DNA from: Acuticoccus sp. I52.16.1
Lineage (GTDB): Bacteria; Pseudomonadota; Alphaproteobacteria; Rhizobiales; Amorphaceae
Direction of reading: 5' to 3'
Length of the DNA: 64,000 bases
Assembly: GCF_022865125.1 (NCBI RefSeq)
Contig: NZ_CP094828.1
Coordinates: 2,907,219-2,971,218, forward strand
Shown here: piece after piece, positions 1 through 64,000 of the stretch
Position numbering within the stretch: the first letter of the stretch is position 1
Layout of the letters: the number at the start of each line of letters is the position of its first letter
The notes under the pieces: model-generated
What the model saw: only the letters and a program-made list of their open reading frames with translations
Told to the model about the DNA's origin: nothing
Databases searched by the model: none
Made by a program: the position numbers and the translations under genes

Positions 1-3
1 GGC

Positions 4-777
4 GTGACGCGGCTTTATGCCGGCCGGCGCTCGCCGGTGGTCACCGTCAAGCCGGACCTGCCGCAGCGTGAGGAGATCACCGTCGACATCGCGACCGGAC
101 CGGTGGTGGTGGAGCTGCGCCGCCAGACGCGCGCGCGGCGGATGACGCTGCGCGTTCCCCCCGGTGGCGCCGCGCCGATCGTGACCGTGCCGGTGCGCGC
201 GCCCATCGGCAGCGCCGAGCGGTTCGTGCGCGGACAGGCGAACTGGCTGGCCGCACGCCTCGCCGAGCGCAGCCCGGTGGTCCCGTTCGCGGCCGGCGCG
301 ACGATCCCGCTGCGCGGCGCCGATCACGAGATTCGCGGCACCGGCCGGGTCCGCGGCACGGTGAGCGTGGAGGAGACGGAGGCAGGGCGGCTGCTGTGGG
401 TGCCCGGCGCGCCCGAGCACGTCGGTCGCCGGCTGACCACCTGGCTGAAGGCCGAGGCGCGGGCCGACCTGGAGGCGGCGGTCGCGACCTATGCCGCCAA
501 GGTGGGCAAGGCGCCCTCGCAGCTGAAGGTCAAGGACACGCGTGCCCAGTGGGGCTCGTGCAGTCCGTCGGGCGTGCTGTCCTTCTCGTGGCGCCTGGTG
601 ATGGCGCCGCCCTTCGTCTTGCAATATGTGGCCGCGCACGAGGTCGCCCATCTCATCGAGCTCAACCATTCGGCCGCGTTCTGGAAGCTCAACGCCGAGC
701 TCGACCCCGACCACGAGGCCGCCCGCGCCTGGCTGAAGCGCAACGGCCGCATGCTCCACGCGATCGGCGCCGACTGA
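4..777 (+). CDS. YgjP-like zinc metallopeptidase (DUF45)
   Basis: Predicted cytoplasmic zinc-dependent hydrolase of the YgjP/SprT-like group; the physiological substrate is unknown for the family. The zinc site is visible as HEVAH at residues 212-216 with a third His at 222 (LNH), preceded by the family hallmark WGSCS at 183-187. The N-terminal 150 residues are the usual less conserved beta-rich part. The first usable start is a GTG at the very edge of the window, so a longer N-terminus outside the window cannot be excluded. The gene converges on ribF, 18 bases away. Family assignment is firm; function is not. Confidence 0.85.
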   Translation: MTRLYAGRRSPVVTVKPDLPQREEITVDIATGPVVVELRRQTRARRMTLRVPPGGAAPIVTVPVRAPIGSAERFVRGQANWLAARLAERSPVVPFAAGATIPLRGADHEIRGTGRVRGTVSVEETEAGRLLWVPGAPEHVGRRLTTWLKAEARADLEAAVATYAAKVGKAPSQLKVKDTRAQWGSCSPSGVLSFSWRLVMAPPFVLQYVAAHEVAHLIELNHSAAFWKLNAELDPDHEAARAWLKRNGRMLHAIGAD

Positions 778-795
778 GGCGCGTGCGGCGCCGCG

Positions 796-1764
796 TCAGA
801 AGTTCAGCGCGGCGTCGACGGCGGAGAACGGGGCGAGGCCCTCCAGGGCGTTGCGGGCGTCGTCGCTGTCGCGGTCCATCTGCGCCACCAGGGCGTCCAT
901 CCCGCTGAAGGCGATCTCCGGGCGCAGGTAGCGCTCGAAGGCGACGCGCAAGGGCCGCCCGTAGAGATCGCCCGAATAGTCGAACACGAAGCTCTCCAGC
1001 AGCGGGGCGCCGTTGTCGAACGTGGGGCGGCGGCCGAAGCTGGCGACGCCGCCGCGCCAGACGCCGTCGATCTCGAGCCGCACGGCGTAGATGCCATGGC
1101 GCAGCGCGTTGGCCGGCTCCAGCGCCTGGTTGGCGGTCGGGTAGCCCATCTCGCGCCCGCGCTTCTCGCCGTGCCGCACCTTGGCGACGACGGTGTAGCG
1201 CCGCCCCAGGAGATGCGCCGCCGCGGTGACGTCGCCGAGAGTGAGGTGCTCGCGGATGCGCGTGGAGGAGATGACGCCGCCGTCGCTGCAAGGCTCGATG
1301 ATGCGCGTGGCGAAGCCGTGCCGCGCGCCCTCGCGGATCAGAAGCGCCCCGTCGCCGCGCCGCTTGGCGCCGAATTTGAAGTCGTAGCCGACGACGACCT
1401 CACGCGCGCGCAGCCGCTCGACGAGGACCTCGGCGACGAAGTCCTCGGCCGAGTGGCGGGCGAGGTCGGCGTCGAACGGGACGACGACCATCCCGTCGAG
1501 GCCGAGAGCGGCCATGACGCGGGCCTTCTCCTGCGGCGGGGTGAGGCGGAAGATCGGCGCGTTGGAGAAGAACTCGCGCGGGTGGGGCTCGAACGTGAGG
1601 CCGACGGTGGGCCGGCCACCGGAGAGCGCGGCGGACAGCACCGCCTGGTGGCCGCGGTGCACCCCGTCGAAGTTGCCGATCGCCACGACGCCGTCGGCGA
1701 GGTGGGGCGGCAGGGCGTCCAGCGTGATGACGCCGCCCATCGGGGGATGGGCCGCCTTACTCAC
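796..1764 (-). CDS. ribF: Bifunctional riboflavin kinase / FAD synthetase
   Basis: Makes FMN from riboflavin and ATP, then FAD from FMN. The N-terminal adenylyltransferase domain (about residues 15-170) has GNFDGVHRGH with the nucleotide-binding HRGH, and SSTRIREHL further on. The C-terminal flavokinase domain (about 190-310) has the GYPTAN motif. The GTG at 1762-1764 is preferred because it overlaps the TGA of the upstream HAD gene (GTGA), which suggests translational coupling; an ATG at 1738-1740 would give a protein eight residues shorter. Length of 322 residues is normal for the family. Confidence 0.93.
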   Translation of the reverse strand: MSKAAHPPMGGVITLDALPPHLADGVVAIGNFDGVHRGHQAVLSAALSGGRPTVGLTFEPHPREFFSNAPIFRLTPPQEKARVMAALGLDGMVVVPFDADLARHSAEDFVAEVLVERLRAREVVVGYDFKFGAKRRGDGALLIREGARHGFATRIIEPCSDGGVISSTRIREHLTLGDVTAAAHLLGRRYTVVAKVRHGEKRGREMGYPTANQALEPANALRHGIYAVRLEIDGVWRGGVASFGRRPTFDNGAPLLESFVFDYSGDLYGRPLRVAFERYLRPEIAFSGMDALVAQMDRDSDDARNALEGLAPFSAVDAALNF

Positions 1765-2606
1765 CAGATGAGCCTCGGCGCGAAGTAACGCGCGTCGAGC
1801 CCGTCCTGGGCGAGGCGATCGGCGACCATGGCCGGGTCGGGCGTGCCGGTGCCGCCGACTTCCGCGGCGTGGATGCCGTCGGTGAGGAAGAGGCAGTCGT
1901 AGCCCTCGTTGGCGGCGCCGCGCACGTCGGTCGGCAATCCGTCGCCGATCACGAGGATGCGCGCCGCGTCCGGAGCATGCTCGGCGATGCGGGCGCGGGC
2001 GGCGTCGTAGGCGGGGCGGTAGGGCTTGCCGATCCACACCACGTCGCGTCCGGATTCCTCGACCAGTTTGGCCAGAGCGCCGGCACACCACACCAGCTCC
2101 TGGCCCCGCTCGACGACGATGTCCGGGTTGGCGCACAGGACAGGGGTGCCGCTGGAGGCGATCTCGGCCATCTCGTCCCGGTAGTCGTCCGGGGTCTCCA
2201 CGGTATCGTCGCGCAGGCCGGCGATGACGACGGCGTCCGCCTCGGCGACGTCCTCGACGAGGGTCATCTCGGGCGAATAGAGGCCGAGGTCGCGGTCCGG
2301 GCCGATGTGCTTGATCTTGCGGGCGGCCTTCTGCGCCAGCGTGCGGATCACGACGTCGCCGGACGACAGGATCCCGTCATAGGCGTCCTGCCCCGCGCCG
2401 AGCTGGGCGAGGTGGCGCCGCACCACGTCGGACGGCCGGGGCGCGTTGGTCATCAGGACCACCGTCCCCCCAGCGCGGAAGCGGGAGAGGGCGTCGCTGG
2501 CGGCCGGATGCGCCGACACGCCGTCGTGCAGGACGCCCCAGACGTCGCACAGGATGGCATCGTAGTCGTCCGCGATGGCGGACAGGCCGGGGAGCGCGTG
2601 GGGCAT
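1761..2606 (-). CDS. HAD-superfamily class IIA hydrolase (TIGR01459-like)
   Basis: Probable sugar-phosphate or nucleotide phosphatase of the NagD/PGP-like HAD-IIA subfamily. Seen in the sequence: the nucleophile motif CDVWGVLHDG near residue 17, the VLMTNAP motif II, a GKPYRPAYD motif with the conserved Lys, and the GDGLPTDVRGA metal-binding motif near the C-terminus. In alphaproteobacteria this family commonly sits directly upstream of ribF, as here, with a four-base GTGA overlap. FMN or a related phosphate is a tempting substrate, but that rests on gene order alone. The start is the ATG that gives the family's typical 281 residues; the region further upstream in this frame does not look coding. 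Confidence 0.85.
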   Translation of the reverse strand: MPHALPGLSAIADDYDAILCDVWGVLHDGVSAHPAASDALSRFRAGGTVVLMTNAPRPSDVVRRHLAQLGAGQDAYDGILSSGDVVIRTLAQKAARKIKHIGPDRDLGLYSPEMTLVEDVAEADAVVIAGLRDDTVETPDDYRDEMAEIASSGTPVLCANPDIVVERGQELVWCAGALAKLVEESGRDVVWIGKPYRPAYDAARARIAEHAPDAARILVIGDGLPTDVRGAANEGYDCLFLTDGIHAAEVGGTGTPDPAMVADRLAQDGLDARYFAPRLIW

Positions 2607-2775
2607 AAGATCTGGCGAAACGTGTGGACGGGGGGTGGACGGGAGGCGACCGCAACGTGTGCACCGCCCGCCTGCCCTAGCGCAATCGGGCCACTCATCA
2701 TAGACCCGGTGAGGCAGGCGAGGGTCGAGCATCACGCATGGCACGCCCGCGCCGCCTCTTCTGACGCATTCCGAC

Positions 2776-4665
2776 GTGCGAGGCTTTCCCTTCGTGAGCG
2801 ACGCGCCGATCATCACCGCAGCCTCGGTCCGCCGGCTCGACGAGCGGCTGATCGACAAGATCGCCGCGGGCGAGGTGGTGGAGCGGCCGGCGAGCGCGGT
2901 GAAGGAACTGGTGGAGAATGCGCTCGACGCGGGGGCGCGGGCGATCGACGTCACGGTCGAGGCCGGCGGAACCGCGCTGATCCGCGTCGCCGACGACGGG
3001 CACGGCATCCGCGTCGAGGAACTGCCGCTGGCGGTGCAGCGCCACTGCACCTCCAAGCTGGTGGATGCGGCGGGCCTCTCGGCGATCCTGACGATGGGCT
3101 TCCGCGGCGAGGCGCTCCCGTCGATCGGCGCCGTCGCCCGGCTCTCGGTGGTCAGTCGTCACCGGGACGGCGACGCGGCCGGGATCACCGTGGCGGGCGG
3201 GCGCGTCGGCGAGGTGGAGCCGGCGGCCCGTGCGGTGGGGACGACCGTGGAGGTGCGCGACCTCTTCTATGCGACGCCGGCGCGGCTGAAGTTCCTCAAG
3301 TCGGAGCGCGCCGAGGCGGGTGCGGTGTCGGATACGGTGAAGCGCCTCGCCCTCTCGGCGCCGCACGTGGCCTTCACGCTGACGCTGAACGGGCGGCGGC
3401 AGGAGTTCCCCGCCGGCACGCCGCGCCAGCGCGCCCGCGACGTGTTGGGCGCTGACTTCGCCGACGAGGCGATCGACCTCGACATCGAACGGCACGGGGT
3501 GCGGCTCGTCGGCCATCTCGGGCTGCCGACCTCGGGTCGCGCGTCGAGCCAATATACGTACGCGTTCGTCAACAACCGCGTGGTGCGCGACAAGCTGATC
3601 GCCCAGGCGATGCGCGCCGGCTACCAGGACGTGATGGCCCGCGACCGCCACCCGGTGGCGATCCTCTGGCTCACGATCGATCCCGCGGCGGTGGACGTCA
3701 ACGTGCATCCGGCCAAGGCCGACGTGCGCTTCCGCGACGCCAACGCGGTGCGCGGCCTCATCGTCACCGCCTTCCGCCGCGCGCTGGCCGAAGCGCCGCC
3801 CACGGCCTCGCACAGCGTCGCCACGGCGGCGCTGGCGGCGCTCTCGGCGCGCCGGCCGTCCTCCTCGCTGGTGGAGACAGACGATGCGCCCGCCCACGCG
3901 CCGCAGGGCTTCGCGGCGCCGGCGACGCCGTTCACCGCCCGCTCGTCGCCGTCCTACACCGCGCGGCCGTCCTTTCCGCCGCGGGGCCGTGCCTTCCACT
4001 CCGCGCCGCCCGCCCCCCGCACCGCGGCGCCGGCGCCCGGCGAGTGGGTGCCGGACGATCCGGCCGACGCGCCGGACGGTTCCGCGCACCCGCTGGGCGC
4101 GGCCGTCGCGCAGGTGCACGGCAACTACATCCTGGCCCAGTCCGCGCACGGGCTCGTCGTGGTGGACCAGCACGCCGCGCACGAGCGCATCGTCTACGAG
4201 GCGCTGAAGGCCTCGGCGGCGACGCGCGAGCCGGCCGCACAGGGGCTGCTGATCCCCGAGGTGGTGGAGCTGCCGGCCGAGGATGTCGACCGTCTGGCCG
4301 AGCACGCCGAGACCTTCGCCCGGCTCGGCCTCACCCTGGAGCCGTTCGGCGCCGGCGCGGTCGTCGTGCGGGAGACCCCGGCGGCGCTGGGCACGTTCGA
4401 CATCGCCAAGCTGGTGAAGACCCTGGCCGACGAGATCGCCGACTGGGGCGCCGCCGGGGCACTGGAAGCAAGGCTCGATCATGCGGCCGCCACGATGGCG
4501 TGCTACGGCTCGGTCCGCTCCGGTCGCGCGCTCAAGGTCGAGGAGATGAACGCGCTGCTGCGGCAGATCGAGACGACCCCCTCCGCGGGGCAGTGCAACC
4601 ACGGCCGGCCGACCTTCGTGTCGCTGTCGCTGGCCGAGATCGAAAAGCTGTTCGAACGGCGATGA
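2776..4665 (+). CDS. mutL: DNA mismatch repair protein MutL
   Basis: ATPase and nicking endonuclease of methyl-independent mismatch repair, linking MutS recognition to strand removal. The GHKL ATPase domain shows ELVENALDAGA (about 45-55), DDGHGI and GFRGEALPSI. A proline/serine-rich linker covers roughly residues 345-435. The C-terminal domain carries DQHAAHERIVYE near residue 464, which fits the endonuclease metal motif DQHA(X)2E(X)4E, and CNHGRPT near the end. Start is GTG at 2776, or GTG at 2794 six codons later; neither has a decisive ribosome site. The stop overlaps the ybgC start (ATGA). Confidence 0.95.
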   Translation: MRGFPFVSDAPIITAASVRRLDERLIDKIAAGEVVERPASAVKELVENALDAGARAIDVTVEAGGTALIRVADDGHGIRVEELPLAVQRHCTSKLVDAAGLSAILTMGFRGEALPSIGAVARLSVVSRHRDGDAAGITVAGGRVGEVEPAARAVGTTVEVRDLFYATPARLKFLKSERAEAGAVSDTVKRLALSAPHVAFTLTLNGRRQEFPAGTPRQRARDVLGADFADEAIDLDIERHGVRLVGHLGLPTSGRASSQYTYAFVNNRVVRDKLIAQAMRAGYQDVMARDRHPVAILWLTIDPAAVDVNVHPAKADVRFRDANAVRGLIVTAFRRALAEAPPTASHSVATAALAALSARRPSSSLVETDDAPAHAPQGFAAPATPFTARSSPSYTARPSFPPRGRAFHSAPPAPRTAAPAPGEWVPDDPADAPDGSAHPLGAAVAQVHGNYILAQSAHGLVVVDQHAAHERIVYEALKASAATREPAAQGLLIPEVVELPAEDVDRLAEHAETFARLGLTLEPFGAGAVVVRETPAALGTFDIAKLVKTLADEIADWGAAGALEARLDHAAATMACYGSVRSGRALKVEEMNALLRQIETTPSAGQCNHGRPTFVSLSLAEIEKLFERR

Positions 4666-5075
4666 CGATGTCCTTCGATACCGAGGTCCGCGTCTATTTC
4701 GAGGACACGGACTTTTCCGGCCGCGTCTATCACGGCGCCTTCATCCGCTTCCTGGAGCGGGGGCGCACCGAGTTGTTGCGCGCCTCCGGGCTCGACCATG
4801 CGGCGCTGGCCGCGCTGACCCCGCCGATCTACTTCACGCTGCGACGGATCGATGTCCAATTCCACGGCCCGGCGGTGATCGACGACCTGCTGCGGGTGAC
4901 GACGACGCCGATCGAGGCCGGCCGCGCCAACTTCCTGCTGCGACAGGAGATCTCGGTGGGGGAGCGGCGCATCGTCTCGGCGGTGGCCGACCTGTGTCTG
5001 ATCGACCCGCGGGGCCGGCCGCAGCGCCCGCCGGCCGACGTGCGCGCCGCGCTGTCCCCCGCGCCGCAAGGATAA
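4662..5075 (+). CDS. ybgC: Tol-Pal-associated acyl-CoA thioesterase
   Basis: Hotdog-fold thioesterase that is regularly the first gene of tol-pal operons; it hydrolyses short acyl-CoAs and is associated with the inner face of the envelope. The 4-hydroxybenzoyl-CoA thioesterase-like signature EDTDFSGRVYHGAFIRFLER lies at residues 15-34 with the catalytic Asp at its start. The ATG at 4662 overlaps the mutL TGA, so translation is probably coupled to mutL; a second in-frame ATG two codons later is possible. Length 137 residues is normal. Confidence 0.9.
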   Translation: MTMSFDTEVRVYFEDTDFSGRVYHGAFIRFLERGRTELLRASGLDHAALAALTPPIYFTLRRIDVQFHGPAVIDDLLRVTTTPIEAGRANFLLRQEISVGERRIVSAVADLCLIDPRGRPQRPPADVRAALSPAPQG

Positions 5076-5434
5076 CCCCTCCGGTCCCGGCCTTTCTGTC
5101 GCCGATTGGCGCGGGCAGCGCGCCCCGCGGCAGGCTCGCCTGGCCGATGCATGATGCCGGCGGCTGCGGATCCGGGGGCTTCGGCGGCGTCCGATCCGGC
5201 TCGGTGGCCCCGGTTTGTACCGCCGTTCACGTCCTGCTGAATTTCCTGCAAGTTGGCATGGCTCTAGCCACATCGAGAGCGACGCGTTAGAGGGACCGCG
5301 GTTCAATGCGGTCGGTATCGCTTGACTGTGACTTTGGCTCTTGGAGTTTTGAGTGTGACGCGCAGCCGGATGGCCCGACGGCCGTTTCCCCTCGCCGGCG
5401 CGACCACGGTCGCGGGCCGGAGGGATCGTGCCTG
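5076..5434. other. Gene-free stretch ybgC-tolQ
   Basis: About 360 bases without a credible gene separate ybgC from tolQ. A hexamer CTTGAC at 5321-5326 matches the alphaproteobacterial -35 consensus, but no convincing -10 lies 16-18 bases downstream. An internal promoter for tolQRAB is plausible given the length of the gap. Just before tolQ there is a purine-rich GGAGGGA that can serve as ribosome binding site. Confidence 0.4.
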
Positions 5435-6109
5435 ATGGGTGACGAATTCTCTTTGGTGTCGCTGTTTCTGCAGGCGCACATCGTCGTAAAGCTCGTGATG
5501 ATCGGTCTGATCCTCGCCTCGTGCTGGTGCTGGGCGATCATCTTCTACAAATCCGTGGCCTTCCGTCGCATCCGCGGCCGGATCGTCGCCTTCGAGGACG
5601 ACTTCTGGTCCGGCCAGTCGCTGGAGGAGCTGTACCAGAAGCGCGAGGACGACGAGCCGGACGGGGTCGCGGCGGTTTTCGTCGCCGCCATGCGCGAGTG
5701 GAAGAAGAGCCACGAGGGCAACCGCCCCGCGCTCGCCTCGCTCGCCGACCGGATCGACCGCGTGATGTCGATGACCCTGGCGCGCGAGGGCGAGCAGATG
5801 GAGCGCGGGCTGATGGTGCTCGCCTCGGTCGGCTCCGCGGCGCCCTTCATCGGCCTCTTCGGCACCGTCTGGGGCATCATGAGCTCGTTCCAGGCGATCG
5901 CGGCGTCCGAATCGACGAACCTCGCGGTCGTCGCGCCCGGTATCGCCGAGGCGCTGCTGGCGACCGCGCTCGGTCTTCTCGCCGCCATTCCGGCGACCAT
6001 CTTCTACAACAAGCTCGCGACCGACGTGGGTCGCATCTCCTCTCAGATGGAGGGGTTCGCCGACGAGTTCCTGGCGATCCTCTCGCGGGAGATCGATGAG
6101 CGGCGTTAG
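5435..6109 (+). CDS. tolQ: Tol-Pal system proton channel subunit TolQ
   Basis: Inner-membrane subunit that, with TolR, uses the proton gradient to energise TolA during envelope constriction. Three membrane segments are visible: about 15-40, about 125-155 (with GLFGTVWGIM) and about 165-190 (ATALGLLAAIPA), matching the MotA/TolQ/ExbB fold. The ATG at 5435 is chosen because it follows a purine-rich GGAGGG and yields 224 residues; a longer reading to 5306 would add 43 residues of no recognisable character. tolR follows 12 bases later with a strong ribosome site. Confidence 0.95.
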   Translation: MGDEFSLVSLFLQAHIVVKLVMIGLILASCWCWAIIFYKSVAFRRIRGRIVAFEDDFWSGQSLEELYQKREDDEPDGVAAVFVAAMREWKKSHEGNRPALASLADRIDRVMSMTLAREGEQMERGLMVLASVGSAAPFIGLFGTVWGIMSSFQAIAASESTNLAVVAPGIAEALLATALGLLAAIPATIFYNKLATDVGRISSQMEGFADEFLAILSREIDERR

Positions 6110-6121
6110 GAGGCTTTTCGT

Positions 6122-6568
6122 ATGGGGATGAGTAGCCCCACGGGTGGCCGTCGTGCCGGTCGCGGCCGGCGCCGCGCCCGCTTCCAGCCGATGGCCGAGA
6201 TCAACGTCACCCCGTTCGTGGACGTGATGCTCGTGCTGTTGATCATCTTCATGGTCTCGGCGCCGCTTCTCACAGTGGGCGTGCCGATCGACCTACCGGA
6301 GAGTCAGGCCAATCCGATCGAGGGCCGCACGGACCCGATCAATATCTCCATCACCCCCGACGGCGCGATCTACGTCAACGAGGCGGAAGTGGCGATCACC
6401 CAGCTCGTCGACCGGCTGAGCCAGGAAACCGCGGGCAACTTCGAGGAGCGCATCCAGGTGCGTGGCGACGCGGCCGCGAACTATGGCATCATCATGCGCG
6501 TGATGGGTCGTCTCAACCGCGCCGGCTACAATCGTCTCGCCCTCGTCACGACCGAGGAGCCGCGCTGA
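6122..6568 (+). CDS. tolR: Tol-Pal system protein TolR
   Basis: Single-pass inner-membrane partner of TolQ. The transmembrane helix lies at about residues 29-50 and starts with TPFVDVMLVLLIIF, whose Asp corresponds to the proton-path Asp of TolR/ExbD. The periplasmic domain follows to residue 148. The start is fixed by AGGAGG at 6108-6113, overlapping the tolQ stop. The stop is one base before the tolA ATG, so the three genes are a tight operon. Confidence 0.95.
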   Translation: MGMSSPTGGRRAGRGRRRARFQPMAEINVTPFVDVMLVLLIIFMVSAPLLTVGVPIDLPESQANPIEGRTDPINISITPDGAIYVNEAEVAITQLVDRLSQETAGNFEERIQVRGDAAANYGIIMRVMGRLNRAGYNRLALVTTEEPR

Positions 6569-6569
6569 C

Positions 6570-7619
6570 ATGCGCGCCGCCTTCATCGCCTCGGGCATCT
6601 TGCACCTGCTGATCCTCGCCGCGGCGATCATCACGCTGCCGTCGAGCCAGGGGTTCACGCCCCCGCCGGTCGCGGCGCTGCCGATCGAGATCATCACGAT
6701 CGACGAGAAGACCGACATCACCGAAGGCAACCCCGAGGAGCAGGTCGTCGCCATGGCGCCCGCGCCCGAGACGGTGGAGAGCGAGACCGAGGCGGAGCCC
6801 GAGGCGATGCCCGGCGCCACCGACACCGAGGCGGAGACGATCGCCACCAACGATGACGCGATCGATTCGCAGGCCGAATCCTCCGCGCCCGACGAGGCCG
6901 GCGAGCCCGAGCCGCAGCCGGACGAGGCCGAGCCGGTCGACGAGGTGACGCAGGAGGCCGTGCCCGAGGTGACGCCGGAGCCGGACCCGGTCGAGACGCC
7001 GCCCGAGACCGCTGCGGCACCCGAGCCGGAGCCCGAGCCCGCCGAGCCGGAGCCGACCGAAACCGCCGCGGCCGCGCCCGAGCCGCAGCCGGAGGTCGTC
7101 GAGGCTCCCGCGCCGGCGCCCGTGCCGGAGACGGTGGTGCCGCGCTCGCGCCCGCAGCCGCCGCGCCGCACCCGCACGGCGCGCCAGGAGACGCCGCCGG
7201 AGGACACCTTCAACGCCGACCGGATCTCCTCGCTGATCAACCGCACCGCGCCGTCCGGCGGCGGCAGCGGGCGCGCGCAGGCGAGCGCCGGCACCAACGT
7301 CGGGCGCGCCGACGCGCCGCAGACCGCGACCTTTACCGACGCGCTGATGCACCGGCTGCGCGAGTGCTGGCTCCGTCCCGCCGCCGTCGGCCAGGAGGAG
7401 GAACTCGCCATCGTGGTGCAGTTCAACCTGACGCCCGACGGCAAGCTGGAACGGATCGTCGACGTTCGCGCCCGCGGCATCGGCCCGATCTTCGACGTCG
7501 CGGCCGAGGCCGCGCGCCGCGCGGTTCTGAAATGCGCGCCGTACGACTGGCTGCCCGCGGACCAGTACGACCTCTGGCGCGAGCTGCAGGTCACGTTCGA
7601 CCCGCGCGAATTCGGATGA
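6570..7619 (+). CDS. tolA: Tol-Pal system energy-transducing protein TolA
   Basis: Bridges the TolQR motor in the inner membrane to TolB/Pal at the outer membrane. An N-terminal signal anchor covers about residues 5-24. The middle part, about residues 45-205, is very rich in Glu and Pro, unlike the Ala/Lys helical domain II of enterobacterial TolA. The C-terminal TolA/TonB-like domain lies at about 240-349, with conserved Cys residues. Identification leans on position between tolR and tolB plus the anchor and C-terminal domain. Confidence 0.9.
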   Translation: MRAAFIASGILHLLILAAAIITLPSSQGFTPPPVAALPIEIITIDEKTDITEGNPEEQVVAMAPAPETVESETEAEPEAMPGATDTEAETIATNDDAIDSQAESSAPDEAGEPEPQPDEAEPVDEVTQEAVPEVTPEPDPVETPPETAAAPEPEPEPAEPEPTETAAAAPEPQPEVVEAPAPAPVPETVVPRSRPQPPRRTRTARQETPPEDTFNADRISSLINRTAPSGGGSGRAQASAGTNVGRADAPQTATFTDALMHRLRECWLRPAAVGQEEELAIVVQFNLTPDGKLERIVDVRARGIGPIFDVAAEAARRAVLKCAPYDWLPADQYDLWRELQVTFDPREFG

Positions 7620-7731
7620 CCCCCGCGGGCCACGGTGGAGAGATCCGCCGCGGCGCGGGACGAGATTATCGTCGACCGACCCACCCGGGCTGGCGAGGGA
7701 TCGCCCGCTGGCCTAGGAAGGACTTATTCCA

Positions 7732-9051
7732 ATGAAGGGTGTGCTCATGCTCTCGCGCATCAGACTGTTCCTGGCTGCACTGGCGACGATGGCCGCTTTA
7801 TCGTCACCGGCGAGCGCGCTCGTCTCGATCGAGGTGACCGGCGGCGACGTGCGTCCGCTGCCGATCGCCGTCCCCTACTTCGCCAGCGCCGATCCGACGA
7901 TGGGCCAGCAGATCGCCGACGTCGTGATGAACGATCTCGTCAGCTCCGGTCTCTTCGCCGGGATCGATCGCACCCAATATTCCCCGCCCACGCTGGGGGT
8001 CGAGGTGGTGCCGGCGTTCGCCAACTGGCGCGCCATCGGTGCCGAGGCGCTGGTCAGCGGCACCGTGATCCCCGAGGGAGGGCAGCTGCGCGTCGAGTTC
8101 CGCCTGTGGGACCCCCTGCAGGAGCAGCAGGTCGTCGGCCAGCAGTTCACCACGACGCCCGACAACTGGCGCCGCGTCGCCCACATCGTCGCCGACGCGA
8201 TCTACGAGCGGCTGACCGGCGAAAGCGGCTACTTCGACACCCGCATCGTCTTCGTCGCCGAATCCGGGCCCAAGAACGCGCGCGTGAAGCGCCTCGCGAT
8301 CATGGACCAGGACGGCTACAACCTGACCTACCTGACCGACGGCAGCACGCTGGTGCTGACCCCGCGCTTCAGCCCCGCCGGCCAATACGTCACCTACATG
8401 AGCTACGAGGGCGCGCAGCCGCAGGTCTTCCTGCTCGACGTCGAGACGGGGCGGCGGCAGCTCCTGTCGAAGGCGGCGAGCATGAGCTTCGCGCCGCGCT
8501 TCTCGCCGGACGGGTCGACGGTGGTGATGAGCATCCAGGAGGGCGGCAACTCCAACATCTTCGCGATGAGCCTGCAAGGCGGGCAGCCGCGCCGCCTGAC
8601 CAACACCCCGGCGATCGACACCGCTCCGTCCTACTCTCCGGATGGCCGGCAGATCGTCTTCGAGAGCGACCGCGGCGGCAGCCAGCAGCTGTACGTCATG
8701 AATGCCGACGGGTCGGGCCAGCAGCGGATCTCCTACGGTGACGGTCGCTATTCCACGCCGGTCTGGTCGCCGAAGGGAGATCTCATCGCCTTCACCAAGC
8801 AGGCGCAGGGGCGCTTCGCGATCGGCGTCATGAACCCCGACGGCTCCGGCGAGCGCATCCTCACCTCCGGCTTCCACAACGAGGGACCGACCTGGGCGCC
8901 CAACGGCCGCGTCATCGCCTTTTTCCGCGATGCGGGCGGGCCGCAGGGCGGGCCGGGGATCTGGACGGTCAACGTCACCGGCCGCAACGAGCGGCAGCTG
9001 CGGCTGAACACGATGGCCTCGGACCCGGCCTGGTCGCCGCTGCGGCGCTAG
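7732..9051 (+). CDS. tolB: Tol-Pal system periplasmic propeller TolB
   Basis: Periplasmic protein that binds Pal and TolA. The first 30 residues form a Sec signal peptide ending near SASA-L. An N-terminal alpha/beta domain covers about 32-165, followed by a six-bladed propeller of PD40 repeats recognisable by FSPDG, YSPDG and WSPKG motifs between about 190 and 430. The ATG at 7732 follows GGAAGG. The 112-base gap after tolA contains no gene. pal, usually the next gene, is absent here. Confidence 0.95.
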
Positions 9052-9059
9052 CGAGCGCC

Positions 9060-9080
9060 GCCCGGTCGGCCGCGCCGGGC
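9060..9080 (+). terminator. Possible terminator after tolB
   Basis: GCCCGG at 9060-9065 can pair with CCGGGC at 9075-9080 around a nine-base loop, nine bases after the tolB stop. There is no run of T afterwards, so it is at most a weak intrinsic terminator or an mRNA-stabilising hairpin. It sits where the tol transcript should end, before the convergent surf1 gene. Confidence 0.3.
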
Positions 9081-9188
9081 CGCTTCGACGATGCAGGAAT
9101 GACGGGCCGCCGCGTCGATCCTCGACGGCGGCCGTTCGCACCGGCCGGGCCGTGAGCCGTGACCAGCGGCCGCGGGTGCGACCGCGGG

Positions 9189-9929
9189 TCAGCCGCGCGC
9201 GCGGCGGCGCCAGAGGGCGACGCCCGACACGCCCAGCAGCGCGGCGGCGAGGCCGTACCAGGTCAATGCGTAGCCCAGGTGGTTGTTGGTGAACGTGATG
9301 CGGCTCTCGCCGGCCTGTGGCAGGCCGCCGGCCGGCGTCTCCTCGGCCACGAGGTCGATCTGGTAGGGGGCGATCGGGCCGGGCGCGCCGAGCGCTTCGG
9401 CGATGGCGCCGATGTCGCGCGCGTAGAAGATGCGGGCGGCCGTGTCGGGCGCGGGGGTGATGAAGCTCGGCGGGTCGTCCCGGCGGATCAGGCCCTCGAC
9501 GGTGACGGTGCCCCGCGGCGGCGCGGCGTCCGGGCGCGTCGCCGGGTCGCGCCTGTCCTCGGGGATGAAGCCGCGGTTGACGAGGACCGTCCAGCCGTCC
9601 TCGGTCACGAACGGGACGAGCACCATGTACCCGGGACCGCCGAGCGGACCGTTCGGCTCGCCGAGCGCGATCCAGAAGAAGGCCTCGACCGGGGCGAAGC
9701 TGCCGGTGAGCGCGACTCTACGGTAGCGCCAGTCGTCGATCGGGAAGGCGGCGGGTCGGCTGCCCCATTCGTCCGGCCCGGGCGCGGGGACGGCGGGGGC
9801 GGCGGGTCGCTCCGCCGCCGCGGCGATCAGCGCCTCTTTCCATTCGAGGCGCTGAAGCTGCCAGGTGCCGAGGCCGATCAGGATGACGAAGGCCCCGGCG
9901 ATGGCGACCGCGAGCAGGAGGCGCCGCAA
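9189..9929 (-). CDS. surf1: SURF1-family cytochrome oxidase assembly protein
   Basis: Inner-membrane assembly factor that helps insert heme a into CoxA. Two membrane helices flank a periplasmic domain: about residues 3-22 and about 218-238, the classic SURF1 topology, with the GTWQLQRLEWKEALI signature just after the first helix. The start is TTG at 9927-9929, preceded at good spacing by AGGGGAG; no ATG fits the anchor. It is the last gene of the cox operon. The DUF983 gene that often sits between coxC and surf1 in related bacteria is missing. Confidence 0.9.
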   Translation of the reverse strand: MRRLLLAVAIAGAFVILIGLGTWQLQRLEWKEALIAAAAERPAAPAVPAPGPDEWGSRPAAFPIDDWRYRRVALTGSFAPVEAFFWIALGEPNGPLGGPGYMVLVPFVTEDGWTVLVNRGFIPEDRRDPATRPDAAPPRGTVTVEGLIRRDDPPSFITPAPDTAARIFYARDIGAIAEALGAPGPIAPYQIDLVAEETPAGGLPQAGESRITFTNNHLGYALTWYGLAAALLGVSGVALWRRRARG

Positions 9930-9941
9930 GGCGCGCTCCCC

Positions 9942-10808
9942 TTAGTGGACGAGTTCGCTGGCGCCCCAGACGTAGATGCACAGGAACAGGAAGAGCCACA
10001 CCACGTCGACGAAGTGCCAGTACCATGCCGCCGCCTCGAACCCGAAGTGCGCGTCCTTGGTGAAGTGCCCGGCGTAGACGCGGAACAGGCACACCGCCAG
10101 GAACACCGTTCCGACGAAGACGTGGAAGCCGTGGAAGCCCGTCGCCATGAAGAACGGCCCGCCATAGAGCGACCCGGAGAACGAGAACGACGCGTGCGTG
10201 TACTCGTAGATCTGCACGGTGGAGAACAGGAGGCCCAGGAGCACGGTGCAGATGAGGCCCCACTTGAGACCCTCGCGGTCGTCCTCCAGCAGCGCGTGAT
10301 GCGCCCAGGTGGCGGTGGTGCCGGAGAGCAGCAGGATCATGGTGTTGAAGAGCGGCAGGTGCCAGGGGTCGAACGTGTGGATCGACTCCGGCGGCCATTG
10401 ACCCCCTGTGACATCGAGCCGGCCGTAGGTCGTCGGATCGCCGGGGAAGAGCGCAGCGTCGAAGTAGGCCCAGAACCAGGCGACGAAGAACATCACTTCG
10501 GAGGCGATGAACAGGATCATGCCGTAGCGCAGGTGCAGCTTGACCACCGGCGTGTGGTCGCCGCGGAGGGATTCCTTGGTGGTGTCCGTCCACCACAGCG
10601 CCATGGTCGCGACCACCAGGGTCGTGCCGACGGCGAAGATGCCCCAGCCGGCGAGGTTCATGCCCGCCAGCGGCAGCTCGTCGCCCGAGTGCCAGCGCAT
10701 GAAGGCCACGGCGCCGAACATCATCACGAACGCGCCGAGCGAGCCCATGATCGGCCAGGGGCTGGGTTCAAGGATGTGATAGTCGTGGTGCTTCGCCGCG
10801 CCTGCCAT
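9942..10808 (-). CDS. coxC: Cytochrome c oxidase subunit III
   Basis: Seven-helix core subunit of the aa3-type oxidase. The family features are visible: HDYHILEPSPWPI at the N-terminus, FFVAWFWAYF near residue 95, ATGFHGFHVFVGT near 210 and WYWHFVDVVWLFLF near 260. The ATG at 10806-10808 is preferred over the ATG two codons upstream because AGAGGG lies about seven bases before it and directly abuts the other. The protein is 288 residues, normal for subunit III. A 301-base gap separates it from ctaG upstream. Confidence 0.96.
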   Translation of the reverse strand: MAGAAKHHDYHILEPSPWPIMGSLGAFVMMFGAVAFMRWHSGDELPLAGMNLAGWGIFAVGTTLVVATMALWWTDTTKESLRGDHTPVVKLHLRYGMILFIASEVMFFVAWFWAYFDAALFPGDPTTYGRLDVTGGQWPPESIHTFDPWHLPLFNTMILLLSGTTATWAHHALLEDDREGLKWGLICTVLLGLLFSTVQIYEYTHASFSFSGSLYGGPFFMATGFHGFHVFVGTVFLAVCLFRVYAGHFTKDAHFGFEAAAWYWHFVDVVWLFLFLCIYVWGASELVH

Positions 10809-11109
10809 TGTCATTCCCTCTTCGCGCGTTCCGCGCGGATCCTCTCGGGGAGACCCCGTTCGCCCTGCCGGATTTTCGCCCGGCGTGTTCTTCTCCGGAC
10901 GGGGTCCGGAAGCCCGTTCGGGGCGGGCCCGCGGTCCGCCGCCGTGCTCGTGCGCGGGGCCGCGCGGCCGCCGCATCGTCTCCCCCGGAGCTTGCCGGGA
11001 GGGTGCCGCGTGACGCGGCCGAAACTCCGCCGGGGGGCCCGGCGCACATGCCGCCGGCCCGCTCCGACCCTCGTTGTCTTTGCCACGCCGCCGAGGCGAC
11101 GTCGACCGT
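10809..11109. other. Gene-free stretch ctaG-coxC
   Basis: About 300 bases inside the cox operon with no credible gene. It is very GC-rich and contains several short inverted repeats, for example TCCGGA with a five-base loop near 10916 and CCCGG/CCGGG around 10985-11000. It may be an untranslated spacer with mRNA structure that sets the ratio of CtaG to CoxC. Confidence 0.4.
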
Positions 11110-11655
11110 TCAGCTCGCCGTCTGCGCCTTGAAGAAGGTGTAGGACAGCGTGATCACATGCACGTTCTTGGCGTCGCGATCCTCGTCGAATTCCGGGTCG
11201 ACATAGAAGACGACCGGGATGCGCCGCGTCTCGTTGGCTTCGAGCGGCTGCGCGGTGAAGCAGAAGCAGTCGATCTTGGTGAAATAGCCGCCGCCCTGGA
11301 ACGGGGTGACGTTGTAGACCGACTGGCCGACCGTGTGCTCGTCCGAGAGGTTGGTGATCTCGTACTCGGCGGTCACCACCTCGCCGACCTTGACCTTCAT
11401 CGTCCGCTGCACCGGCTTGAAGGTCCACGGCAGGTTGGACTGGATGTTGGCGTCGAACCGGATGGTCAGCTCGCGCTCGCCGACCTCGAGGCCGGGCACC
11501 GCCTCGACCGTGGCGATGGAGGGCGTGCCGTCGAACCCGGTGACGCGGCAGAAGAGGTCGTACAGCGGGACGGAGGCGAAGGCCGCGCCCACCATCAGCG
11601 ACACGAACGCCGCGCACGCCAGCGCGATGCGGATGTGGCGCTTGTCGCCGCTCAC
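11110..11655 (-). CDS. ctaG: Cytochrome c oxidase copper chaperone (Cox11/CtaG)
   Basis: Delivers copper to the CuB site of CoxA. An N-terminal transmembrane helix covers about residues 8-30, and the periplasmic domain carries the copper-binding CFCF motif near residue 135 in KIDCFCFTAQ. The start is a GTG at 11653-11655 that overlaps the TGA of the preceding small gene (GTGA), pointing to coupled translation. Length 181 residues is typical. Confidence 0.94.
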   Translation of the reverse strand: MSGDKRHIRIALACAAFVSLMVGAAFASVPLYDLFCRVTGFDGTPSIATVEAVPGLEVGERELTIRFDANIQSNLPWTFKPVQRTMKVKVGEVVTAEYEITNLSDEHTVGQSVYNVTPFQGGGYFTKIDCFCFTAQPLEANETRRIPVVFYVDPEFDEDRDAKNVHVITLSYTFFKAQTAS

Positions 11656-11831
11656 GACGTGACCCCCGGCGTGTTGGCGGTCATCTGCAGGATGGTGATG
11701 GCGTAGAAGATCGCGACCAGCGACACGAGCACCACCGCGATCGCGACGGAGCGCTTGCGTTGCCGGCGTCGTCGCTCTGCGTCGACGTCGGCCTGGGTGC
11801 GGGGCTGGGGGGCGGCGGGTTCGGTCATCAT
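11652..11831 (-). CDS. Small membrane protein, CoxF-like
   Basis: A 59-residue protein with a basic N-terminal half rich in Arg ([12 protein letters not shown] at about 18-29) and one membrane helix at about 31-52. It is sandwiched between ctaB and ctaG, with an ATGA overlap at its start and a GTGA overlap at its end. Position, size and topology match the CoxF proteins of alphaproteobacterial cox operons, whose role in oxidase assembly is not established. The sequence alone is too short for a firm family call. Confidence 0.75.
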
Positions 11832-12748
11832 GTCAAAAGGTCGGCGATCACCCCGTCGGCCATCAGCGCGCCGAAGAGGGCGAAGAGGTAGAGGATGGAG
11901 ACGCCGAACAGACGCCCGGCGTGACGCCGCTCGTCCTGGGGCCCGGCGCGGCGCAGCAGGACCGCCCGCTGCACGAGCCAGGCGCCGAGGCCCGCCGCGA
12001 CGATGGCGTAGCCGATGCCGGCATAGCCCAGCACGGTCGGCAGGAGGCCGGAGAGGGCGGTCAGCACAGCGTAGACGAGGATGTTGAGTGTCGTCGTCTC
12101 GCGGCTGGCGACGGAGGGGAGCATGGGGACGCCCGCCGCGGCGTACTCGTCCCGCTTCAGGATGGCGAGGGCCCAGAAGTGCGCCGGGGTCCACAGGAAG
12201 ATGATCGTGAACATGACGATCGGCTCCAGCGAGACCGAGCCGGTGACCGCGGCCCAGCCGACGACCGGCGGCAGGGCGCCGGCCGCGCCGCCGATGACGA
12301 TGTTCTGCGGCGTCCGCCGCTTCAGCCACACGGTGTAGACGACGACGTAGAAGGCGATGGTGAGCGCCAGCAGGCACGCCGCCGTCCAGTTGGAGGCGAA
12401 GGCCAGGAGGACGACCGAGCCGGAGGCGAGCACCGTGCCGAAGCCGAGCGCGGTCTCGCGGTCGATCCGGCCGGAGGGGATCGGGCGCAACGCGGTGCGG
12501 GCCATCAGGCGGTCGATGTCGGCGTCGAGGCCCATGTTGAGGGCGCCGGATGCGCCGGCGCCGAGCGCGATGGCCAGCAGCGAGACGGCGGCGAGGACCG
12601 GATGCAGGTGGCCCGGCGCCAGCAGGATGCCGGCGAAGGCGGTGAACACCACCAGCGACATGACGCGCGGCTTGAGAAGATCGACGAAGTCCCCAGGCGT
12701 TGCGCCGAGATCGACCAGACCCAGCGAATCACCGTCCCGAACTGACAT
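11828..12748 (-). CDS. ctaB: Protoheme IX farnesyltransferase (heme O synthase)
   Basis: Adds a farnesyl group to heme b, the first step of heme a biosynthesis for the oxidase. The UbiA-type prenyltransferase motif [12 protein letters not shown] lies near residue 75 and is followed by TALRPIPSG. Nine or so hydrophobic segments follow. The ATG is chosen for its ribosome site GGAGGAACGAG and family-like start; an in-frame upstream extension overlaps the intergenic hairpins and is not coding. Length 306 residues is normal. The stop overlaps the next start. Confidence 0.95.
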
Positions 12749-12912
12749 TCTCGTTCCTCCGATCCATCGATCCGCCGGGAGTCCCGGCGGCCTGGAGCCC
12801 TCGCGGGCCGCATGCGGCACCTTGCGGTGCGGTCGTCTCCGTGTCCGCCGGTCGCCGTGCCGCCCGAGCCCGTGGCACGGGTGACGGCGCGGTCCGGGCG
12901 GCGGGGCCGGGT

Positions 12913-12957
12913 GGGCCTTGGGGATCGCGAGCGGGGCGCTCGGGATGCCCAAGGCCC
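12913..12957 (-). other. Long imperfect hairpin in the coxA-ctaB spacer
   Basis: GGGCCTTGGG at 12913-12922 pairs with CCCAAGGCCC at 12948-12957. Inside, ATC pairs with GAT and GCGAGC with the GCTCG side, leaving only two mismatched positions (12923/12947 and 12927/12943) and a tiny loop at 12934-12936. That is 19 of 21 possible pairs. The right arm also overlaps a competing inverted repeat, GGCCCG at 12953-12958 with CGGGCC at 12961-12966. There is no T run, so it may be a processing or attenuation element rather than a simple terminator. Confidence 0.6.
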
Positions 12958-13009
12958 GGTCGGGCCGTCGAACGGCGACGCCGCCCGGAGGCGGCGCCGC
13001 GGAAATCGG

Positions 13010-13031
13010 GGGCGACGGGGACCCGTCGCCC
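13010..13031 (-). terminator. Hairpin just after coxA
   Basis: GGGCGACGGG at 13010-13019 and CCCGTCGCCC at 13022-13031 form a perfect ten-base inverted repeat, ten bases beyond the coxA stop on the minus strand. The effective structure is an eight-pair stem with a six-base loop. It lacks a T tract. It may protect the 3' end of a coxBA transcript and reduce read-through into the assembly genes. Confidence 0.5.
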
Positions 13032-13041
13032 GGCTGCCGCG

Positions 13042-14637
13042 TCAGCGGATCTGCGGCAGCGTCTCGAACTGGTGGTAGGGCGGGGGAGAGGACAGCGTCC
13101 ACTCCAGCGTGGTCGCGCCCACGCCCCAGGGATTGTCGGCCGCCTTGCGGTGGCGCAGCAGCGCGTCGACCATGGTCCAGATGAAGGCCACCATCGCGAC
13201 GACGGTGATGTAGATGCCGATCGACGAGATCATGTTCCAGTTGGCGAAGGCGTCCGGATAGTCGACATAGCGACGCGGCATGCCCTGCAGGCCGAGGAAG
13301 TGCTGCGGGAAGAAGATCACGTTCACGCCGAGGAACATCAGCCAGAAGTGAATCTTGGACAGCGTCTCGTTGTACATGATGCCGAACATCTTCGGGAACC
13401 AGTAGTACCAGCCCGCGAAGATGGCGAACACGGCGCCCAGCGACAGCACGTAGTGGAAGTGCGCGACGACGTAGTAGGTGTCGTGGAAGGCGCGGTCGAG
13501 GCCGGCATTGGCGAGCTGCACGCCCGTCACGCCGCCGACGGTGAAGAGGAAGATGAAGCCGATCGCCCACAGCATCGGCGTCTTGAACTCGATCGAGCCG
13601 CCCCACATCGTCGCGATCCAGGAGAAGATCTTGATGCCGGTCGGCACCGCGATCACCAGCGTGGCGAAGGTGAAGTAGGCCTGCGTGTCCGGCGAAATGC
13701 CGATCGTGTACATGTGGTGCGCCCACACGACGAAGCCGACGACGCCGATCGCGACCATCGCGTAAGCCATGCCGAGGTAGCCGAACACCGGCTTCTGCGA
13801 GAACGTCGACACGATGTGGCTGACGATGCCGAAGCCCGGGATGATGAGGATGTACACCTCGGGGTGGCCGAAGAACCAGAAGAGGTGCGCGAAGAGGATC
13901 GGGTCGCCACCGGCCGACGGGTCGAAGAAGGCGGTGCCGAAGTTGCGGTCCGTCAGCAGCATGGTGATCGCGCCGGCGAGCACCGGGAGCGACAGCAGCA
14001 GCAGGAAGGCCGTGACCAGCTGCGCCCAGACGAAGAGCGGCATCTTGTGCATGGTCATGCCCGGGGCACGCATGTTGAGGATCGTGGTGATGAAGTTGAT
14101 CGCGCCCAGGATCGACGCCGCGCCCGAGACGTGGATGGCGAAGATGCCGAAGTCCAGCGCCGGGCCGGGGGAGCCTTGCGTGGACAGCGGCGGGTAGAGC
14201 GTCCAGCCGCCGCCGAAGCCGTGGCCGCCGGGCTCGCCGGGCATGAAGAGCGACGTGATGAGCAGCAGGAAGGAGAAGAACAGGAGCCAGAAACTCATGT
14301 TGTTCATCCGCGGGAAGGCCATGTCCGGCGCGCCGATCATGATCGGCACGAAGTAGTTGCCGAACCCGCCGATCATCGCCGGCATCACCATGAAGAAGAT
14401 CATGATGAGGCCGTGGCCGGTGGTGAACACGTTGTACATGTCACCGTTGGCGAAGATCTGCAGGCCGGGCTCCTGCAGCTCCATGCGCATCCCGACCGAC
14501 AGCGCAAAACCCACAAAGCCCGCGAACAGCGCGAACATGAGGTACAGAATGCCGATGTCTTTGTGGTTGGTTGAGAAAAGCCAGCGCCGCCACCCCGTGG
14601 GATGGTCGTGGGCGTGGTCCGCTGCCGCGTAGGCCAT
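13042..14637 (-). CDS. coxA: Cytochrome c oxidase subunit I (aa3 type)
   Basis: Catalytic subunit carrying heme a and the heme a3-CuB centre, pumping protons in the inner membrane. Twelve helices are predicted. Key motifs are visible: [11 protein letters not shown] at the N-terminus, [17 protein letters not shown] with the CuB His and cross-linked Tyr (about residues 250-265), WAHHMYTIG near 308 with the other CuB ligands, and [20 protein letters not shown] near 390 with the heme ligands. Length 531 residues is normal for the alphaproteobacterial A-type enzyme. Confidence 0.98.
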
Positions 14638-14769
14638 CGATCCTCTCCGTTCGCGAATTCAGGGTGTCCGCCCTGATGTCTTTGTCCGAGGCAGCGCCTC
14701 AGGTGTAAATCAGTCCGTACCGGGCGCCGGGCCGTCGCGGCCGCGCCCGTCGTGCGTTCCGTGCGCCGC

Positions 14770-15708
14770 TCAGTCGGCGGCGAGCGCGGCGACGTTCTGG
14801 CCGGCGCCGCTCGCCTCGGCCTGCCAGCGAATCAGCTGGTCGTTGGCGGCGTCGGGGTCGTCCTTGGCCATCGCGGCCCACTCCTCGAACCGCTCCTGCG
14901 GCAGGACGTGCAGCTCGAGCGGCATAAAGGCGTGGTTGGCGCCGCACAGCTCCGAGCACTGGCCGTAGAAGACGCCCGTCGCCGTGGCGCGGAACCAGGT
15001 CTCGTTCAGGCGGCCGTTGATGGCGTCGGTCTTGAGGCCGAAGGCCGGCATCGCCACCGCGTGGTTCACGTCCGAGGACGTCGCCAGGACGTGGACGACG
15101 GTGTCGACCGGGACGACGAGCGGGTAGTCCACCGCCAACAGGCGCGGCACGTCGGAGTCGGTCAACCCGTAGGTTTCCTTGCGTTCGGCGCGCTGCTCGT
15201 CGTTCAGCATGTTGGAGATGATGGCGCCGACGTCGGCGTAGCCTTCGTCCATGAACTCGTACTGCCAGTACCAGGACTTGCCCGTGGCCTTCACCGTGAG
15301 CCCCGGCTCCGGAATCGTCGTCGCATTATAGAGCAGGCGGAAGGACGGGAAGGCGATCGCCACCAGGATGAGCACCGGGACGATGGTCCACACCACCTCG
15401 ATCATGGTGTTGTGCGAGGTCGTCGACGGGACGGGGTTCGCGCGCTTGTTGAAACGCACGATCACCACGATCAGCAGCGCCAGAACGAACAGCGTGATCA
15501 GTGTGATGATGATGAGGGTGTACCCCTCGAACCAGCGGATCTGGCCCATGATGGGTGTCGCCGCTTCCTGCAGGCTCACGCCCCAGGGTACCGGCTGGGC
15601 CGCATTCGCCGCGGTGGCCGCCAGCATCAACGTCATCACTGCCGCGCCCAGCCGGCTCAGGGCGTCTCGCCCAATCGTTGCCATCGCCCTCATGTTTCCC
15701 GATCCCAT
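14770..15708 (-). CDS. coxB: Cytochrome c oxidase subunit II
   Basis: Periplasmic CuA-bearing subunit that accepts electrons from cytochrome c. A signal peptide (about 1-35, ending AANA) is followed by two membrane helices (about 65-85 and 105-125). The cupredoxin domain carries the CuA motif CSELCGANHAFMP near residue 255. The ATG at 15706-15708 gives a normal signal peptide; an ATG five codons on is an alternative, and an upstream extension to 15786 would put unlikely residues ahead of the signal. First gene of the operon; a promoter is expected in 15709-15999. Confidence 0.96.
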   Translation of the reverse strand: MGSGNMRAMATIGRDALSRLGAAVMTLMLAATAANAAQPVPWGVSLQEAATPIMGQIRWFEGYTLIIITLITLFVLALLIVVIVRFNKRANPVPSTTSHNTMIEVVWTIVPVLILVAIAFPSFRLLYNATTIPEPGLTVKATGKSWYWQYEFMDEGYADVGAIISNMLNDEQRAERKETYGLTDSDVPRLLAVDYPLVVPVDTVVHVLATSSDVNHAVAMPAFGLKTDAINGRLNETWFRATATGVFYGQCSELCGANHAFMPLELHVLPQERFEEWAAMAKDDPDAANDQLIRWQAEASGAGQNVAALAAD

Positions 15709-15999
15709 CTCGCTCTCATCGATTAACGACGATGTTCCAAAACACAAATTTCGGAACGTCCTGAAACTTACCAACGCTGGGTTCACGCGTCCACCGGCCG
15801 AAGACGTTCCGGCTCGACCCCGACGCCCCCCCTTTAGACCCGTTCCAGCCGACTGACCACACCGTATCGGGCGCGCCGTGCCATTCCAACGCAGGAAGCG
15901 TCACACTTTCGCCTTGCGCCACGCACCCCGGCGTGCCGATCCTCGTGCTTGTCGACCGCCGGTTCGGCATCTTCGAATTCCAACTCGCAACGAGGGTCC
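15709..15999. promoter_or_regulatory. Divergent coxB / ialB upstream region
   Basis: About 290 bases between the divergent coxB and the first IalB gene. The part next to coxB (15720-15760) is locally AT-rich compared with its surroundings, as expected for a promoter. I could not pick out a convincing -35/-10 pair on either strand, so this is a positional call only. Confidence 0.4.
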
Positions 16000-16590
16000 A
16001 TGCGCCGCGCCGCCGTCAAGCTGTCGATCGCCGCCGCGGCGGCGCTGACCGGGGTGGCCCCGGCCGGCGCCCAGCCGGTGCTGCCGCCCGCTCCCGTGAT
16101 CGCCACATACGGCGCCTGGGCGCTGGAGTGCGAGCACACCGTCGGCGTTGCCGTGGACTCCTGTGCCGCGACGCAGACCGCGGCCCAGCAGGTCGGCGAT
16201 CCGGACGCGGGCGGGGTGGTCCTCACCGTCCTCTTCGTGCGCGGTGAGGGCGGATCGGTGGAGGTGATGCGCGTCTTGGCGCCGCTGGGGGTGCTGCTCC
16301 CCTCCGGGCTCAGCCTGTCTGTGGACGGGGCGGAGGTGGGCGTCGCCGGGTTCGTGCGCTGCCTGCCGCCGGGCTGCATCTCGGAGGTGGCGCTGGGGGA
16401 GGGGCTGCGCGAGGCGCTGGTCGCCGGACGGACCGCCCAGTTCGCCGTCTCGCTCACGCCGCAGAGCCAAGCCGCCGTGCGCGTCTCGCTCGATGGGCTG
16501 GGTGATGCGCTGGACGCCCTCGCCACCGCCTCGGTTTCCGCGTCCGGAAACGACGGGGCCGGCGCGCCCGACCCTGACACCGACCAATGA
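16000..16590 (+). CDS. IalB-family periplasmic protein 1
   Basis: Member of the invasion-associated locus B family, small secreted alphaproteobacterial proteins whose biochemical role is unknown (named from Bartonella). A signal peptide covers about residues 1-24 (GVAPAGA-Q). The mature part shows the family pattern: YGAWALECE near the start, paired Cys in VDSCAATQ, and FVRCLPPGCISEV, giving four Cys that probably form two disulfides. The ATG at 16000 sits directly before a normal signal sequence. A second family member follows 116 bases downstream on the same strand. Confidence 0.85.
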   Translation: MRRAAVKLSIAAAAALTGVAPAGAQPVLPPAPVIATYGAWALECEHTVGVAVDSCAATQTAAQQVGDPDAGGVVLTVLFVRGEGGSVEVMRVLAPLGVLLPSGLSLSVDGAEVGVAGFVRCLPPGCISEVALGEGLREALVAGRTAQFAVSLTPQSQAAVRVSLDGLGDALDALATASVSASGNDGAGAPDPDTDQ

Positions 16591-16706
16591 TTTGATCACC
16601 TTTGATCGCGGGGACGTGCACCCTCGCCGCGAAGCAGATACAGAGTCGCAGGAGTGCGCGCGACGGCGCTCTTATCGCCGCCGCGCGATAGCGTAGGAGA
16701 GTGAGG

Positions 16707-17792
16707 ATGCTACCACGCCTTTGGGTCCTGGCCGCCGGTCTCGTGGCCGCGCTCGGATGCGCGCTGGTCGACGCGGCGCCCGCCGAGGCGCAGGGCCGGA
16801 TCGTCGGGCGCTACGGAGACTGGCAGATCCGCTGTCAGGCCGAGGTCGGCGCCCCGTCCGAGCAGTGCGCGCTGGTACAGAACGTCCAGGCGCAGGACCG
16901 CGCCAACATCGCGCTCAGTGTCGTCTTCATCCGCACCGCCGACCAGCAGGTCCAGATCCTGCGCGTGCTGGCGCCGCTGGCGATCCTGCTGCCCCCCGGC
17001 CTCGGCCTCTCGATCGACAATGTCGAAGTGGGCGCCGCCGGGTTCGTGCGCTGCCTGGCGTCGGGTTGCGTGGCCGAAGTGCGGCTCGACGACGGCCTGA
17101 TCGAGCGGTTCGAGGCCGGGACCACGGCCACCTTCTCGATCTTCCGCACGCCGGAGGAGGGGATCGGCATCCCGATCTCGCTGGAGGGCTTCGCCGATGG
17201 CTTCGCCGCGCTGGAGAACCCACCGACCGAGACGCTCGCCGACGTCGCCCCGCCGCGCGAGCCGGTCGCCACCAGCACCAGCTCGGTGTCCGGCATCGCC
17301 GACCTCGACACCCGCTTCACGCCGGACGATCGCACCGCGCTCGACCAGCTCCTCGAGGACGACCTCTTCCCCTACGTCGCCGGTGCGGCCGGGGCGGTCT
17401 TCCTGCTGATCGTCGTCGGCGGTCTGTTGCTGGTCCGTGGGCGCTCCAAGCCCAAGCCGCGCCGGAGCCGTCCGGCCGCCAAGGCCAAAGGCGGCAAGCG
17501 CGCCGCGCCGACGATCGTCGAGGACGCGGAGGACGACGCCGAGGGGGCCGACCTCGAGGACCTCGACGACGCGGAGGAGGATCTGCGCGACGAGCCGGTG
17601 GCGCCGACGCGGCAGCAGCCGCGGATGCTGGCGGCCCCGCGCCAGCCGCGAGCGCCGACCGATCCGGCGCCGACGCCGGTGCGCGAGCCGCGTCGCCTGC
17701 CGGGGAGCGAGGCCGGTGCGCAGGGCCAGCCGCCGCGCCGCACCGCCCCGCCGGGGCCGCGCCCGCAGACCCGCCCGCCGCGTTCTTCTTGA
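16707..17792 (+). CDS. IalB-family protein 2 with membrane anchor and charged tail
   Basis: The first half repeats the IalB architecture: signal peptide at about 1-28, GRYGDWQIRCQ, a paired Cys in SEQCALVQ, and FVRCLASGCVAEV. Unlike ordinary IalB proteins it continues past a linker into a transmembrane helix at about residues 223-247 and a roughly 110-residue tail. The tail begins basic (KPKPRRSRP), turns strongly acidic, and ends rich in Pro and Arg; by the positive-inside rule it should be cytoplasmic. The ATG at 16707 is preferred over GTG at 16701 because TAGGAGA ends six bases before it. Function unknown. Confidence 0.8.
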   Translation: MLPRLWVLAAGLVAALGCALVDAAPAEAQGRIVGRYGDWQIRCQAEVGAPSEQCALVQNVQAQDRANIALSVVFIRTADQQVQILRVLAPLAILLPPGLGLSIDNVEVGAAGFVRCLASGCVAEVRLDDGLIERFEAGTTATFSIFRTPEEGIGIPISLEGFADGFAALENPPTETLADVAPPREPVATSTSSVSGIADLDTRFTPDDRTALDQLLEDDLFPYVAGAAGAVFLLIVVGGLLLVRGRSKPKPRRSRPAAKAKGGKRAAPTIVEDAEDDAEGADLEDLDDAEEDLRDEPVAPTRQQPRMLAAPRQPRAPTDPAPTPVREPRRLPGSEAGAQGQPPRRTAPPGPRPQTRPPRSS

Positions 17793-18006
17793 GCCGCGGC
17801 AGCTCAGGCGCGCCGCCGACCGCGGCTCGCGGGGCTGAATAACGGGGAAAAGTCTCCGCCCGGCGTCGTCGCGCGGGTCTGCGCAAGCGGCCCGCGCGCC
17901 GCCCGAGGCGTCGAACGCGCAGCAATGATGGCGGATGGTGAACGGCGCATCGCCGCATGGCGCCGGCCCCCGCACCGGCGGGGCTCGGATACCAGCGAGC
18001 GGGCGG

Positions 18007-18597
18007 TCAGGAGACTGTGTCGACCTCGAACGCCTCGGGGTCCTGGTCCTCGGTCTGCCAGACCTTCTTGAGGAGTTTGAGGAGCTGGCGCTGCTCGGCC
18101 GGGCTCAGCAGGCCGGCCTGCATGCGCGCCTCGAACGCCTCGACACGCTCGCGCTCGATGGTCGCGAGCTCTTCGCCCCGATGCGACAGGTGCAGCTCCA
18201 CCGCGCGACGATCGTTGTCGGGCGTCGTGCGTTCGATGAGGTCCTGGTCCTGCAGCGCCTGGACCAGCTTCGTCATGTGCGCGGGCTTGAGCAGCAACGT
18301 CGACGCGAGATGACCCTGACGGATGCCGGGATTGGCCTGAATGAGGGTCAACGCCACGAGTTCCACGCTGGAGAGCCCGGCATCGCGGAAGGCCGGCTCG
18401 ATCCGCCGCGCGCACCGCACCGACGCCAGGCGCAGGTTCAGCGCCAGCGAGCGGTCCAGCACCCGCGTGTCGATGACGCCGGGCCATGCGCTCACGGTGC
18501 GTGCCGTCAGTCCGCCGCCGGCGCCGCGCGCCGCCGGCACGCGTTTGCCACGATTGCGGGTCGGACGCCCATGTCGCGGTGCATTCTCATGATTCAT
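18007..18597 (-). CDS. MarR-family transcriptional regulator
   Basis: Winged-helix dimeric regulator. The DNA-binding core lies at about residues 70-140: SSVELVALTLIQANPG, QGHLASTLLLKPAHMTKLVQAL and the wing RTTPDNDRRAVELHLS. A basic N-terminal extension of about 35 residues is unusual and may be partly disordered. The ATG at 18595-18597 has a GGGGGA just upstream; a further ATG upstream is less well placed. A 23-base dyad 30 bases upstream (18627-18649) is a candidate for autoregulation. The ligand and targets cannot be inferred; neighbours are unrelated. Confidence 0.85.
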   Translation of the reverse strand: MNHENAPRHGRPTRNRGKRVPAARGAGGGLTARTVSAWPGVIDTRVLDRSLALNLRLASVRCARRIEPAFRDAGLSSVELVALTLIQANPGIRQGHLASTLLLKPAHMTKLVQALQDQDLIERTTPDNDRRAVELHLSHRGEELATIERERVEAFEARMQAGLLSPAEQRQLLKLLKKVWQTEDQDPEAFEVDTVS

Positions 18598-18626
18598 TCC
18601 CCCACCCCTGAAAGCGTGCATCGGCA

Positions 18627-18649
18627 GAATACCTGGCCCATCAGTATTC
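18627..18649. promoter_or_regulatory. Dyad operator candidate upstream of marR
   Basis: GAATAC at 18627-18632 and GTATTC at 18644-18649 are a perfect six-base inverted repeat separated by 11 bases, one DNA turn apart centre to centre for a dimeric regulator. A second small palindrome, CGCTT-TATG-AAGCG, begins at the last base (18649-18662). The position 30 bases before the MarR start suits autorepression. Confidence 0.4.
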
Positions 18650-18818
18650 GCTTTATGAAGCGATCCTCATCACCAGAGGAATACGATCCGGGGAAGTGAA
18701 AGGATGACATCAGATCCGCATCACTGATCAATATTTCAGACACGTGCCGCTAACGCGTTGATCTCGCAGCGACCGTCTCCCGAAATATCACCTTTGTGAC
18801 GCCTTGCACCAGTGCCGA

Positions 18819-19565
18819 TCACGCAACCCTCCTACGAAGTTGCGTATGTGCCGCATAAAGTGTGATCGCCGCGGCGTTGGATACGTTGAGCGAGGCGAGG
18901 GCTCCCGGGACCTCGATGGCGGCCACCGTGTCGCAGTTGGCGCGCACGCCGGGCCGCACGCCCTTGCCTTCGGCGCCGAGGACGAAGGCATAGCGCTCCG
19001 CGGCCGGCAGATCGCTCATCGACATCTCGGCCTCGCTGTCGAGCGCGACGGTGTAGAAGCCGGCCGCCTTCAGCGCGTCGACCGAGCGGGACATGTTCGT
19101 CTCCACCGCGATCGGCACCATGTCCAGCGCCCCGGAGGCGGACTTGGCGAGCACGCCGGTCTCCGACGCGCTGTGGCGTCGCGTGACGACGACGCCGTCC
19201 GCCTGGAACGCGGCCGCAGACCGCAGGATCGCACCGACATTGTGCGGATCGGTGATCTGGTCGAGGCACAGGACCAGACGCCCTTCGCCGAGCGTGGCGA
19301 TATCGACCCCGTCGAGCGGCGAGACCCGCAGCGCGACCCCCTGGTGGACCGCGTCTCCGAGCAGCTTGTTGAGGCGGCGCACGTCGACGGTCTCGGCATC
19401 GATCCGGCGGGGCAGGGGCTCGAGCCGGCGCATGGCGTTGGTGGTCGCCATCATCGCGTGGACGGCGCGCCGGGGGTTGGCGAGGGCCGCGCGCACGGCA
19501 TGCAGACCGAAAAGCCAATAAGGCTCAGATTCATCCATAGTTGCTTCGTGACTCGTCGTTGACAT
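18819..19565 (-). CDS. rlmB: 23S rRNA 2'-O-methyltransferase (RlmB/TrmH family)
   Basis: SpoU-type methyltransferase that modifies the ribose of G2251 in 23S rRNA with SAM. The N-terminal substrate-binding domain (YWLFGLHAVRAAL) covers about residues 15-85 and the knotted catalytic domain the rest. SPOUT motifs are visible: CLDQITDPHNVGAILRSA (motif 1, Asn and Arg), FVLGAEGKGVR (motif 2) and SLNVSNAAAITLY (motif 3). ATG at 19563-19565 is used; an internal ATG at 19538 would remove nine residues. tRNA-Tyr lies 35 bases upstream on the opposite strand. Confidence 0.9.
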   Translation of the reverse strand: MSTTSHEATMDESEPYWLFGLHAVRAALANPRRAVHAMMATTNAMRRLEPLPRRIDAETVDVRRLNKLLGDAVHQGVALRVSPLDGVDIATLGEGRLVLCLDQITDPHNVGAILRSAAAFQADGVVVTRRHSASETGVLAKSASGALDMVPIAVETNMSRSVDALKAAGFYTVALDSEAEMSMSDLPAAERYAFVLGAEGKGVRPGVRANCDTVAAIEVPGALASLNVSNAAAITLYAAHTQLRRRVA

Positions 19566-19600
19566 CGCGGCGCGTACAGCCTAACACGCCGCGACACATC

Positions 19601-19685
19601 GGAGGGGTGCCCGAGTGGCTAAAGGGGGCGGACTGTAAATCCGCTGGCTATGCCTACGTTGGTTCGAATCCAACCCCCTCCACCA
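19601..19685 (+). tRNA. tRNA-Tyr (anticodon GTA)
   Basis: An 85-base class II tRNA with encoded CCA. The acceptor stem GGAGGGG pairs with CCCCTCC; the anticodon arm GCGGA-CTGTAAA-TCCGC places GTA at 19635-19637; a long variable arm follows, and the T arm is GTTGG-TTCGAAT-CCAAC. The long variable arm and GTA anticodon identify bacterial tRNA-Tyr. Confidence 0.97.
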
Positions 19686-19787
19686 TCCCGCTTCCGCGAT
19701 CTTCCCCAACCTGACGGAGCCCGTCTCATCGGAGCCTCACCGCGCGATTCGTGACGCCTTCGTGGCGCCGTGATGCCGCCGTGGGCG

Positions 19788-20699
19788 TCAAGGGTGCGCG
19801 TCGACCCGGCCGTGGGTCGCGAGGTGGTCGAGGACCAGGCGCACGCGGGCCGGCAGCGGACCGCCGGACTTCAGCCACAGCGCGTGAAACGGTTCGCGGT
19901 CGCCGATGTCGACCTCGCGCAGCAGGGGGACGAGGCGGCCGGCCGAGATGTCGTCCCGGACGGTGAACGCGGTGAGTCTCGCGAGACCGAGGCCGGCCCG
20001 CGCCATGTGCCGGATGCCCTCGCCGTCGCTCGCCGTCAGCGCCACCCGCGTGTCGAGCGGGCGGCCGCCGTCCGCGGGGTCGAACGGCCAGATTGCCTCC
20101 CGCCGCCGATAGCCGAGGCCGATGAGGTCGTGCGCGGCGAGGTCGCGCGCCGTCTCCGGCGTGCCGCGGGCCGCGAGGTAGGCGGGCGCGGCGACGACCA
20201 TCCGCCCCGACGCCCCCAGTCCGCGTGCCACCAGCGCCGATGACGGCATCTCCCCGGCCCGCACGGCAATGTCCGCCTCCGCCTCGATCAGGCCGACGAC
20301 CGTGTCCGTCTCGCTGACGACGATGCGCAGCGCAGGGTGCGCCGCGCGCAGCCTCCCTATCGCCGGATAGAGAATGTGATGCGCGTAGGAGGCCGAGGTG
20401 GTGACATGCACCGTACCGACCGGCCGACCGCCGCGCGCCGCCTCGTCCTCGGCCGCCTCGAGATCGGTCAGGATGCCGGCCGCGCGCAGGTGGAAGCCGC
20501 GCCCCTCGTCCGTCAGCGTCAGGCCGCGTGTGGTGCGGGCGACGAGCCGCGCACCGAGCCGGCGCTCCAGCCGCGCGACGGCCTTGGAGACGGCCGACGG
20601 CGTCAGTCCCGTGGCCCGGGCGGCGGCGGAGAAGTTTCCCTCCGCCGCGACGACCGCGAAGACCTCCAGCTCGCGCAGGCGCGACGGATCCCCCAGCAT
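19788..20699 (-). CDS. LysR-family transcriptional regulator
   Basis: The N-terminal helix-turn-helix (about residues 5-65) shows the typical LysR run ELEVFAVVAAEGNFSAAAR and TPSAVSKAVARLE. The effector domain (about 90-300) is of the PBP2 type. It is divergent from an aldo-keto reductase gene 162 bases away, the classic arrangement in which a LysR protein controls its neighbour. ATG at 20697-20699 gives a normal 303 residues. Effector unknown. Confidence 0.9.
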   Translation of the reverse strand: MLGDPSRLRELEVFAVVAAEGNFSAAARATGLTPSAVSKAVARLERRLGARLVARTTRGLTLTDEGRGFHLRAAGILTDLEAAEDEAARGGRPVGTVHVTTSASYAHHILYPAIGRLRAAHPALRIVVSETDTVVGLIEAEADIAVRAGEMPSSALVARGLGASGRMVVAAPAYLAARGTPETARDLAAHDLIGLGYRRREAIWPFDPADGGRPLDTRVALTASDGEGIRHMARAGLGLARLTAFTVRDDISAGRLVPLLREVDIGDREPFHALWLKSGGPLPARVRLVLDHLATHGRVDAHP

Positions 20700-20710
20700 C
20701 TGTGCCTCGA

Positions 20711-20729
20711 ATTCATAGAACTTCGGAAT
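20711..20729. promoter_or_regulatory. LysR-type dyad in the divergent promoter
   Basis: ATTC at 20711-20714 and GAAT at 20726-20729 are mirrored around 11 bases, which fits the T-N11-A style of LysR recognition boxes. It lies 12 bases before the regulator's start codon and about 130 before the aldo-keto reductase. A shorter palindrome TTC-ATA-GAA lies within it. Confidence 0.35.
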
Positions 20730-20861
20730 CTCGGCGATCTACGCATGGCGAGCCGCGGCACGCAAATAGGCTCGCGACAGCGGCGCTCTCCCGCCGACAC
20801 CCGCCAACACCGGCCGGCGCCCCGCGGCGCGGCGCTCGCCCAATTGCGATGGAGCTTCCCC

Positions 20862-21896
20862 ATGGATATCCGCCAACTCGGCCGCTCGGGCCTTCGCGTT
20901 CCCGCTCTCTCGTTCGGCGCGGGCACCTTCGGCGGCACCGGCCCCCTCTTTTCCAATTGGGGCCGGACCGACGTCGCCGAGGCGCGCCGCCTCGTCGAGA
21001 TCTGCCTCGAGGCCGGCGTCACCCTGTTCGATACCGCCGACGTCTACTCCGACGGGCGCTCCGAAGAGGTGCTGGGCGCCGCGCTGGAAGGGCTGCGCGA
21101 GCGAGCGCTGATCTCGACCAAGACGGCGCTGCCGACTGGCGAGGGGCCGAACGAATGGGGTGTCTCCCGCGCCCGCCTCGTCGGTGCGGTGGACGCCGCG
21201 CTGCGCCGCCTGCGGACCGACCGGATCGACCTGATGCAACTCCACGCGTTCGACGGCTCCACCCCGGTCGACGAGCTTCTCCACACCGTCGACACCCTGG
21301 TGCGTGCCGGTAAGGTGCTCCATTGGGGCGTGTCGAACTATCCGGGCTGGGCGTTGATGCAGCTTCTGGAACGGGCGGACCGGCATGGCCTGCCGCGCCC
21401 GGTGGTCCATCAGGTCTACTATTCGCTGGTCGGGCGCGACTATGAGTGGGACCTGATGCCGCTCGGCGCGCGCGAGGGGGTCGGCGCGATGGTGTGGAGC
21501 CCGCTCGGATGGGGGCGCCTCACCGGCAAGATCCGCCGCGGTGCGCCGCTCCCCGAGGGATCGCGGCTGCACGAGACGGCAGATTTCGGCCCCCCGGTCG
21601 ACGAGGCGCTGCTCTACGACGTGGTCGACGTGCTGGAGGCGGTGGCCGCGGAGGCGGGCCGCAGCGTGCCGCAGGTGGCGCTCGCCTGGCTCCTCGCCCG
21701 GCCGACCGTCGCCAGCGTCATCGTCGGCGCGCGCAACGAGGAGCAGTTGCGGCAGAACCTCGGCGCCGTCGGCTGGTCGCTCGGCGCGGAACAGGTCGCC
21801 CGCCTCGACGCCGCGTCGACGCGCGAGGCCGCCTATCCGGCCTTCCCCTACCGTCGCCAGGAGGGGTTTGCCCGTCTGTTTCCGCCGCTGGTGTAG
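20862..21896 (+). CDS. Aldo/keto reductase
   Basis: NADPH-dependent oxidoreductase with an 8-stranded barrel. The catalytic tetrad region is visible: FDTADVYSDGRSEEVLG with Asp and Tyr (about residues 48-62), STKTAL with the Lys near 80, and LMQLHAFDG with the His near 118. The C-terminal VIVGARNEEQLRQNL binds the cofactor phosphate. The ATG at 20862 follows GGAG by about seven bases. The substrate cannot be read from sequence; it belongs to the broad YajO/YhdN-like group that handles sugars and aldehydes. Probably controlled by the divergent LysR. Confidence 0.9.
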   Translation: MDIRQLGRSGLRVPALSFGAGTFGGTGPLFSNWGRTDVAEARRLVEICLEAGVTLFDTADVYSDGRSEEVLGAALEGLRERALISTKTALPTGEGPNEWGVSRARLVGAVDAALRRLRTDRIDLMQLHAFDGSTPVDELLHTVDTLVRAGKVLHWGVSNYPGWALMQLLERADRHGLPRPVVHQVYYSLVGRDYEWDLMPLGAREGVGAMVWSPLGWGRLTGKIRRGAPLPEGSRLHETADFGPPVDEALLYDVVDVLEAVAAEAGRSVPQVALAWLLARPTVASVIVGARNEEQLRQNLGAVGWSLGAEQVARLDAASTREAAYPAFPYRRQEGFARLFPPLV

Positions 21897-22071
21897 TGCG
21901 CGAGGACGGCCGCGCCGGCGGGCCGCGGAGCGTGACATCACGGTCGTGTGCGTGTCGCAGAATCGGCGGTCTCGTCGGCCACGTCGTGCAGGACCGTCCT
22001 GGGGGGGCCAGTTCCACCGCGATCGCCATCGACCGCACCGCGGCGCAACCCGGCTATCTGCAGATCGCCGA

Positions 22072-22347
22072 CGCACCATCGTCGTGCCGCTGCTGGGGCG
22101 CAGCGTGCAGTTCGCGGTGGTGCTGGCCACGCTCGCCTCGTTCCAGATCCTCGTGCCCGTCCTGATGCTCACCAAGGGCGGCCCCGACGGTGCGACCGAT
22201 CTCGCCGGCTTCCAGATCTACGAGACCGGCTTCGTCTACTTCGATCCCGGCATGGCGAGCGCGATGTCCATCGTCCTCATCGCCGGCCTCGTCGGCGTGA
22301 TCGCGTTGCAGCTGCGGCTCTTGCGCGTCACTTGGTCCTACGAGTGA
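22072..22347 (+). pseudogene. Remnant of sugar ABC transporter permease (MalF type)
   Basis: About 90 residues matching the C-terminal end of carbohydrate ABC permeases of the MalF/UgpA group: TIVVPLLGRSVQFAVVLATL, then FQIYETGFVYFDPGMASAMSIVL and a final membrane helix. The N-terminal two thirds, including most of the EAA loop, are missing and the preceding sequence is not coding in any frame. The stop codon overlaps the start of the next fragment in GTGA, the usual junction of paired permease genes, so this is the 3' end of a genuine operon. Confidence 0.75.
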
Positions 22348-22824
22348 GCGCGGTGCGCGGCGCCCTCGTCACCAAGCTTCTGGTGCTGGTCTTGTTCGTC
22401 GGTCCGGTCCTGCTGCTCGTCTCGGGCTCGTTCCGGGACAATCAGGAGATGTACCGCTACGCCGGCGACCTGTCGCTCTGGACCGTCCTGCCCCGCGCGC
22501 CGACGCTCGACGGCTACGCCCGCGCCCTCGCGTTGCCGCTCTTTCCCCGCCAACTCGTCAACACGGTCTTCCTTTCGTCGTGATGGCGAGCGCGACGACG
22601 GCGACGAGCCTGCTCGCCGCCTACGCGCTGGCTGCGGTTCCGGGGGGCGCGAGACGGTCTTCCTGGTCATGATGACGACGCTCTTCATCCCGGTCGACGT
22701 GGTGCTGCCGCCGCTCTTCTTCGTCGTCGCCGACCTGCGCCTCCGCGACAGTCCTTGGGGGCTGGCGCTGCCGTTCGTGGACGGCGCCGCCATCGGCGCC
22801 CCCTGCGAGGCGACTGAGGCGTAG
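22344..22824 (+). pseudogene. Frameshifted sugar ABC transporter permease (MalG type)
   Basis: Starts with GTG at 22344 and reads TKLLVLVLFVGPVLLLVSGS, typical of the first helix of MalG-type permeases, up to NTVFLSS and a stop at 22581. The homology continues in a second frame (ATSLLAAYALAAVPGG) and after a run of six Gs near 22642 in a third frame (ETVFLVMMTTLFIPVDVVLP, then DSPWGLALPFV). It is truncated before the EAA loop and ends at 22822-22824. Two frameshifts plus truncation make a functional protein very unlikely. No binding protein or ATPase gene is nearby. Confidence 0.75.
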
Positions 22825-22925
22825 CGTGCCATCGCATATCCGGTGGCCGTCGCACCGGCGCCCGGCGCCGGGTCGCGGGGCGCGCCGGCCGTGCCGGTGA
22901 GCGTGCGCTCCCGCGGCCGGCGCCG

Positions 22926-24584
22926 TCAGAGGCCGATCACGTCCGCCCCGGCGATGTCCGCCACCGAGACGCCGACGACCACCGCGATCAGCTCTGCGCC
23001 CGCGAAGATGTGGGTGCCGTTGCCGGCCGCCTCGAAAGTGAGGTCCTGTGCGCTCAGGTCACCGGTCAGGCCGAGGATGTCGCCGGCGGCGAAATCGCGG
23101 ATGACGTCGGTACCGGGGAGGTCCTGAAGCGCGAAGACGTCCGCCCCCGCACCGCCGACGAGGACGTCGTCGCCGCGTCCGCCGACCAGCGTATCGTCGC
23201 CGGCCCGGCCGAAGAGGAAGTCGTCGCGGTCGCCGCCGTCCAGGCTGTCGTCGCCGGGACCGCCGGCCAGCGTGTCGGCGCCGCCGCCGCCGGCGATGCT
23301 GTCGTCCCCCGCGCCGCCGATCAGGGTGTCCTCACCGCCGCCGCCGTCGACCGTGTCGTTGCCGTGGCCGCCGGTGAGACTGTCGTAGCCGGTCCCACCG
23401 GCGACGATATCGTCCCCCGGCCCGGCGACGAGGCGGTCCGCCCCGGCCCCGCCGACCAGCGTGTCGTCGCCGCCGCGGGCGAAGAAGGCGTTCGCCCCGG
23501 CGTTGCCGTAGAGCGCATCGTGCCCGGCCGACTGCGTGTTGATGGGGGCGCTCGTCCAGCCCGGTATCTCGGAGACCAGCTTCGGCTTGAAGCCGTTGGG
23601 CTGCGAGGTCGCCGTCTCGGCATAGATGCCGTAGTCCTTCTCCCATCCGGAGGCCGCCGGCCGGTCGAACGCGAGGAAGGCGAACAGCGGGACCGTCTTG
23701 CCGCCGGCGTCGCGCTGGTCCCCGAGCCAGTCGAAGATCTGGCCGATCACGTCGGCCTGCTTGTTCGCGCCGTAATAGGCCGAATAACCCGTTTCGCCGA
23801 CGAACGGCTCCAGCGAGCCGCCGACCGCGCCGTCCACCGAATCGAAGTAGTCGATCACCGCGCCGAAGTCGGTGCTCTTGGCCGGGGCGCCGTTCACGGC
23901 CGGAGTGTACTGGTTGAAGAGGACGAACGGCTCGCCGCCGTTCCAGGTCCCGGCCCAGTGCCGCGAGATGTAGTCCGTCACCTCCGACGCGACGGCATTG
24001 GAGGACGGATCGCCCAACGGGTAGTTGGCGATGGTGGTCGAAACCGGGATGCTGGCGAGCCCCTTGGCCGCCAGCGACGCCTTCAGGTTTTCGAACGCGC
24101 TCTCGATCCAAGGCACGTAGTTGGCGAACGCGGGGTCGGTCGGCGGAGGGCCGTTGGCGTCGATCTCGTTGCCGAGGAGGATCGTCTTCAGGCTCGTCTT
24201 GACCGCGGTCACCGAGCCGAACGAGGCGATCAGCATGTCGACCCAGCCGTCGGTGTAGGTGGAGCTGGTCATCAGGCCGGCGGTCCACGTGCCGGTCGTG
24301 GTGTCGAGCTGGGCAAGTGCGCTGCTGTTGGTGCCCATCACGAGCTCGACGCCCGGCTCGGCCACCACCGCGGCGATCACCTGCGCCTGGGTGGGGTCCA
24401 TCTCCAGGGTGGTGGTGCCGACGGCCGCGGCATGGAACGTCTTGATCAGCTTGAAATCTTCGGTGATGGCGGAGATGTCGGCGCTGACGCTGTAGCCGGT
24501 CCGGTCGTACGACCAGCTCTCGTAATTGAGGCCGACATTGTAGTTGAACGGGGTCTTCGACGGGATCAGGGGATTGCTGGCCAT
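22926..24584 (-). CDS. RTX-repeat protein with glycoside-hydrolase-like domain
   Basis: Probably secreted. Residues about 10-340 look like a clan GH-A barrel: FNYNVGLNYESWSYDRTGYS at the start, LLGNEID with a candidate acid/base Glu near 140, and FVGETGYSAYYG with a candidate nucleophile Glu near 262, reminiscent of GH17. Residues about 354-480 are a run of GGxGxDxLx calcium-binding nonapeptides, followed by about 70 residues that could hold the C-terminal type I secretion signal. There is no Sec signal. The ATG at 24584 is preferred to one six codons upstream on weak ribosome-site evidence. It lies directly downstream of a HlyD-type fusion protein, which suggests a substrate/exporter pair. 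Sugar specificity is unknown. Confidence 0.8.
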   Translation of the reverse strand: MASNPLIPSKTPFNYNVGLNYESWSYDRTGYSVSADISAITEDFKLIKTFHAAAVGTTTLEMDPTQAQVIAAVVAEPGVELVMGTNSSALAQLDTTTGTWTAGLMTSSTYTDGWVDMLIASFGSVTAVKTSLKTILLGNEIDANGPPPTDPAFANYVPWIESAFENLKASLAAKGLASIPVSTTIANYPLGDPSSNAVASEVTDYISRHWAGTWNGGEPFVLFNQYTPAVNGAPAKSTDFGAVIDYFDSVDGAVGGSLEPFVGETGYSAYYGANKQADVIGQIFDWLGDQRDAGGKTVPLFAFLAFDRPAASGWEKDYGIYAETATSQPNGFKPKLVSEIPGWTSAPINTQSAGHDALYGNAGANAFFARGGDDTLVGGAGADRLVAGPGDDIVAGGTGYDSLTGGHGNDTVDGGGGEDTLIGGAGDDSIAGGGGADTLAGGPGDDSLDGGDRDDFLFGRAGDDTLVGGRGDDVLVGGAGADVFALQDLPGTDVIRDFAAGDILGLTGDLSAQDLTFEAAGNGTHIFAGAELIAVVVGVSVADIAGADVIGL

Positions 24585-24743
24585 GGCGCGCCTCGGTCGC
24601 ATTCTTGGGCGCGACGGCGGGCGCCGGCGAGGTCGCCCGCGTCTTGGCCTGCGCCGGGGAAGACCAGTAAACCCCCGACGCGGGCAAAACGGAAGCGTGT
24701 ATCCCGGCGACGCGGCGCCGCCGGGTTCAGGCCGTCCGGACCG

Positions 24744-27700
24744 CTACGGGATCCACGACCAGACCTCGACCTGGAAGAAGCGCATCAGGAAGCGCAGGTA
24801 CGCCTCCCAGACCCGCATCTCCGCCCCCTCGACCTTGGCGTAGCCGGTCATCTGCGGACGCAGATATCCCTCGGTGTTGGGCACCGTCGCACGGACGCGC
24901 ACGACCGTGCCGTATTCGCGTGCCTCCGCGCTGGGGGCGACCTCGGTCACCACGCCGTCGACCTCGCGGTCCATGTTGGACCACGACTTGAGCCGCACCT
25001 TGTCCCCTTCCGAGATCAGCGTGATGTCGGTCTCGGGCATGTCGATCTGCGCCTCGACGGTGCGGGTGTCCTCCAGGGTGAGGAATTCCTCGCCCGTCTG
25101 CATCCAGTCGCCGGCAAGGAGGTGGACGTTGGGGGTGATGATGCGTCCGTCGATCGGCGCGCGGATGCGGGTGCGCTCCAGCTGGTCCTCGGCGTACTTC
25201 AGCTGGTGCGTCGTGCGCTCGACGTCGGCGCGCGCCTTGTCGAGTTCGGCCTGCGTCGCCTCGCTCTCGACCAGCTTGAGATTGGCCTGGGCGACCTCGA
25301 GCTGGGCGTCGTTGGTCTCCTGCTGCGAGACCGCGCGCTCCCACTCGCTGGTCGAGATGACGCCGCGCTCCACCAGCCGCTTGGCCCGGTCCGCCTCCGC
25401 TTTCAGGTAGATGCCGCGGGTGCGCGTGCTCTCCACCTGACTCTTGGCGAGGTCGATCTCCTCCTGCTTGGCGCCGTCCTCCAGGCGTTGCAGCACCGCC
25501 TTCGCCTCGGCGAGCTGGGCGCGGGTGACGTTGACGTCGCGCGTCTGGTCCCAGTCGGAGAGCTTGGCGAGGATCTGGTCCTTCTCGACCCACTGCCCCT
25601 CGCGCGCCAGCACCTCCATCACTTCGCCGGCGGTGCGGGCGGTGGCGTTGTTGCGCTTGCTGGGCAGGATCTCGAACTGGCCGGATGCCTCGTACTGGTA
25701 GGGCAGGAAGGCGACGCCCACGAGCGCCGCCGCGATCACCACCCACAGGATGCGCCCGCGCGAGCCGAGGGTCGCCGGCTTCTCGTTGGCGACGTCCGAG
25801 GCGCCGAAGCGGCTCTCCAGGAGCTGCTGCATCATCTTCGGGTCGAGGCCGCCTTTGGCCCGCCGGGAGGTCGTGCTGTAGAGCGCGAAGCCCCACATGA
25901 CGAAGCAGACGAAGAGCGTCAGGAAGACGATCGCGCCCGGTCCCTCGTACTCCCCCATCAGGTGCATCGCGAGGAACGACAGGATCCCGACGACGATCGT
26001 CACCGACGAGAGCAGCACGCCCACGCCGAAGAGGATCAGCCCCTGGACCTCCGAGCGGTCGATCATCGGCGGCAACGGGTGGTTGGTCAGCCACGAGCGC
26101 AGCGCCGCGAACGACTTCTGCAGCAGCATGGGGTTGCGGAACAGCGTCACCAGGAAGCGGTAGCCGTCGCTCGGCACCAGCGGATAGGCCGAGATGATGA
26201 AGGCGACCGCGCCGACCTGGCCGATCAGGAGCACCAGCTCGGGATAGAAGGTGCCGGTGTGGCGGTAGGAGGCCCACAGCAGGAGCCCGATCGAGAACAG
26301 GTAGAGCCGCGACAGGGAGGCCGAGGCGTGGGTCCACAGCTGGCCGCGCCGGCTGAGCGTCGGAACGGCGCTGAGGTCGACGAAGAAGCGCGGCACGAAG
26401 CCGAAGACCAGCGTGATGCCGAACTGGCGCACCTCCCCCCCGAACGCACGCACGACGGTCGCCTGGACGAGCCGGGAGGCGAGGTTGACCACGAAGAGCG
26501 CGGCGACGAGGCGACTGACGAGCGACAGGTCGAACGCCAGGAGACGGAAGTCGAGCACGAGCGCGCCCCAGCGCTCGACGGCGATCATGATGGCGAGTGG
26601 CACCGTGAGCAGCAGCGGCAGCCACAGGAAGCGCATCGGCCAGAAGATGATGGCGAGGAAGGCCAGCATCGCATTGGGATTGAAGAGCGAGACCTGGGCG
26701 GGTCCGTGCTCCTCGGTGTCGGCCGAGCTGTCGTTCTGACGTTGCCGCGCGGCGAGGTGGGCGAGCAGTGCCTGGGCTCCGGCGCCACCGCCGCCGCCCA
26801 TACCGCCACCCCCCATGCCGCCGCCCATGCCGCCACCGAGGCCGCCGCCCATGCCGCCGCCGAGGCCGCCGCCCATGCCGCCGCCGAGGCCACCCCCCAT
26901 GCCGCCGCCGAGGCCGCCACCCATGCCGCCGCGACCGAGGCCGGCGAAGCGGCCGCCGAACGGGCCGGCGCCCATTCCTGAGCCCATCCCTGCGCCCATG
27001 CCGCCGCCCAAACCGGCGCCCATAGTGGCGCCGAGGTCGTCGTCACCGTGCTCGTCGTCGTCGTAGCTCGGGATATCCTCGGCGGGGCGGGGACGGCGGG
27101 CGGCGGCGCCGGGGCGCTGGGCCGCGCGCGTCGCGCTGCCGGGGTGGGGTGTATCGTCGGGGGCGTCGTGGAGCCCGGCCCGGCCGCGTACCGGTGCATC
27201 GGAAAGTTCGACGTCGCCGGTGGCCGTGCCGGCGCGCTGTGCGGCGCGCTCCTTCGCGCGAGCGGCGACGGTCGCCGCGTCGGCCCGCGGGCGAGCGGCC
27301 CGCTCCCTGGCGACGGGCTCCACCGTGGGGGCGCTCCGGCGCGGCCCGCGGCGACCCATCCCGCCGCCGAAGCCCAACTCGTCGTCCACCAGATCCTGCA
27401 GGTCCGCGTCGGTGATGTGCGGCACGCCGTCGTCGGCGTCCACCGCGGCGGATCGCTTCGCCGGTCGGGCGGCCGGGCGCTCGGCCGGCGCGTCGGGCTC
27501 CACGAGCGTGGCTTCGACGTCCAGCGGAGGCGTCGGCGCCGAGGTAGTGATCGCCGGTTTGCGCGGCTTGCGCAGCATCGAGGAGAAGCGCCGGACGAGG
27601 CTTTCGCGCGGTGCCTTCGCCGGTGCCTCGGCGCGGACGTCCGCGGCGGGTTCGGGTGCGGCGCTCGGCTCCGGCGCGTCGGACTGCGACGGCGGCGTGC

Positions 27701-29834
27701 GGACGGCGAGGGCGCGCCCGGCACCCTCAGGCGACGACGGGGCCGCCTCGGGCGCGGCGGGTGCGGTGGCCGGCGAGGTCGCTTCGGTTGTCCCGGCCGG
27801 CTCCGGCGCGGCCGGTTCCGGCGCGACGGGGGCCGATTGCGCGGGTTCGGGCGCGGTGGCCTCCGCGCCGGCCGATGGTCGAGGCGACGCCGGTGGCGCG
27901 ACCGGCGCGCTCGCGGTGGATCCGGCGTCTTCGGCGGGCGCGGGATCTACGGCGGGCTCGGCTCCGGCAGGCGCAGCGCGGCTGTCCTCGAGGAGGCCCT
28001 TGGATTTCAGCTCGCGGAAGAAGGCGAGGATCTCGGAGAACGAAATGCTCTCGCCGGTCTCGTCCTTGTAGGCCTTGCCGATGGCCGGCAGCGACAGCGC
28101 GCCGTCCGCGAGCGTGCACAGCACCGCCTCGCGGCGCGGCATCGGGTGGGCATCGCCGGTCGCCGGGTCGACGAGGCTGAGGGGAGCGTCCGGCGCACTG
28201 CCGTCGCGCACCAGCAGCAGGTCCGGCCGCACGCGGTAGCGCCCGTTGGTCGCCTTCCCCGGCTCGCCGCGATGCCGCACGCCACGCCGCCGGGTCCCGA
28301 CGGGCGGCCGCCGCGCGTCCTCGCCACCTGGGTCCGTGTCGCTCATCGCGTTGTCGTCGGTCGCGCCGGCACCGGCCGTCTCGCCCCGTCCGCCGGCGGC
28401 GCGGTTCGTAGCGCCGGCGTCTGGCTGCGGTTCGGCATCGGGCGTCGCGGTGGCGTCGGCACTCGGCTGGGGCGAGAGTGGGGGCGAGGCGATGTCGCCG
28501 CCGCTCGTCGGCTCGCTCGCGGAGACGGGCTCGGTGCGCTCCGACGCCGCCTGCGTGGAAGTCGCCGCGGCACTGGGCGTCGACTCCAGAGGTGCGGAGG
28601 GGGCGGCGCCGGCGGGGTCCTGCGTGGGGGCAGGCTCCCAGTCGGCCTCTTCGGCCTCGGCGCGGCTCGCCCTCTCGGGCCATGACGCATAGGGTCGCGG
28701 CGTGTGGGCGGGGGCCTCGTACTCCGGCTCCGGCGGTGATGGCGTGAAGGGGAGGTCTTCGTCGGGAAGCTCGCCCGGCGCGGGGGTGAAGAGCGCCTCG
28801 TCGCTCGCCTCCAGCAGGTAGCTCACCTCCGAGCGGAGCTGCGCATAGTCGTCTTCGGAGATCAGCGTCGCGGCCGGGTACTCCGGCTCCCGGCGGTGCA
28901 CATCGGCCGGGCCGTCATCGTCCCTGCGCGATTCCGTGTCGTCCGCGGCCTCGGCCGGCCCGCCGTCCGCCGCCCGCTCGGCTTCCGTTCCGCCAGGTGC
29001 CTGCTCGGCCCGCGCTTCGGCAGCTTCCGGGTCCACGCCCGCCGTGTCGGTCTCTCGCTCGGCTTTCGGCCCGCCGGTCGCGGCGGCGGTGGGGACGGTG
29101 GGCTGTGGGGGATCGCCGGCGGACCTGTCGGCCGGCGGGGCGACGCTCGGGCGCTCCGGGCTGGCGCCCAGCAACCCGATGTCACCGGTGGTGTCCTCCG
29201 TGATGACGGGGCGGGGGGCAGCGCCGCCGTCCGCCGCCTGCGATGCTTGGGCGTCCTCGGAGTCCTGCGCCGAGCCGTCTGCCGGCGCCGCCTCTACGGG
29301 CGCCGCCTCTGCGGGCGCGACTTCTGCCGGCCTCGCCTGGGCGGCGGCCGCACCGTTCGTGGGCGCGTCGGGGGCGGCGGTCTCGCCCTCGTGCTCGGCG
29401 ACTGGCGGGGGCGCGGTCTGCGGCTCGTCCCCGTCCGGCGTATCGGGCGCCGCCTCGTCCGCCTCGTCCGCCTCGTCTGTCGCCGCGTCGCGGTCGCCGC
29501 GCGGGGCGCCGGCCTCCATCACGCCTTTCTCGACGAGGGCGCGATAGACCTCCAGCATCTGCCCGAAGGACAGGGCACGGCCGGTCGCCTCGCGGAACGC
29601 CTTGCCGATGGCCGGCAGCGTCTTGCTCCCGTCGGCCAGACGGCACAGCAGCGCCTCGTCGGCCGTCAGCGGGACGCGTGTCCCCGTCGCCGGGTCCACG
29701 GCCTCCGCCGCCTCGCCGGGCGCGCTCTGGTGAATCTGCAGGTCGGCGCGGAACCGGTAGCGCCCGCCGCGGCTCTTCTCCGTGCCGCCGCCCCTGCGAA
29801 CCCACTCTCCTCTTGGCCGTCGAAACGATGTCAT
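24744..29834 (-). CDS. Giant PqqD-like / pseudo-M50 / HlyD adaptor fusion
   Basis: A 1696-residue inner-membrane protein. Two related segments at about 22-103 and 528-617 share YRxRxDL, VDPATG, LLC-LADG and LPAIGKA and resemble PqqD-like domains. Long Pro/Ala/Glu-rich linkers follow each, then a Gly-Met-rich block (about 935-1018). Multiple membrane helices span about 1055-1385 and resemble M50-type proteases of export proteins (GGEVRQFGITLVFGF, FFVDLSA, PLVPSDGYRFL). Where HExxH should be, the sequence reads NLASRLVQA (near 1118), so proteolysis is not expected, although the later DG near 1221 remains. Residues about 1390-1696 are a HlyD adaptor with lipoyl halves (MEVLAREGQWVEKDQIL; RIRAPIDGRIITPN) around a coiled coil. 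It probably works in export of the downstream RTX protein; no ABC subunit is adjacent. Confidence 0.85.
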   Translation of the reverse strand: MTSFRRPRGEWVRRGGGTEKSRGGRYRFRADLQIHQSAPGEAAEAVDPATGTRVPLTADEALLCRLADGSKTLPAIGKAFREATGRALSFGQMLEVYRALVEKGVMEAGAPRGDRDAATDEADEADEAAPDTPDGDEPQTAPPPVAEHEGETAAPDAPTNGAAAAQARPAEVAPAEAAPVEAAPADGSAQDSEDAQASQAADGGAAPRPVITEDTTGDIGLLGASPERPSVAPPADRSAGDPPQPTVPTAAATGGPKAERETDTAGVDPEAAEARAEQAPGGTEAERAADGGPAEAADDTESRRDDDGPADVHRREPEYPAATLISEDDYAQLRSEVSYLLEASDEALFTPAPGELPDEDLPFTPSPPEPEYEAPAHTPRPYASWPERASRAEAEEADWEPAPTQDPAGAAPSAPLESTPSAAATSTQAASERTEPVSASEPTSGGDIASPPLSPQPSADATATPDAEPQPDAGATNRAAGGRGETAGAGATDDNAMSDTDPGGEDARRPPVGTRRRGVRHRGEPGKATNGRYRVRPDLLLVRDGSAPDAPLSLVDPATGDAHPMPRREAVLCTLADGALSLPAIGKAYKDETGESISFSEILAFFRELKSKGLLEDSRAAPAGAEPAVDPAPAEDAGSTASAPVAPPASPRPSAGAEATAPEPAQSAPVAPEPAAPEPAGTTEATSPATAPAAPEAAPSSPEGAGRALAVRTPPSQSDAPEPSAAPEPAADVRAEAPAKAPRESLVRRFSSMLRKPRKPAITTSAPTPPLDVEATLVEPDAPAERPAARPAKRSAAVDADDGVPHITDADLQDLVDDELGFGGGMGRRGPRRSAPTVEPVARERAARPRADAATVAARAKERAAQRAGTATGDVELSDAPVRGRAGLHDAPDDTPHPGSATRAAQRPGAAARRPRPAEDIPSYDDDEHGDDDLGATMGAGLGGGMGAGMGSGMGAGPFGGRFAGLGRGGMGGGLGGGMGGGLGGGMGGGLGGGMGGGLGGGMGGGMGGGGMGGGGGAGAQALLAHLAARQRQNDSSADTEEHGPAQVSLFNPNAMLAFLAIIFWPMRFLWLPLLLTVPLAIMIAVERWGALVLDFRLLAFDLSLVSRLVAALFVVNLASRLVQATVVRAFGGEVRQFGITLVFGFVPRFFVDLSAVPTLSRRGQLWTHASASLSRLYLFSIGLLLWASYRHTGTFYPELVLLIGQVGAVAFIISAYPLVPSDGYRFLVTLFRNPMLLQKSFAALRSWLTNHPLPPMIDRSEVQGLILFGVGVLLSSVTIVVGILSFLAMHLMGEYEGPGAIVFLTLFVCFVMWGFALYSTTSRRAKGGLDPKMMQQLLESRFGASDVANEKPATLGSRGRILWVVIAAALVGVAFLPYQYEASGQFEILPSKRNNATARTAGEVMEVLAREGQWVEKDQILAKLSDWDQTRDVNVTRAQLAEAKAVLQRLEDGAKQEEIDLAKSQVESTRTRGIYLKAEADRAKRLVERGVISTSEWERAVSQQETNDAQLEVAQANLKLVESEATQAELDKARADVERTTHQLKYAEDQLERTRIRAPIDGRIITPNVHLLAGDWMQTGEEFLTLEDTRTVEAQIDMPETDITLISEGDKVRLKSWSNMDREVDGVVTEVAPSAEAREYGTVVRVRATVPNTEGYLRPQMTGYAKVEGAEMRVWEAYLRFLMRFFQVEVWSWIP
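26827..26922 (-). repeat. Four tandem 24-bp units coding for Gly-Met/Leu repeats
   Basis: Four adjacent 24-base units (26827, 26851, 26875, 26899) differ by only a few third-position changes and encode GGGLGGGM each on the minus strand. Looser Gly-Met sequence extends the block to about 26780-27030. The unit is a multiple of three, so copy number can change without breaking the frame of the fusion gene. Confidence 0.9.
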
Positions 29835-30141
29835 ACCGGGTGCCGAAACATCAGCATACTGAACGGAACACTAGTCGACGTCGCGTGAACGCCGCCGTTA
29901 AAATCCTGCAATAAATCATTTGAACGGATCACTCGAGGGGCCACTCGCCTCGTACCAAATGCCCGCACTACAGCCGCTATTGTAGCAGAACACCTCGGGA
30001 TCGATCCCGATGTCCTGCGGCGGGCACGATCACCTCGCCGCACATCATGCGTGAGCGGCACGGGGCGCCCAACGCCACCGCGGGCGCGCGGCCCGCCTCC
30101 TCGCGGCCGGCGCCCATCCGCGCCGAACCGGCACCGCGCGC
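29835..30141. other. Gene-free stretch upstream of the fusion gene
   Basis: About 307 bases between the ACP gene and the fusion gene, clearly more AT-rich in its left half (29870-30000) than neighbouring coding DNA. It contains a promoter candidate and a 16-base perfect palindrome, listed separately. No open frame with a credible start is present. Confidence 0.5.
29979..30010 (-). promoter_or_regulatory. Palindrome and -10 candidate before the fusion gene
   Basis: TCGGGATCGATCCCGA at 29995-30010 is a perfect 16-base palindrome. On the minus strand, TACAAT (29984-29979) lies just downstream and matches the -10 consensus at five of six positions. A -35 at 17-base spacing would fall inside the palindrome (GGATCG, not consensus), so a dimeric regulator binding there could control the promoter. 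The leader to the ATG would be about 140 bases. Confidence 0.35.
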
Positions 30142-30429
30142 CTAGACGCGCAGCTCACCGCAGACGAAGTCGGTCACCTGGCTCACCTTCACGTCGTCGA
30201 CGTACTCGCCGTCGTCCATGAAGAGCTTCTCGAACGGCATGCCCTTGCGGTCGAACGCCTGCTCGATGCCGATGGCAAACTGCACGATGTCGATCGACTC
30301 GAACCCCAGGTCCTCGATGAGCTGGGTGTCCTTGGAGATGCCGCCCGGCAGGTCGAGGTCCCAGTCGGCCACGGTCTGTTGGACGACGTCGATCACCTTG
30401 GCCTCGACTTCCGATCGGCTCGCAGCCAT
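30142..30429 (-). CDS. Acyl carrier protein-like
   Basis: A 95-residue acidic carrier protein. Ser45 in LGFESIDIVQF is placed as the phosphopantetheine attachment site of the DSL-type motif, with Glu in place of Asp before the Ser. Helix I (SEVEAKVIDVVQQTV) and the helix II/III pattern fit the ACP fold. It is not the fatty-acid ACP next to fabG/fabF; it sits alone among SDRs, a hydrolase and an export-type protein, so a specialised acyl transfer is likelier. AGAGGA lies about ten bases before the ATG at 30427-30429. Confidence 0.8.
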   Translation of the reverse strand: MAASRSEVEAKVIDVVQQTVADWDLDLPGGISKDTQLIEDLGFESIDIVQFAIGIEQAFDRKGMPFEKLFMDDGEYVDDVKVSQVTDFVCGELRV

Positions 30430-30668
30430 GCGCAATATTCCTCTTCGATAACGGCGATCGCGCCGTGCGCGTCGCCCCGCCTCTCGTGCGATGGATGCGG
30501 CCGTGCAGGCGGTCGACACCGCCCGGGCCCTCCGGCCCATCCAAAGTTCAGCTTGGCATTCATTGGCCTGTCCCTTCGGATATCGCCAGCCAAGCGGTGC
30601 CGCAAGTCTCGTTTGCGTTCACACAGTAATGTGTCGGCACTTGATCGTATGTCTTTGGCGCGGCAGCC

Positions 30669-32201
30669 TCATGGCGCCGGATCGGACCCCAGCCAGACCT
30701 CCAGGCCACCCTCGGGATTGTCCTCGTAGGTCCAGCCGTCGTCCGTCCGCACGGCGACGCGCGGGCCAAACAGATTGGCGGTCCCCACGAACATGCCCCG
30801 CGGGGTCGACACCAGGTTGCGGATGCCGAGGTTATAGGCGTTGCCGAAGCCGCGCTTGGTGACCGGCAGCCAATTCTCGCCGTCGCGCGAGCGCCACAGG
30901 TCCGCGCCGCCCTCGTTCTCGATCAGCGTCTCGGTGCCGAGCTTGGTGAAGAGGCCGCGTGCGCGGGGCGGTGCCTGGTCGAGCTTGGCCCAGCGCATCG
31001 TCACGCTCCAGTCGTAGGTGCCGGCGTAGAGCCAGCCGTCGTGGACCTCCATCGTCCAGATGTAGCCGTTGAAGAAGTTGCCGAAGCCGGCGCGCAGCCC
31101 GCTCAGCGGCTCGACGCGGCGCTCGTCGATCACCCGCGGATCGCCGCAGACGATGTCCCACGTGTCGTCCGGGTTGATGCGGATGACCTCGGCCGCCGCG
31201 GGGCCGACGCCGTTCACCCGGTCGTTGCCGCCGCCCTGGATGCCGCCGCCGACGTAGATGCAGCCGTTGAACGCCGCCATCGAGGCGACCGCCTGGTTGA
31301 GCGGTCCGCGCCCGGCACCCTTGTCGAGGATCTTGCGCCACTGGAACGGCGCGGGTCCAGCGCAATGCGCCGCCCACACCTGGAGCCCCTCGAGGTTGAA
31401 GGTGCCGGCGTAGAGCTGGTCGCCCTCGGCCACCAGCGTGAAGATGCCGAGGTTGCCGGCGTCGCCGAAGCCGGGCTCGCTGACCTCGGTCCACTGGTCG
31501 CTGGAGGGGTCCTGCGAGGCGAAGACGATGGGAAGGCCGGCGGTGTTCTGCTGGCCGCCGTCGGTCCCGCGCCGGGCGGTGGGGGCGAAGTAGATCGTGT
31601 CGCCGACCGTCGTCAGGCAGCGCGTCACCGAGGCGGGCGTGTCGAGGATGCCGTATTTGGTGACGCGCTCGAAGGTGACGCCGTCGGTCGTGCGCATGAT
31701 GTGCCCGCCCGGCGCGCGGCCCGGCGCCCAGGCGGCGATGTAGAGCGCCGGCTCGGGATCGGACGCGGCCTGGAACACGGCCATCGAGCGGTAGCCGATC
31801 TCGCGCGGGACCATCTGCCCCTCGGCGCCCTCCACCAGCGGCGCGCGGAAGACCATCTCCCACGTCCCGGTGGCGACGTCGTAGGCCCAGATCTGTGCGC
31901 GGCGGTCGAGTTTGTAGAGGTCGTCCATCGTCTCCGGCGCCTCGATCGGCCAGACCTGCAATGGCAGGTCGGCGTACGACGACTGGAGGCGCAGCATCGC
32001 GAGGTTGGAGCGCGTGGTGCCGAGGTAGATCTTGCCTTTGAACCAAGCCATGGAGTGCGCGTAGTTGTTGTGCCCGTCGCCCAGCCCGCCGACGCCGATG
32101 CGCGTGAAGTCCGGCCCGGAGAGCCCGCGCCGCGGCACCGGCCACGGAAGATCGCCCGGCGCGTGGCCCGGCGGGGCCGTGAAGGTCGATGTGATGCTCA
32201 C
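30669..32201 (-). CDS. Propeller-like protein of unknown function
   Basis: A 510-residue protein with repeated blade-like segments: MAWFKGKIYLGTTRSNLA, MAVFQ..PALYIAAW, TTVGDTIYFAPT, LVAEGDQLYAGTFNLEG, MAAFNGCIYVGGG, MEVHDGWLYAGTYDWS and STPRGMFVGTANLFGP. The recurring pattern of a short turn followed by YxGT and a Trp or Asn is typical of beta-propellers. There is no signal peptide, so it is probably cytoplasmic unless exported with its neighbours. The start is GTG, three bases after the stop of the upstream SDR, so they are cotranscribed. I do not recognise a named family. Confidence 0.7.
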   Translation of the reverse strand: MSITSTFTAPPGHAPGDLPWPVPRRGLSGPDFTRIGVGGLGDGHNNYAHSMAWFKGKIYLGTTRSNLAMLRLQSSYADLPLQVWPIEAPETMDDLYKLDRRAQIWAYDVATGTWEMVFRAPLVEGAEGQMVPREIGYRSMAVFQAASDPEPALYIAAWAPGRAPGGHIMRTTDGVTFERVTKYGILDTPASVTRCLTTVGDTIYFAPTARRGTDGGQQNTAGLPIVFASQDPSSDQWTEVSEPGFGDAGNLGIFTLVAEGDQLYAGTFNLEGLQVWAAHCAGPAPFQWRKILDKGAGRGPLNQAVASMAAFNGCIYVGGGIQGGGNDRVNGVGPAAAEVIRINPDDTWDIVCGDPRVIDERRVEPLSGLRAGFGNFFNGYIWTMEVHDGWLYAGTYDWSVTMRWAKLDQAPPRARGLFTKLGTETLIENEGGADLWRSRDGENWLPVTKRGFGNAYNLGIRNLVSTPRGMFVGTANLFGPRVAVRTDDGWTYEDNPEGGLEVWLGSDPAP

Positions 32202-32204
32202 CGC

Positions 32205-32981
32205 TCAGCCCTTGGCCGCCGCGGCGTCGGCCGGAGCGGCGGCGCGGGCCTTCTTGCGGCGCTGCTGGATTGGCGCCACGACGGGGTTGACGATGAACAT
32301 GTCCCGCGGCAGCGCGATCAGCCACAGCGCGCAGTCGGCGATGCGCTCGGCCGGCAGCATGGTCTTGGGCTTCAGCGCCGCGCCGCCGAGCTGATCCCAG
32401 ATCGGCGTTTCCACCGCGTCCGGCAGCAGCGTCTGCACGCGCACGCCGCGCCGGCTCACCTCCTCGGCGAGCGACTCGGAAAGCCCGACCACGCCGAACT
32501 TGGACGCCGAGTAGGCCGCGTCGAACGCCCGCCCCTTCACGCCCGAGACGGACGAGACGTTGACGATGTCGCCCTGGCCCGCCTCGAGCATCGCCGGCAG
32601 CACGGCCTTGTTGGAGAGGAACACGCCGGTGAGGTTCACGTCGACGATGGTGCGGAACTCCTCGAAGGTGGTGTCCACCATCTGCGTCGGCTGGCCGGAG
32701 GTGCGCAGGATGCCGGCGGAGGCGATCAGCGTGTCGATCTTGCCGTAGCGCTCGACCGTGGCCGCCGCCATCGCGGTCATGTCGTCTTCGGACGTGACGT
32801 CCGCGGCCATCGTCAGCGGGTCGGTGCCCAGTTCTTCGGCGAGCGCGGCCAGCTTGGCGGTGTCGCGGTCGACCAGCATCAGCTCGGCGCCCTCGCGGGT
32901 GAAGGTGCGGGCACACGCGCTCCCGATCCCGCCGGTCGCCCCGGTGATGATGATCGTGCGGCCCTTGAGTAGATCGGTCAT
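32205..32981 (-). CDS. Short-chain dehydrogenase/reductase A
   Basis: Classical SDR of 258 residues. The cofactor motif TGATGGIG is at about 13-20, the NAG-equivalent ASAG at 87-90, and the catalytic Ser143/144, Tyr157 and Lys161 (YSASK) are present. Asp at the end of the second strand (MLVDRD) favours NAD over NADP. The C-terminus carries a basic Ala-rich extension after the fold (QQRRKKARAAAPADAAAAKG). It lies seven bases after SDR B and three before the propeller gene. Substrate unknown; an acyl or lipid intermediate is possible given the nearby ACP. Confidence 0.88.
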   Translation of the reverse strand: MTDLLKGRTIIITGATGGIGSACARTFTREGAELMLVDRDTAKLAALAEELGTDPLTMAADVTSEDDMTAMAAATVERYGKIDTLIASAGILRTSGQPTQMVDTTFEEFRTIVDVNLTGVFLSNKAVLPAMLEAGQGDIVNVSSVSGVKGRAFDAAYSASKFGVVGLSESLAEEVSRRGVRVQTLLPDAVETPIWDQLGGAALKPKTMLPAERIADCALWLIALPRDMFIVNPVVAPIQQRRKKARAAAPADAAAAKG

Positions 32982-32988
32982 AGTCTTC

Positions 32989-33801
32989 CTAACGTCCCGC
33001 TTTTCCGCCGCCGCGCACGCGCATCGGCATGAAGTAGGGGTCCAAAACCTTCGCGTCGCCCATGAAGCCGACCAGCTCCAGAATGCCGGTGGCGACGCTC
33101 TCGGGCGTCATCGCGCCGCCGAACGCCGCGTCGATGGCGCTGCCTTCGATGAGGGGGGTCTTCACCGCGCCCGGCAGAATCGCGGTCACGCGCACGCCGT
33201 CCTCCTCGACCTCGCGCGCCACCTGCTGCGAGAAGGCGGCCACGGCGAACTTGGAGGCCGAGTAGGCCGCCGAATGCGGCTGCCCCTTCATCCCCGCGGG
33301 CGACAGCGCCGAGCCGATGTTGATCACCTGACCCGCGCCGCGCTCCACCATCATCGGCACGATCGCGCGGTTGGAAAGGAAGACGCCGTGGAGGTTCACG
33401 TCGAGCGTGTTCTGCCAGTCGGCCAGCGTGAGGTCCTTCACCTGCGGCGGCAGGCCCGCCCCGCCGGTGGTGGCGACGATCGACACGGTGAGGAGGTCCA
33501 CCCGGCCGAGTTCGGTCCGGCACCAGGCGGCGAGGGCGTCCATGTCCTCGGGGCGGCTGGCGTCGGCGCGGAAAGACGCCGCGCGGGCGGCGCCTGCGCC
33601 GGTAAGGGCGGCCTCGGTGGCGGCGAGCCGCTCGGCGTTGCGGCCGACGACGGCGACGGTCCCGCCGCGCGCCGCGACCGCCATCGCGACGGCGCGCCCG
33701 ATGCCGCTGGTGCCGCCGATGACGACGGCGACGAAGTCCGGGCCGACGACGCGGGCGGCGTTGGGATCGGTGGCGTCGGTTTCGGGCGCGGGATCGGTCA
33801 T
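32989..33801 (-). CDS. Short-chain dehydrogenase/reductase B
   Basis: Classical SDR of 270 residues with a 20-residue N-terminal extension. Visible motifs are GGTSGIG at 29-35, an Arg in VVGRNAERL that suggests NADP preference, Ser164, Tyr180 and Lys184 (YSASK). The position of NNAG is replaced by SIVATTGG, an unusual variant. The start ATG overlaps the stop of the alpha/beta hydrolase (ATGA). Together with SDR A it could catalyse successive reduction and oxidation steps on the same intermediate, but this is inference from gene order. Confidence 0.88.
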   Translation of the reverse strand: MTDPAPETDATDPNAARVVGPDFVAVVIGGTSGIGRAVAMAVAARGGTVAVVGRNAERLAATEAALTGAGAARAASFRADASRPEDMDALAAWCRTELGRVDLLTVSIVATTGGAGLPPQVKDLTLADWQNTLDVNLHGVFLSNRAIVPMMVERGAGQVINIGSALSPAGMKGQPHSAAYSASKFAVAAFSQQVAREVEEDGVRVTAILPGAVKTPLIEGSAIDAAFGGAMTPESVATGILELVGFMGDAKVLDPYFMPMRVRGGGKAGR

Positions 33802-34754
33802 GGATGGAGGCTCGTCATCGCGCGCAGGCGGCGGGCTTCGCGCAGGCGCCGGCGGCCGCGGCGCAGCGGCGTCACCGCGCCGGCCTGGCGCGCCAGGAAG
33901 AGGTCGACCGCGCGCGCGAAGAACTGGTGCTTCACCAGCGGAAAGAAGTGCCCCGCGCCCGGGACGACGACGAGCCGCGCATCGGGCAGCAGCGTCAGGA
34001 GCCCGTCCGCGCTCGGCAGGCAGTGGGACAGTCGGCCGAACATCAGAAGCGTCGGCACCTCCACCTCGCTGATGCGGTCCGGGTCGATCAGCGATTCGTC
34101 CTCGAAGTCGCGGCCGGCGGTGGTGTTCGCCAGGAGCTGTTGCCAGCGCTGCAACCCCTTCTCGCCCATCTCCCGCGCCCGTCCGATCCGCTTGCGCGGC
34201 GCCACCGGACGCGCCGGAGCCGCCCCCGCGCCGGGGCCGCCGGTGTACTGGCTCAGCGAGGCGAGGAGCTTGTAGTCGATCAGCGACTGGTCGCTCGGCG
34301 GATCCTCCAGCCCGTTGGCGCACAGGTGCGCCTTCCACTGCTCCCAGTGCGGCCAGTCGGCGAGACGCGTCGGCGGCTGCACTCCGCGCACGTGGCTGTC
34401 GGCGATGATGAGCGTGCGGACCCGCTCCGGGTAGAGGCTCGCGAACGCCAGCCCGACGATGCCGCCGAAGCTGTGCCCGGCGATGTCGGCCCGCTCGATC
34501 CCGTGATGGTCGAGCAGCGCGGCGAGGTCGCCGGCGAGCGTGCGCAGGTCGTAGCCGGCGTCGGGCATCGAGCTGCGGCCGTGGCCGCGCATGTCGAACA
34601 TGAGGACGTTGCGGCCCTCGGCGAGCGAGCGCGCGGCACCGAAGTACCAGAACGACAGGTTCGCGCCGAGCCCATGCAGGAGGACCAGGTCGTCGCCCGT
34701 CCCCACCTGCATGTAGTTCAGCTTGACGTCGTCCGCCGCAACAAGCTCAGGCAT
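33798..34754 (-). CDS. Alpha/beta-fold hydrolase
   Basis: A 318-residue hydrolase. The nucleophile elbow GHSFGG has Ser95, the oxyanion region LLHGLGANLSFW is at about 25-36, and the catalytic His is His269 in PGAGHFFPL; the acid is probably the Asp/Glu region before GRLSHC. A basic C-terminal extension of about 25 residues (RRGRRRLREARRLR) is odd and could bind membrane phospholipids. It heads the overlapped block hydrolase-SDR B-SDR A-propeller. Esterase or thioesterase activity is possible; no substrate is implied by sequence. Confidence 0.88.
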   Translation of the reverse strand: MPELVAADDVKLNYMQVGTGDDLVLLHGLGANLSFWYFGAARSLAEGRNVLMFDMRGHGRSSMPDAGYDLRTLAGDLAALLDHHGIERADIAGHSFGGIVGLAFASLYPERVRTLIIADSHVRGVQPPTRLADWPHWEQWKAHLCANGLEDPPSDQSLIDYKLLASLSQYTGGPGAGAAPARPVAPRKRIGRAREMGEKGLQRWQQLLANTTAGRDFEDESLIDPDRISEVEVPTLLMFGRLSHCLPSADGLLTLLPDARLVVVPGAGHFFPLVKHQFFARAVDLFLARQAGAVTPLRRGRRRLREARRLRAMTSLHP

Positions 34755-34847
34755 AGATCTGCCGCACTCCAGTCGGCAGGACGGAGCGCCTCATGCCGAC
34801 ACCAGCCTCCGGATAACCCTGGGAGGACGGAGGATCACCCTCCGTCT

Positions 34848-36431
34848 TCAGTCCATATAGCCGAGGATCTTCAGCTGATTCATCAGCGCCTCGCGCTCTT
34901 CTTCGCTGGGGCCGTCGTCGTCCTTGCGCTCGGCGGTCGCCTGGGTGGCCTCGCCGGTCTTCACCTCGGTCGCCTCGGCGAGCGCGGCGGTCGGCACCTT
35001 GCCCTCCATGTCGCGCGGGACCGGAACGTCGATCAGCGTCAGCAGCAGCGGGGCGACGTCGAGGAGGTTGAGGTCGCCGAGCGTCTCGCCCTTCTTGAAG
35101 CTCGGCCCGTAGCCGATGAAGATGCCGTCCGGCCGGTGCGTGCCCTCCGCCTTCGGCCGCTGCGAGACGACCTCGTTCGACTTCAGGATCGACACGAACC
35201 CGCCGTCGCGCAGGCGCACGGTGATGTCGGGGCAGGGCTCCACGAAGGTGGTGCCGCGCAGCTTGTTGGTCTCGGCGCCGTGGAAGATCGGCTTGCCGTC
35301 GGCCGGATCGGTCGCCGCCAGCAGCTCGGCCTTCAGCTTCAGGATGAAGTCGAGATACTCGTCGTCCTTGATGCCGTAGCCCGACCCGTTGTCCTTCTTG
35401 ACGAAGATCGCGTTGGACGACGGCGTCGGCGCGAAGGCCACCGTCTTCTTCCAGTCCACCATCGACAGGTGGTCCTTGAACTTCTCGGTCGTGAGCTGGT
35501 TGTTGGAGTCCGCCTCGGCCGAGTCGCGCCAGAAGAGGTAGCCGTTCCGCGCCAGCCACTCGTTGAGGTAGACCACCTCGGTCGTCGGCCCGAAGCCGTG
35601 ATCGGAGGTGATGACGATGTCGGTGTCCGGCCCGGCGGCGTCGACCATGTTCTTCAGGTTCACGTCGAGCCGGCGGTAGAAGTCGAGGCAGCGGTCGGCG
35701 AGCTGCTGGTCGTACTCGCTCGCCTCGGGGTCGAGGTAGGCCGGGTCGAGGTAGCGCCAGAAGATGTGCTGCATCTTGTCCGGCCCGTCGAGCACCACGG
35801 CGGTCAGCTCGGTCCGGTCGGTCTTCATCATGTGGCAGGTGAGGTCGGCCCAGGCCTTGTCACGGTCGTTCTGCAGGTCGATCCAGGGCTCCTGCTCGCC
35901 CTGGTTGAGGCCCTGGATGCACTTCTTCTCCTCGCCGATGTCCATGCCGAGCATCTTGTAGTCGAAGGCGTCCATCGCCTTGATGTCGTCCAGCAGGGAC
36001 TTGGGGTACATGCCGTGGCGCAGGTGCCGCCAGGGAACGAACCCGGAGATGAGGTAGCCGTCGACTTCCGGCGCCGGCGCATGGCCGAAGAAGTTGAGCG
36101 TCGTGGCGCGCAGGCCCGCCCGGTTGGCGACCGACCAGATCGACTCGCAGTGATTGTCGCGATTGTCGTTGATCTTGAGGAAGACGCCGCCGTCCTCGGT
36201 GAAGGCGGGGCGCATGAAGTCGTAGATGCCGTGCGCTTCGGGGCTGCGGCCGGTGACCATCGAGGTCCAGGCCGGCGGCGTCAGCGGGTTGCGGGTGGAC
36301 TTGAGGATCGCCCGAACGCCGCTCTCCATCATGGACGCCAGGAACGGCATCTCGCCCTTCTCGATGAAATGATCGAGCAGGGTGAACGTCGCCCCGTCCA
36401 GACCGATCATGAGCGCTCGTTTCGGCATCAT
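34848..36431 (-). CDS. Type I phosphodiesterase / nucleotide pyrophosphatase family protein
   Basis: Alkaline-phosphatase-superfamily enzyme (PF01663-like), 527 residues, no signal peptide. Metal and catalytic features: MIGLDGATF at 8-16, candidate nucleophile Thr51 in NPLTPPAWTSMVTGR, DIVITSDHGFGPT around 280 and GTHRPDGIFIGYGP near 450. An acidic, Lys/Glu-rich tail follows. AGGT precedes tandem ATGs at 36431 and 36428; the first is used. It is first in the co-oriented cluster running to the RTX gene, 93 bases before the hydrolase. Likely substrates are phosphodiesters or pyrophosphates; a specific one cannot be named. Confidence 0.85.
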   Translation of the reverse strand: MMPKRALMIGLDGATFTLLDHFIEKGEMPFLASMMESGVRAILKSTRNPLTPPAWTSMVTGRSPEAHGIYDFMRPAFTEDGGVFLKINDNRDNHCESIWSVANRAGLRATTLNFFGHAPAPEVDGYLISGFVPWRHLRHGMYPKSLLDDIKAMDAFDYKMLGMDIGEEKKCIQGLNQGEQEPWIDLQNDRDKAWADLTCHMMKTDRTELTAVVLDGPDKMQHIFWRYLDPAYLDPEASEYDQQLADRCLDFYRRLDVNLKNMVDAAGPDTDIVITSDHGFGPTTEVVYLNEWLARNGYLFWRDSAEADSNNQLTTEKFKDHLSMVDWKKTVAFAPTPSSNAIFVKKDNGSGYGIKDDEYLDFILKLKAELLAATDPADGKPIFHGAETNKLRGTTFVEPCPDITVRLRDGGFVSILKSNEVVSQRPKAEGTHRPDGIFIGYGPSFKKGETLGDLNLLDVAPLLLTLIDVPVPRDMEGKVPTAALAEATEVKTGEATQATAERKDDDGPSEEEREALMNQLKILGYMD

Positions 36432-36922
36432 ACTACCTCGTTCAAACCGTCGTCGATGCTGCGACCGACCCACTGACATCGCGCGTGCGAAACTTCATGC
36501 CGACAAACAAGTATCATGCCGTGTTCGCACCAGATATTGCCGTTGCGCGCGACCCGCCTCACAGGAAATGGTCGTGCCGCGGGGCCGCTCGCCTGCCGTC
36601 TGGCTCGACCGGTGCCTGATAGCGTGTGACATTGTTCCTTGCAACATCGGTAAAGCTGAAGTGCAGGAAAGAGCTAGCGCTGGAAAGGCATTATCGCCGA
36701 TATGTGAACAGCCGTGCGCAGCAGAGCTTTGCGTTGACGAAATCGTTGCTCCAAAACAAGGTTGAAATCGCGGCCGCGGTCGAAACTTTCGGTGCCTATA
36801 AGCATCGCCATCGTGGCCAAAAGTGGGCGAAACCGCAGGCCCGGCGCCCCGCCGGCCCTGTGAGCGCCCGACATTTGTGTGATACGCGCGGCAGGTGTGA
36901 CGCGAGGGAATCAAGGATCGGC
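36432..36922. other. Gene-free stretch between divergent genes
   Basis: About 490 bases between the divergent phosphodiesterase and the 133-residue hypothetical gene. GC content is visibly lower than in the flanking genes. Promoters for both directions should lie here; TATAAG at 36797-36802 is a -10 candidate for the plus strand, without a good -35 partner. An open frame from 36626 reads through into the hypothetical gene, but its N-terminal part has no coding character. Confidence 0.4.
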
Positions 36923-37324
36923 ATGGGACAGAACGGCGAAGACGCAGGCGCGAACGTCGAGGACCGTCAGACAGCGGCGTCCACCGTAACGAGCGAGCCG
37001 GCCGCGCCGCCGCCGGGGCGCCCCTTCGCCCGTGCGCGCACCGCGCCGCCACCCGTCGCCCCGCTCCCGGAGGAGGAGGACGAGGCCGAGATCGCGTTGC
37101 AGGAGCGGATGGCGGAGAAGCTGGAGCGCCTGCAGGGCATCCAGGACTACCTGCACAACCCGATCCCGTTCGACCTGAAGGTCCAGCCGCTGGAGGCCAG
37201 CAGCACGCCCGAGGAAATCGCCGAGCGCCGCCGCGAGCTGAACTATCAGGCGCACGTCCTGGAATCGATCATCGAGGTCATCCACGACGAACTCGACATG
37301 CTGGACAAGTACGACAAGGCCTGA
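36923..37324 (+). CDS. Hypothetical protein, helical C-terminal half
   Basis: A 133-residue protein I do not recognise. Residues 1-50 are low complexity with Pro and Ala; residues 55-133 are strongly helical and acidic (EEEDEAEIALQERMAEKLERLQ, then HVLESIIEVIHDELDMLD), suggesting a coiled-coil or helical hairpin. AAGGA lies at good distance before the ATG at 36923. It converges on the DNA ligase gene with 14 bases between the stops. Cytoplasmic by absence of any signal. Confidence 0.7.
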   Translation: MGQNGEDAGANVEDRQTAASTVTSEPAAPPPGRPFARARTAPPPVAPLPEEEDEAEIALQERMAEKLERLQGIQDYLHNPIPFDLKVQPLEASSTPEEIAERRRELNYQAHVLESIIEVIHDELDMLDKYDKA

Positions 37325-37338
37325 CGCCGGCGCGGGGG

Positions 37339-39018
37339 CTAACCGCCCGCGGCCTCGTCCTGCGCCAGGAGCCGGGTCAGCGTCTCGATCCGGTCGGCCT
37401 CCGCCGGCGGCTTGTCCCACCTGAGGCGCGAAATACGCGGGAACCGCATCGCGACGCCGGACTTGTGGCGCGTCGAGCGGTTGAGGCCCTCGAACGCGAC
37501 CTCCAGCACCAGCCCGCTGTCCGGCGTGTGCACCACCTCCCGCACCGGTCCGAAGCGGTTGATGGTGTTGTTGCGAACGAACTTGTCGATCTCCTTCAGC
37601 TCCTCGTCGGTAAAGCCGAAGTAGGCTTTGCCGACGGGGACCAGCGCCGCGCCCTCGTCCCCGTCGACCCACACCCCGAACGTATAGTCCGAATAAAAGG
37701 ACGAGCGCTTGCCGGACCCGCGTTGGGCATACATCAGCACCGCGTCGACGACGTGCGGGTCGCGCTTCCACTTGAACCACGGCCCCTTGGGGCGGCCGGG
37801 TACGTAGGGGCTGTCGCCCCGCTTCAGCATTACGCCCTCCACGGCGGCGGCCGCTTCGCCGGCACCCGCCGACGCCGGGTCGGCCCGCGCCGCCGCCACG
37901 TCCTGCCAAGTGACGAAGCGCACCTGAGGCGAGAGGTCGAAGGTGGGCCCGAGGCCGGCGACGAACGCCTCCAGCCGTGCGCGCCGTTCGTCGAAGGGGA
38001 GGGCGCGCAGGTCCTCGGTGCCCTCGGCCAGAATGTCGTAGCAGCGCACCAGCGGCGGGAATTCGCGCAGCATCTTGGCGCTGACGGTCTTCCGGTTGAG
38101 CCGCTGCTGCAACACGTTGAAGGACTGCACCGCGCCGTCCCGCGCGATCAGCAGTTCGCCGTCGAGCGCGCCCTCGAAGTCCACCGCGTCGATCACGTCG
38201 GGAAAGGTCGCGGACAGGTCCTCGCCGGAGCGCGAATAGAGCCGGGCGACGCGCCGCCCGCTGTCGTCGCGCCCCGCCGCGACCTGGATGCGGATACCGT
38301 CCCACTTCCACTCGGCCCGGAACTCGGCCGGGTCGAGCGTGCGGGTCAGCTCGTCGAGATCGGTGGGGTTGGCGAGCATCGGCGGACGGAACGGCGCCGG
38401 GTCGACGTTCGATGGGGCCGGGGCACGCCCCTCCAACCAGTCGAACAGCGGCCGGTAGGGGAGGGAAAGGCCGTGCCAGACCTCCTCCACGGCGTTGACC
38501 TCCACCGCGCCGAGCCGCGCCACCGCGGTCTTGGCGAGGCGGGCCGAGACTCCCACGCGCAGCGACCCGGTGATGAGCTTCAAGAGCGCCCAGCGGCCTT
38601 TCTCGTCGAGATGGTCCAGCCACTGCGCCAGCTGCCCGGGCAGCGCGGCCTTTCCCCCGGTGGTCAACGTTTCGACCACCGCGGACAATCGCGGGCTCTC
38701 CGGCGGATTGTCGTGGCCGATCAGCACGCTCGACCCGGCGGGCGGGCGCCGCGGCCACATCAGCGCGACCGTCTCGGACAGATCGCCGACATAGTCGCGC
38801 GAGAGGGCGAAGAGGACCGGATCGGTGCGCTCGGCGATCAGCGCGCGGATCAGACCCGGCTTGGCGTTCTGGAAGCTGAGCGCGTCGGTCAGCGCGGCGA
38901 GGGCGTAGCCGCGCTCCGGATCGGGCGTGGCGCGGAAGTATGCCTCCATCAAGGCGATCTTGCCGTTGCGGCGCGGCTCGTAGCTGAGCCGATCGAGGAG
39001 GTGAGCGAAGGCCTGCAT
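37339..39018 (-). CDS. ATP-dependent DNA ligase
   Basis: Joins DNA nicks through an AMP-lysine intermediate. The nucleotidyltransferase domain has the active-site Lys238 in EWKWDGIR (motif I), DGELL (motif III), EGVMLKRGDSPY (motif IV) and PWFKWKR (motif V). An N-terminal DNA-binding domain covers about 1-195 and the OB domain the C-terminal 130 residues. Length and sequence style fit the bacterial ligases associated with Lhr helicase, an MPE phosphoesterase and an MBL exonuclease, but none of those genes adjoins it here. ATG at 39018 preferred over a TTG three codons earlier. Confidence 0.93.
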   Translation of the reverse strand: MQAFAHLLDRLSYEPRRNGKIALMEAYFRATPDPERGYALAALTDALSFQNAKPGLIRALIAERTDPVLFALSRDYVGDLSETVALMWPRRPPAGSSVLIGHDNPPESPRLSAVVETLTTGGKAALPGQLAQWLDHLDEKGRWALLKLITGSLRVGVSARLAKTAVARLGAVEVNAVEEVWHGLSLPYRPLFDWLEGRAPAPSNVDPAPFRPPMLANPTDLDELTRTLDPAEFRAEWKWDGIRIQVAAGRDDSGRRVARLYSRSGEDLSATFPDVIDAVDFEGALDGELLIARDGAVQSFNVLQQRLNRKTVSAKMLREFPPLVRCYDILAEGTEDLRALPFDERRARLEAFVAGLGPTFDLSPQVRFVTWQDVAAARADPASAGAGEAAAAVEGVMLKRGDSPYVPGRPKGPWFKWKRDPHVVDAVLMYAQRGSGKRSSFYSDYTFGVWVDGDEGAALVPVGKAYFGFTDEELKEIDKFVRNNTINRFGPVREVVHTPDSGLVLEVAFEGLNRSTRHKSGVAMRFPRISRLRWDKPPAEADRIETLTRLLAQDEAAGG

Positions 39019-39091
39019 CGCCCTCAATCTAGGGGCCGATCGGGCCCGGGGACAGCGCCTCGCAGCATCCGCGGCGCCGCGCCCGGCGACG

Positions 39092-39334
39092 TCACAGATG
39101 CGGCCAGCACACTCGCACGCGGCGCGTGACGAAGGTCTTCGGGTAGTCGTCCCAAACGCGCAGGGTCTGGTAGGAGCAATGCTCGCGGCGCCGATGCCGC
39201 GCGTCGGCCACCGGGGCTTCGGTACCGTCGGCGACGGCGTTCTCGCGCACGAGATGCCGCGGTGTCACGTTCGCGATGGCGGCAGTGGACGCCAGCAACA
39301 CGACACATGCTGTGATGGATCTGACGGTTGGCAT
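39092..39334 (-). CDS. Small secreted hypothetical protein
   Basis: An 80-residue protein with a clear Sec signal peptide (MPTVRSITACVVLLASTAAIA, cut near 21). The mature part is basic, with His/Arg-rich HRRREHCSYQTLRVWDD and a second Cys near the end (RVCWPHL), so one disulfide is possible. GAG lies seven bases before the ATG. No family recognised. Its neighbours are the DNA ligase and the exopolysaccharide kinase, neither of which suggests a role. Confidence 0.6.
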   Translation of the reverse strand: MPTVRSITACVVLLASTAAIANVTPRHLVRENAVADGTEAPVADARHRRREHCSYQTLRVWDDYPKTFVTRRVRVCWPHL

Positions 39335-39436
39335 AGGTTTCTCAATGCGCTCCTGCGGAGTATTGAGAAACAGGTGGGTAAGATAACGGCAGCGCGGAGT
39401 GCTGCGGATCACAGCCCTGTGAGGTGGGGGGCGCCG

Positions 39437-39474
39437 CGTGACGCGGGCCGGCGAAGCACCCCGGCCGCGTCACG
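39437..39474 (-). terminator. Strong hairpin after the BY-kinase gene
   Basis: CGTGACGCGG at 39437-39446 pairs perfectly with CCGCGTCACG at 39465-39474, extended by CCGG/CCGG (39448-39451 and 39461-39464) after one bulged base. It begins five bases beyond the BY-kinase stop on the minus strand. No T tract follows in that direction, though the plus side shows TCTTCT. Likely ends or protects the exopolysaccharide transcript. Confidence 0.55.
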
Positions 39475-39479
39475 TCTTC

Positions 39480-41753
39480 TCAGGAATAATACTCGCCATA
39501 GCGGGCGCGATAGTGCCCGTAGCCTTCGTAGGCGTAAGAGGCCACTTTCTCGCTGTCCACCATCGTCAGCATGAGCCCGGCGATCGGGGCCTCCACCGAG
39601 CGCAGCTCGCGCAGGCCCTCGGCGACCGCGCCGCGTGGCGTGCCGTCCCACAGCACGGCGTAGACGATCGCGTCGGCGAGACTGGAGGCGATGCGCGCGT
39701 CCGACACGGCGAGCACCGGCGGCGTATCCAGCACGACGAGGTCGAACACCTTGCTCAGGTGCTCCACGAGGTCGGCGAAGTAGCGCGAGGCGACGATGTC
39801 GGCAGCGCTCAGCGTCCCGTCCGCCTCGCCCGGCCGCACCGCGAGGATCATCAGCCCGGTGTTGGGGTCGACGTCGACCGCCTCGTCGACCGTCGCCGTT
39901 CCCTTCAGGACCGACAGGAGCCCCGGCCGGTCCTCCTCGTGCTCGACGAGAGAGGAGAGCGCACGGAGGCGCATGTCGCAGTCGACGATGATGGCGGACC
40001 GGCCCATTTGCTGGCTCGTGAGCGCCATCAGCAGCGCGCTCGTCGACTTGCCCTCGCCGGGGACCGACGAGGTGAAGACGATGACTTTCGGTGCCGCCTT
40101 CGCCGAGGCGAAGAGCAGCGATGTGCGCAGGTTCCGGACCGCCTCCGCGAGCCGTCCGTTCGGCTTCTCGTAGAGCTGGCGAATGACGTCGCTGCGGTCG
40201 ACGGCATTGCCGACGGACGGCAGGACCGCGAGCACCGGCAGCCCGGTCGCGTCCTCGAGCTGCTTCACCCCGCGGAAGGTGTTGTTCAGCTTGTCGAGCA
40301 GGAAGACGATGCCGACGCCCGCGCCCGCGCCGAGGATCAAGCACAGGAGCAAGACGCGCTTTTTGCCGCCTCCCTGCGGAATGGTCGGCACTTCCGCCGG
40401 CGACAGCACGCGCGCGTCCGGAGAGATCAGCGTCTCCTGCTGTTGCGTTTCTTCCAGCCGCGCGAGGAAGTTTTCGTAGAGCACCCGGCTCGCCTGTGCC
40501 TCACGCTCCAGCTGGCGCAGCTCGACATCGCCTCGGCGTTGCTCCTGGTTGACCGCCTCCAGGTCCGACACCTGCTCCTCCAGAACCTGAACGCGCTGGC
40601 GGGCCACCTCGAGGTCGGCCGCGAGCGCGGCGACGATCCGCTCGGCCTCGGACCGGATCGCCGACCGGATCCGGTCGATTTCCGCGCGGATGCGGCGCCG
40701 GTTGGGGTTGTCGCGAGCGAACTCCTCCAGCGCGGCGTCCCGGTCCAACAGGTCGCTCTCCTTGGCGCGAAGCTGCTGGATGACGGGCGCGTCCCGGAAC
40801 ACGCTGACAGCGCCGAGGTCGATCGCCGAGTTCCGCAGCGCCGACGACACCGAGCGATACCGCACCTCGAGCTGTGAACGATCGGCTCGCGCCTGGGCCA
40901 ATGCGCCGTTGGTCGCGGTGAGCTGCTGGTCGGTAATCTCCGCGGTCTGCCCTGCGGCAGCGGCCTGCTTCGCTCGCGCCGTTTCGACCTTCAGCTCGGC
41001 ATTCTCGACCCGGATGCGCAGGTCGTTGATCCGATCGCCCAGCCACTCGGACGCTTGCCGCGTCGCGTCGACCTCGGCGTTGAGCTGGCTCTCGATGAAC
41101 GCCTGCGTCACCGCGTTCACCACCTGGGCGGCGTAGCGCGGATTGGGACTAGTCGCGGAAATCACGATGACCCGTGAGTTCGGCACGGGTTGGAACGAAA
41201 GAGACCCTCGAAGAGACGCGATCGCTCGCTGCCGGTACCGCTGTTCGACTTCCTCCGGACTGGCCGGCGCGGTCTCTGGGCGCGGCTCGAGGATGCCGAA
41301 GGTCACGAGAGTCTCGCGCGAGACGTAGGTCCGCCAGTTGAGCAGGTCGGCGATACCAAAGGAATCGTCCACCGGTGCGTTCGCGTATCGCTCCGGCAGG
41401 TTGAGGCGGTCGGCGACATTACCCAGCAAGCTCGTCGAGTTGAGGATCTGAATCTCGTTGTTGAGCTGGTTCGGCGAACTGTCTGTGAGGACGACCTCGC
41501 GGATGTCGGTGATGTTCTGGTTGTTGCCCGTGAAGAGCATGTGCGCGGACGCCCGGTAGACCGGGACCATTTGCGAGATCGTGATGAAGGCGAAGATCAG
41601 CGCCACGGCCATGCTGACCGCGATGATCCAGCGCCCCCGCCACACGGTCGCCAGGATCGCCCTGAGGTTCAGGCCACCGTCGGATCCCTCGTCGCCGAAA
41701 TAGTCGTTGGCATCTTGGTCGCCGTAGGTGTTGGCCTGGCCTTGAAGATTCAT
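39480..41753 (-). CDS. Wzz-type polysaccharide co-polymerase fused to BY-kinase
   Basis: Single-chain exopolysaccharide chain-length regulator and tyrosine autokinase, 757 residues. The Wzz domain has membrane helices at about 43-62 and 465-490 around a long periplasmic coiled coil (about 200-440). The cytoplasmic kinase (about 540-757) shows Walker A SSVPGEGKSTS near 562-572, Walker A' IIVDCDMR near 588 and Walker B LVVLDTPP near 667. The last 18 residues hold seven Tyr, the autophosphorylation cluster. It should control polymer length together with the priming transferase encoded just upstream. Confidence 0.94.
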   Translation of the reverse strand: MNLQGQANTYGDQDANDYFGDEGSDGGLNLRAILATVWRGRWIIAVSMAVALIFAFITISQMVPVYRASAHMLFTGNNQNITDIREVVLTDSSPNQLNNEIQILNSTSLLGNVADRLNLPERYANAPVDDSFGIADLLNWRTYVSRETLVTFGILEPRPETAPASPEEVEQRYRQRAIASLRGSLSFQPVPNSRVIVISATSPNPRYAAQVVNAVTQAFIESQLNAEVDATRQASEWLGDRINDLRIRVENAELKVETARAKQAAAAGQTAEITDQQLTATNGALAQARADRSQLEVRYRSVSSALRNSAIDLGAVSVFRDAPVIQQLRAKESDLLDRDAALEEFARDNPNRRRIRAEIDRIRSAIRSEAERIVAALAADLEVARQRVQVLEEQVSDLEAVNQEQRRGDVELRQLEREAQASRVLYENFLARLEETQQQETLISPDARVLSPAEVPTIPQGGGKKRVLLLCLILGAGAGVGIVFLLDKLNNTFRGVKQLEDATGLPVLAVLPSVGNAVDRSDVIRQLYEKPNGRLAEAVRNLRTSLLFASAKAAPKVIVFTSSVPGEGKSTSALLMALTSQQMGRSAIIVDCDMRLRALSSLVEHEEDRPGLLSVLKGTATVDEAVDVDPNTGLMILAVRPGEADGTLSAADIVASRYFADLVEHLSKVFDLVVLDTPPVLAVSDARIASSLADAIVYAVLWDGTPRGAVAEGLRELRSVEAPIAGLMLTMVDSEKVASYAYEGYGHYRARYGEYYS

Positions 41754-41895
41754 GAGGTGCTGGGTCCGATGAGCGGTACGGGCGAGGTGTCGATACGCGA
41801 GGCCGACACATCATAGCCGAAATTCTGCCGGCCGCGTCCACAAACTGCAACCGACCGGCGCCCGCAACAGCCTTGGGTTTAGCCGCTTGGCCGGG

Positions 41896-42555
41896 TTAGC
41901 GTGAACCCCAGCCAGACACCATGACCCAAGCCGTCCCGAAGATGATCCGCATATCGAGCAGCGCCGACATGTCGCGGATGTAGACGAGGTCGGCGGCGAC
42001 CTTCTGCGTGGTCGCGTCGAGGCCGACGGCGTAGCCGACGTTGACCTGAGCGAGGCCGGTGATGCCGGGGCGCACCTGATGGCGATCGCGGTAGCCCGGG
42101 ACGAGATCAGCGAACTTGACGGCGTGCTCGTAGCTGTCCGGCCGCGGGCCGACGAAGCTCATGTGGCCCAGCAGGATGTTGAGGATCTGCGGCAGCTCGT
42201 CGATCCGCGTGCGCCGCATCAGCGCGCCGAACGGCGTGATCCGATCGGTCTCGACAGGGTCCTCGAACCCGCGCTGCACCGTTTCGATCGGCAACATGGT
42301 GCGGAACTTCACGATCGTGAACGGCTTGCAGTCACGTCCCATGCGCTGCTGCAGGAAAAACAACGAGCCGGGATTGAAACGGAAGTTGATCAGCCAGACG
42401 GCCAGGATGAGGACACTGAACGGCAGGAGTGCCACGACGGCCAAACCGATGTCGCAGGCACGCTTCACGCGGAGAAACAACTTGCTGCCGCTACAATCCA
42501 CTGGGGCGTCGGCACTCGCAGGGAGGGCAATGGAATTTTGCACGACGAAAATCAC
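41896..42555 (-). CDS. Undecaprenyl-phosphate sugar-1-phosphate transferase
   Basis: Initiates exopolysaccharide repeat-unit assembly by moving a sugar-1-phosphate to the lipid carrier at the inner membrane. Motifs of the short WcaJ/ExoY group are visible: RVKRACDIGLAVVALLPFSV with one membrane helix, FTIVKFRTM, RRTRIDELPQILNILLG, MSFVGPRPD and VRPGITGLAQV. The N-terminus is uncertain: no ATG is available, and GTG at 42553-42555 is chosen to give 219 residues, the usual size; GTG at 42543 or TTG at 42561 are alternatives. Confidence 0.88.
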   Translation of the reverse strand: MIFVVQNSIALPASADAPVDCSGSKLFLRVKRACDIGLAVVALLPFSVLILAVWLINFRFNPGSLFFLQQRMGRDCKPFTIVKFRTMLPIETVQRGFEDPVETDRITPFGALMRRTRIDELPQILNILLGHMSFVGPRPDSYEHAVKFADLVPGYRDRHQVRPGITGLAQVNVGYAVGLDATTQKVAADLVYIRDMSALLDMRIIFGTAWVMVSGWGSR

Positions 42556-42658
42556 CCGCAATGAAAATCCGAGGCTGACGATTCCAGAAGGAGAGCGCGC
42601 CGCAACGGAGGGCGCGACGCCGGCGAGCCTAGTTGCCGGCGTCCCTTGACTGAGGTGA

Positions 42659-43195
42659 TTAGCTGGGGCTGACCGGAGGCGCCGGGTTGAGAGGCCCGTC
42701 GTTCGGGTTGCGAAGATTGTAGATCTTCCGCAGCACGAAGTTGATCCGGTACTGATTGGCACCGATCTCGATCAGACGCTGCCGCACGAACCCGCGGACC
42801 CGGCCGCGCTCGTCGCGCGTCAACGCGGGATCCTCGAAGTCTGGCCGGAACAGGGCACCGAGCAGCGAATTGCCGCGTGGCGTGTACCCCAGGTTTCGGG
42901 CGTAGTCGAAGATGTTCGTCTCGTTCTCGAACACGTTGCGAGTGGGGTTAAACGAGCGACGCAGATACGTCATGTAACTCTCGAACGACGCCGTGACGAT
43001 CGAGCCGACCTGGTCACGGATGTCGTTCAGGATCGATTTGGGTGTGAACGAGGTCGGCAGGACTTCGAGATCCTGCTTGAGGCTCGCCACCTCGAAGCTG
43101 ATTTCTTCGCCGGTCAGATCTTGAGCCTGAGCCGGGGCGAACTGCACGCTGAACGCGAAGGCCGCGGCGCCCAGCAAAATTCCAAAGCTACGCAT
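42659..43195 (-). CDS. Secreted hypothetical protein of the exopolysaccharide locus
   Basis: A 178-residue protein with a signal peptide (about 1-24, ending AQAQ). The mature chain has alternating helical and Asn/Arg-rich stretches (SFNPTRNVFENETNIFDYAR, YRINFVLRKIYNLRNPNDG) and no Cys. AGAGGTG lies at good spacing before the ATG at 43193-43195. It is the first gene of the minus-strand block that continues with the sugar transferase and BY-kinase, so it may act in polymer export or be cotranscribed by chance. No family recognised. Confidence 0.7.
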   Translation of the reverse strand: MRSFGILLGAAAFAFSVQFAPAQAQDLTGEEISFEVASLKQDLEVLPTSFTPKSILNDIRDQVGSIVTASFESYMTYLRRSFNPTRNVFENETNIFDYARNLGYTPRGNSLLGALFRPDFEDPALTRDERGRVRGFVRQRLIEIGANQYRINFVLRKIYNLRNPNDGPLNPAPPVSPS

Positions 43196-43739
43196 TTTCA
43201 CCTCTGGTCTCTGGCCCGGGGGAACGAGCCGCGTTGCAGGTGTCGATCTCAGTGAGCGGACAGGGACTTCCGCCACTCTTCTCGGTTCACGAATGATCCG
43301 CGTCGCTGAGAAAAGCACCCTATAAAGGAAGCCGATCCCGATCAAGGTGCGAAACCCGACGGTTAGACGGGCAAAAATGTGATGAAATCGACCGTTAATT
43401 GCACTGGACATCAGGGATGGCGCGGCTGAATGCCCAGTATCCTTGGGTTGATGAGCGATATCCGAAGGATACGCCAACGTTGATATTCTGCTATTCAATT
43501 TTGTTAGGTGTCGCGCCATGCATAACATGAGGGTCAGGTATGCAACTGAAGCGGGTGCCTGATTGCCCCGGCGCCATGTCGCATATTTGTCAAACTGCTA
43601 GGCGCGCGGCGCATGAAACCCTCCGGTACTGCTGGATAACGGTGTGGCGAGCGTTTCGATCCATCACAGCCTGACGTGCCGGCGGAGCTGTTTACCACTT
43701 TGGTAGAATATTCTGTTCCCGCGCCAGGTTCGGGCGCGG
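43196..43739. other. Gene-free upstream region of the exopolysaccharide block
   Basis: About 544 bases, much more AT-rich than the genes around it. GCGATATCC at 43455-43463, GAA, and GGATACGC at 43467-43474 form an interrupted inverted repeat that could be an operator. Closer to the gene, TTGATC (minus, 43345-43340) and TTATAG (43325-43320) resemble promoter elements but are only 14 bases apart. The open frame reaching up to 43528 has no coding character ahead of the signal peptide. Confidence 0.45.
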
Positions 43740-44708
43740 TCAGACCAGCACATCCTGCTCGGGAAGGACCTCGCCGGACGCCACGCTGACGAGGTTCGCC
43801 ATGATGCGGCGGATCGTCGGTTCAAAGTTGTCGGCGGCGAGAGCGGCGATGTGGGGCGTCGAGATCACGCCCGGATGCCCGACGAGCGGGTTGTCCCGCG
43901 GCACCGGCTCGGTCTCGTAGACGTCGACCCCCGCCCCCCGCAGGTGCCCGGCGGTGAGCGCTTCGGCCAGCGCAGCCTCGTCGACGATGCCGCCCCGCGC
44001 CGTGTTGACGAGGATGGCCCCCTTTTTCATCAGCGCCAATTCCCGACGGCCGATGAGCCCGCGTGTCTGTGCGGTCAGGGCGCAGTGCAGCGACACCACG
44101 TCCGAGGCCTCGAGGAGTTCGCGAAGCGGTACGTGGACGACGCCGAGGTCGGCCTCCGCGTCGGGCTCGCGGCGCGGCTTGGCGTAGAGGACCCGGCACC
44201 CGAACCCGGCCAGCAGCCGCGCCAGCGCCTTGCCGATATAGCCGAGCCCCACCAGACCCACGGTCTGACCCGAAAGGCGGAACATCTTCGGCCCCAGCTC
44301 GCCCTTCGCCCACCGGCCGTCCAGCACCGCGAGGTGCCCGGCCACCGTCTGCCGGTTGACCGCCAGCATCAGCGCCAGCGCGGCCTCTGCGACGGGCACG
44401 GCGTTGCCGCCGGTGGTGCGCATCACCCGAACGCCGCACGCGCGCGCGGCCTCGAGGTCGATGTTGTCGTAGCCGACGCCCCATTTGTGGACCGCGAGCA
44501 GGCGGTTGGCGGCGCCCTCGCGCATCATCTCGGCGGTCACCGCCACGTCCCCGGTGACGGCGAACCGGGCGCCGCGGATCGCCTCCAGCTGGTCGTCCGG
44601 AGCGCGGCTGGTGGCGCTGTCCAGCGCGAAGCCGGCCGGCACCAGCGGGGCGATGCGGGCGAGCCGCGCTTCGTCCATCGGGTCGAGGAAGACGATCGTG
44701 TCGCTCAT
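43740..44708 (-). CDS. D-isomer-specific 2-hydroxyacid dehydrogenase 1
   Basis: NAD(P)-dependent oxidoreductase, 322 residues, of the phosphoglycerate/hydroxypyruvate reductase superfamily. The Rossmann motif GLGYIGKALARLL is near 148, NTARGGIVDEAAL near 232 holds the conserved Arg, and HIAAL near 285 the catalytic His, with Glu in DVYETEP. The ATG overlaps the stop of the gamma-glutamyltransferase gene (ATGA), so the two are made together. The substrate may be a 2-oxo acid released downstream of that enzyme; this is inference. Confidence 0.9.
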   Translation of the reverse strand: MSDTIVFLDPMDEARLARIAPLVPAGFALDSATSRAPDDQLEAIRGARFAVTGDVAVTAEMMREGAANRLLAVHKWGVGYDNIDLEAARACGVRVMRTTGGNAVPVAEAALALMLAVNRQTVAGHLAVLDGRWAKGELGPKMFRLSGQTVGLVGLGYIGKALARLLAGFGCRVLYAKPRREPDAEADLGVVHVPLRELLEASDVVSLHCALTAQTRGLIGRRELALMKKGAILVNTARGGIVDEAALAEALTAGHLRGAGVDVYETEPVPRDNPLVGHPGVISTPHIAALAADNFEPTIRRIMANLVSVASGEVLPEQDVLV

Positions 44709-46429
44709 TGCGGGGCGGCCTCGGTTGGCGCATCGGGGGTATCGGGCGCGGTGCCGGTGTAGAAGCGCACGCCCGGCCGCGCCAGCCCGCCGCCCATCGC
44801 CAGCGCCGTGCCGTCGGCGCGCCAGCAGGCGGCGCCGGTCATCGTCCCGCCGGCCTCGAAGCCGACCGCGTTCATGCCGCCGGCGACATGGGGGACGATG
44901 GCGATCTCGTAGCCCATCGCCTCGAGCGCCGACCGCGCGCCCGCATAGCCGGCCTCCAGCTCGAGGACGTGACCTTCGGTGAAGAGCCGCGGCGCCTCGA
45001 CCGCTTCCTGCAGGCTCATGCCGTGGTCGATCAGATTGACGATCGCCTGGAAGGCGGAGGGAAAGATCCGCAGCGCCCCCGGCAGGCCGAGCGCGAAGGC
45101 GGGCCGGCCCCCCTTGGTGACGATCATCGGTGCCATCGATGTCGGCACCCGCTTGCCGGGCGCGACGGAGAGCGCGCGGCCCGGATGCGGGTCGAAGTTC
45201 ATCATGTAGTTGTTGGGGATGAACCCCGCGCCCGGCACCACGAACTTCGCCCCGAAGAGGCCGTTGATGGTGTGCGTCGCCGACACGATGTTGCCGTCGC
45301 GGTCGGCAACGGTGACATGGGTGGTGTCGGCCGAGCCTGGCACCGCCGGCTCGGCCGCGCGCACGCCGCCGATCTCGGCCCGGCGCGCCGCCGCATACGC
45401 CTTGGATATCAGCCGGTCGACCGGGACGTCGACGAAATCGGGGTCGCCGCTGGAGAGGCGGCGGTCGGCGAAGCCGATGGTCAGCACCTCGGCGAGGAGG
45501 TGCAGCGCGTCCGGCGTGCCGAAGCCGAGGCCGGCGACATCGAACCCCTCGAGGATATTCAGCATCTCCACCACGTGGACGCCGGAGGAGGCGGGCGGCG
45601 GCGGCCCGACGATCTCGTAGCCGCGGTAGGTGCCGACGATGGGCGGCCGGTCGATCGCGCGCGCGCCGGCGAGGTCGGCCTCGGTGAGGTAGCCGTCGTC
45701 CGCCGCGCCGCGATGGATGCGGGCCGCCAGCGCGGCGCCGAGCGGCCCCCCGTGCAGCGCCGCCGCGCCGTCTCGCGCGACGAGGCGCAGACTGTCGGCA
45801 TAGGCGCCCTGGACGAGGCGCTCGCCGGCGGCGCGGGGACGCCCGTCCGGCACGAACAGCGCGGCGATCTCCGGGTCGCCGGAGAGTTCGCCCGCGTGCT
45901 CGGCGATGGCACCCGCGAGGTAGTGCGTCAGGCGGAAGCCGCCGGCGGCGAGGCGGATCGCCGGCTCCACCACGTCGGCGAAGGGCAGCTTGCCGAAGCG
46001 CGTGTGCATGGAATGCCAGCCCAGGAGGTTGGCCGGCACCGCGACGGCGGCCGGTCCGCGGGCGCTGCGGTCTCCGACGGTGTCCATCCGCCGCGCCGGC
46101 TCGTCGGAGACGGGCTGAAAGGTCTCGGCATGGGTGGCCGCCGGGGCGGCGGCGAGCGCGTCGACCACGATGTGGCGGCCGTCGGCGAGGCGCAGGTGCG
46201 ACAGGCCGCCACCGGCGATCCCCACCATCATCGGCTCGACCACCGTGAGCGCCAGCAGCGAGGCGACCGCGGCATCGACGGCGTTGCCGCCGGCGGCCAG
46301 CATCTCCGCCCCCGCGGCCGAGCCGAGCGGGTGGTTGGTGACCACCATTCCGGTGCTGCCGACGGCGGGCGCCTTTTCGCACACGAAGTCCACCGGCGAC
46401 CTCTGCCGCCAGCCGTCCGCCATCGTCAT
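44705..46429 (-). CDS. Gamma-glutamyltransferase family protein
   Basis: Ntn-hydrolase proenzyme of 574 residues. Autocleavage should occur before the Thr in SADTTHVTVADRDGN (about residue 368), producing large and small subunits. The oxyanion/substrate motif PPPPASSGVH lies near 270 and PGKRVPTSMAPMI near 435. No signal peptide is seen, unlike classical periplasmic GGT, so it may be a cytoplasmic acylase or oxamate-hydrolase-type relative. Start ATG at 46427-46429. It is translationally coupled to a 2-hydroxyacid dehydrogenase, an unusual partner for glutathione breakdown. Confidence 0.88.
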   Translation of the reverse strand: MTMADGWRQRSPVDFVCEKAPAVGSTGMVVTNHPLGSAAGAEMLAAGGNAVDAAVASLLALTVVEPMMVGIAGGGLSHLRLADGRHIVVDALAAAPAATHAETFQPVSDEPARRMDTVGDRSARGPAAVAVPANLLGWHSMHTRFGKLPFADVVEPAIRLAAGGFRLTHYLAGAIAEHAGELSGDPEIAALFVPDGRPRAAGERLVQGAYADSLRLVARDGAAALHGGPLGAALAARIHRGAADDGYLTEADLAGARAIDRPPIVGTYRGYEIVGPPPPASSGVHVVEMLNILEGFDVAGLGFGTPDALHLLAEVLTIGFADRRLSSGDPDFVDVPVDRLISKAYAAARRAEIGGVRAAEPAVPGSADTTHVTVADRDGNIVSATHTINGLFGAKFVVPGAGFIPNNYMMNFDPHPGRALSVAPGKRVPTSMAPMIVTKGGRPAFALGLPGALRIFPSAFQAIVNLIDHGMSLQEAVEAPRLFTEGHVLELEAGYAGARSALEAMGYEIAIVPHVAGGMNAVGFEAGGTMTGAACWRADGTALAMGGGLARPGVRFYTGTAPDTPDAPTEAAPQ

Positions 46430-46510
46430 GTTCCACTCGTCTCGTGAGGCATTCCGGGCGCGAGGCTAGCGCATCGACGCGCCGGGTTGAATGCCGTCGA
46501 GCCGGCGATG

Positions 46511-47671
46511 TCAGGCGGCGGAGCGGGCGGCGCGTCGCCATGGGACCGGATCGGGCTCCGGCCGGGCCGACCAGCGGCTGCGTTCGCAGGCGATCTCCAG
46601 CTCGCGGAAGGAGCGGGCCATCACCGCCTCCGTCCGCTCGGTGAAGGCCCGCATGTTGGCGAGGCACTCCGGCCAGGTGTCGTCGATGAAGTCGCGCCGT
46701 TCGGCCGGGGTCATCACCATGTAGCGGTCGAACTCGGCGAGCACGGTGCGCAGACGTGCGTCCTGGTTGCGGATGCGGTCATAGTCGCCCGGGAAGCCCG
46801 GCGTGGTGAAGCCGACCTCCTTCAGGAGCCGCAGCACGCCCGAGTTGCCGGCGATCACGCCCCGGTGCCCGGCCGCGAACATCTTCAGCGACTTTTCGGT
46901 GAAACGCTCGAAGTTCTGCACCATCTCGGTTTCCACCACGAGCGATACGGGCGCGTCGTAGGCCGGGACGCCGACCGAGTAGATGAAGCTCTCGCGCTCC
47001 TCCTCCGCGAAGTTGGCGTAGGGCCACTCGGCGGCGAGCGCGGTGTCGATTTCGCGGTTGAAGCTGGGGAAATGGGTGCGCGCCTTGGCGACCAGCTCGT
47101 CGTACTTGCCGGCGTCGCGGGCGGCGGGGTCGCCGCGGAAGCTGACGTTGCCGGCCTCGAGATAGCCCCGCGCCTTCAGCCAGCCGAAGACGACGATCTT
47201 GGCCGTGCGCGGACGGTTGAGGAGGCAGGTGTAGAGCTTGTCCGGCGTGGCCTCCGGCCGGCGCCGCGCGATCAGCGCGTCGAGGTCGGCGCGGCGGAAG
47301 GTCCACCACATGGTGCGCAGGAAGCTGTGCATGAAGACGGCCGTGAGGCGGTCGTCGCCCAGCGCGCGGGCGGCGCGGACATAGTCGTGATTCTGGCACA
47401 GGACGACGACGCGGCACCCATCGGGGACCGCCTCCAGCAGTCCGACCGTGGAGCGCGGCTCGGGACTGAAGGCCTCGGTCGACCGGTCGAGGACGATGAT
47501 GCCGCCGCGCGTGTGATTGCGCACGATGTCGATCACGTCACCGACCGAGGACGCGCCGATGTGGTAGGCGAAGACCCGCCCGTCACCCTCCATGAACGGC
47601 TCGGCACCGCCGGACTGGATCATCTTCAGGAGCGGCGGTGTCAACGCGCCGACTTGCTGGACCTTGATCAT
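46511..47671 (-). CDS. Hypothetical protein with glycosyltransferase-like C-terminus
   Basis: A 386-residue protein. The segment SLVVETEMVQNFERFTEKSLKMFAAGHRGVIAGNSG (about 250-285) resembles the ETE...TEK nucleotide-sugar binding region of fucosyltransferase-like enzymes, followed by VLRLLKEVGF. The N-terminal half (VVVLCQNHDYVRAAR, FMHSFLRTMWWTFRR) is not recognisable. No signal or membrane helix. It may add sugars in the cytoplasm for surface polymers; a sugar-nucleotide reductase gene lies 0.9 kb away. The assignment rests on one motif region. Confidence 0.6.
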   Translation of the reverse strand: MIKVQQVGALTPPLLKMIQSGGAEPFMEGDGRVFAYHIGASSVGDVIDIVRNHTRGGIIVLDRSTEAFSPEPRSTVGLLEAVPDGCRVVVLCQNHDYVRAARALGDDRLTAVFMHSFLRTMWWTFRRADLDALIARRRPEATPDKLYTCLLNRPRTAKIVVFGWLKARGYLEAGNVSFRGDPAARDAGKYDELVAKARTHFPSFNREIDTALAAEWPYANFAEEERESFIYSVGVPAYDAPVSLVVETEMVQNFERFTEKSLKMFAAGHRGVIAGNSGVLRLLKEVGFTTPGFPGDYDRIRNQDARLRTVLAEFDRYMVMTPAERRDFIDDTWPECLANMRAFTERTEAVMARSFRELEIACERSRWSARPEPDPVPWRRAARSAA

Positions 47672-47846
47672 ATCGCTGACGCCGACGCTCCCCCTGGCGG
47701 CCGCTGCCGGCGCACGGTGTGGCCGGCAGGGTGCGGCGAGGGGCGCGTAACCGCAACCCTCGCGTGTGATGGTGGGCGGCTTTTCCGCCGCTGGTCGGAG
47801 GTGGGGGCCTCCGAGGGGGCCGGCCGGGACCGGCGCCGCAACGGGC

Positions 47847-48401
47847 CTACTCGGCCGCCACGTAGGTGTCGCCGGCCGCCTTGGCCCGCTCGATCGCCTC
47901 GAGGATGAGCTGCTTGGCCTCGTCGACGTCGCCCCAGCCGTGGATCTTCACCCACTTGCCTGGCTCGAGGTCCTTGTAGTGCTCGAAGAAGTGCTGAATC
48001 TGCTCCAGCGTGATGGACGGGATGTCCGTGTAGGACGTCACCTTCTCGTAGCGGCGGGTGAGCTTGGTGACGGGGACGGCGATGATCTTCTCGTCCATGC
48101 CGCCGTCGTCCTCCATCTTGAGGACGCCGATGGGGCGGGCCTGCATCACCGCGCCCGGAATGATCGGACGCGTGGAGGCGATCATCACGTCGATCGGGTC
48201 GCCGTCCTCGGACAGGGTGTGCGGGACGAAGCCGTAGTTCACCGGGTAGCGCATCGGCGTATAGAGGAAGCGGTCCACCCACAGGGTACCGGACGCCTTG
48301 TCGAGCTCGTATTTGATCGGCTCGCCGCCAACGGGCACCTCGATGATGACATTGATGTCGTCGGGCGGGTTCTTCCCGATGGGGATGGCGTCGATACGCA
48401 T
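47847..48401 (-). CDS. ppa: Inorganic pyrophosphatase
   Basis: Family I soluble enzyme that hydrolyses pyrophosphate to drive biosynthesis. The metal-binding signature [10 protein letters not shown] lies near residue 67, with KYELDKASG near 30 and YPVNYGFVP near 53 completing the active site. At 184 residues it is of normal bacterial size. The start has a strong ribosome site, AAGGAGAAG, eight bases upstream. Highly confident. Confidence 0.97.
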
Positions 48402-48565
48402 GGGTCTTCTCCTTGGCGGCAAGCCGTCAGCCGCATCCTTCGCGGCGGCCACGCGATAGCATGCGAGACAACGCGCGGGAAAGCGTTAGATGCCCCGCGC
48501 ATCGCCTTCTTTCATGGTGAAATTAGAGCGCCTTGCACCGACTTGCAGGGGCGGGCGGACCCGCG

Positions 48566-49540
48566 TCAGGACGACGTGGCGAGGCGGGGCGCGCTCTGGC
48601 GGATCTGCTGGCGCTTGTCCTCCAGGACGTCGCGCAGCGTCTCCTCGACGGTGCGGGCCGGCGGCCAGGGCATCAGCGCCTCGAGCCGGCCGGTCGCCGC
48701 GGTGGCGACGGCGATCTCGTTCGGCCGCAGCCGCGCCGGGTCGACTTCCACCTTCACGTCGACGTCGACCATCGAGCGGAGCATGCCGAGCAGCGTCTCC
48801 ATGCGGGTCGCCTCGCCGCGGGCGATGTTGAGGATCGAGCGCGGCGGCAGCCGGTCGGCGATCTTCAGGAGCGCCACATAGGTCGCCGCGACGTCGCGCA
48901 CGTCCATGATGTCGCGCGCGGCACTGAGGTTGCCGACCTTCATCACCGGCGGCGTGATGCCGGCCTCCATGCGCGCCAACTGCGCTGCGAAGGAGGCGAT
49001 GGCGAACGTCTCGGTTTGTCCGGCGCCGGTATGGTTGAAGGGCCGGGCGACGATGAGCTTGGCGGTCTGCGGCAGGAGCTCCATGAAGGTGTGCTCGGCC
49101 GCGACCTTGGACGTCGCATAGGGGCCGTTCGGCCGCGGGCGCGTCGTCTCGTCGACCATGCCGTCGTTGAGGGCGCGGCCGTAGACCTCGGCCGAGCTTG
49201 CCGCCAGCACCACCGCGTCCGGCGCATATTCGCAGATCGCCCGCGCCAGCCAGACCGAGGCCGTCACATTGTCGCGCCACACCGCCTCGGCGTTCTGGCG
49301 CGACAGGCCCACCGACGAGTAGGCGGCCAAATGGACGACCATGCCGGGCCGCGTGTCGCGCACCAGGGCGTAGGTCTGGTCCTTGACGCTGAGGTCGCAG
49401 GCGACCTTGCCGGACGGCGCGTTCGGTCCGCGCACCACTTCGACGACCGGGGTGCCGGGGAACGCCTCGCGCAGCATCGGCGCGATCACTTTGCCGACGA
49501 ACCCCGCGCTGCCGGTGAGGAGGATAGGGCGATCAGTCAT
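48566..49540 (-). CDS. NAD-dependent sugar-nucleotide epimerase/reductase (RMD-like)
   Basis: Extended SDR of 324 residues. The cofactor motif TGSAGFVG is at the N-terminus, a Ser in AASSAEVYG and the pair Tyr/Lys in YATSK form the catalytic triad, and RPFNHTGAGQTETF is the substrate-binding loop seen in GDP-6-deoxy-4-keto-mannose reductases and GDP-mannose dehydratases. It could make GDP-rhamnose or a related sugar for surface polymers, in line with the nearby exopolysaccharide module. ATG at 49538-49540; an upstream extension of 16 residues is unlikely. Confidence 0.85.
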   Translation of the reverse strand: MTDRPILLTGSAGFVGKVIAPMLREAFPGTPVVEVVRGPNAPSGKVACDLSVKDQTYALVRDTRPGMVVHLAAYSSVGLSRQNAEAVWRDNVTASVWLARAICEYAPDAVVLAASSAEVYGRALNDGMVDETTRPRPNGPYATSKVAAEHTFMELLPQTAKLIVARPFNHTGAGQTETFAIASFAAQLARMEAGITPPVMKVGNLSAARDIMDVRDVAATYVALLKIADRLPPRSILNIARGEATRMETLLGMLRSMVDVDVKVEVDPARLRPNEIAVATAATGRLEALMPWPPARTVEETLRDVLEDKRQQIRQSAPRLATSS

Positions 49541-49863
49541 CGGTTCGGCGGTTCGGCTTCCATGGATCTCGGCGAGTGCACGCGGCACATCCGCGTTTCA
49601 CTGCACCATCTCGGCGGCGGGTGAAAGGGTGGAGGCGCAGGGCGCGACCCTCATTCTTTCAACGCCAGGGGCGACATCAAGGCGAGGGACTACAGCAAAG
49701 CCGGCCTCGTGCGCTACCCGTGCCGGTTCGAGAGGCCGGTTCGAGAAGCCGGGGGAGGGGCGATGCCATCGGCAGGCGCTCGTGCCTCCATAAGGTGCCG
49801 TTTGACGCGGTTGTGGGCGAAGAGTAGTTCAACCATTCCAATTTTAAGATGGTGGCGTCCCCT
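49541..49863. other. Divergent upstream region, epimerase / UxaA-like gene
   Basis: About 320 bases between divergent genes with no credible open frame. It becomes AT-richer toward 49830-49850, just before the UxaA-like gene. I see no convincing operator or promoter pair. Confidence 0.4.
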
Positions 49864-51375
49864 ATGTCCGCAGAGATTGCCGTCCGCCTCGACGCGTCCG
49901 ACGACGTGGTCACGGCCACGCGCCCCCTCGAGGCCGGCCAGCCGATCGAGGCGATCACGACCCGCGTCATGATCCCGCGCGGCCACAAGATCGCGACGCG
50001 GGCGATCACGGCGGGCGAGCCGGTGCGCAAGTACGCGCAGGTGATCGGCTACGCCAAGGCGGACATCGAGGCCGGCGACCACGTGCATGACCATAACGTC
50101 GAGTTCCGGGCCACCGACGTCGAGTACCGCTTCGGCACCAACCTGCGCCCGGGGGCGATCCCGGCGGTGAAAGACACCTTCATGGGCTACCGGCGGGACA
50201 CCGGCCGTGTCGGCACCCGCAACTACATCGGCCTCCTCACCAGCGTGAACTGCTCGGCGACGGCCGCGCACAAGATCGCCGCCCATTTCACCCCCGAGAA
50301 GCTGGCCGCCTATCCGAACGTCGACGGCGTCGTCGCCTTCGCGCACGGCACGGGATGCGGCATGGCCGGCTCCGGCGAGGGGTTCGCCGCATTGCAGCGG
50401 GTGATGTGGGGCTATGCGCGCCACCCCAACCTCGGCGGTGTCGTCATGGTCGGCCTCGGCTGCGAGATGAACCAGATCGACTGGCTGCTGGAGGCGTACG
50501 GCCTGAAGCAGGGGCCGACCTTCGCGACGATGAACATCCAGGACGTCGCCGGCCTGCGCCGTACGGTGGACCTGGGGATCGCCAAGGTCGAGGCGATGCT
50601 GCCGCTGGTCGATGGCGCCAAGCGCGAGCCGTGCCCGGCCTCGGAGCTGATGGTGGCGTTGCAGTGTGGAGGATCGGACGCGTGGTCCGGCATCACCGCC
50701 AATCCGGCGCTGGGCTACGCCTGCGACCTGCTCGTCGGCCAGGGCGGGACCGGCGTGCTGGCCGAGACGCCGGAGATCTACGGCGCCGAGCACCTGCTCG
50801 CCGAGCGCGCCGCCTCGCAGAAGGTCGGCGACAAGCTGATCGAGCGGATCCGCTGGTGGGAGGACTACGTCGCCCGCAACAAGGGGTCGATGGACAACAA
50901 CCCCTCGCCCGGCAACAAGCGCGGCGGACTGACGACGATCCTCGAGAAGTCGCTCGGCGCCGCGGCCAAGGGCGGCACCACGCCGCTGACCGGCGTCTAC
51001 GAGTATGCCGAGCCCGTCACCGAGCCGGGCTTCGCCTTCATGGATTCGCCCGGCTACGACCCGGCCTCCGTCACCGGGCAGATCGCCTCGGGCAGCAACG
51101 TGGTGGTCTTCACCACGGGGCGCGGCTCGGCCTTCGGGTCCAAGCCGGCGCCGACGATCAAGGTCGCCACCACCTCCGAACTCGCCCGCAAGATGGACGA
51201 GGACATGGACGTCGACGCCGGGGTGATCCTGTCCGGCGAGGCCTCGGTCGAGGACATCGGCCGGCATATCTACGAGCGTATCCTGGCGGTCGCCTCGGGT
51301 GAGGCGACGAAGTCCGAGGCGCAGGGGCTCGGCGACCACGAGTTCGTGCCGTGGCAGATCGGCGCGACGATGTAG
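49864..51375 (+). CDS. UxaA-family altronate/galactarate dehydratase
   Basis: Iron-dependent sugar-acid dehydratase that would produce a 2-keto-3-deoxy acid. The N-terminal SAF domain covers about 10-80 and the UxaA catalytic domain about 105-500, with GYRRDTGRVGTRNYIG, conserved Cys in SVNCSATA, HGTGCGM and GLGCEMNQ, QCGGSDAWSG, and a C-terminal TTGRGSAFGSKPAPTIK. Length fits one-piece UxaA/GarD. ATG at 49864 is used; an ATG five codons earlier is possible. No other uronate-pathway genes are adjacent, so the exact sugar acid is unknown. Confidence 0.9.
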   Translation: MSAEIAVRLDASDDVVTATRPLEAGQPIEAITTRVMIPRGHKIATRAITAGEPVRKYAQVIGYAKADIEAGDHVHDHNVEFRATDVEYRFGTNLRPGAIPAVKDTFMGYRRDTGRVGTRNYIGLLTSVNCSATAAHKIAAHFTPEKLAAYPNVDGVVAFAHGTGCGMAGSGEGFAALQRVMWGYARHPNLGGVVMVGLGCEMNQIDWLLEAYGLKQGPTFATMNIQDVAGLRRTVDLGIAKVEAMLPLVDGAKREPCPASELMVALQCGGSDAWSGITANPALGYACDLLVGQGGTGVLAETPEIYGAEHLLAERAASQKVGDKLIERIRWWEDYVARNKGSMDNNPSPGNKRGGLTTILEKSLGAAAKGGTTPLTGVYEYAEPVTEPGFAFMDSPGYDPASVTGQIASGSNVVVFTTGRGSAFGSKPAPTIKVATTSELARKMDEDMDVDAGVILSGEASVEDIGRHIYERILAVASGEATKSEAQGLGDHEFVPWQIGATM

Positions 51376-51516
51376 CCGGCATGCGGCGGACGGCCTGGAG
51401 CGGACGCCCGCGACACGCCCGCGCGGTTGACCCCACCGCCGGCGAACTGCTCTAGAGCGGCGGACCAACTCAACGCGCCGCCGCGCCGTCACCCGGCGCG
51501 GCGAACAAGGGAAGAC

Positions 51517-52629
51517 ATGCGTCAGCTCGTCCTACATGTCGGCTCGATCAAGACCGGGTCGACCTCGGCGCAGACGACCTTCGCCGCCTCGCGCCCGGCC
51601 CTCGCCGCCCACGGCGTCCACTACGCCTCGATCAGCCGCAACCACGGCGCGGTCAGCCGGATCATTCGCGCCGTGCGCCGCAACGGCATGCCGGACGACC
51701 CGGCGATCATGCCCGCGCGTGCCCAGGAGGCGTCCGACTTCAAGCTGATGCGCAAGGCCGCCGCCGAGGCCGCGGCCATCACCGACGGCACCTACCTCTT
51801 CTCCAGCGAGGCGCTGCTGACCCACTCGCGCCGCAACGTGGAGCTGCTGAAGGAGATCGTCGCGCGGCTCTTCCCCGGCTATTCGGTCAGGATCCTGGCT
51901 TATATCCGCCATCCCGTCGGCTACACGATCTCTCGCGGACAAAACGAGATCAAGCTCGGCACCGAGACGACCGCCGGCGCCGAGGCGCGGGGCTACGACG
52001 GTGAGCTGAAGGCCGGCATCGAGACCTACGCCGGCGTGTTCGGCCGTGAGGCGATGATCGTGCGCTCCTACGATGCGGTCGTCGCCGCCGGCCGCTCGGT
52101 GCAGGAGGACATGCTGGCGGCGATCGGCCACCCGGCCGCCGCCGAAGGCCTCGTCGTGGAGCGCTCCAACGAGTCGATCTCGATGAACGCCGCGCTGGTG
52201 TGCGACATCGTCAACCCGGCGCTCGCCGCCCGCGGCATCCGCGTCGACACCGACCTGCGCCGGGCCAAGAAGCAGCTCCTGAGCGAGATCGGCGGCCCCC
52301 GCTTTGCCTTCTCGGCCGAGGCGCTGGCGCGCGTGGTCGCCGCCTCCGCCCCCGAGGCCGCCTGGTTCTCGAACGCCTACGGGATCGAGCTGATCGCGCC
52401 CGGAACGGTCACGCGCGAGGAGATCGCCGGCGCGCTGATGCCCCCCGCCGAGGTTGAGGCGGAGGCCGAGCGCGTGCTGGGGGCGCTTCTCGCCATCGTC
52501 GAGGGGCGCAGCGCGCGGCGCCCGCGCAAGGCCGGCCGACGCCCGCGCCGCCGCGCCGCAACTCCCACGCCGCCGGCCGCCAAGGGGACGCTGGCCCGCC
52601 TCTTCGCGCGCATCGGAATCGCCCGCTGA
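51517..52629 (+). CDS. Sulfotransferase-like protein
   Basis: A 370-residue protein whose N-terminus LHVGSIKTGSTSAQTTF matches the 5'-phosphosulfate loop of PAPS-dependent sulfotransferases. LAYIRHPVGYTISRGQN near residue 126-142 fits the 3'-phosphate binding motif with Arg and Ser. A basic, Ala/Pro-rich C-terminal tail of about 40 residues follows. The ATG at 51517 is preceded by AAGGGAAG. It may sulfate a surface glycan, but there is no biochemical hint. No PAPS synthesis genes adjoin it. Confidence 0.8.
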   Translation: MRQLVLHVGSIKTGSTSAQTTFAASRPALAAHGVHYASISRNHGAVSRIIRAVRRNGMPDDPAIMPARAQEASDFKLMRKAAAEAAAITDGTYLFSSEALLTHSRRNVELLKEIVARLFPGYSVRILAYIRHPVGYTISRGQNEIKLGTETTAGAEARGYDGELKAGIETYAGVFGREAMIVRSYDAVVAAGRSVQEDMLAAIGHPAAAEGLVVERSNESISMNAALVCDIVNPALAARGIRVDTDLRRAKKQLLSEIGGPRFAFSAEALARVVAASAPEAAWFSNAYGIELIAPGTVTREEIAGALMPPAEVEAEAERVLGALLAIVEGRSARRPRKAGRRPRRRAATPTPPAAKGTLARLFARIGIAR

Positions 52630-52717
52630 ATCGATTCGACTCTTCGTTCTATTGATGCTGCGATGAAGAAACGGAACAATAGGGTCGCGACATGCGGCAC
52701 GATAGGTGGGGGCGGCC

Positions 52718-53029
52718 ATGGCGACCAAGAAAGACCAGATCCAGTATTACGAGGACAAAGCCGGCGAATGGCGTTGGCGCATGGTCGATGCGGACGGCAC
52801 GGTGATCGGCGCGGCGAGCGAAGGCTACAAAGACAAGGCCGATTGCGAGAAGAACGCCAAGCGCGGCAAGAACGCCAAGGACAAATGGGAATTCTACGAG
52901 GACAAGAAGGGCGCGTGGCGCTGGCGCCGGATGGCCTCGAACGGGCAGATCGTCGGCGCCGCCCCGAGCGGCTTCAAGACCCGCGGCGACGCCGAAGCCA
53001 ATGCCGGTCGCCAGGGCTACGCCGGCTGA
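52718..53029 (+). CDS. YegP-family protein (two DUF1508 repeats)
   Basis: A 103-residue soluble protein built from two near-identical segments: YYEDKAGEWRWRM...VIGAASEGYK at about 9-40 and FYEDKKGAWRWRR...IVGAAPSGFK at about 62-95. This duplicated DUF1508 architecture is the YegP type, small general-stress-associated proteins of unknown activity. A GGTGGGGG lies before the ATG at 52718. The connecting segment is Lys-rich. Confidence 0.92.
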   Translation: MATKKDQIQYYEDKAGEWRWRMVDADGTVIGAASEGYKDKADCEKNAKRGKNAKDKWEFYEDKKGAWRWRRMASNGQIVGAAPSGFKTRGDAEANAGRQGYAG

Positions 53030-53036
53030 CACGACC

Positions 53037-54005
53037 GTGATCAGGACCAGACTGACCGAGCGCCTCGGTATCGAGGCGCCGATTCTGTGCGCGCCGATGG
53101 CCTTCGCCACCGGCGGCGCGCTGGCGGCCGCGGTGACCGGGGCCGGCGGCCTCGGCCTGATCGGCGGCGGATATGCCGACCCGGCCTTCGTGGAGGCCGA
53201 GTTCCGGGCCGCCGGCAACGCCCGCGTCGGCTGCGGCTTCATCACCTGGCGGCTCGCCGGCAACGAGGCTGCGCTGCACGCTGCGCTCGCCCATCGGCCG
53301 GCCGCGATGATGCTCTCGTTCGGCGATCCGCGTCCCTATGCCGAAGCGGTGCGAGAGGCGGGCGCGGTGCTGATCTGCCAGGTGCAGACCCTCGCGGGTG
53401 CGCGACTCGCGGTCGAGGCGGGGGCGGACATCGTCGTCGCGCAAGGCGCGGAGGCGGGCGGCCACGGCGCGGTTCGCGCGACGATGACGCTGGTGCCGGA
53501 GGTGCGCGACGCGCTGGGAGCGGATGCGCTCCTGCTCGCCGCCGGCGGGATCGCCGATGGACGGGGCCTCGCCGCGGCGCTGGCGCTGGGGGCGGACGGA
53601 GTGCTGATGGGCTCGCGCTTCTGGGCGAGCGCCGAGGCGCTGTCGCACCCGCGCCACCGGGCGGCGGCGGTCGCGGCCAGCGGCGACGCCACCGTCCGCC
53701 AGAGCGCGACCGACATCGCCCGCGGCTACGACTGGCCGGACGGCTACACCGCGCGCGTTCTCGACAACGCCTTCGTCGCACGCTGGGAGGGCGATCCGGC
53801 GGCCCACCGCGCCGCCGCCGATGCCGAGCGAGAGGCGTACGCCGCGGCCGTCGCGGCCGGCGACCCGGACAATGTCGGCGTGTTCGTCGGCGAGGCGGCG
53901 GGGCTGATCAACGACGCTCCGCCCGCGGCCGAGATCGTGCGCCGCACGGTGGCCGAGGCGGAGGCGATCCTGCGTCGCGGCGGCACCCTCGTCGGCGGCG
54001 GTTAG
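53037..54005 (+). CDS. Nitronate monooxygenase / enoyl-reductase-like FMN protein
   Basis: FMN-dependent TIM-barrel enzyme of 322 residues that oxidises alkyl nitronates or, in relatives, reduces enoyl substrates. Features: APILCAPMAFATGGALAAAV at the N-terminus, AQGAEAGGHGA near 140 with the catalytic-region His, LLAAGGIADGRGLAAALALGADGVLMGSRF for phosphate binding. GTG at 53037 is chosen because it follows the YegP stop by seven bases; an ATG at 53001 would overlap yegP by 29 bases. Confidence 0.88.
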   Translation: MIRTRLTERLGIEAPILCAPMAFATGGALAAAVTGAGGLGLIGGGYADPAFVEAEFRAAGNARVGCGFITWRLAGNEAALHAALAHRPAAMMLSFGDPRPYAEAVREAGAVLICQVQTLAGARLAVEAGADIVVAQGAEAGGHGAVRATMTLVPEVRDALGADALLLAAGGIADGRGLAAALALGADGVLMGSRFWASAEALSHPRHRAAAVAASGDATVRQSATDIARGYDWPDGYTARVLDNAFVARWEGDPAAHRAAADAEREAYAAAVAAGDPDNVGVFVGEAAGLINDAPPAAEIVRRTVAEAEAILRRGGTLVGGG

Positions 54006-54027
54006 ACTAGGCCGGCGCGCGGGCGGC

Positions 54028-55395
54028 TCATTCCGGCTCACGCACGGTGCTGGCGCCGATCTCCTCGTCGGCCCTACCGGCGATGCGCCGATGAGCCTCG
54101 ATCAGGGCTGCTTCCGCCTCGGCACGGCCGACGCGGTCGGGCAGGCGGTCGGCCGCAGCGGCACCCAGGCGGTCCAATTCGCCCCGGATCGCCCGCACCA
54201 TCGTCTCGTTTGTCGCCACCACGGCAAGGTCCGTCAGCACCGCGATCGCGTGCAGAGTCACCGACCGATCCGCCGCCACGTGCTGGCGCATGTTGCCGAA
54301 GCTGCGCGTCAGCATCGCCGCGAAGGTCACCCGCGCATAGAGCACCCGGCCCTCCGGCTCCGGCGGCGCCTGCCCCTCGCCCAGCGCGAAGGCCGACAGT
54401 CCCGCCCGCAGCCAGTCGAGGCACAGGATGGCGGTGTTGGGGTCGTTCACGCCCGGCGACAGCGCCCGCGTCAGCACCTCGACGAGCTGGTCGGACAGGA
54501 AGAGGATGTCCTGCATCTCGGTCCGGTTGGTGCCTTGCGTGACGTGGGCGCGCAGCCGCTCCACCATCTTCTCCTCGACTTGCGGATGCGCGGTGAGGAT
54601 CGGCTCGCCGCGCGTCAGGAAGTCGCCGGGGGTGCGGTGGATGACGATGCGCCCGTCCATCTCGCCCGCCAGCCCCTCCAGCCCCGAGACGTCGATCTGC
54701 TGGAGATAGCCGGGGCCGGCGGCGCGCAAGGTGGAGCCGGCGTCCAGTGGCCGCGTGCGCCATGCCGAGACGTCGACCGTCACGCTGTCGCGTCGCCGCT
54801 CCGCCTCCTCGTCCAGCGTGCGCAGGATGCTGGCGCGCAGCTTGGTGCCGATCTGCGCCACCAGGTTCATGATGTTGATGCTTTCCGGCACGTGGTGGAT
54901 GTAGCCGATCAGCGACCCCACCGAGACCAGCGTCAGCACCAGCGAGAAGAGCACCGAGAGCTGCGGCACGAAGGCCCCCATCTCGGCCTCGAGGACCTGG
55001 TTCTGCGCATGCACGGTGGAGAGCACGGTGATGCAGTAGACGAAGGTGGAGACCAGGATGCCCAGAACGATCTGGTTCATCCGGTCGCCCATGAAGTTGC
55101 CGATCAGCCGCGGCCCGTAGTTGGAGCTGGCGAAGTTCACCGCCACGATCGTGATCGAAAAGGCGACGCCGGCGACACCCAAGGTCGCTCCGGCGAGTGT
55201 CGTGAGGATCGCCCGCGCCCCGTCGACGCCGGTCGGCCGCAGGAACGGCACGGCCTCCATCCACTCCGCTCCCAGCGCCTCGTCGAGAAAGGGGAGGAGG
55301 AGGCCCAGGAAGAAGGCGACGGCGGTGAGCAGCGAGGGCCAGAACCAATAGTTCTGGCGCAGCTCGGCAAGGTTGCGAAAGATCAGCGTGCGCAT
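54028..55395 (-). CDS. DUF2254 membrane protein
   Basis: A 455-residue inner-membrane protein of the DUF2254 family, function unknown. Four membrane helices are visible: about 15-35, 55-80, 100-120 and 128-155. The cytoplasmic rest carries the family motifs ALSPGVNDPNTA (near 340) and YLQQIDVSGLEGLA. ATG at 55393-55395. It is divergent from the GST gene with about 150 bases between. Orientation and neighbours give no functional hint. Confidence 0.88.
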   Translation of the reverse strand: MRTLIFRNLAELRQNYWFWPSLLTAVAFFLGLLLPFLDEALGAEWMEAVPFLRPTGVDGARAILTTLAGATLGVAGVAFSITIVAVNFASSNYGPRLIGNFMGDRMNQIVLGILVSTFVYCITVLSTVHAQNQVLEAEMGAFVPQLSVLFSLVLTLVSVGSLIGYIHHVPESINIMNLVAQIGTKLRASILRTLDEEAERRRDSVTVDVSAWRTRPLDAGSTLRAAGPGYLQQIDVSGLEGLAGEMDGRIVIHRTPGDFLTRGEPILTAHPQVEEKMVERLRAHVTQGTNRTEMQDILFLSDQLVEVLTRALSPGVNDPNTAILCLDWLRAGLSAFALGEGQAPPEPEGRVLYARVTFAAMLTRSFGNMRQHVAADRSVTLHAIAVLTDLAVVATNETMVRAIRGELDRLGAAAADRLPDRVGRAEAEAALIEAHRRIAGRADEEIGASTVREPE

Positions 55396-55543
55396 CGTTG
55401 TGTCCGGTTGCACCAAGTGAACGCGGTTGGGTCGGTCTCGGTTGCCCCGCCGTGGGTGACGCGTGCTTCGCGGCAGCGTAAACCACGCTGGCGCCTCGCG
55501 CAGAGCCGCGCCATAACACTCGGTGGAACGAAGGGAAACGCCG

Positions 55544-56188
55544 ATGCTGAGGGTACTGGGACGGGCCACGTCATCCAACGTACAACGGGTGATGTGGACA
55601 CTGGCGGAGCTGGGGCTCGACTGCCCGCGGGTCGACGTCGGCGGCACGTTCGGCGGCAACGATACGCCCGATTATCTCGCCAAGAACCCGCACGGCCTGG
55701 TGCCGACCGTGGAGTTCGACGACGGCCGCGTGATGTGGGAATCGGCGGCGATCGTGCGCTGGCTGGCGCTGCATCAGGACCCGGAGCGGCGGCTGTGGCC
55801 GGCGGGCGGGCAGGACGAGCTGTCGGCCGACATGTGGGCCGAATGGGCTGCCCGCAATGTCGAGGCGCACGTCACGCAGCTCTTCATCTCGCTGGTACGG
55901 GTGCGTTCGGCCGACCGGGACTGGAGCCGCATCCACCAGCACGGCATGGCGATCCACAAGGGCCTCGCCGCGGCCGAGCCGATCCTCGCCGAGCGCGCCT
56001 TTCTGGCGACCGACCACCTGACGATCGCCGACATCAACTTCGGCCTGCTGCTCTATCGCTACTACGAGATGGAGATCGAGCGGCCGGACCTGCCGAACGT
56101 CGCCGCCTACTACCAGCGCCTCACCGAGCGGCCGACCTACGCCGAACACGTGATGATCGACTTCTCATTCGCGAGGCCGCCGGAATGA
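55544..56188 (+). CDS. Glutathione S-transferase family protein
   Basis: A 214-residue GST with an N-terminal thioredoxin fold (about 1-80): RATSSNVQRVMWTLAELGL with the Ser/Asn catalytic position, GLVPTVEFDDG with the cis-Pro, and WESAAIVRWLA with the gamma-glutamyl-binding Glu-Ser. The helical domain covers 90-214. AAGGGA precedes the ATG by seven bases. The stop overlaps the start of the glyoxalase-type gene, suggesting a joint detoxification role. Confidence 0.92.
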   Translation: MLRVLGRATSSNVQRVMWTLAELGLDCPRVDVGGTFGGNDTPDYLAKNPHGLVPTVEFDDGRVMWESAAIVRWLALHQDPERRLWPAGGQDELSADMWAEWAARNVEAHVTQLFISLVRVRSADRDWSRIHQHGMAIHKGLAAAEPILAERAFLATDHLTIADINFGLLLYRYYEMEIERPDLPNVAAYYQRLTERPTYAEHVMIDFSFARPPE

Positions 56189-56580
56189 CCACGGGACTCT
56201 ACGAGCCGACACCGGTCCTGCGCTTTTACGACGAGGCGGCGACGCGCGCCTTCTACGTCGACTGGCTGGGCTTCGAGGTGATGTTCGAGCACCGCCACGA
56301 CGACGCCGCGCCGCTCTACATGGGCCTGTCGCGCGGCACCGGCACGGTGATCCACCTCTCGCAGCACCACGGCGACGCGACGCCGGGGGCGCAGGTCCGC
56401 TTCCGCGCCGAGGACGTGCGCGCGCTGCAGGCCGAGCTCGCCGGCAAGCCCTACCGCTTCGCCCGCCCCGGCCCGCCGGAGATGATGCCGTGGGGCTACC
56501 TGCAGCTCTCGATCACCGACCCGGCCGGCAACCGCCTGATCTTCTGGACCAATCCGGACTATCTGCCGGACCCGGCATAG
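56185..56580 (+). CDS. Glyoxalase/bleomycin-resistance family protein
   Basis: A 131-residue vicinal-oxygen-chelate protein. The two beta-alpha-beta modules are visible: VLRFYDEAATRAFYVDWLGF at the start and YLQLSITDPAGNRLIFW at the end. Its coupling to GST through an ATGA overlap suggests a role with glutathione adducts. The family includes lyases, dioxygenases and binding proteins for antibiotics, so the reaction is open. Confidence 0.88.
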   Translation: MTTGLYEPTPVLRFYDEAATRAFYVDWLGFEVMFEHRHDDAAPLYMGLSRGTGTVIHLSQHHGDATPGAQVRFRAEDVRALQAELAGKPYRFARPGPPEMMPWGYLQLSITDPAGNRLIFWTNPDYLPDPA

Positions 56581-56609
56581 TCCCAACACAAGACACTCTA
56601 GGGAACCCC

Positions 56610-57338
56610 ATGCGTCTTTCCGGAAAACGCTGCCTGTGCACGGCTTCGGCCCAGGGCATCGGCCGCGCGACGGTCGAAGCCTTCGCCCGAGAGGGCGCGA
56701 CCGTGTTCGCCACCGACCGCAACGCCGACGGCCTGAAAGGCCTGCCCGACGGCGTCGAGACCTTCGCGCTCGACGTGACCGACCGCGCCCAGTTGGAAGA
56801 GGCGATCGACCGGGTGAAGCCGGACGTTCTGTTCAACTGCGCCGGTGTCGTCCACGCCGGCACCATCACCGACGCCACCGACGACGACTTCGACTTCGCC
56901 TTCGAGCTGAACGTGAAGTCGATCTTCCGGGCGATGCGCGCGGCGATCCCCGGCATGGTCGAGCGCGGCGGCGGGTCGATCGTCAACATCGCCTCGGCGG
57001 CGTCGTCCATCATCGGCGTGCCCAACCGCTGCGTCTACGGCGCGTCCAAGGCGGGGATCATCGGCCTCACCAAGTCCGTCGCGGTCGACTACGTGACGAA
57101 GGGCGTGCGCGTGAACGCGATCTGCCCCGGTACGGTGGATTCGCCCTCGCTGCACGAGCGGCTGCGCGCCACGGGCGACTACGAGGGGGCGATGACGTCG
57201 TTCATCGCCCGCCAGCCGATGGGCCGCATCGCCCGCGCCGAGGAGATCGCCGCCATGGCCCTCTACCTCGCGTCGGACGAATCGGCCTTCGTCACGGGTC
57301 AGGCAATGATCATCGACGGCGGCTGGACCGTCTCCTGA
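56610..57338 (+). CDS. Short-chain dehydrogenase/reductase C
   Basis: A 242-residue classical SDR. TASAQGIGRA at 10-19 replaces the usual TGG start of the cofactor loop, NCAGVVHAG is near 78, and Ser131, Tyr145 and Lys149 (YGASK) form the catalytic set. ATDRN at the end of strand 2 favours NAD. AGGGA precedes the ATG by six bases. Sequence style resembles 3-hydroxybutyrate dehydrogenase type 2 and sugar-alcohol SDRs, including the short loop DGGWTVS at the C-terminus. Confidence 0.88.
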   Translation: MRLSGKRCLCTASAQGIGRATVEAFAREGATVFATDRNADGLKGLPDGVETFALDVTDRAQLEEAIDRVKPDVLFNCAGVVHAGTITDATDDDFDFAFELNVKSIFRAMRAAIPGMVERGGGSIVNIASAASSIIGVPNRCVYGASKAGIIGLTKSVAVDYVTKGVRVNAICPGTVDSPSLHERLRATGDYEGAMTSFIARQPMGRIARAEEIAAMALYLASDESAFVTGQAMIIDGGWTVS

Positions 57339-57388
57339 CGGCAACGCGCGCGTGGGTCCGGCGCGGGGCCCGCCCAGGCGACACGGAG

Positions 57389-57484
57389 CGCCACGCCGTT
57401 TACGCGGCGGCGATGCGGATCGCCACGCCGTTTACGCGGCGGCGATGCGGATCGCCACGCTGTTTATGCGGCGGCGATGCGGAT
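57389..57484. repeat. Three tandem 32-bp repeats at the end of the EAL gene
   Basis: Units at 57389-57420, 57421-57452 and 57453-57484. The first two are identical; the third differs at two positions. Read on the minus strand, each unit encodes IRIAAA and then TAA, so each copy carries the stop codon of the EAL gene. The stop sits in the loop of a small hairpin (CGCCG-CGTAAA-CGGCG). Since 32 is not a multiple of three, successive copies are in different frames. Confidence 0.95.
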
Positions 57485-58798
57485 CGCCGCCGTGGCGCCC
57501 ATCCTGCGTGAGGCGCGGGCTGCCTGCGCGGCGATCTTGGCGTGCGCCAGCGCCGGCACCGCGGCCGCCAGCGGCTCGCCCAGGTGCACCGGCGCGGTCG
57601 GCCGGCCGAGGAAGTAGCCCTGCGCCAGGTCGACCCCCAGCTCGATCAGCGCGCGGAGTTCGTCCGCCGTCTCCGCGCCTTCGCCGAGGAACAGCGTGTC
57701 CGTCTCCTGCGCGAAGAGGCCGATGGCCTGGATCATCGCCCGGCGCGAGGGGCAGTTGTGCACGTTGCGCACGATCGAGGTGTCGGCCTTGATGATGTCC
57801 GGTCGCAGGCGGATGATGTGCTTGAAGCTTGAGTAGCCGCCGCCCGCGTCGTCGACCGCGATGCGCAGCCCGTCGCGCCGCAGCGGCAACAGCGCGCGTT
57901 CGAGCGGCTCGTACTGCGCCACGCTGGAATGCTCGGTGATCTCGATGACGAGGCGGTTCAGCGGCACGCCGTGCAGCGCGGCCGCGAACTCGGGGGCGGT
58001 CACCGTCGCCGGCGAGCTGTTGACGAAGAGCGACGTGTCGGGCGGCAGATGGGAGAGGGCGTCGATCGCGGCCCGGATCGCGGTGATCTCGAGGTCGCTG
58101 CCCAGGCCCACCTCGTCGGCCTCGCGGAACCACACGTCCGGCGTGCGGCGCGGCTCGATGGCGAAGCGGCTCAGCGCCTCCGCGCCGAACGGCGTCGCCG
58201 CCTCGAGGTCCCAGATCGGCTGAAGGACGATGTCGAGCCCCGCGCGGTCGGCCAGCAGGGGGGCGAGGCGGTCGCGCTTGCGCTGCGCCTCGCGCTCGGT
58301 CGCGAGCTCGCCCTCGATGGCGACCGCGGCGATCTGCGCGAACGCCCGCATCATGTTGATGTCACGCCGGTTCAGCGTCGGATCCGGCGACGTCGCGAAG
58401 CCGCAGAACATCCCGAACAACGCCCCGTCGGAGAGATAGATCGGCACGGTGAGGTTGGCGCGGATGCCGAGCGCGTCGGTGGCGGGAAGCGCGCACGCCA
58501 ACGGGTAGAGGCCCGTGTCGTTGATCAGCTCGGGCAGCTTCCCGTCACGCACCAGGCCGCAATAGGTCTGCGAGGCCGGCGTCCTCTTGCCCGGCTCGCC
58601 GAAGATCCCGTCCCGCCCCGGCGCGTCGACGTCGTAGACGGTCATCACGTCGCCGTCGAGGCGGGAGACGAAGGCGACGTCGAGGCCGAGGTGCGTGCGC
58701 ACGACGCGAAGCAGATGCTGGACAACGTTCGTCGCCGCCGAGAAGACCGACGCCGAGACCAGATCTCGTACGAGCTCGCTATCGGCACATCGCGGCAT
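57464..58798 (-). CDS. GAF-EAL cyclic-di-GMP phosphodiesterase
   Basis: A 444-residue cytoplasmic signalling protein. A GAF sensor covers about 15-165 (LGLDVAFVSRLDGD, ANLTVPIYLSDG). The EAL domain spans about 190-420 and keeps the key residues: EALSRF, VNSSP, VIEITEH, VDDAGGGYSSF with both Asp, IIKADTSI with the Lys and Asp, LGEGAETADEL and GVDLAQGYFLGRP. It should therefore be able to cleave c-di-GMP. GGAGAGG precedes the ATG at 58796-58798. The last seven codons and stop belong to a tandem repeat. Confidence 0.92.
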   Translation of the reverse strand: MPRCADSELVRDLVSASVFSAATNVVQHLLRVVRTHLGLDVAFVSRLDGDVMTVYDVDAPGRDGIFGEPGKRTPASQTYCGLVRDGKLPELINDTGLYPLACALPATDALGIRANLTVPIYLSDGALFGMFCGFATSPDPTLNRRDINMMRAFAQIAAVAIEGELATEREAQRKRDRLAPLLADRAGLDIVLQPIWDLEAATPFGAEALSRFAIEPRRTPDVWFREADEVGLGSDLEITAIRAAIDALSHLPPDTSLFVNSSPATVTAPEFAAALHGVPLNRLVIEITEHSSVAQYEPLERALLPLRRDGLRIAVDDAGGGYSSFKHIIRLRPDIIKADTSIVRNVHNCPSRRAMIQAIGLFAQETDTLFLGEGAETADELRALIELGVDLAQGYFLGRPTAPVHLGEPLAAAVPALAHAKIAAQAARASRRMGATAAIRIAAA

Positions 58799-59028
58799 GT
58801 CGCCTCTCCTTCCGACCCTCTGCATTCCACCAACTAGGCCGGCCGATCGGACGCGGTATCGTCATGGGCGCGATAGGAGATTTGGCGGAATCGACGGGGT
58901 GCGGCGGCGGGTGGGCGGCGGCGCCGGCGTGCAGCGCAATCTCTGTCATTTTTCGCGATCCCACGTTAAGACCGCAGGCAAGGCGTGCCGCTTCGAGCGC
59001 GCCGTTCGCTTCGGAGGAGGACGCGTCC

Positions 59029-59871
59029 TTGAAACTACTGCGTTATGGACTGCCGGGTTATGAAAAGCCCGGCCTGATGCACACCGACGGCACCGTGCGA
59101 GACCTGTCGGATCACATTGCCGACGTGTCCGCCGCGACGCTTTCGCCGGAGATGCTGGATCAGGTGCGCGGCCTCGACATCGAGGGCTTGCCGATGGTCG
59201 AGAAGCCGGGCCGCATCGGCGCGTGCGTCGGCCATCCCGGCAAGTGCATCTGCATCGGCCTCAACTACTCCGACCATGCGGCCGAGACGGGCGCGGCGGC
59301 ACCCGGCCAGCCGATCGTCTTCGCCAAGGCGGTGACCGCCGTGTGCGGCCCCTACGACGACGTCGAGATGCCCCGCGGCTCCGACGCGCTCGACTGGGAG
59401 GTGGAGCTCGCGGTCGTCATCGGCGACACGGCCAAGTACGTCTCCGAAGAGGACGCGCTGAAGTACGTCGCCGGCTACGCCATCATGAACGACGTCTCCG
59501 AGCGCACCTTCCAGACCAAGCTGGAAGGGCAGTGGACGAAGGGCAAGAGCCACGACACGTTCGGTCCCATCGGTCCCTGGCTCGTCACCACCGACGAGAT
59601 GCCCGACCCCCACAACCTCGACATGTGGCTCGACGTGAACGGGGAGCGCCGTCAGACCGGCAACACCAACACGCTGATCTTCAACGTCCCGCACGTCATC
59701 TCCTACCTGTCCCGCTTCATGACGCTGAAGCCGGGCGACATCATCTCGACCGGCACCCCTCCGGGCGTCGCGATGGGCATGAAGCCGCCGCAGTGGCTGA
59801 AGCCGGGCGACGTGATGACCCTCGGCATCGCCGGTCTCGGCGAGCAGAAGCAGACGGTGGTCGCGGCGTGA
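59029..59871 (+). CDS. Fumarylacetoacetate hydrolase family protein
   Basis: A 280-residue enzyme of the FAH superfamily (acylpyruvases, 2-keto-4-pentenoate hydratases, ureidoglycolate lyase-like proteins). Active-site features: ICIGLNYSDHAAETG with the catalytic His, DWEVELAVVIG with acidic metal ligands, and STGTPPGVAMG near 240. The start is TTG at 59029, supported by GGAGGAGG eight bases upstream; a longer frame upstream has no coding character. It overlaps the next gene by GTGA. Confidence 0.9.
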   Translation: MKLLRYGLPGYEKPGLMHTDGTVRDLSDHIADVSAATLSPEMLDQVRGLDIEGLPMVEKPGRIGACVGHPGKCICIGLNYSDHAAETGAAAPGQPIVFAKAVTAVCGPYDDVEMPRGSDALDWEVELAVVIGDTAKYVSEEDALKYVAGYAIMNDVSERTFQTKLEGQWTKGKSHDTFGPIGPWLVTTDEMPDPHNLDMWLDVNGERRQTGNTNTLIFNVPHVISYLSRFMTLKPGDIISTGTPPGVAMGMKPPQWLKPGDVMTLGIAGLGEQKQTVVAA

Positions 59872-60809
59872 AGCCGGATATCCTCATCCTCTCGCCGATG
59901 CAGCCCTCGGTCCACGAGGCGCTGCGTGACGGCTTCATCGTGCACACCCTGCACGACGCGCCCGACAAGGCGGCGCTGCTCGCGAAGGTCGGGCCGACGG
60001 TCCGCGGCGCGATCGCCAACGGCGGCCACGGCGTCGACATCGCCGTGCTCGACGCGCTGCCGAAGCTCGAGATGATCTCGTCCTTCGGCGTCGGCTACGA
60101 CGGGCTCGACATCGAGTACTGCAAGGCGCGCGGCATCAAGGTCACGTACACGCCCAACGTCCTCAACGACGCGATGGCGGAGATCACGCTGGGCCTGATG
60201 ATCGCGATGGCCCGCCAGTTGCCGCAGGCCGACCGGTACACCCGCGAGAACAAGTGGGAGACGAACGGCCCCTTCGGGCTGACCGCGGAGCTGACGGGCA
60301 AGACCGTCGGCATCGCCGGCCTCGGCCGCGTCGGCAAGGAGATCGCCCTGCGCGCGCAGGCGTTCAAGATGCAGGTGGTCTATTTCGGCCGCACCAAGCA
60401 GGATTTCGTCCCCTACCCGCACTACAGTGACCTGAAGCAGATGGCGCGCGACGTCGACTGGCTGGTCAACGTGATGCCGGGCGGTGCGGCGACGGCGAAG
60501 ATGTTCGATGCCGAGATCTTCGACGCGCTGGGGCCAGAGGGCTACTTCGTCAACGTCGGCCGTGGCGCGACGGCGGACGAGGCGGCCCTGATCGAGGCGC
60601 TGAAGGCCAAGCGCATCGCCGGTGCCGCGCTCGACGTGTTCGAGAAGGAACCGGGTGTCCCCGCGGGCCTGCGCGAACTCGACAACGTGGTCCTGTCGCC
60701 CCACCAGGGCTCGGCCACCGAGAAGACGCGCTGGATGATGGGCGACCTCGTCACCCGCAACCTGAAGGCCTGGTTCGACGGCAAGCCGGTGCTGACCCCG
60801 CTCACCTGA
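59868..60809 (+). CDS. D-isomer-specific 2-hydroxyacid dehydrogenase 2
   Basis: A 313-residue dehydrogenase of the glyoxylate/hydroxypyruvate reductase type. SSFGVGYDGLDIEYCKARGI is the substrate domain hallmark, GIAGLGRVGKEIA near 148 the Rossmann loop, VNVGRGATADEAAL near 232 and SPHQGSAT near 283 the Arg and His regions, with Glu in DVFEKEP. GTG start overlapping the preceding TGA. Coupling to an FAH-family protein suggests the two act on consecutive 2-oxo acids. Confidence 0.92.
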   Translation: MKPDILILSPMQPSVHEALRDGFIVHTLHDAPDKAALLAKVGPTVRGAIANGGHGVDIAVLDALPKLEMISSFGVGYDGLDIEYCKARGIKVTYTPNVLNDAMAEITLGLMIAMARQLPQADRYTRENKWETNGPFGLTAELTGKTVGIAGLGRVGKEIALRAQAFKMQVVYFGRTKQDFVPYPHYSDLKQMARDVDWLVNVMPGGAATAKMFDAEIFDALGPEGYFVNVGRGATADEAALIEALKAKRIAGAALDVFEKEPGVPAGLRELDNVVLSPHQGSATEKTRWMMGDLVTRNLKAWFDGKPVLTPLT

Positions 60810-60871
60810 GCGGCGCTATGCATCGGGCGGCGGGGCCCGTCCTCGCCGCTCTCGCCGCGTCGGTATCCAGT

Positions 60872-63004
60872 CTAGAGGAACGACTGCGGGTCGATGTCGA
60901 CGGCGCGGCGGATCGCGCCCTCGACCGGGACCTGCGCCAACCACGTCGCCATGATCGTCTGGAGCGGCGTGGACCGTGGGGCGCGCACCAGCAGGCGAAA
61001 GCGGTGGCGCCCGCGCAGCACCGCCAACGGCGCCTCCGCCGGGCCGAGCACCTCCACCCCGTCCATCGGCGCGGTGCGGGCGAGGGCCACGGCGTGGGCG
61101 TGCGCCTCCGCCCGGTCCGGCGCCGAGACGATCACCGAGGCGAGGCGCTGGAAGGGGGGCAAGCCGCCGTCGCGCCGCGCCTCGGTCTCCTCCTGGTAGA
61201 ACGCCTCACCGTCGCCCGAGACCATCGCCCGGATCACTGGATGGTCGGGCGCGTGGGTTTGCAGCAGGGCACGGCCGCCGGCGTGGACGCGCCCGGCGCG
61301 GCCCGTCACCTGGGTCAACATCTGGAAGGTGCGCTCGGCGGCGCGCGGGTCGCCGTTCTCGAGGCCGAGGTCGGCATCCACCACGGCGACGAACTGCAGC
61401 CGCGGGAAGGTGAAGCCCTTCGCCACCAGCTGCGTGCCGACGATGATGTCCCGCTCGCCCCGCTCGACGCGGTCCAGCGCCTCGGCGAGCGCGCGCGGGC
61501 CGCCGCCGAGGTCGGACGACAGCACCTCGCAGCGCGCCTGCGGCCACAGCATCCGCGCCTCCTCCTCGACGCGCTCGACTCCCGGGCCGCAGGGGACCAG
61601 GCTGTCGCTCGCCTCGCAGCTCGGGCAGGCGCGCGGCCGCGGCTCCTCGTGGCCGCAGTGATGGCACATCAGTTGCGCGCGGAAGCGGTGGTCCACCAGC
61701 GAGGCGGCGCAGTTGGGGCAATGGAAGCGGTGACCGCAGCGCCGGCACACGGTGAGCGGTGCATAGCCGCGGCGGTTGAGGAAGAGGAGCGCCTGCTCGC
61801 CGGCCTCTAGCGCCTCGGTCACGGCGCGGCGCACCGGCGGCGACAGCCACTCGCCCCGCGGCGGAGCGTTGCGGCGCAGGTCCACGGCGCGGATCGTCGG
61901 CAGCGCGGTGCCGCTGTGGCGCGAGGGAAGGACGACCCGGTGGTAGCGTCCGGTGTCGGCGTTGATGCGGCTCTCGACCGAGGGCGTCGCCGAGGCGAGC
62001 ACCACCGGAATATCCGCCGCCCGCGCCCGCACCACCGCCATGTCGCGCGCGTTGTAGATGACGCCGTCCTCCTGCTTGAAGCTGGCGTCGTGCTCTTCGT
62101 CGACCACGATGACGCCGAGGTCGGCGAACGGCAGGAAGAGCGCCGAGCGAGCGCCGACGACAATGCGCGCCTCGCCCCGTGCCGCCGCGCGCCAGAGCGC
62201 CACGCGGGCGGCGGGGGTGCGCTCGGAGTGCCACTCTTCCGGTGTCTCCCCGAAGCGGCGGAGGAGGCGGGCGGTGACCATCGGCGTCAACGCGATCTCC
62301 GGCATCAGGACGAGAGCCTGACGTCCGGCGTCCAGCGCCGCCGCGATCGCCTCGAAATAGACCTCCGTCTTGCCCGAGCCGGTGACGCCCTCCAGGAGCG
62401 AGACGTGAAAGCCCGTCCGCCGCAACGCGCGGGCGGCCTCCGCCTGATCGGGCGAGAGGTCGGTCGGCGTGGGCGTCGGTTGCGGGCGGGGCGGCTCGTC
62501 GATCGCGACCTCGTTTAGGACGCCCGCCTTGAGGAGCCCGGTGATGACCGCGGGCGAGACGCCGGAGGCCGCCGTCAGGTCGCGGCGGGCGAGGGGGCCG
62601 GCGGCGAGCGCCTCGCGCACCGCGGTGCGGGCGGGGGTCCAGCGTTCCGGCTGGGTGCCGGTGAGGGCGAGCGCGGTGCGCGGCGGCGGGTCGACGAGAC
62701 CCTCGCCGCCCCGCAGCACCATCTTGAGCACCGCGCCGCGCTCGCTCATCGTGTAACGGGCGAGGAAGTCGACGAAGGCGCGCAGCTCCCGCGGCAGGCG
62801 GATGTGGCTGGCGAGGCCACGGATCGGCTTGAGGCGCGCGGCGTCCAGCGCCTCGTCCGGCGGGTCGTCCCACACCACGCCCACTACCGTGCGTGCGCCG
62901 AGCGGCACGGCTACCACGTCGCCCGGCGACACGGGCGTGGTTGCAACATAGGTCAACAGACCGAGGCGGTGGGGGAGCAGCACGGAGAGACGCGCGGCTG
63001 TCAT
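60872..63004 (-). CDS. priA: Primosomal replication restart helicase PriA
   Basis: Restarts stalled replication forks. Length 710 residues. The N-terminal DNA-binding domain (about 1-100) begins [15 protein letters not shown]. Helicase motifs: [12 protein letters not shown] (Walker A, near 210), [12 protein letters not shown] (Walker B), ASATPS, and QVTGRAGRV. Eight Cys between about 430 and 475 ([22 protein letters not shown]) bind two zinc ions. The ATG at 63002-63004 is used; a longer frame adds 13 residues overlapping the divergent promoter. Confidence 0.96.
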
Positions 63005-63057
63005 TGCGGGCGCGATCCTGTAGGAGAGGCGACACAAGTGCACTGGGAGAGGCGCAG

Positions 63058-63714
63058 ATGCAATTCTTTGTCGACACGGCCGACGTGAGCGAGATCAAGA
63101 CCCTCGCCGAGACCGGCATGCTGGACGGCGTGACGACCAACCCCTCGCTGATCAAGAAGGCCGGACGGCCGATGGCCGAGGTGATCGGCGAGATCTGCCA
63201 CATGGTCGACGGGCCGGTGAGCGCCGAGGTGACGGCGATCGAGAAGGATCAGATGATCGCCGAGGGGCGCAAGCTGGCCGAAATTGCGCCCAACGTGGCG
63301 ATCAAGCTGCCGCTGACGTGGGACGGGTTGAAGGCGTGCCGCGCGCTGACCGCGGACGGTCACATGGTCAACGTGACGCTGTGCTTCTCCTCGGCGCAGG
63401 CGCTGCTGGCGGCGAAGGCGGGGGCGACGTTCATCTCCCCATTCATCGGCCGGCTGGACGACATGGGCCTCGACGGGATGAAGTTGATCGAGGAGATCCG
63501 CGCCATCTACGACAATTACGAGGACCTCTCGACGGAGATCCTGGCCGCCTCGATCCGGACCACGAACCATGTGCAGCAGGCGGCGATCGCGGGGGCGGAC
63601 GTGGCGACGATCCCGCCGGCGATCCTGTCGAAGCTGATCCATCACCCGCTGACGGACAAGGGCCTGGAGCAGTTCCTGGCCGACTGGAAGGCGACCGGCC
63701 AGTCGATCCTCTGA
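63058..63714 (+). CDS. Transaldolase / fructose-6-phosphate aldolase (TalC type)
   Basis: Small 218-residue decameric-type aldolase of the pentose phosphate pathway. The N-terminus [14 protein letters not shown] and DGVTTNPSL fit the TalC/MipB group; the Schiff-base Lys is in [12 protein letters not shown] near residue 84, and [28 protein letters not shown] follows. Transaldolase and fructose-6-phosphate aldolase activities are not separable by eye. GGGAGAGG precedes the ATG. It is divergent from priA with 53 bases between, a pair often found together in alphaproteobacteria. Confidence 0.93.
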
Positions 63715-64000
63715 CGCCGCCGACGTGAGGAGGAGGCCGCGGCGGCGCGGCCATCCCGCCGGCGCCGATGGCGCGGGGCGCCACCTCGCCGAGCCGTCGA
63801 TGCGGCGGAATACGGCGACCGAAGTCGCCGATGCGTTGGGGGCTCGGCTCCGAGGCTACAACGTGGCGGGGGGCCTCCGCCCTGAACGCTGCCGCGCGGC
63901 AGGCGAGCGGCGTCACGTCCGCAACGGTGTCGGCCATCGGTCGCTTCTGCGGCAGCGTGTCGCTGCCTCGTGCCGAGTTCTGCGGCGAGAGTCGGGATTG
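63715..64000. other. Gene-free end of the window
   Basis: About 286 bases beyond the transaldolase stop. Neither strand has an open frame with convincing start and codon use; the minus-strand frame ending inside the transaldolase gene looks like its shadow. A gene may begin outside the window. Confidence 0.4.

What the first reader, a model, noticed from the sequence alone, without database searches (positions are those of the whole stretch)
57389..57484. Tandem 32-bp repeats that each carry the stop codon of a c-di-GMP phosphodiesterase
Three copies abut the 3' end of the GAF-EAL gene, and each encodes IRIAAA-stop in its own frame. Because the unit is not a multiple of three, loss or gain of copies leaves the protein end intact but changes the 3' untranslated region, and a frameshift upstream could be rescued by the next copy. 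Each unit also forms a small stop-codon hairpin. This might be a phase-variable 3' element or a recent slippage product.
Basis: seen in the sequence. Interest (0 to 1): 0.5.

Follow-up and report, generated by a model that had tools for sequence, protein, structure and literature searches.

The report
Small tandem duplication across a stop codon
A 32-base piece of DNA covering the end of a signalling-enzyme gene has been copied head to tail about three times in one bacterial genome; it looks like an ordinary DNA-copying slip of a kind already described in other bacteria, and no switching function is shown.

Summary
At 57389-57484 (minus strand) three abutting 32-bp copies each carry ATC CGC ATC GCC GCC GCR TAA; two are identical and the gene-proximal one differs at two positions. 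The array runs on imperfectly to 57377-57488. The three TAA codons fall in three frames. TRF score is 189; the best of 100 shuffled windows is 96.

At up to 3 mismatches the unit occurs nowhere else in its own genome and in 0 of 396 other genomes sampled from the order. The matching locus of a congener has the same convergent gene pair but a 28-nt spacer instead of 125 nt, and no array. This is best read as a private tandem duplication that happened to span a stop codon.

Phase variation, frameshift rescue and a stop-codon hairpin are not supported: the repeated residues lie beyond the EAL domain and are not shared by the homolog tails I read, and the gene-strand fold is no better than tandem arrays of shuffled units. 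Stop-codon-overlapping tandem repeats are already described (10 of 88 VNTRs in Yersinia pestis, PMC3689786). Copy number in reads or sister strains could not be tested.

The parts
57377..57488 (-). 32-bp tandem array, 3.5 copies, spanning the stop codon of the GAF-EAL gene
   Evidence: TRF period 32, 3.5 copies, 93% matches, score 189; lag-32 identity runs
57421..57452 (-). copy 2: TAA with first base at 57434, in another frame
57389..57420 (-). copy 3: TAA with first base at 57402, in the third frame; identical to copy 2
57377..57388 (-). degenerate edge of the array (the 32-bp unit 57377-57408 has 3 mismatches)
57464..58825 (-). GAF-EAL c-di-GMP phosphodiesterase-like gene, 453 aa as listed (start codon not verified)
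   Evidence: ORF; Pfam EAL 7.2e-43 and GAF; PDB matches to BlrP1 and other EAL proteins
56610..57338 (+). convergent short-chain dehydrogenase gene whose stop lies 125 nt from the EAL stop (start codon not verified)
   Evidence: Pfam adh_short_C2 1e-58 for the longer listed ORF 56490-57338; translation; spacer length

Best explanation
A locus-specific minisatellite made by tandem duplication (replication slippage or unequal recombination) of a 32-bp, GC-rich, palindrome-bearing segment that covers the last codons, the stop and the first downstream bases of a GAF-EAL gene, in the short spacer between two convergent genes. It persists because duplicating a segment that spans a stop codon leaves the protein unchanged, and with convergent neighbours no start codon or promoter is expected just downstream. 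No function is needed. Shown: the array, its uniqueness among the genomes searched, its absence from the syntenic congener, and the unchanged protein end. Inferred: the slippage mechanism, the order of events, that the congener's state is the older one, and neutrality.
For: At up to 3 mismatches the 32-mer occurs only in this array in its own 5.5-Mb genome and in 0 of 396 other genomes sampled from the order. Congener G002 has the same neighbours on a 20-kb stretch: 5 of 7 window proteins queried matched (SDR 88%, GST 79%, FAH 89%, DUF2254 71%, EAL 52% identity; PriA did not match, and the VOC query was cut out of frame by my script, so its miss says nothing). Its spacer is 28 nt without array, against 125 nt here. 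In TRF phase the middle unit equals the distal unit in one half and the proximal unit in the other half, as expected if a 32-bp segment inside an older, shorter array was duplicated again. Unrelated strong tandem arrays (period 20 or more, score above 100) that I do not read as RTX-like coding repeats occur at four loci (in L075, L079, L086, L092) of a 400-kb sample of the same genome, so such arrays are not rare there. Tails of the EAL homologs read differ.
Against: The plus-strand RNA of the array folds better than plain shuffles (z -4.44; 0 of 200 as good), and an idealised consensus array folds better than all but 1.75% of 400 tandem arrays of shuffled units, so a role as RNA 3'-end structure for the convergent dehydrogenase gene is not excluded; the real array, at -70.2 against a null of -59.6 with sd 8.0, stands out much less. 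One of 27 other homologs read (G077, L072) also has a stop-codon-spanning tandem array, of unrelated sequence. No reads or sister strains were available, so recency and assembly correctness are unproven.
Confidence: 0.85

Rival explanations
1. The array works as an RNA 3'-end element: its palindromes form hairpins between the convergent genes and protect or end the transcripts, mainly that of the plus-strand dehydrogenase, and copy number tunes this.
For: Plus-strand fold z -4.44 against plain shuffles; consensus array as good as or better than all but 1.75% of tandem arrays of shuffled units, single unit all but 1.8%; position between two convergent stops.
Against: The real plus-strand array is about 1.3 sd from the tandem-aware null (-70.2 against -59.6, sd 8.0) and the real minus-strand array sits on it (-59.4 against -59.0, sd 7.7). 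The minus strand is also weak against plain shuffles (z -1.85, 10 of 200 as good). No terminator-like site in 57200-57700 (the scan needs a T run, and hardly any is expected by chance). Unit energies: plus strand -15.2 (proximal), -16.6 (middle), -13.0 (distal), so both edge units are weaker than the middle one; minus strand -9.4, -13.6, -14.0, so the proximal unit is weaker and the distal one is not. The congener lacks the array.
Confidence: 0.1
2. A phase-variable or frameshift-rescue device: copy number changes alter c-di-GMP phosphodiesterase output, or the three-frame stops rescue shifted reading.
For: The TAA codons do fall in all three frames, each preceded by IRIAAA.
Against: Copy number leaves the protein unchanged. 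The repeated residues lie after the EAL match (residues 194-409 of 453) and are absent from the 52%-identical ortholog, so rescuing them restores nothing seen to be conserved. No variation could be examined.
Confidence: 0.03
3. Assembly artefact: the true genome has fewer or more copies.
For: Reads are not available; tandem repeats are a usual place of assembly error (general knowledge).
Against: The copies differ at two positions and the edge unit at three, and the whole array is 112 bp on a 5.13-Mb contig of a 6-contig assembly, short enough for reads of about 200 bases or more to span (inference; the read type is unknown).
Confidence: 0.03

Closest known systems
Stop-codon-overlapping VNTRs of Yersinia pestis (PMC3689786; passages read)
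   Same: Tandem repeats whose unit includes the stop codon of an ORF: 10 of 88 VNTRs. The text says their copy-number variation might have less effect on the coding of the ORFs, and the legend of its figure S1 that it would not change the coding.
   Different: Different organism and sequences; the five 3'-end motifs in the passage I saw are 8 to 41 bp. Polymorphism was measured there, here it could not be. That paper also reports low diversity at some of these loci and suggests selection.
MIRU-VNTR VNTR3239 between rnc and fpg1 of Mycobacterium tuberculosis (PMC2734929; abstract and passages read)
   Same: Lineage-restricted expansion of a spacer by tandem repeats: 279 to 358 bp in the M. tuberculosis complex against 54 bp or less in the other mycobacteria of its table.
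   Different: The array starts 40 bp after the rnc stop and ends at the fpg1 start codon, upstream of a gene whose expression it is linked to; here both neighbouring genes end at the array.
REP/BIME and other dispersed palindromic repeats (recalled, no call)
   Same: GC-rich imperfect palindromes at gene 3' ends.
   Different: Those are dispersed families; this unit occurs at one locus only.

Membership tests
Locus-specific minisatellite overlapping a stop codon | Head-to-tail copies of one unit above chance | tested here: met
   TRF score 189 against a maximum of 96 in 100 shuffled windows
Locus-specific minisatellite overlapping a stop codon | The unit contains the stop codon of a coding gene | tested here: met
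   TAA at 57466, 57434, 57402; coding gene supported by Pfam
Locus-specific minisatellite overlapping a stop codon | Unit restricted to the locus | tested here: met
   Only the three array copies in the own genome at up to 3 mismatches
VNTR | Copy number varies between strains of the species | not testable with these tools
   One genome per species is held; no read data
Phase-variable repeat | Copy-number change switches a reading frame | tested here: not met
   Every copy ends its frame with the same residues and stop, and the gene frame ends in the first copy
Phase-variable repeat | Copy-number change alters a promoter or expression | tested here: inconclusive
   No sigma-70-type site in 57200-57700, but almost none is expected by chance and other promoter types are not covered; expression not testable
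Dispersed palindromic repeat family (REP/BIME type) | Many copies at unrelated loci | tested here: not met
   No other copy in the own genome at up to 3 mismatches; 0 of 396 other genomes of the order
Intrinsic terminator | GC-rich stem followed by a T run | tested here: not met
   0 sites in 57200-57700

The most novel reading that the evidence does not exclude
Genes of this GAF-EAL subfamily tend to gain tandem repeats across their stop codon, so that the repeats are a recurrent, selected 3' element and not a chance duplication: the window gene (32-bp unit, stops in three frames) and the G077 homolog (unrelated 15-bp unit, TAG repeated in frame) have them independently.
Probability: 0.03. 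Interest if true: 0.5.

Novelty: new member of a known kind. Interest (0 to 1): 0.1.

Why it matters
It matters little. It is one more example of a tandem duplication tolerated at a stop codon, and could serve as a strain-typing marker if copy number varies. If the weak recurrence in G077 proved general, it would point to selection on 3' ends of these genes.

Tried and rejected
Dispersed repeat family: rejected, the 32-mer is unique at up to 3 mismatches. The IRIAA-coding half-pattern gave many more 3-mismatch hits in the own genome than its reversed control (52 against 7); I read this as codon bias of coding sequence (not tested), and the only exact hits are the array's own three. The stop-containing half gave 8 hits, 3 of them the array, against 5 for its control.

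Close relatives in genome contigs: 4 distant loci, at most 34% identity (records very near the window's own may be left out there). The IUPAC unit in viral contigs: 0.

Gene-family-linked stop repeats: tested by reading the 3' ends of homologs with E 1e-50 or better. One of 27 other homologs (G077, L072) has a stop-spanning array (19 read, 26 including those, one more). Among other coding-like ORFs: 0 of 318 in the own-genome sample and window besides the window gene, 0 of 14 in L093, and of 159 in other fetched loci only L072. For a Fisher test I took 465 other ORFs, subtracting 26 for the homologs without checking that all 26 passed the ORF filter. p is 0.055 without the window gene; the 0.003 with it is biased, because that gene was chosen for having the array. 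The second G007 homolog was not read. A first version with an exact 15-nt criterion found 0 of 288 ORFs and missed even the window gene, because substitutions flank its stop; I then loosened the criterion to 22 of 25 matches, so it was set after a look at the case. Searches in two further families added one homolog, without array.

Literature: searches were seen as listings; only PMC3689786 and PMC2734929 were opened, as passages. The search for tandem repeat + phosphodiesterase + c-di-GMP + stop codon + phase variation listed one review that I did not open.

A slip of mine: the VOC query was cut one base out of frame, so its lack of a match is uninformative.

Full report
OBSERVATION. On the minus strand the GAF-EAL gene ends at 57464 (TAA, first base 57466). 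From 57484 down to 57389 there are three abutting 32-bp units; 57389-57460 is perfectly periodic at lag 32, and the gene-proximal unit differs at 57461 and 57467. TRF reports 57377-57488, 3.5 copies, score 189; 100 shuffled windows reach at most 96. Each unit contains ATC CGC ATC GCC GCC GCR TAA, and since 32 is not a multiple of three, the three TAA codons stand in three different frames.

CONTEXT. The array lies in the spacer between two convergent genes: a short-chain dehydrogenase on the plus strand ending at 57338 and the GAF-EAL gene. The spacer is 125 nt. In congener G002 the neighbours are kept: 5 of 7 window proteins queried matched a 20-kb stretch (dehydrogenase 88%, GST 79%, FAH 89%, DUF2254 71%, EAL 52% identity; PriA did not match; the VOC query was cut out of frame and is uninformative). 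There the spacer is 28 nt, without array, and the EAL protein ends in a different tail. The EAL match ends at residue 409 of 453, and the tails of the homologs read are not alike. The best-scoring solved relative is BlrP1, 8.7e-17, followed by other EAL proteins; catalytic residues were not tested one by one.

UNIQUENESS. At up to 3 mismatches the unit is found three times in its own genome, all in the array, and in 0 of 396 other genomes sampled from the order. A DNA search with 181 bp around the array found only short weak matches (E 8.4e-4 or worse) in the 7 other genomes of the genus. It is not a dispersed repeat family.

HISTORY (inferred). In TRF phase the middle unit differs from the distal unit only in one half (3 positions) and from the proximal unit only in the other half (2 positions). 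That mosaic is what a further 32-bp duplication inside an older, shorter array would leave. The small palindromes of the unit (GGCGAT-GCGG-ATCGCC on the plus strand) may have helped slippage; that is general knowledge and was not tested.

STRUCTURE. Gene-strand RNA is unexceptional: z -1.85, 10 of 200 shuffles as good; the real array sits on the mean of tandem arrays of shuffled units (-59.4 against -59.0, sd 7.7), and 15% of these fold as well as the consensus array. The plus strand is better than plain shuffles (z -4.44, 0 of 200 as good). Against the tandem-aware null the consensus array is in the best 1.75% of 400 and a single unit in the best 1.8%, while the real array is about 1.3 sd out (-70.2 against -59.6, sd 8.0). 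I take most of the plain-shuffle z to reflect the repeat itself, which shuffling destroys (inference). Unit energies are -9.4, -13.6 and -14.0 on the minus strand and -15.2, -16.6 and -13.0 on the plus strand, from proximal to distal: the unit with the gene's own stop has the weakest gene-strand fold, and on the plus strand both edge units are weaker than the middle one; on the minus strand the distal unit is not weakened. No terminator-like site was found.

BACKGROUND. In a 400-kb sample of the same genome, tandem arrays with score above 100 and period 20 or more occur at six loci; two of these (L076, L090) look like RTX-type coding repeats (recalled pattern), and four (L075, L079, L086, L092) do not. 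By a simple ORF rule only L079 is clear of coding-like ORFs; L086 lies within one, L092 within or between overlapping ones, and L075 overlaps the 5' end of one. None of 318 other coding-like ORFs in this sample and the window has a repeat across its stop. Among 27 other homologs of the EAL gene read at their 3' end, one (G077, L072 2715-2765) has a 15-bp array in which the TAG recurs in frame; the homolog of the congeneric G112 (L071) has none. With one event this is inconclusive (Fisher p 0.055 on an approximate denominator).

LITERATURE. The kind is known: in Yersinia pestis 10 of 88 VNTRs overlap stop codons; the text says copy-number variation there might have less effect on coding, and a figure legend that it would not change the coding (PMC3689786, passages). 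The authors also report low diversity at some of these loci and suggest selection, a caution against assuming strict neutrality. In M. tuberculosis a spacer expanded by lineage-specific tandem repeats is linked to expression of the downstream gene (PMC2734929, abstract and passages); here both genes end at the array, so that route is not available.

VERDICT. A real, private, small tandem duplication across a stop codon, best explained by slippage and tolerance. The 'stop codon in every copy' follows automatically from where the duplication lies. Interest is low.

Noticed in passing
L072:2715-2765 (G077): Homolog of the EAL gene ends in PTL-TAG followed by a 15-bp tandem array (3.4 copies) that repeats the TAG in the same frame; absent from the congeneric homolog L071.
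   Followed up: partly
window 57464-58825 and L093: The EAL gene diverges much faster (52% identity) than four syntenic neighbours (71-89%) between two congeners, and strong homologs (E 1e-50 or better) are patchy: 20 of 397 genomes of the order, own genome included.
   Followed up: partly
L079:283-447: A 20-bp unit repeated about 8.4 times outside any coding-like ORF in the same genome.
   Followed up: no
L075:4476-4542: A 26-bp palindrome-bearing tandem array near the 5' end of a minus-strand ORF.
   Followed up: no
L092:13378-13540: A GC-rich array with nested 15, 30 and 45-bp periods, about 10.9 copies of the 15-bp unit.
   Followed up: no
L069:4048-4156: A 36-bp unit repeated 3.0 times (score 190) about 1.4 kb from an EAL homolog.
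   Followed up: no
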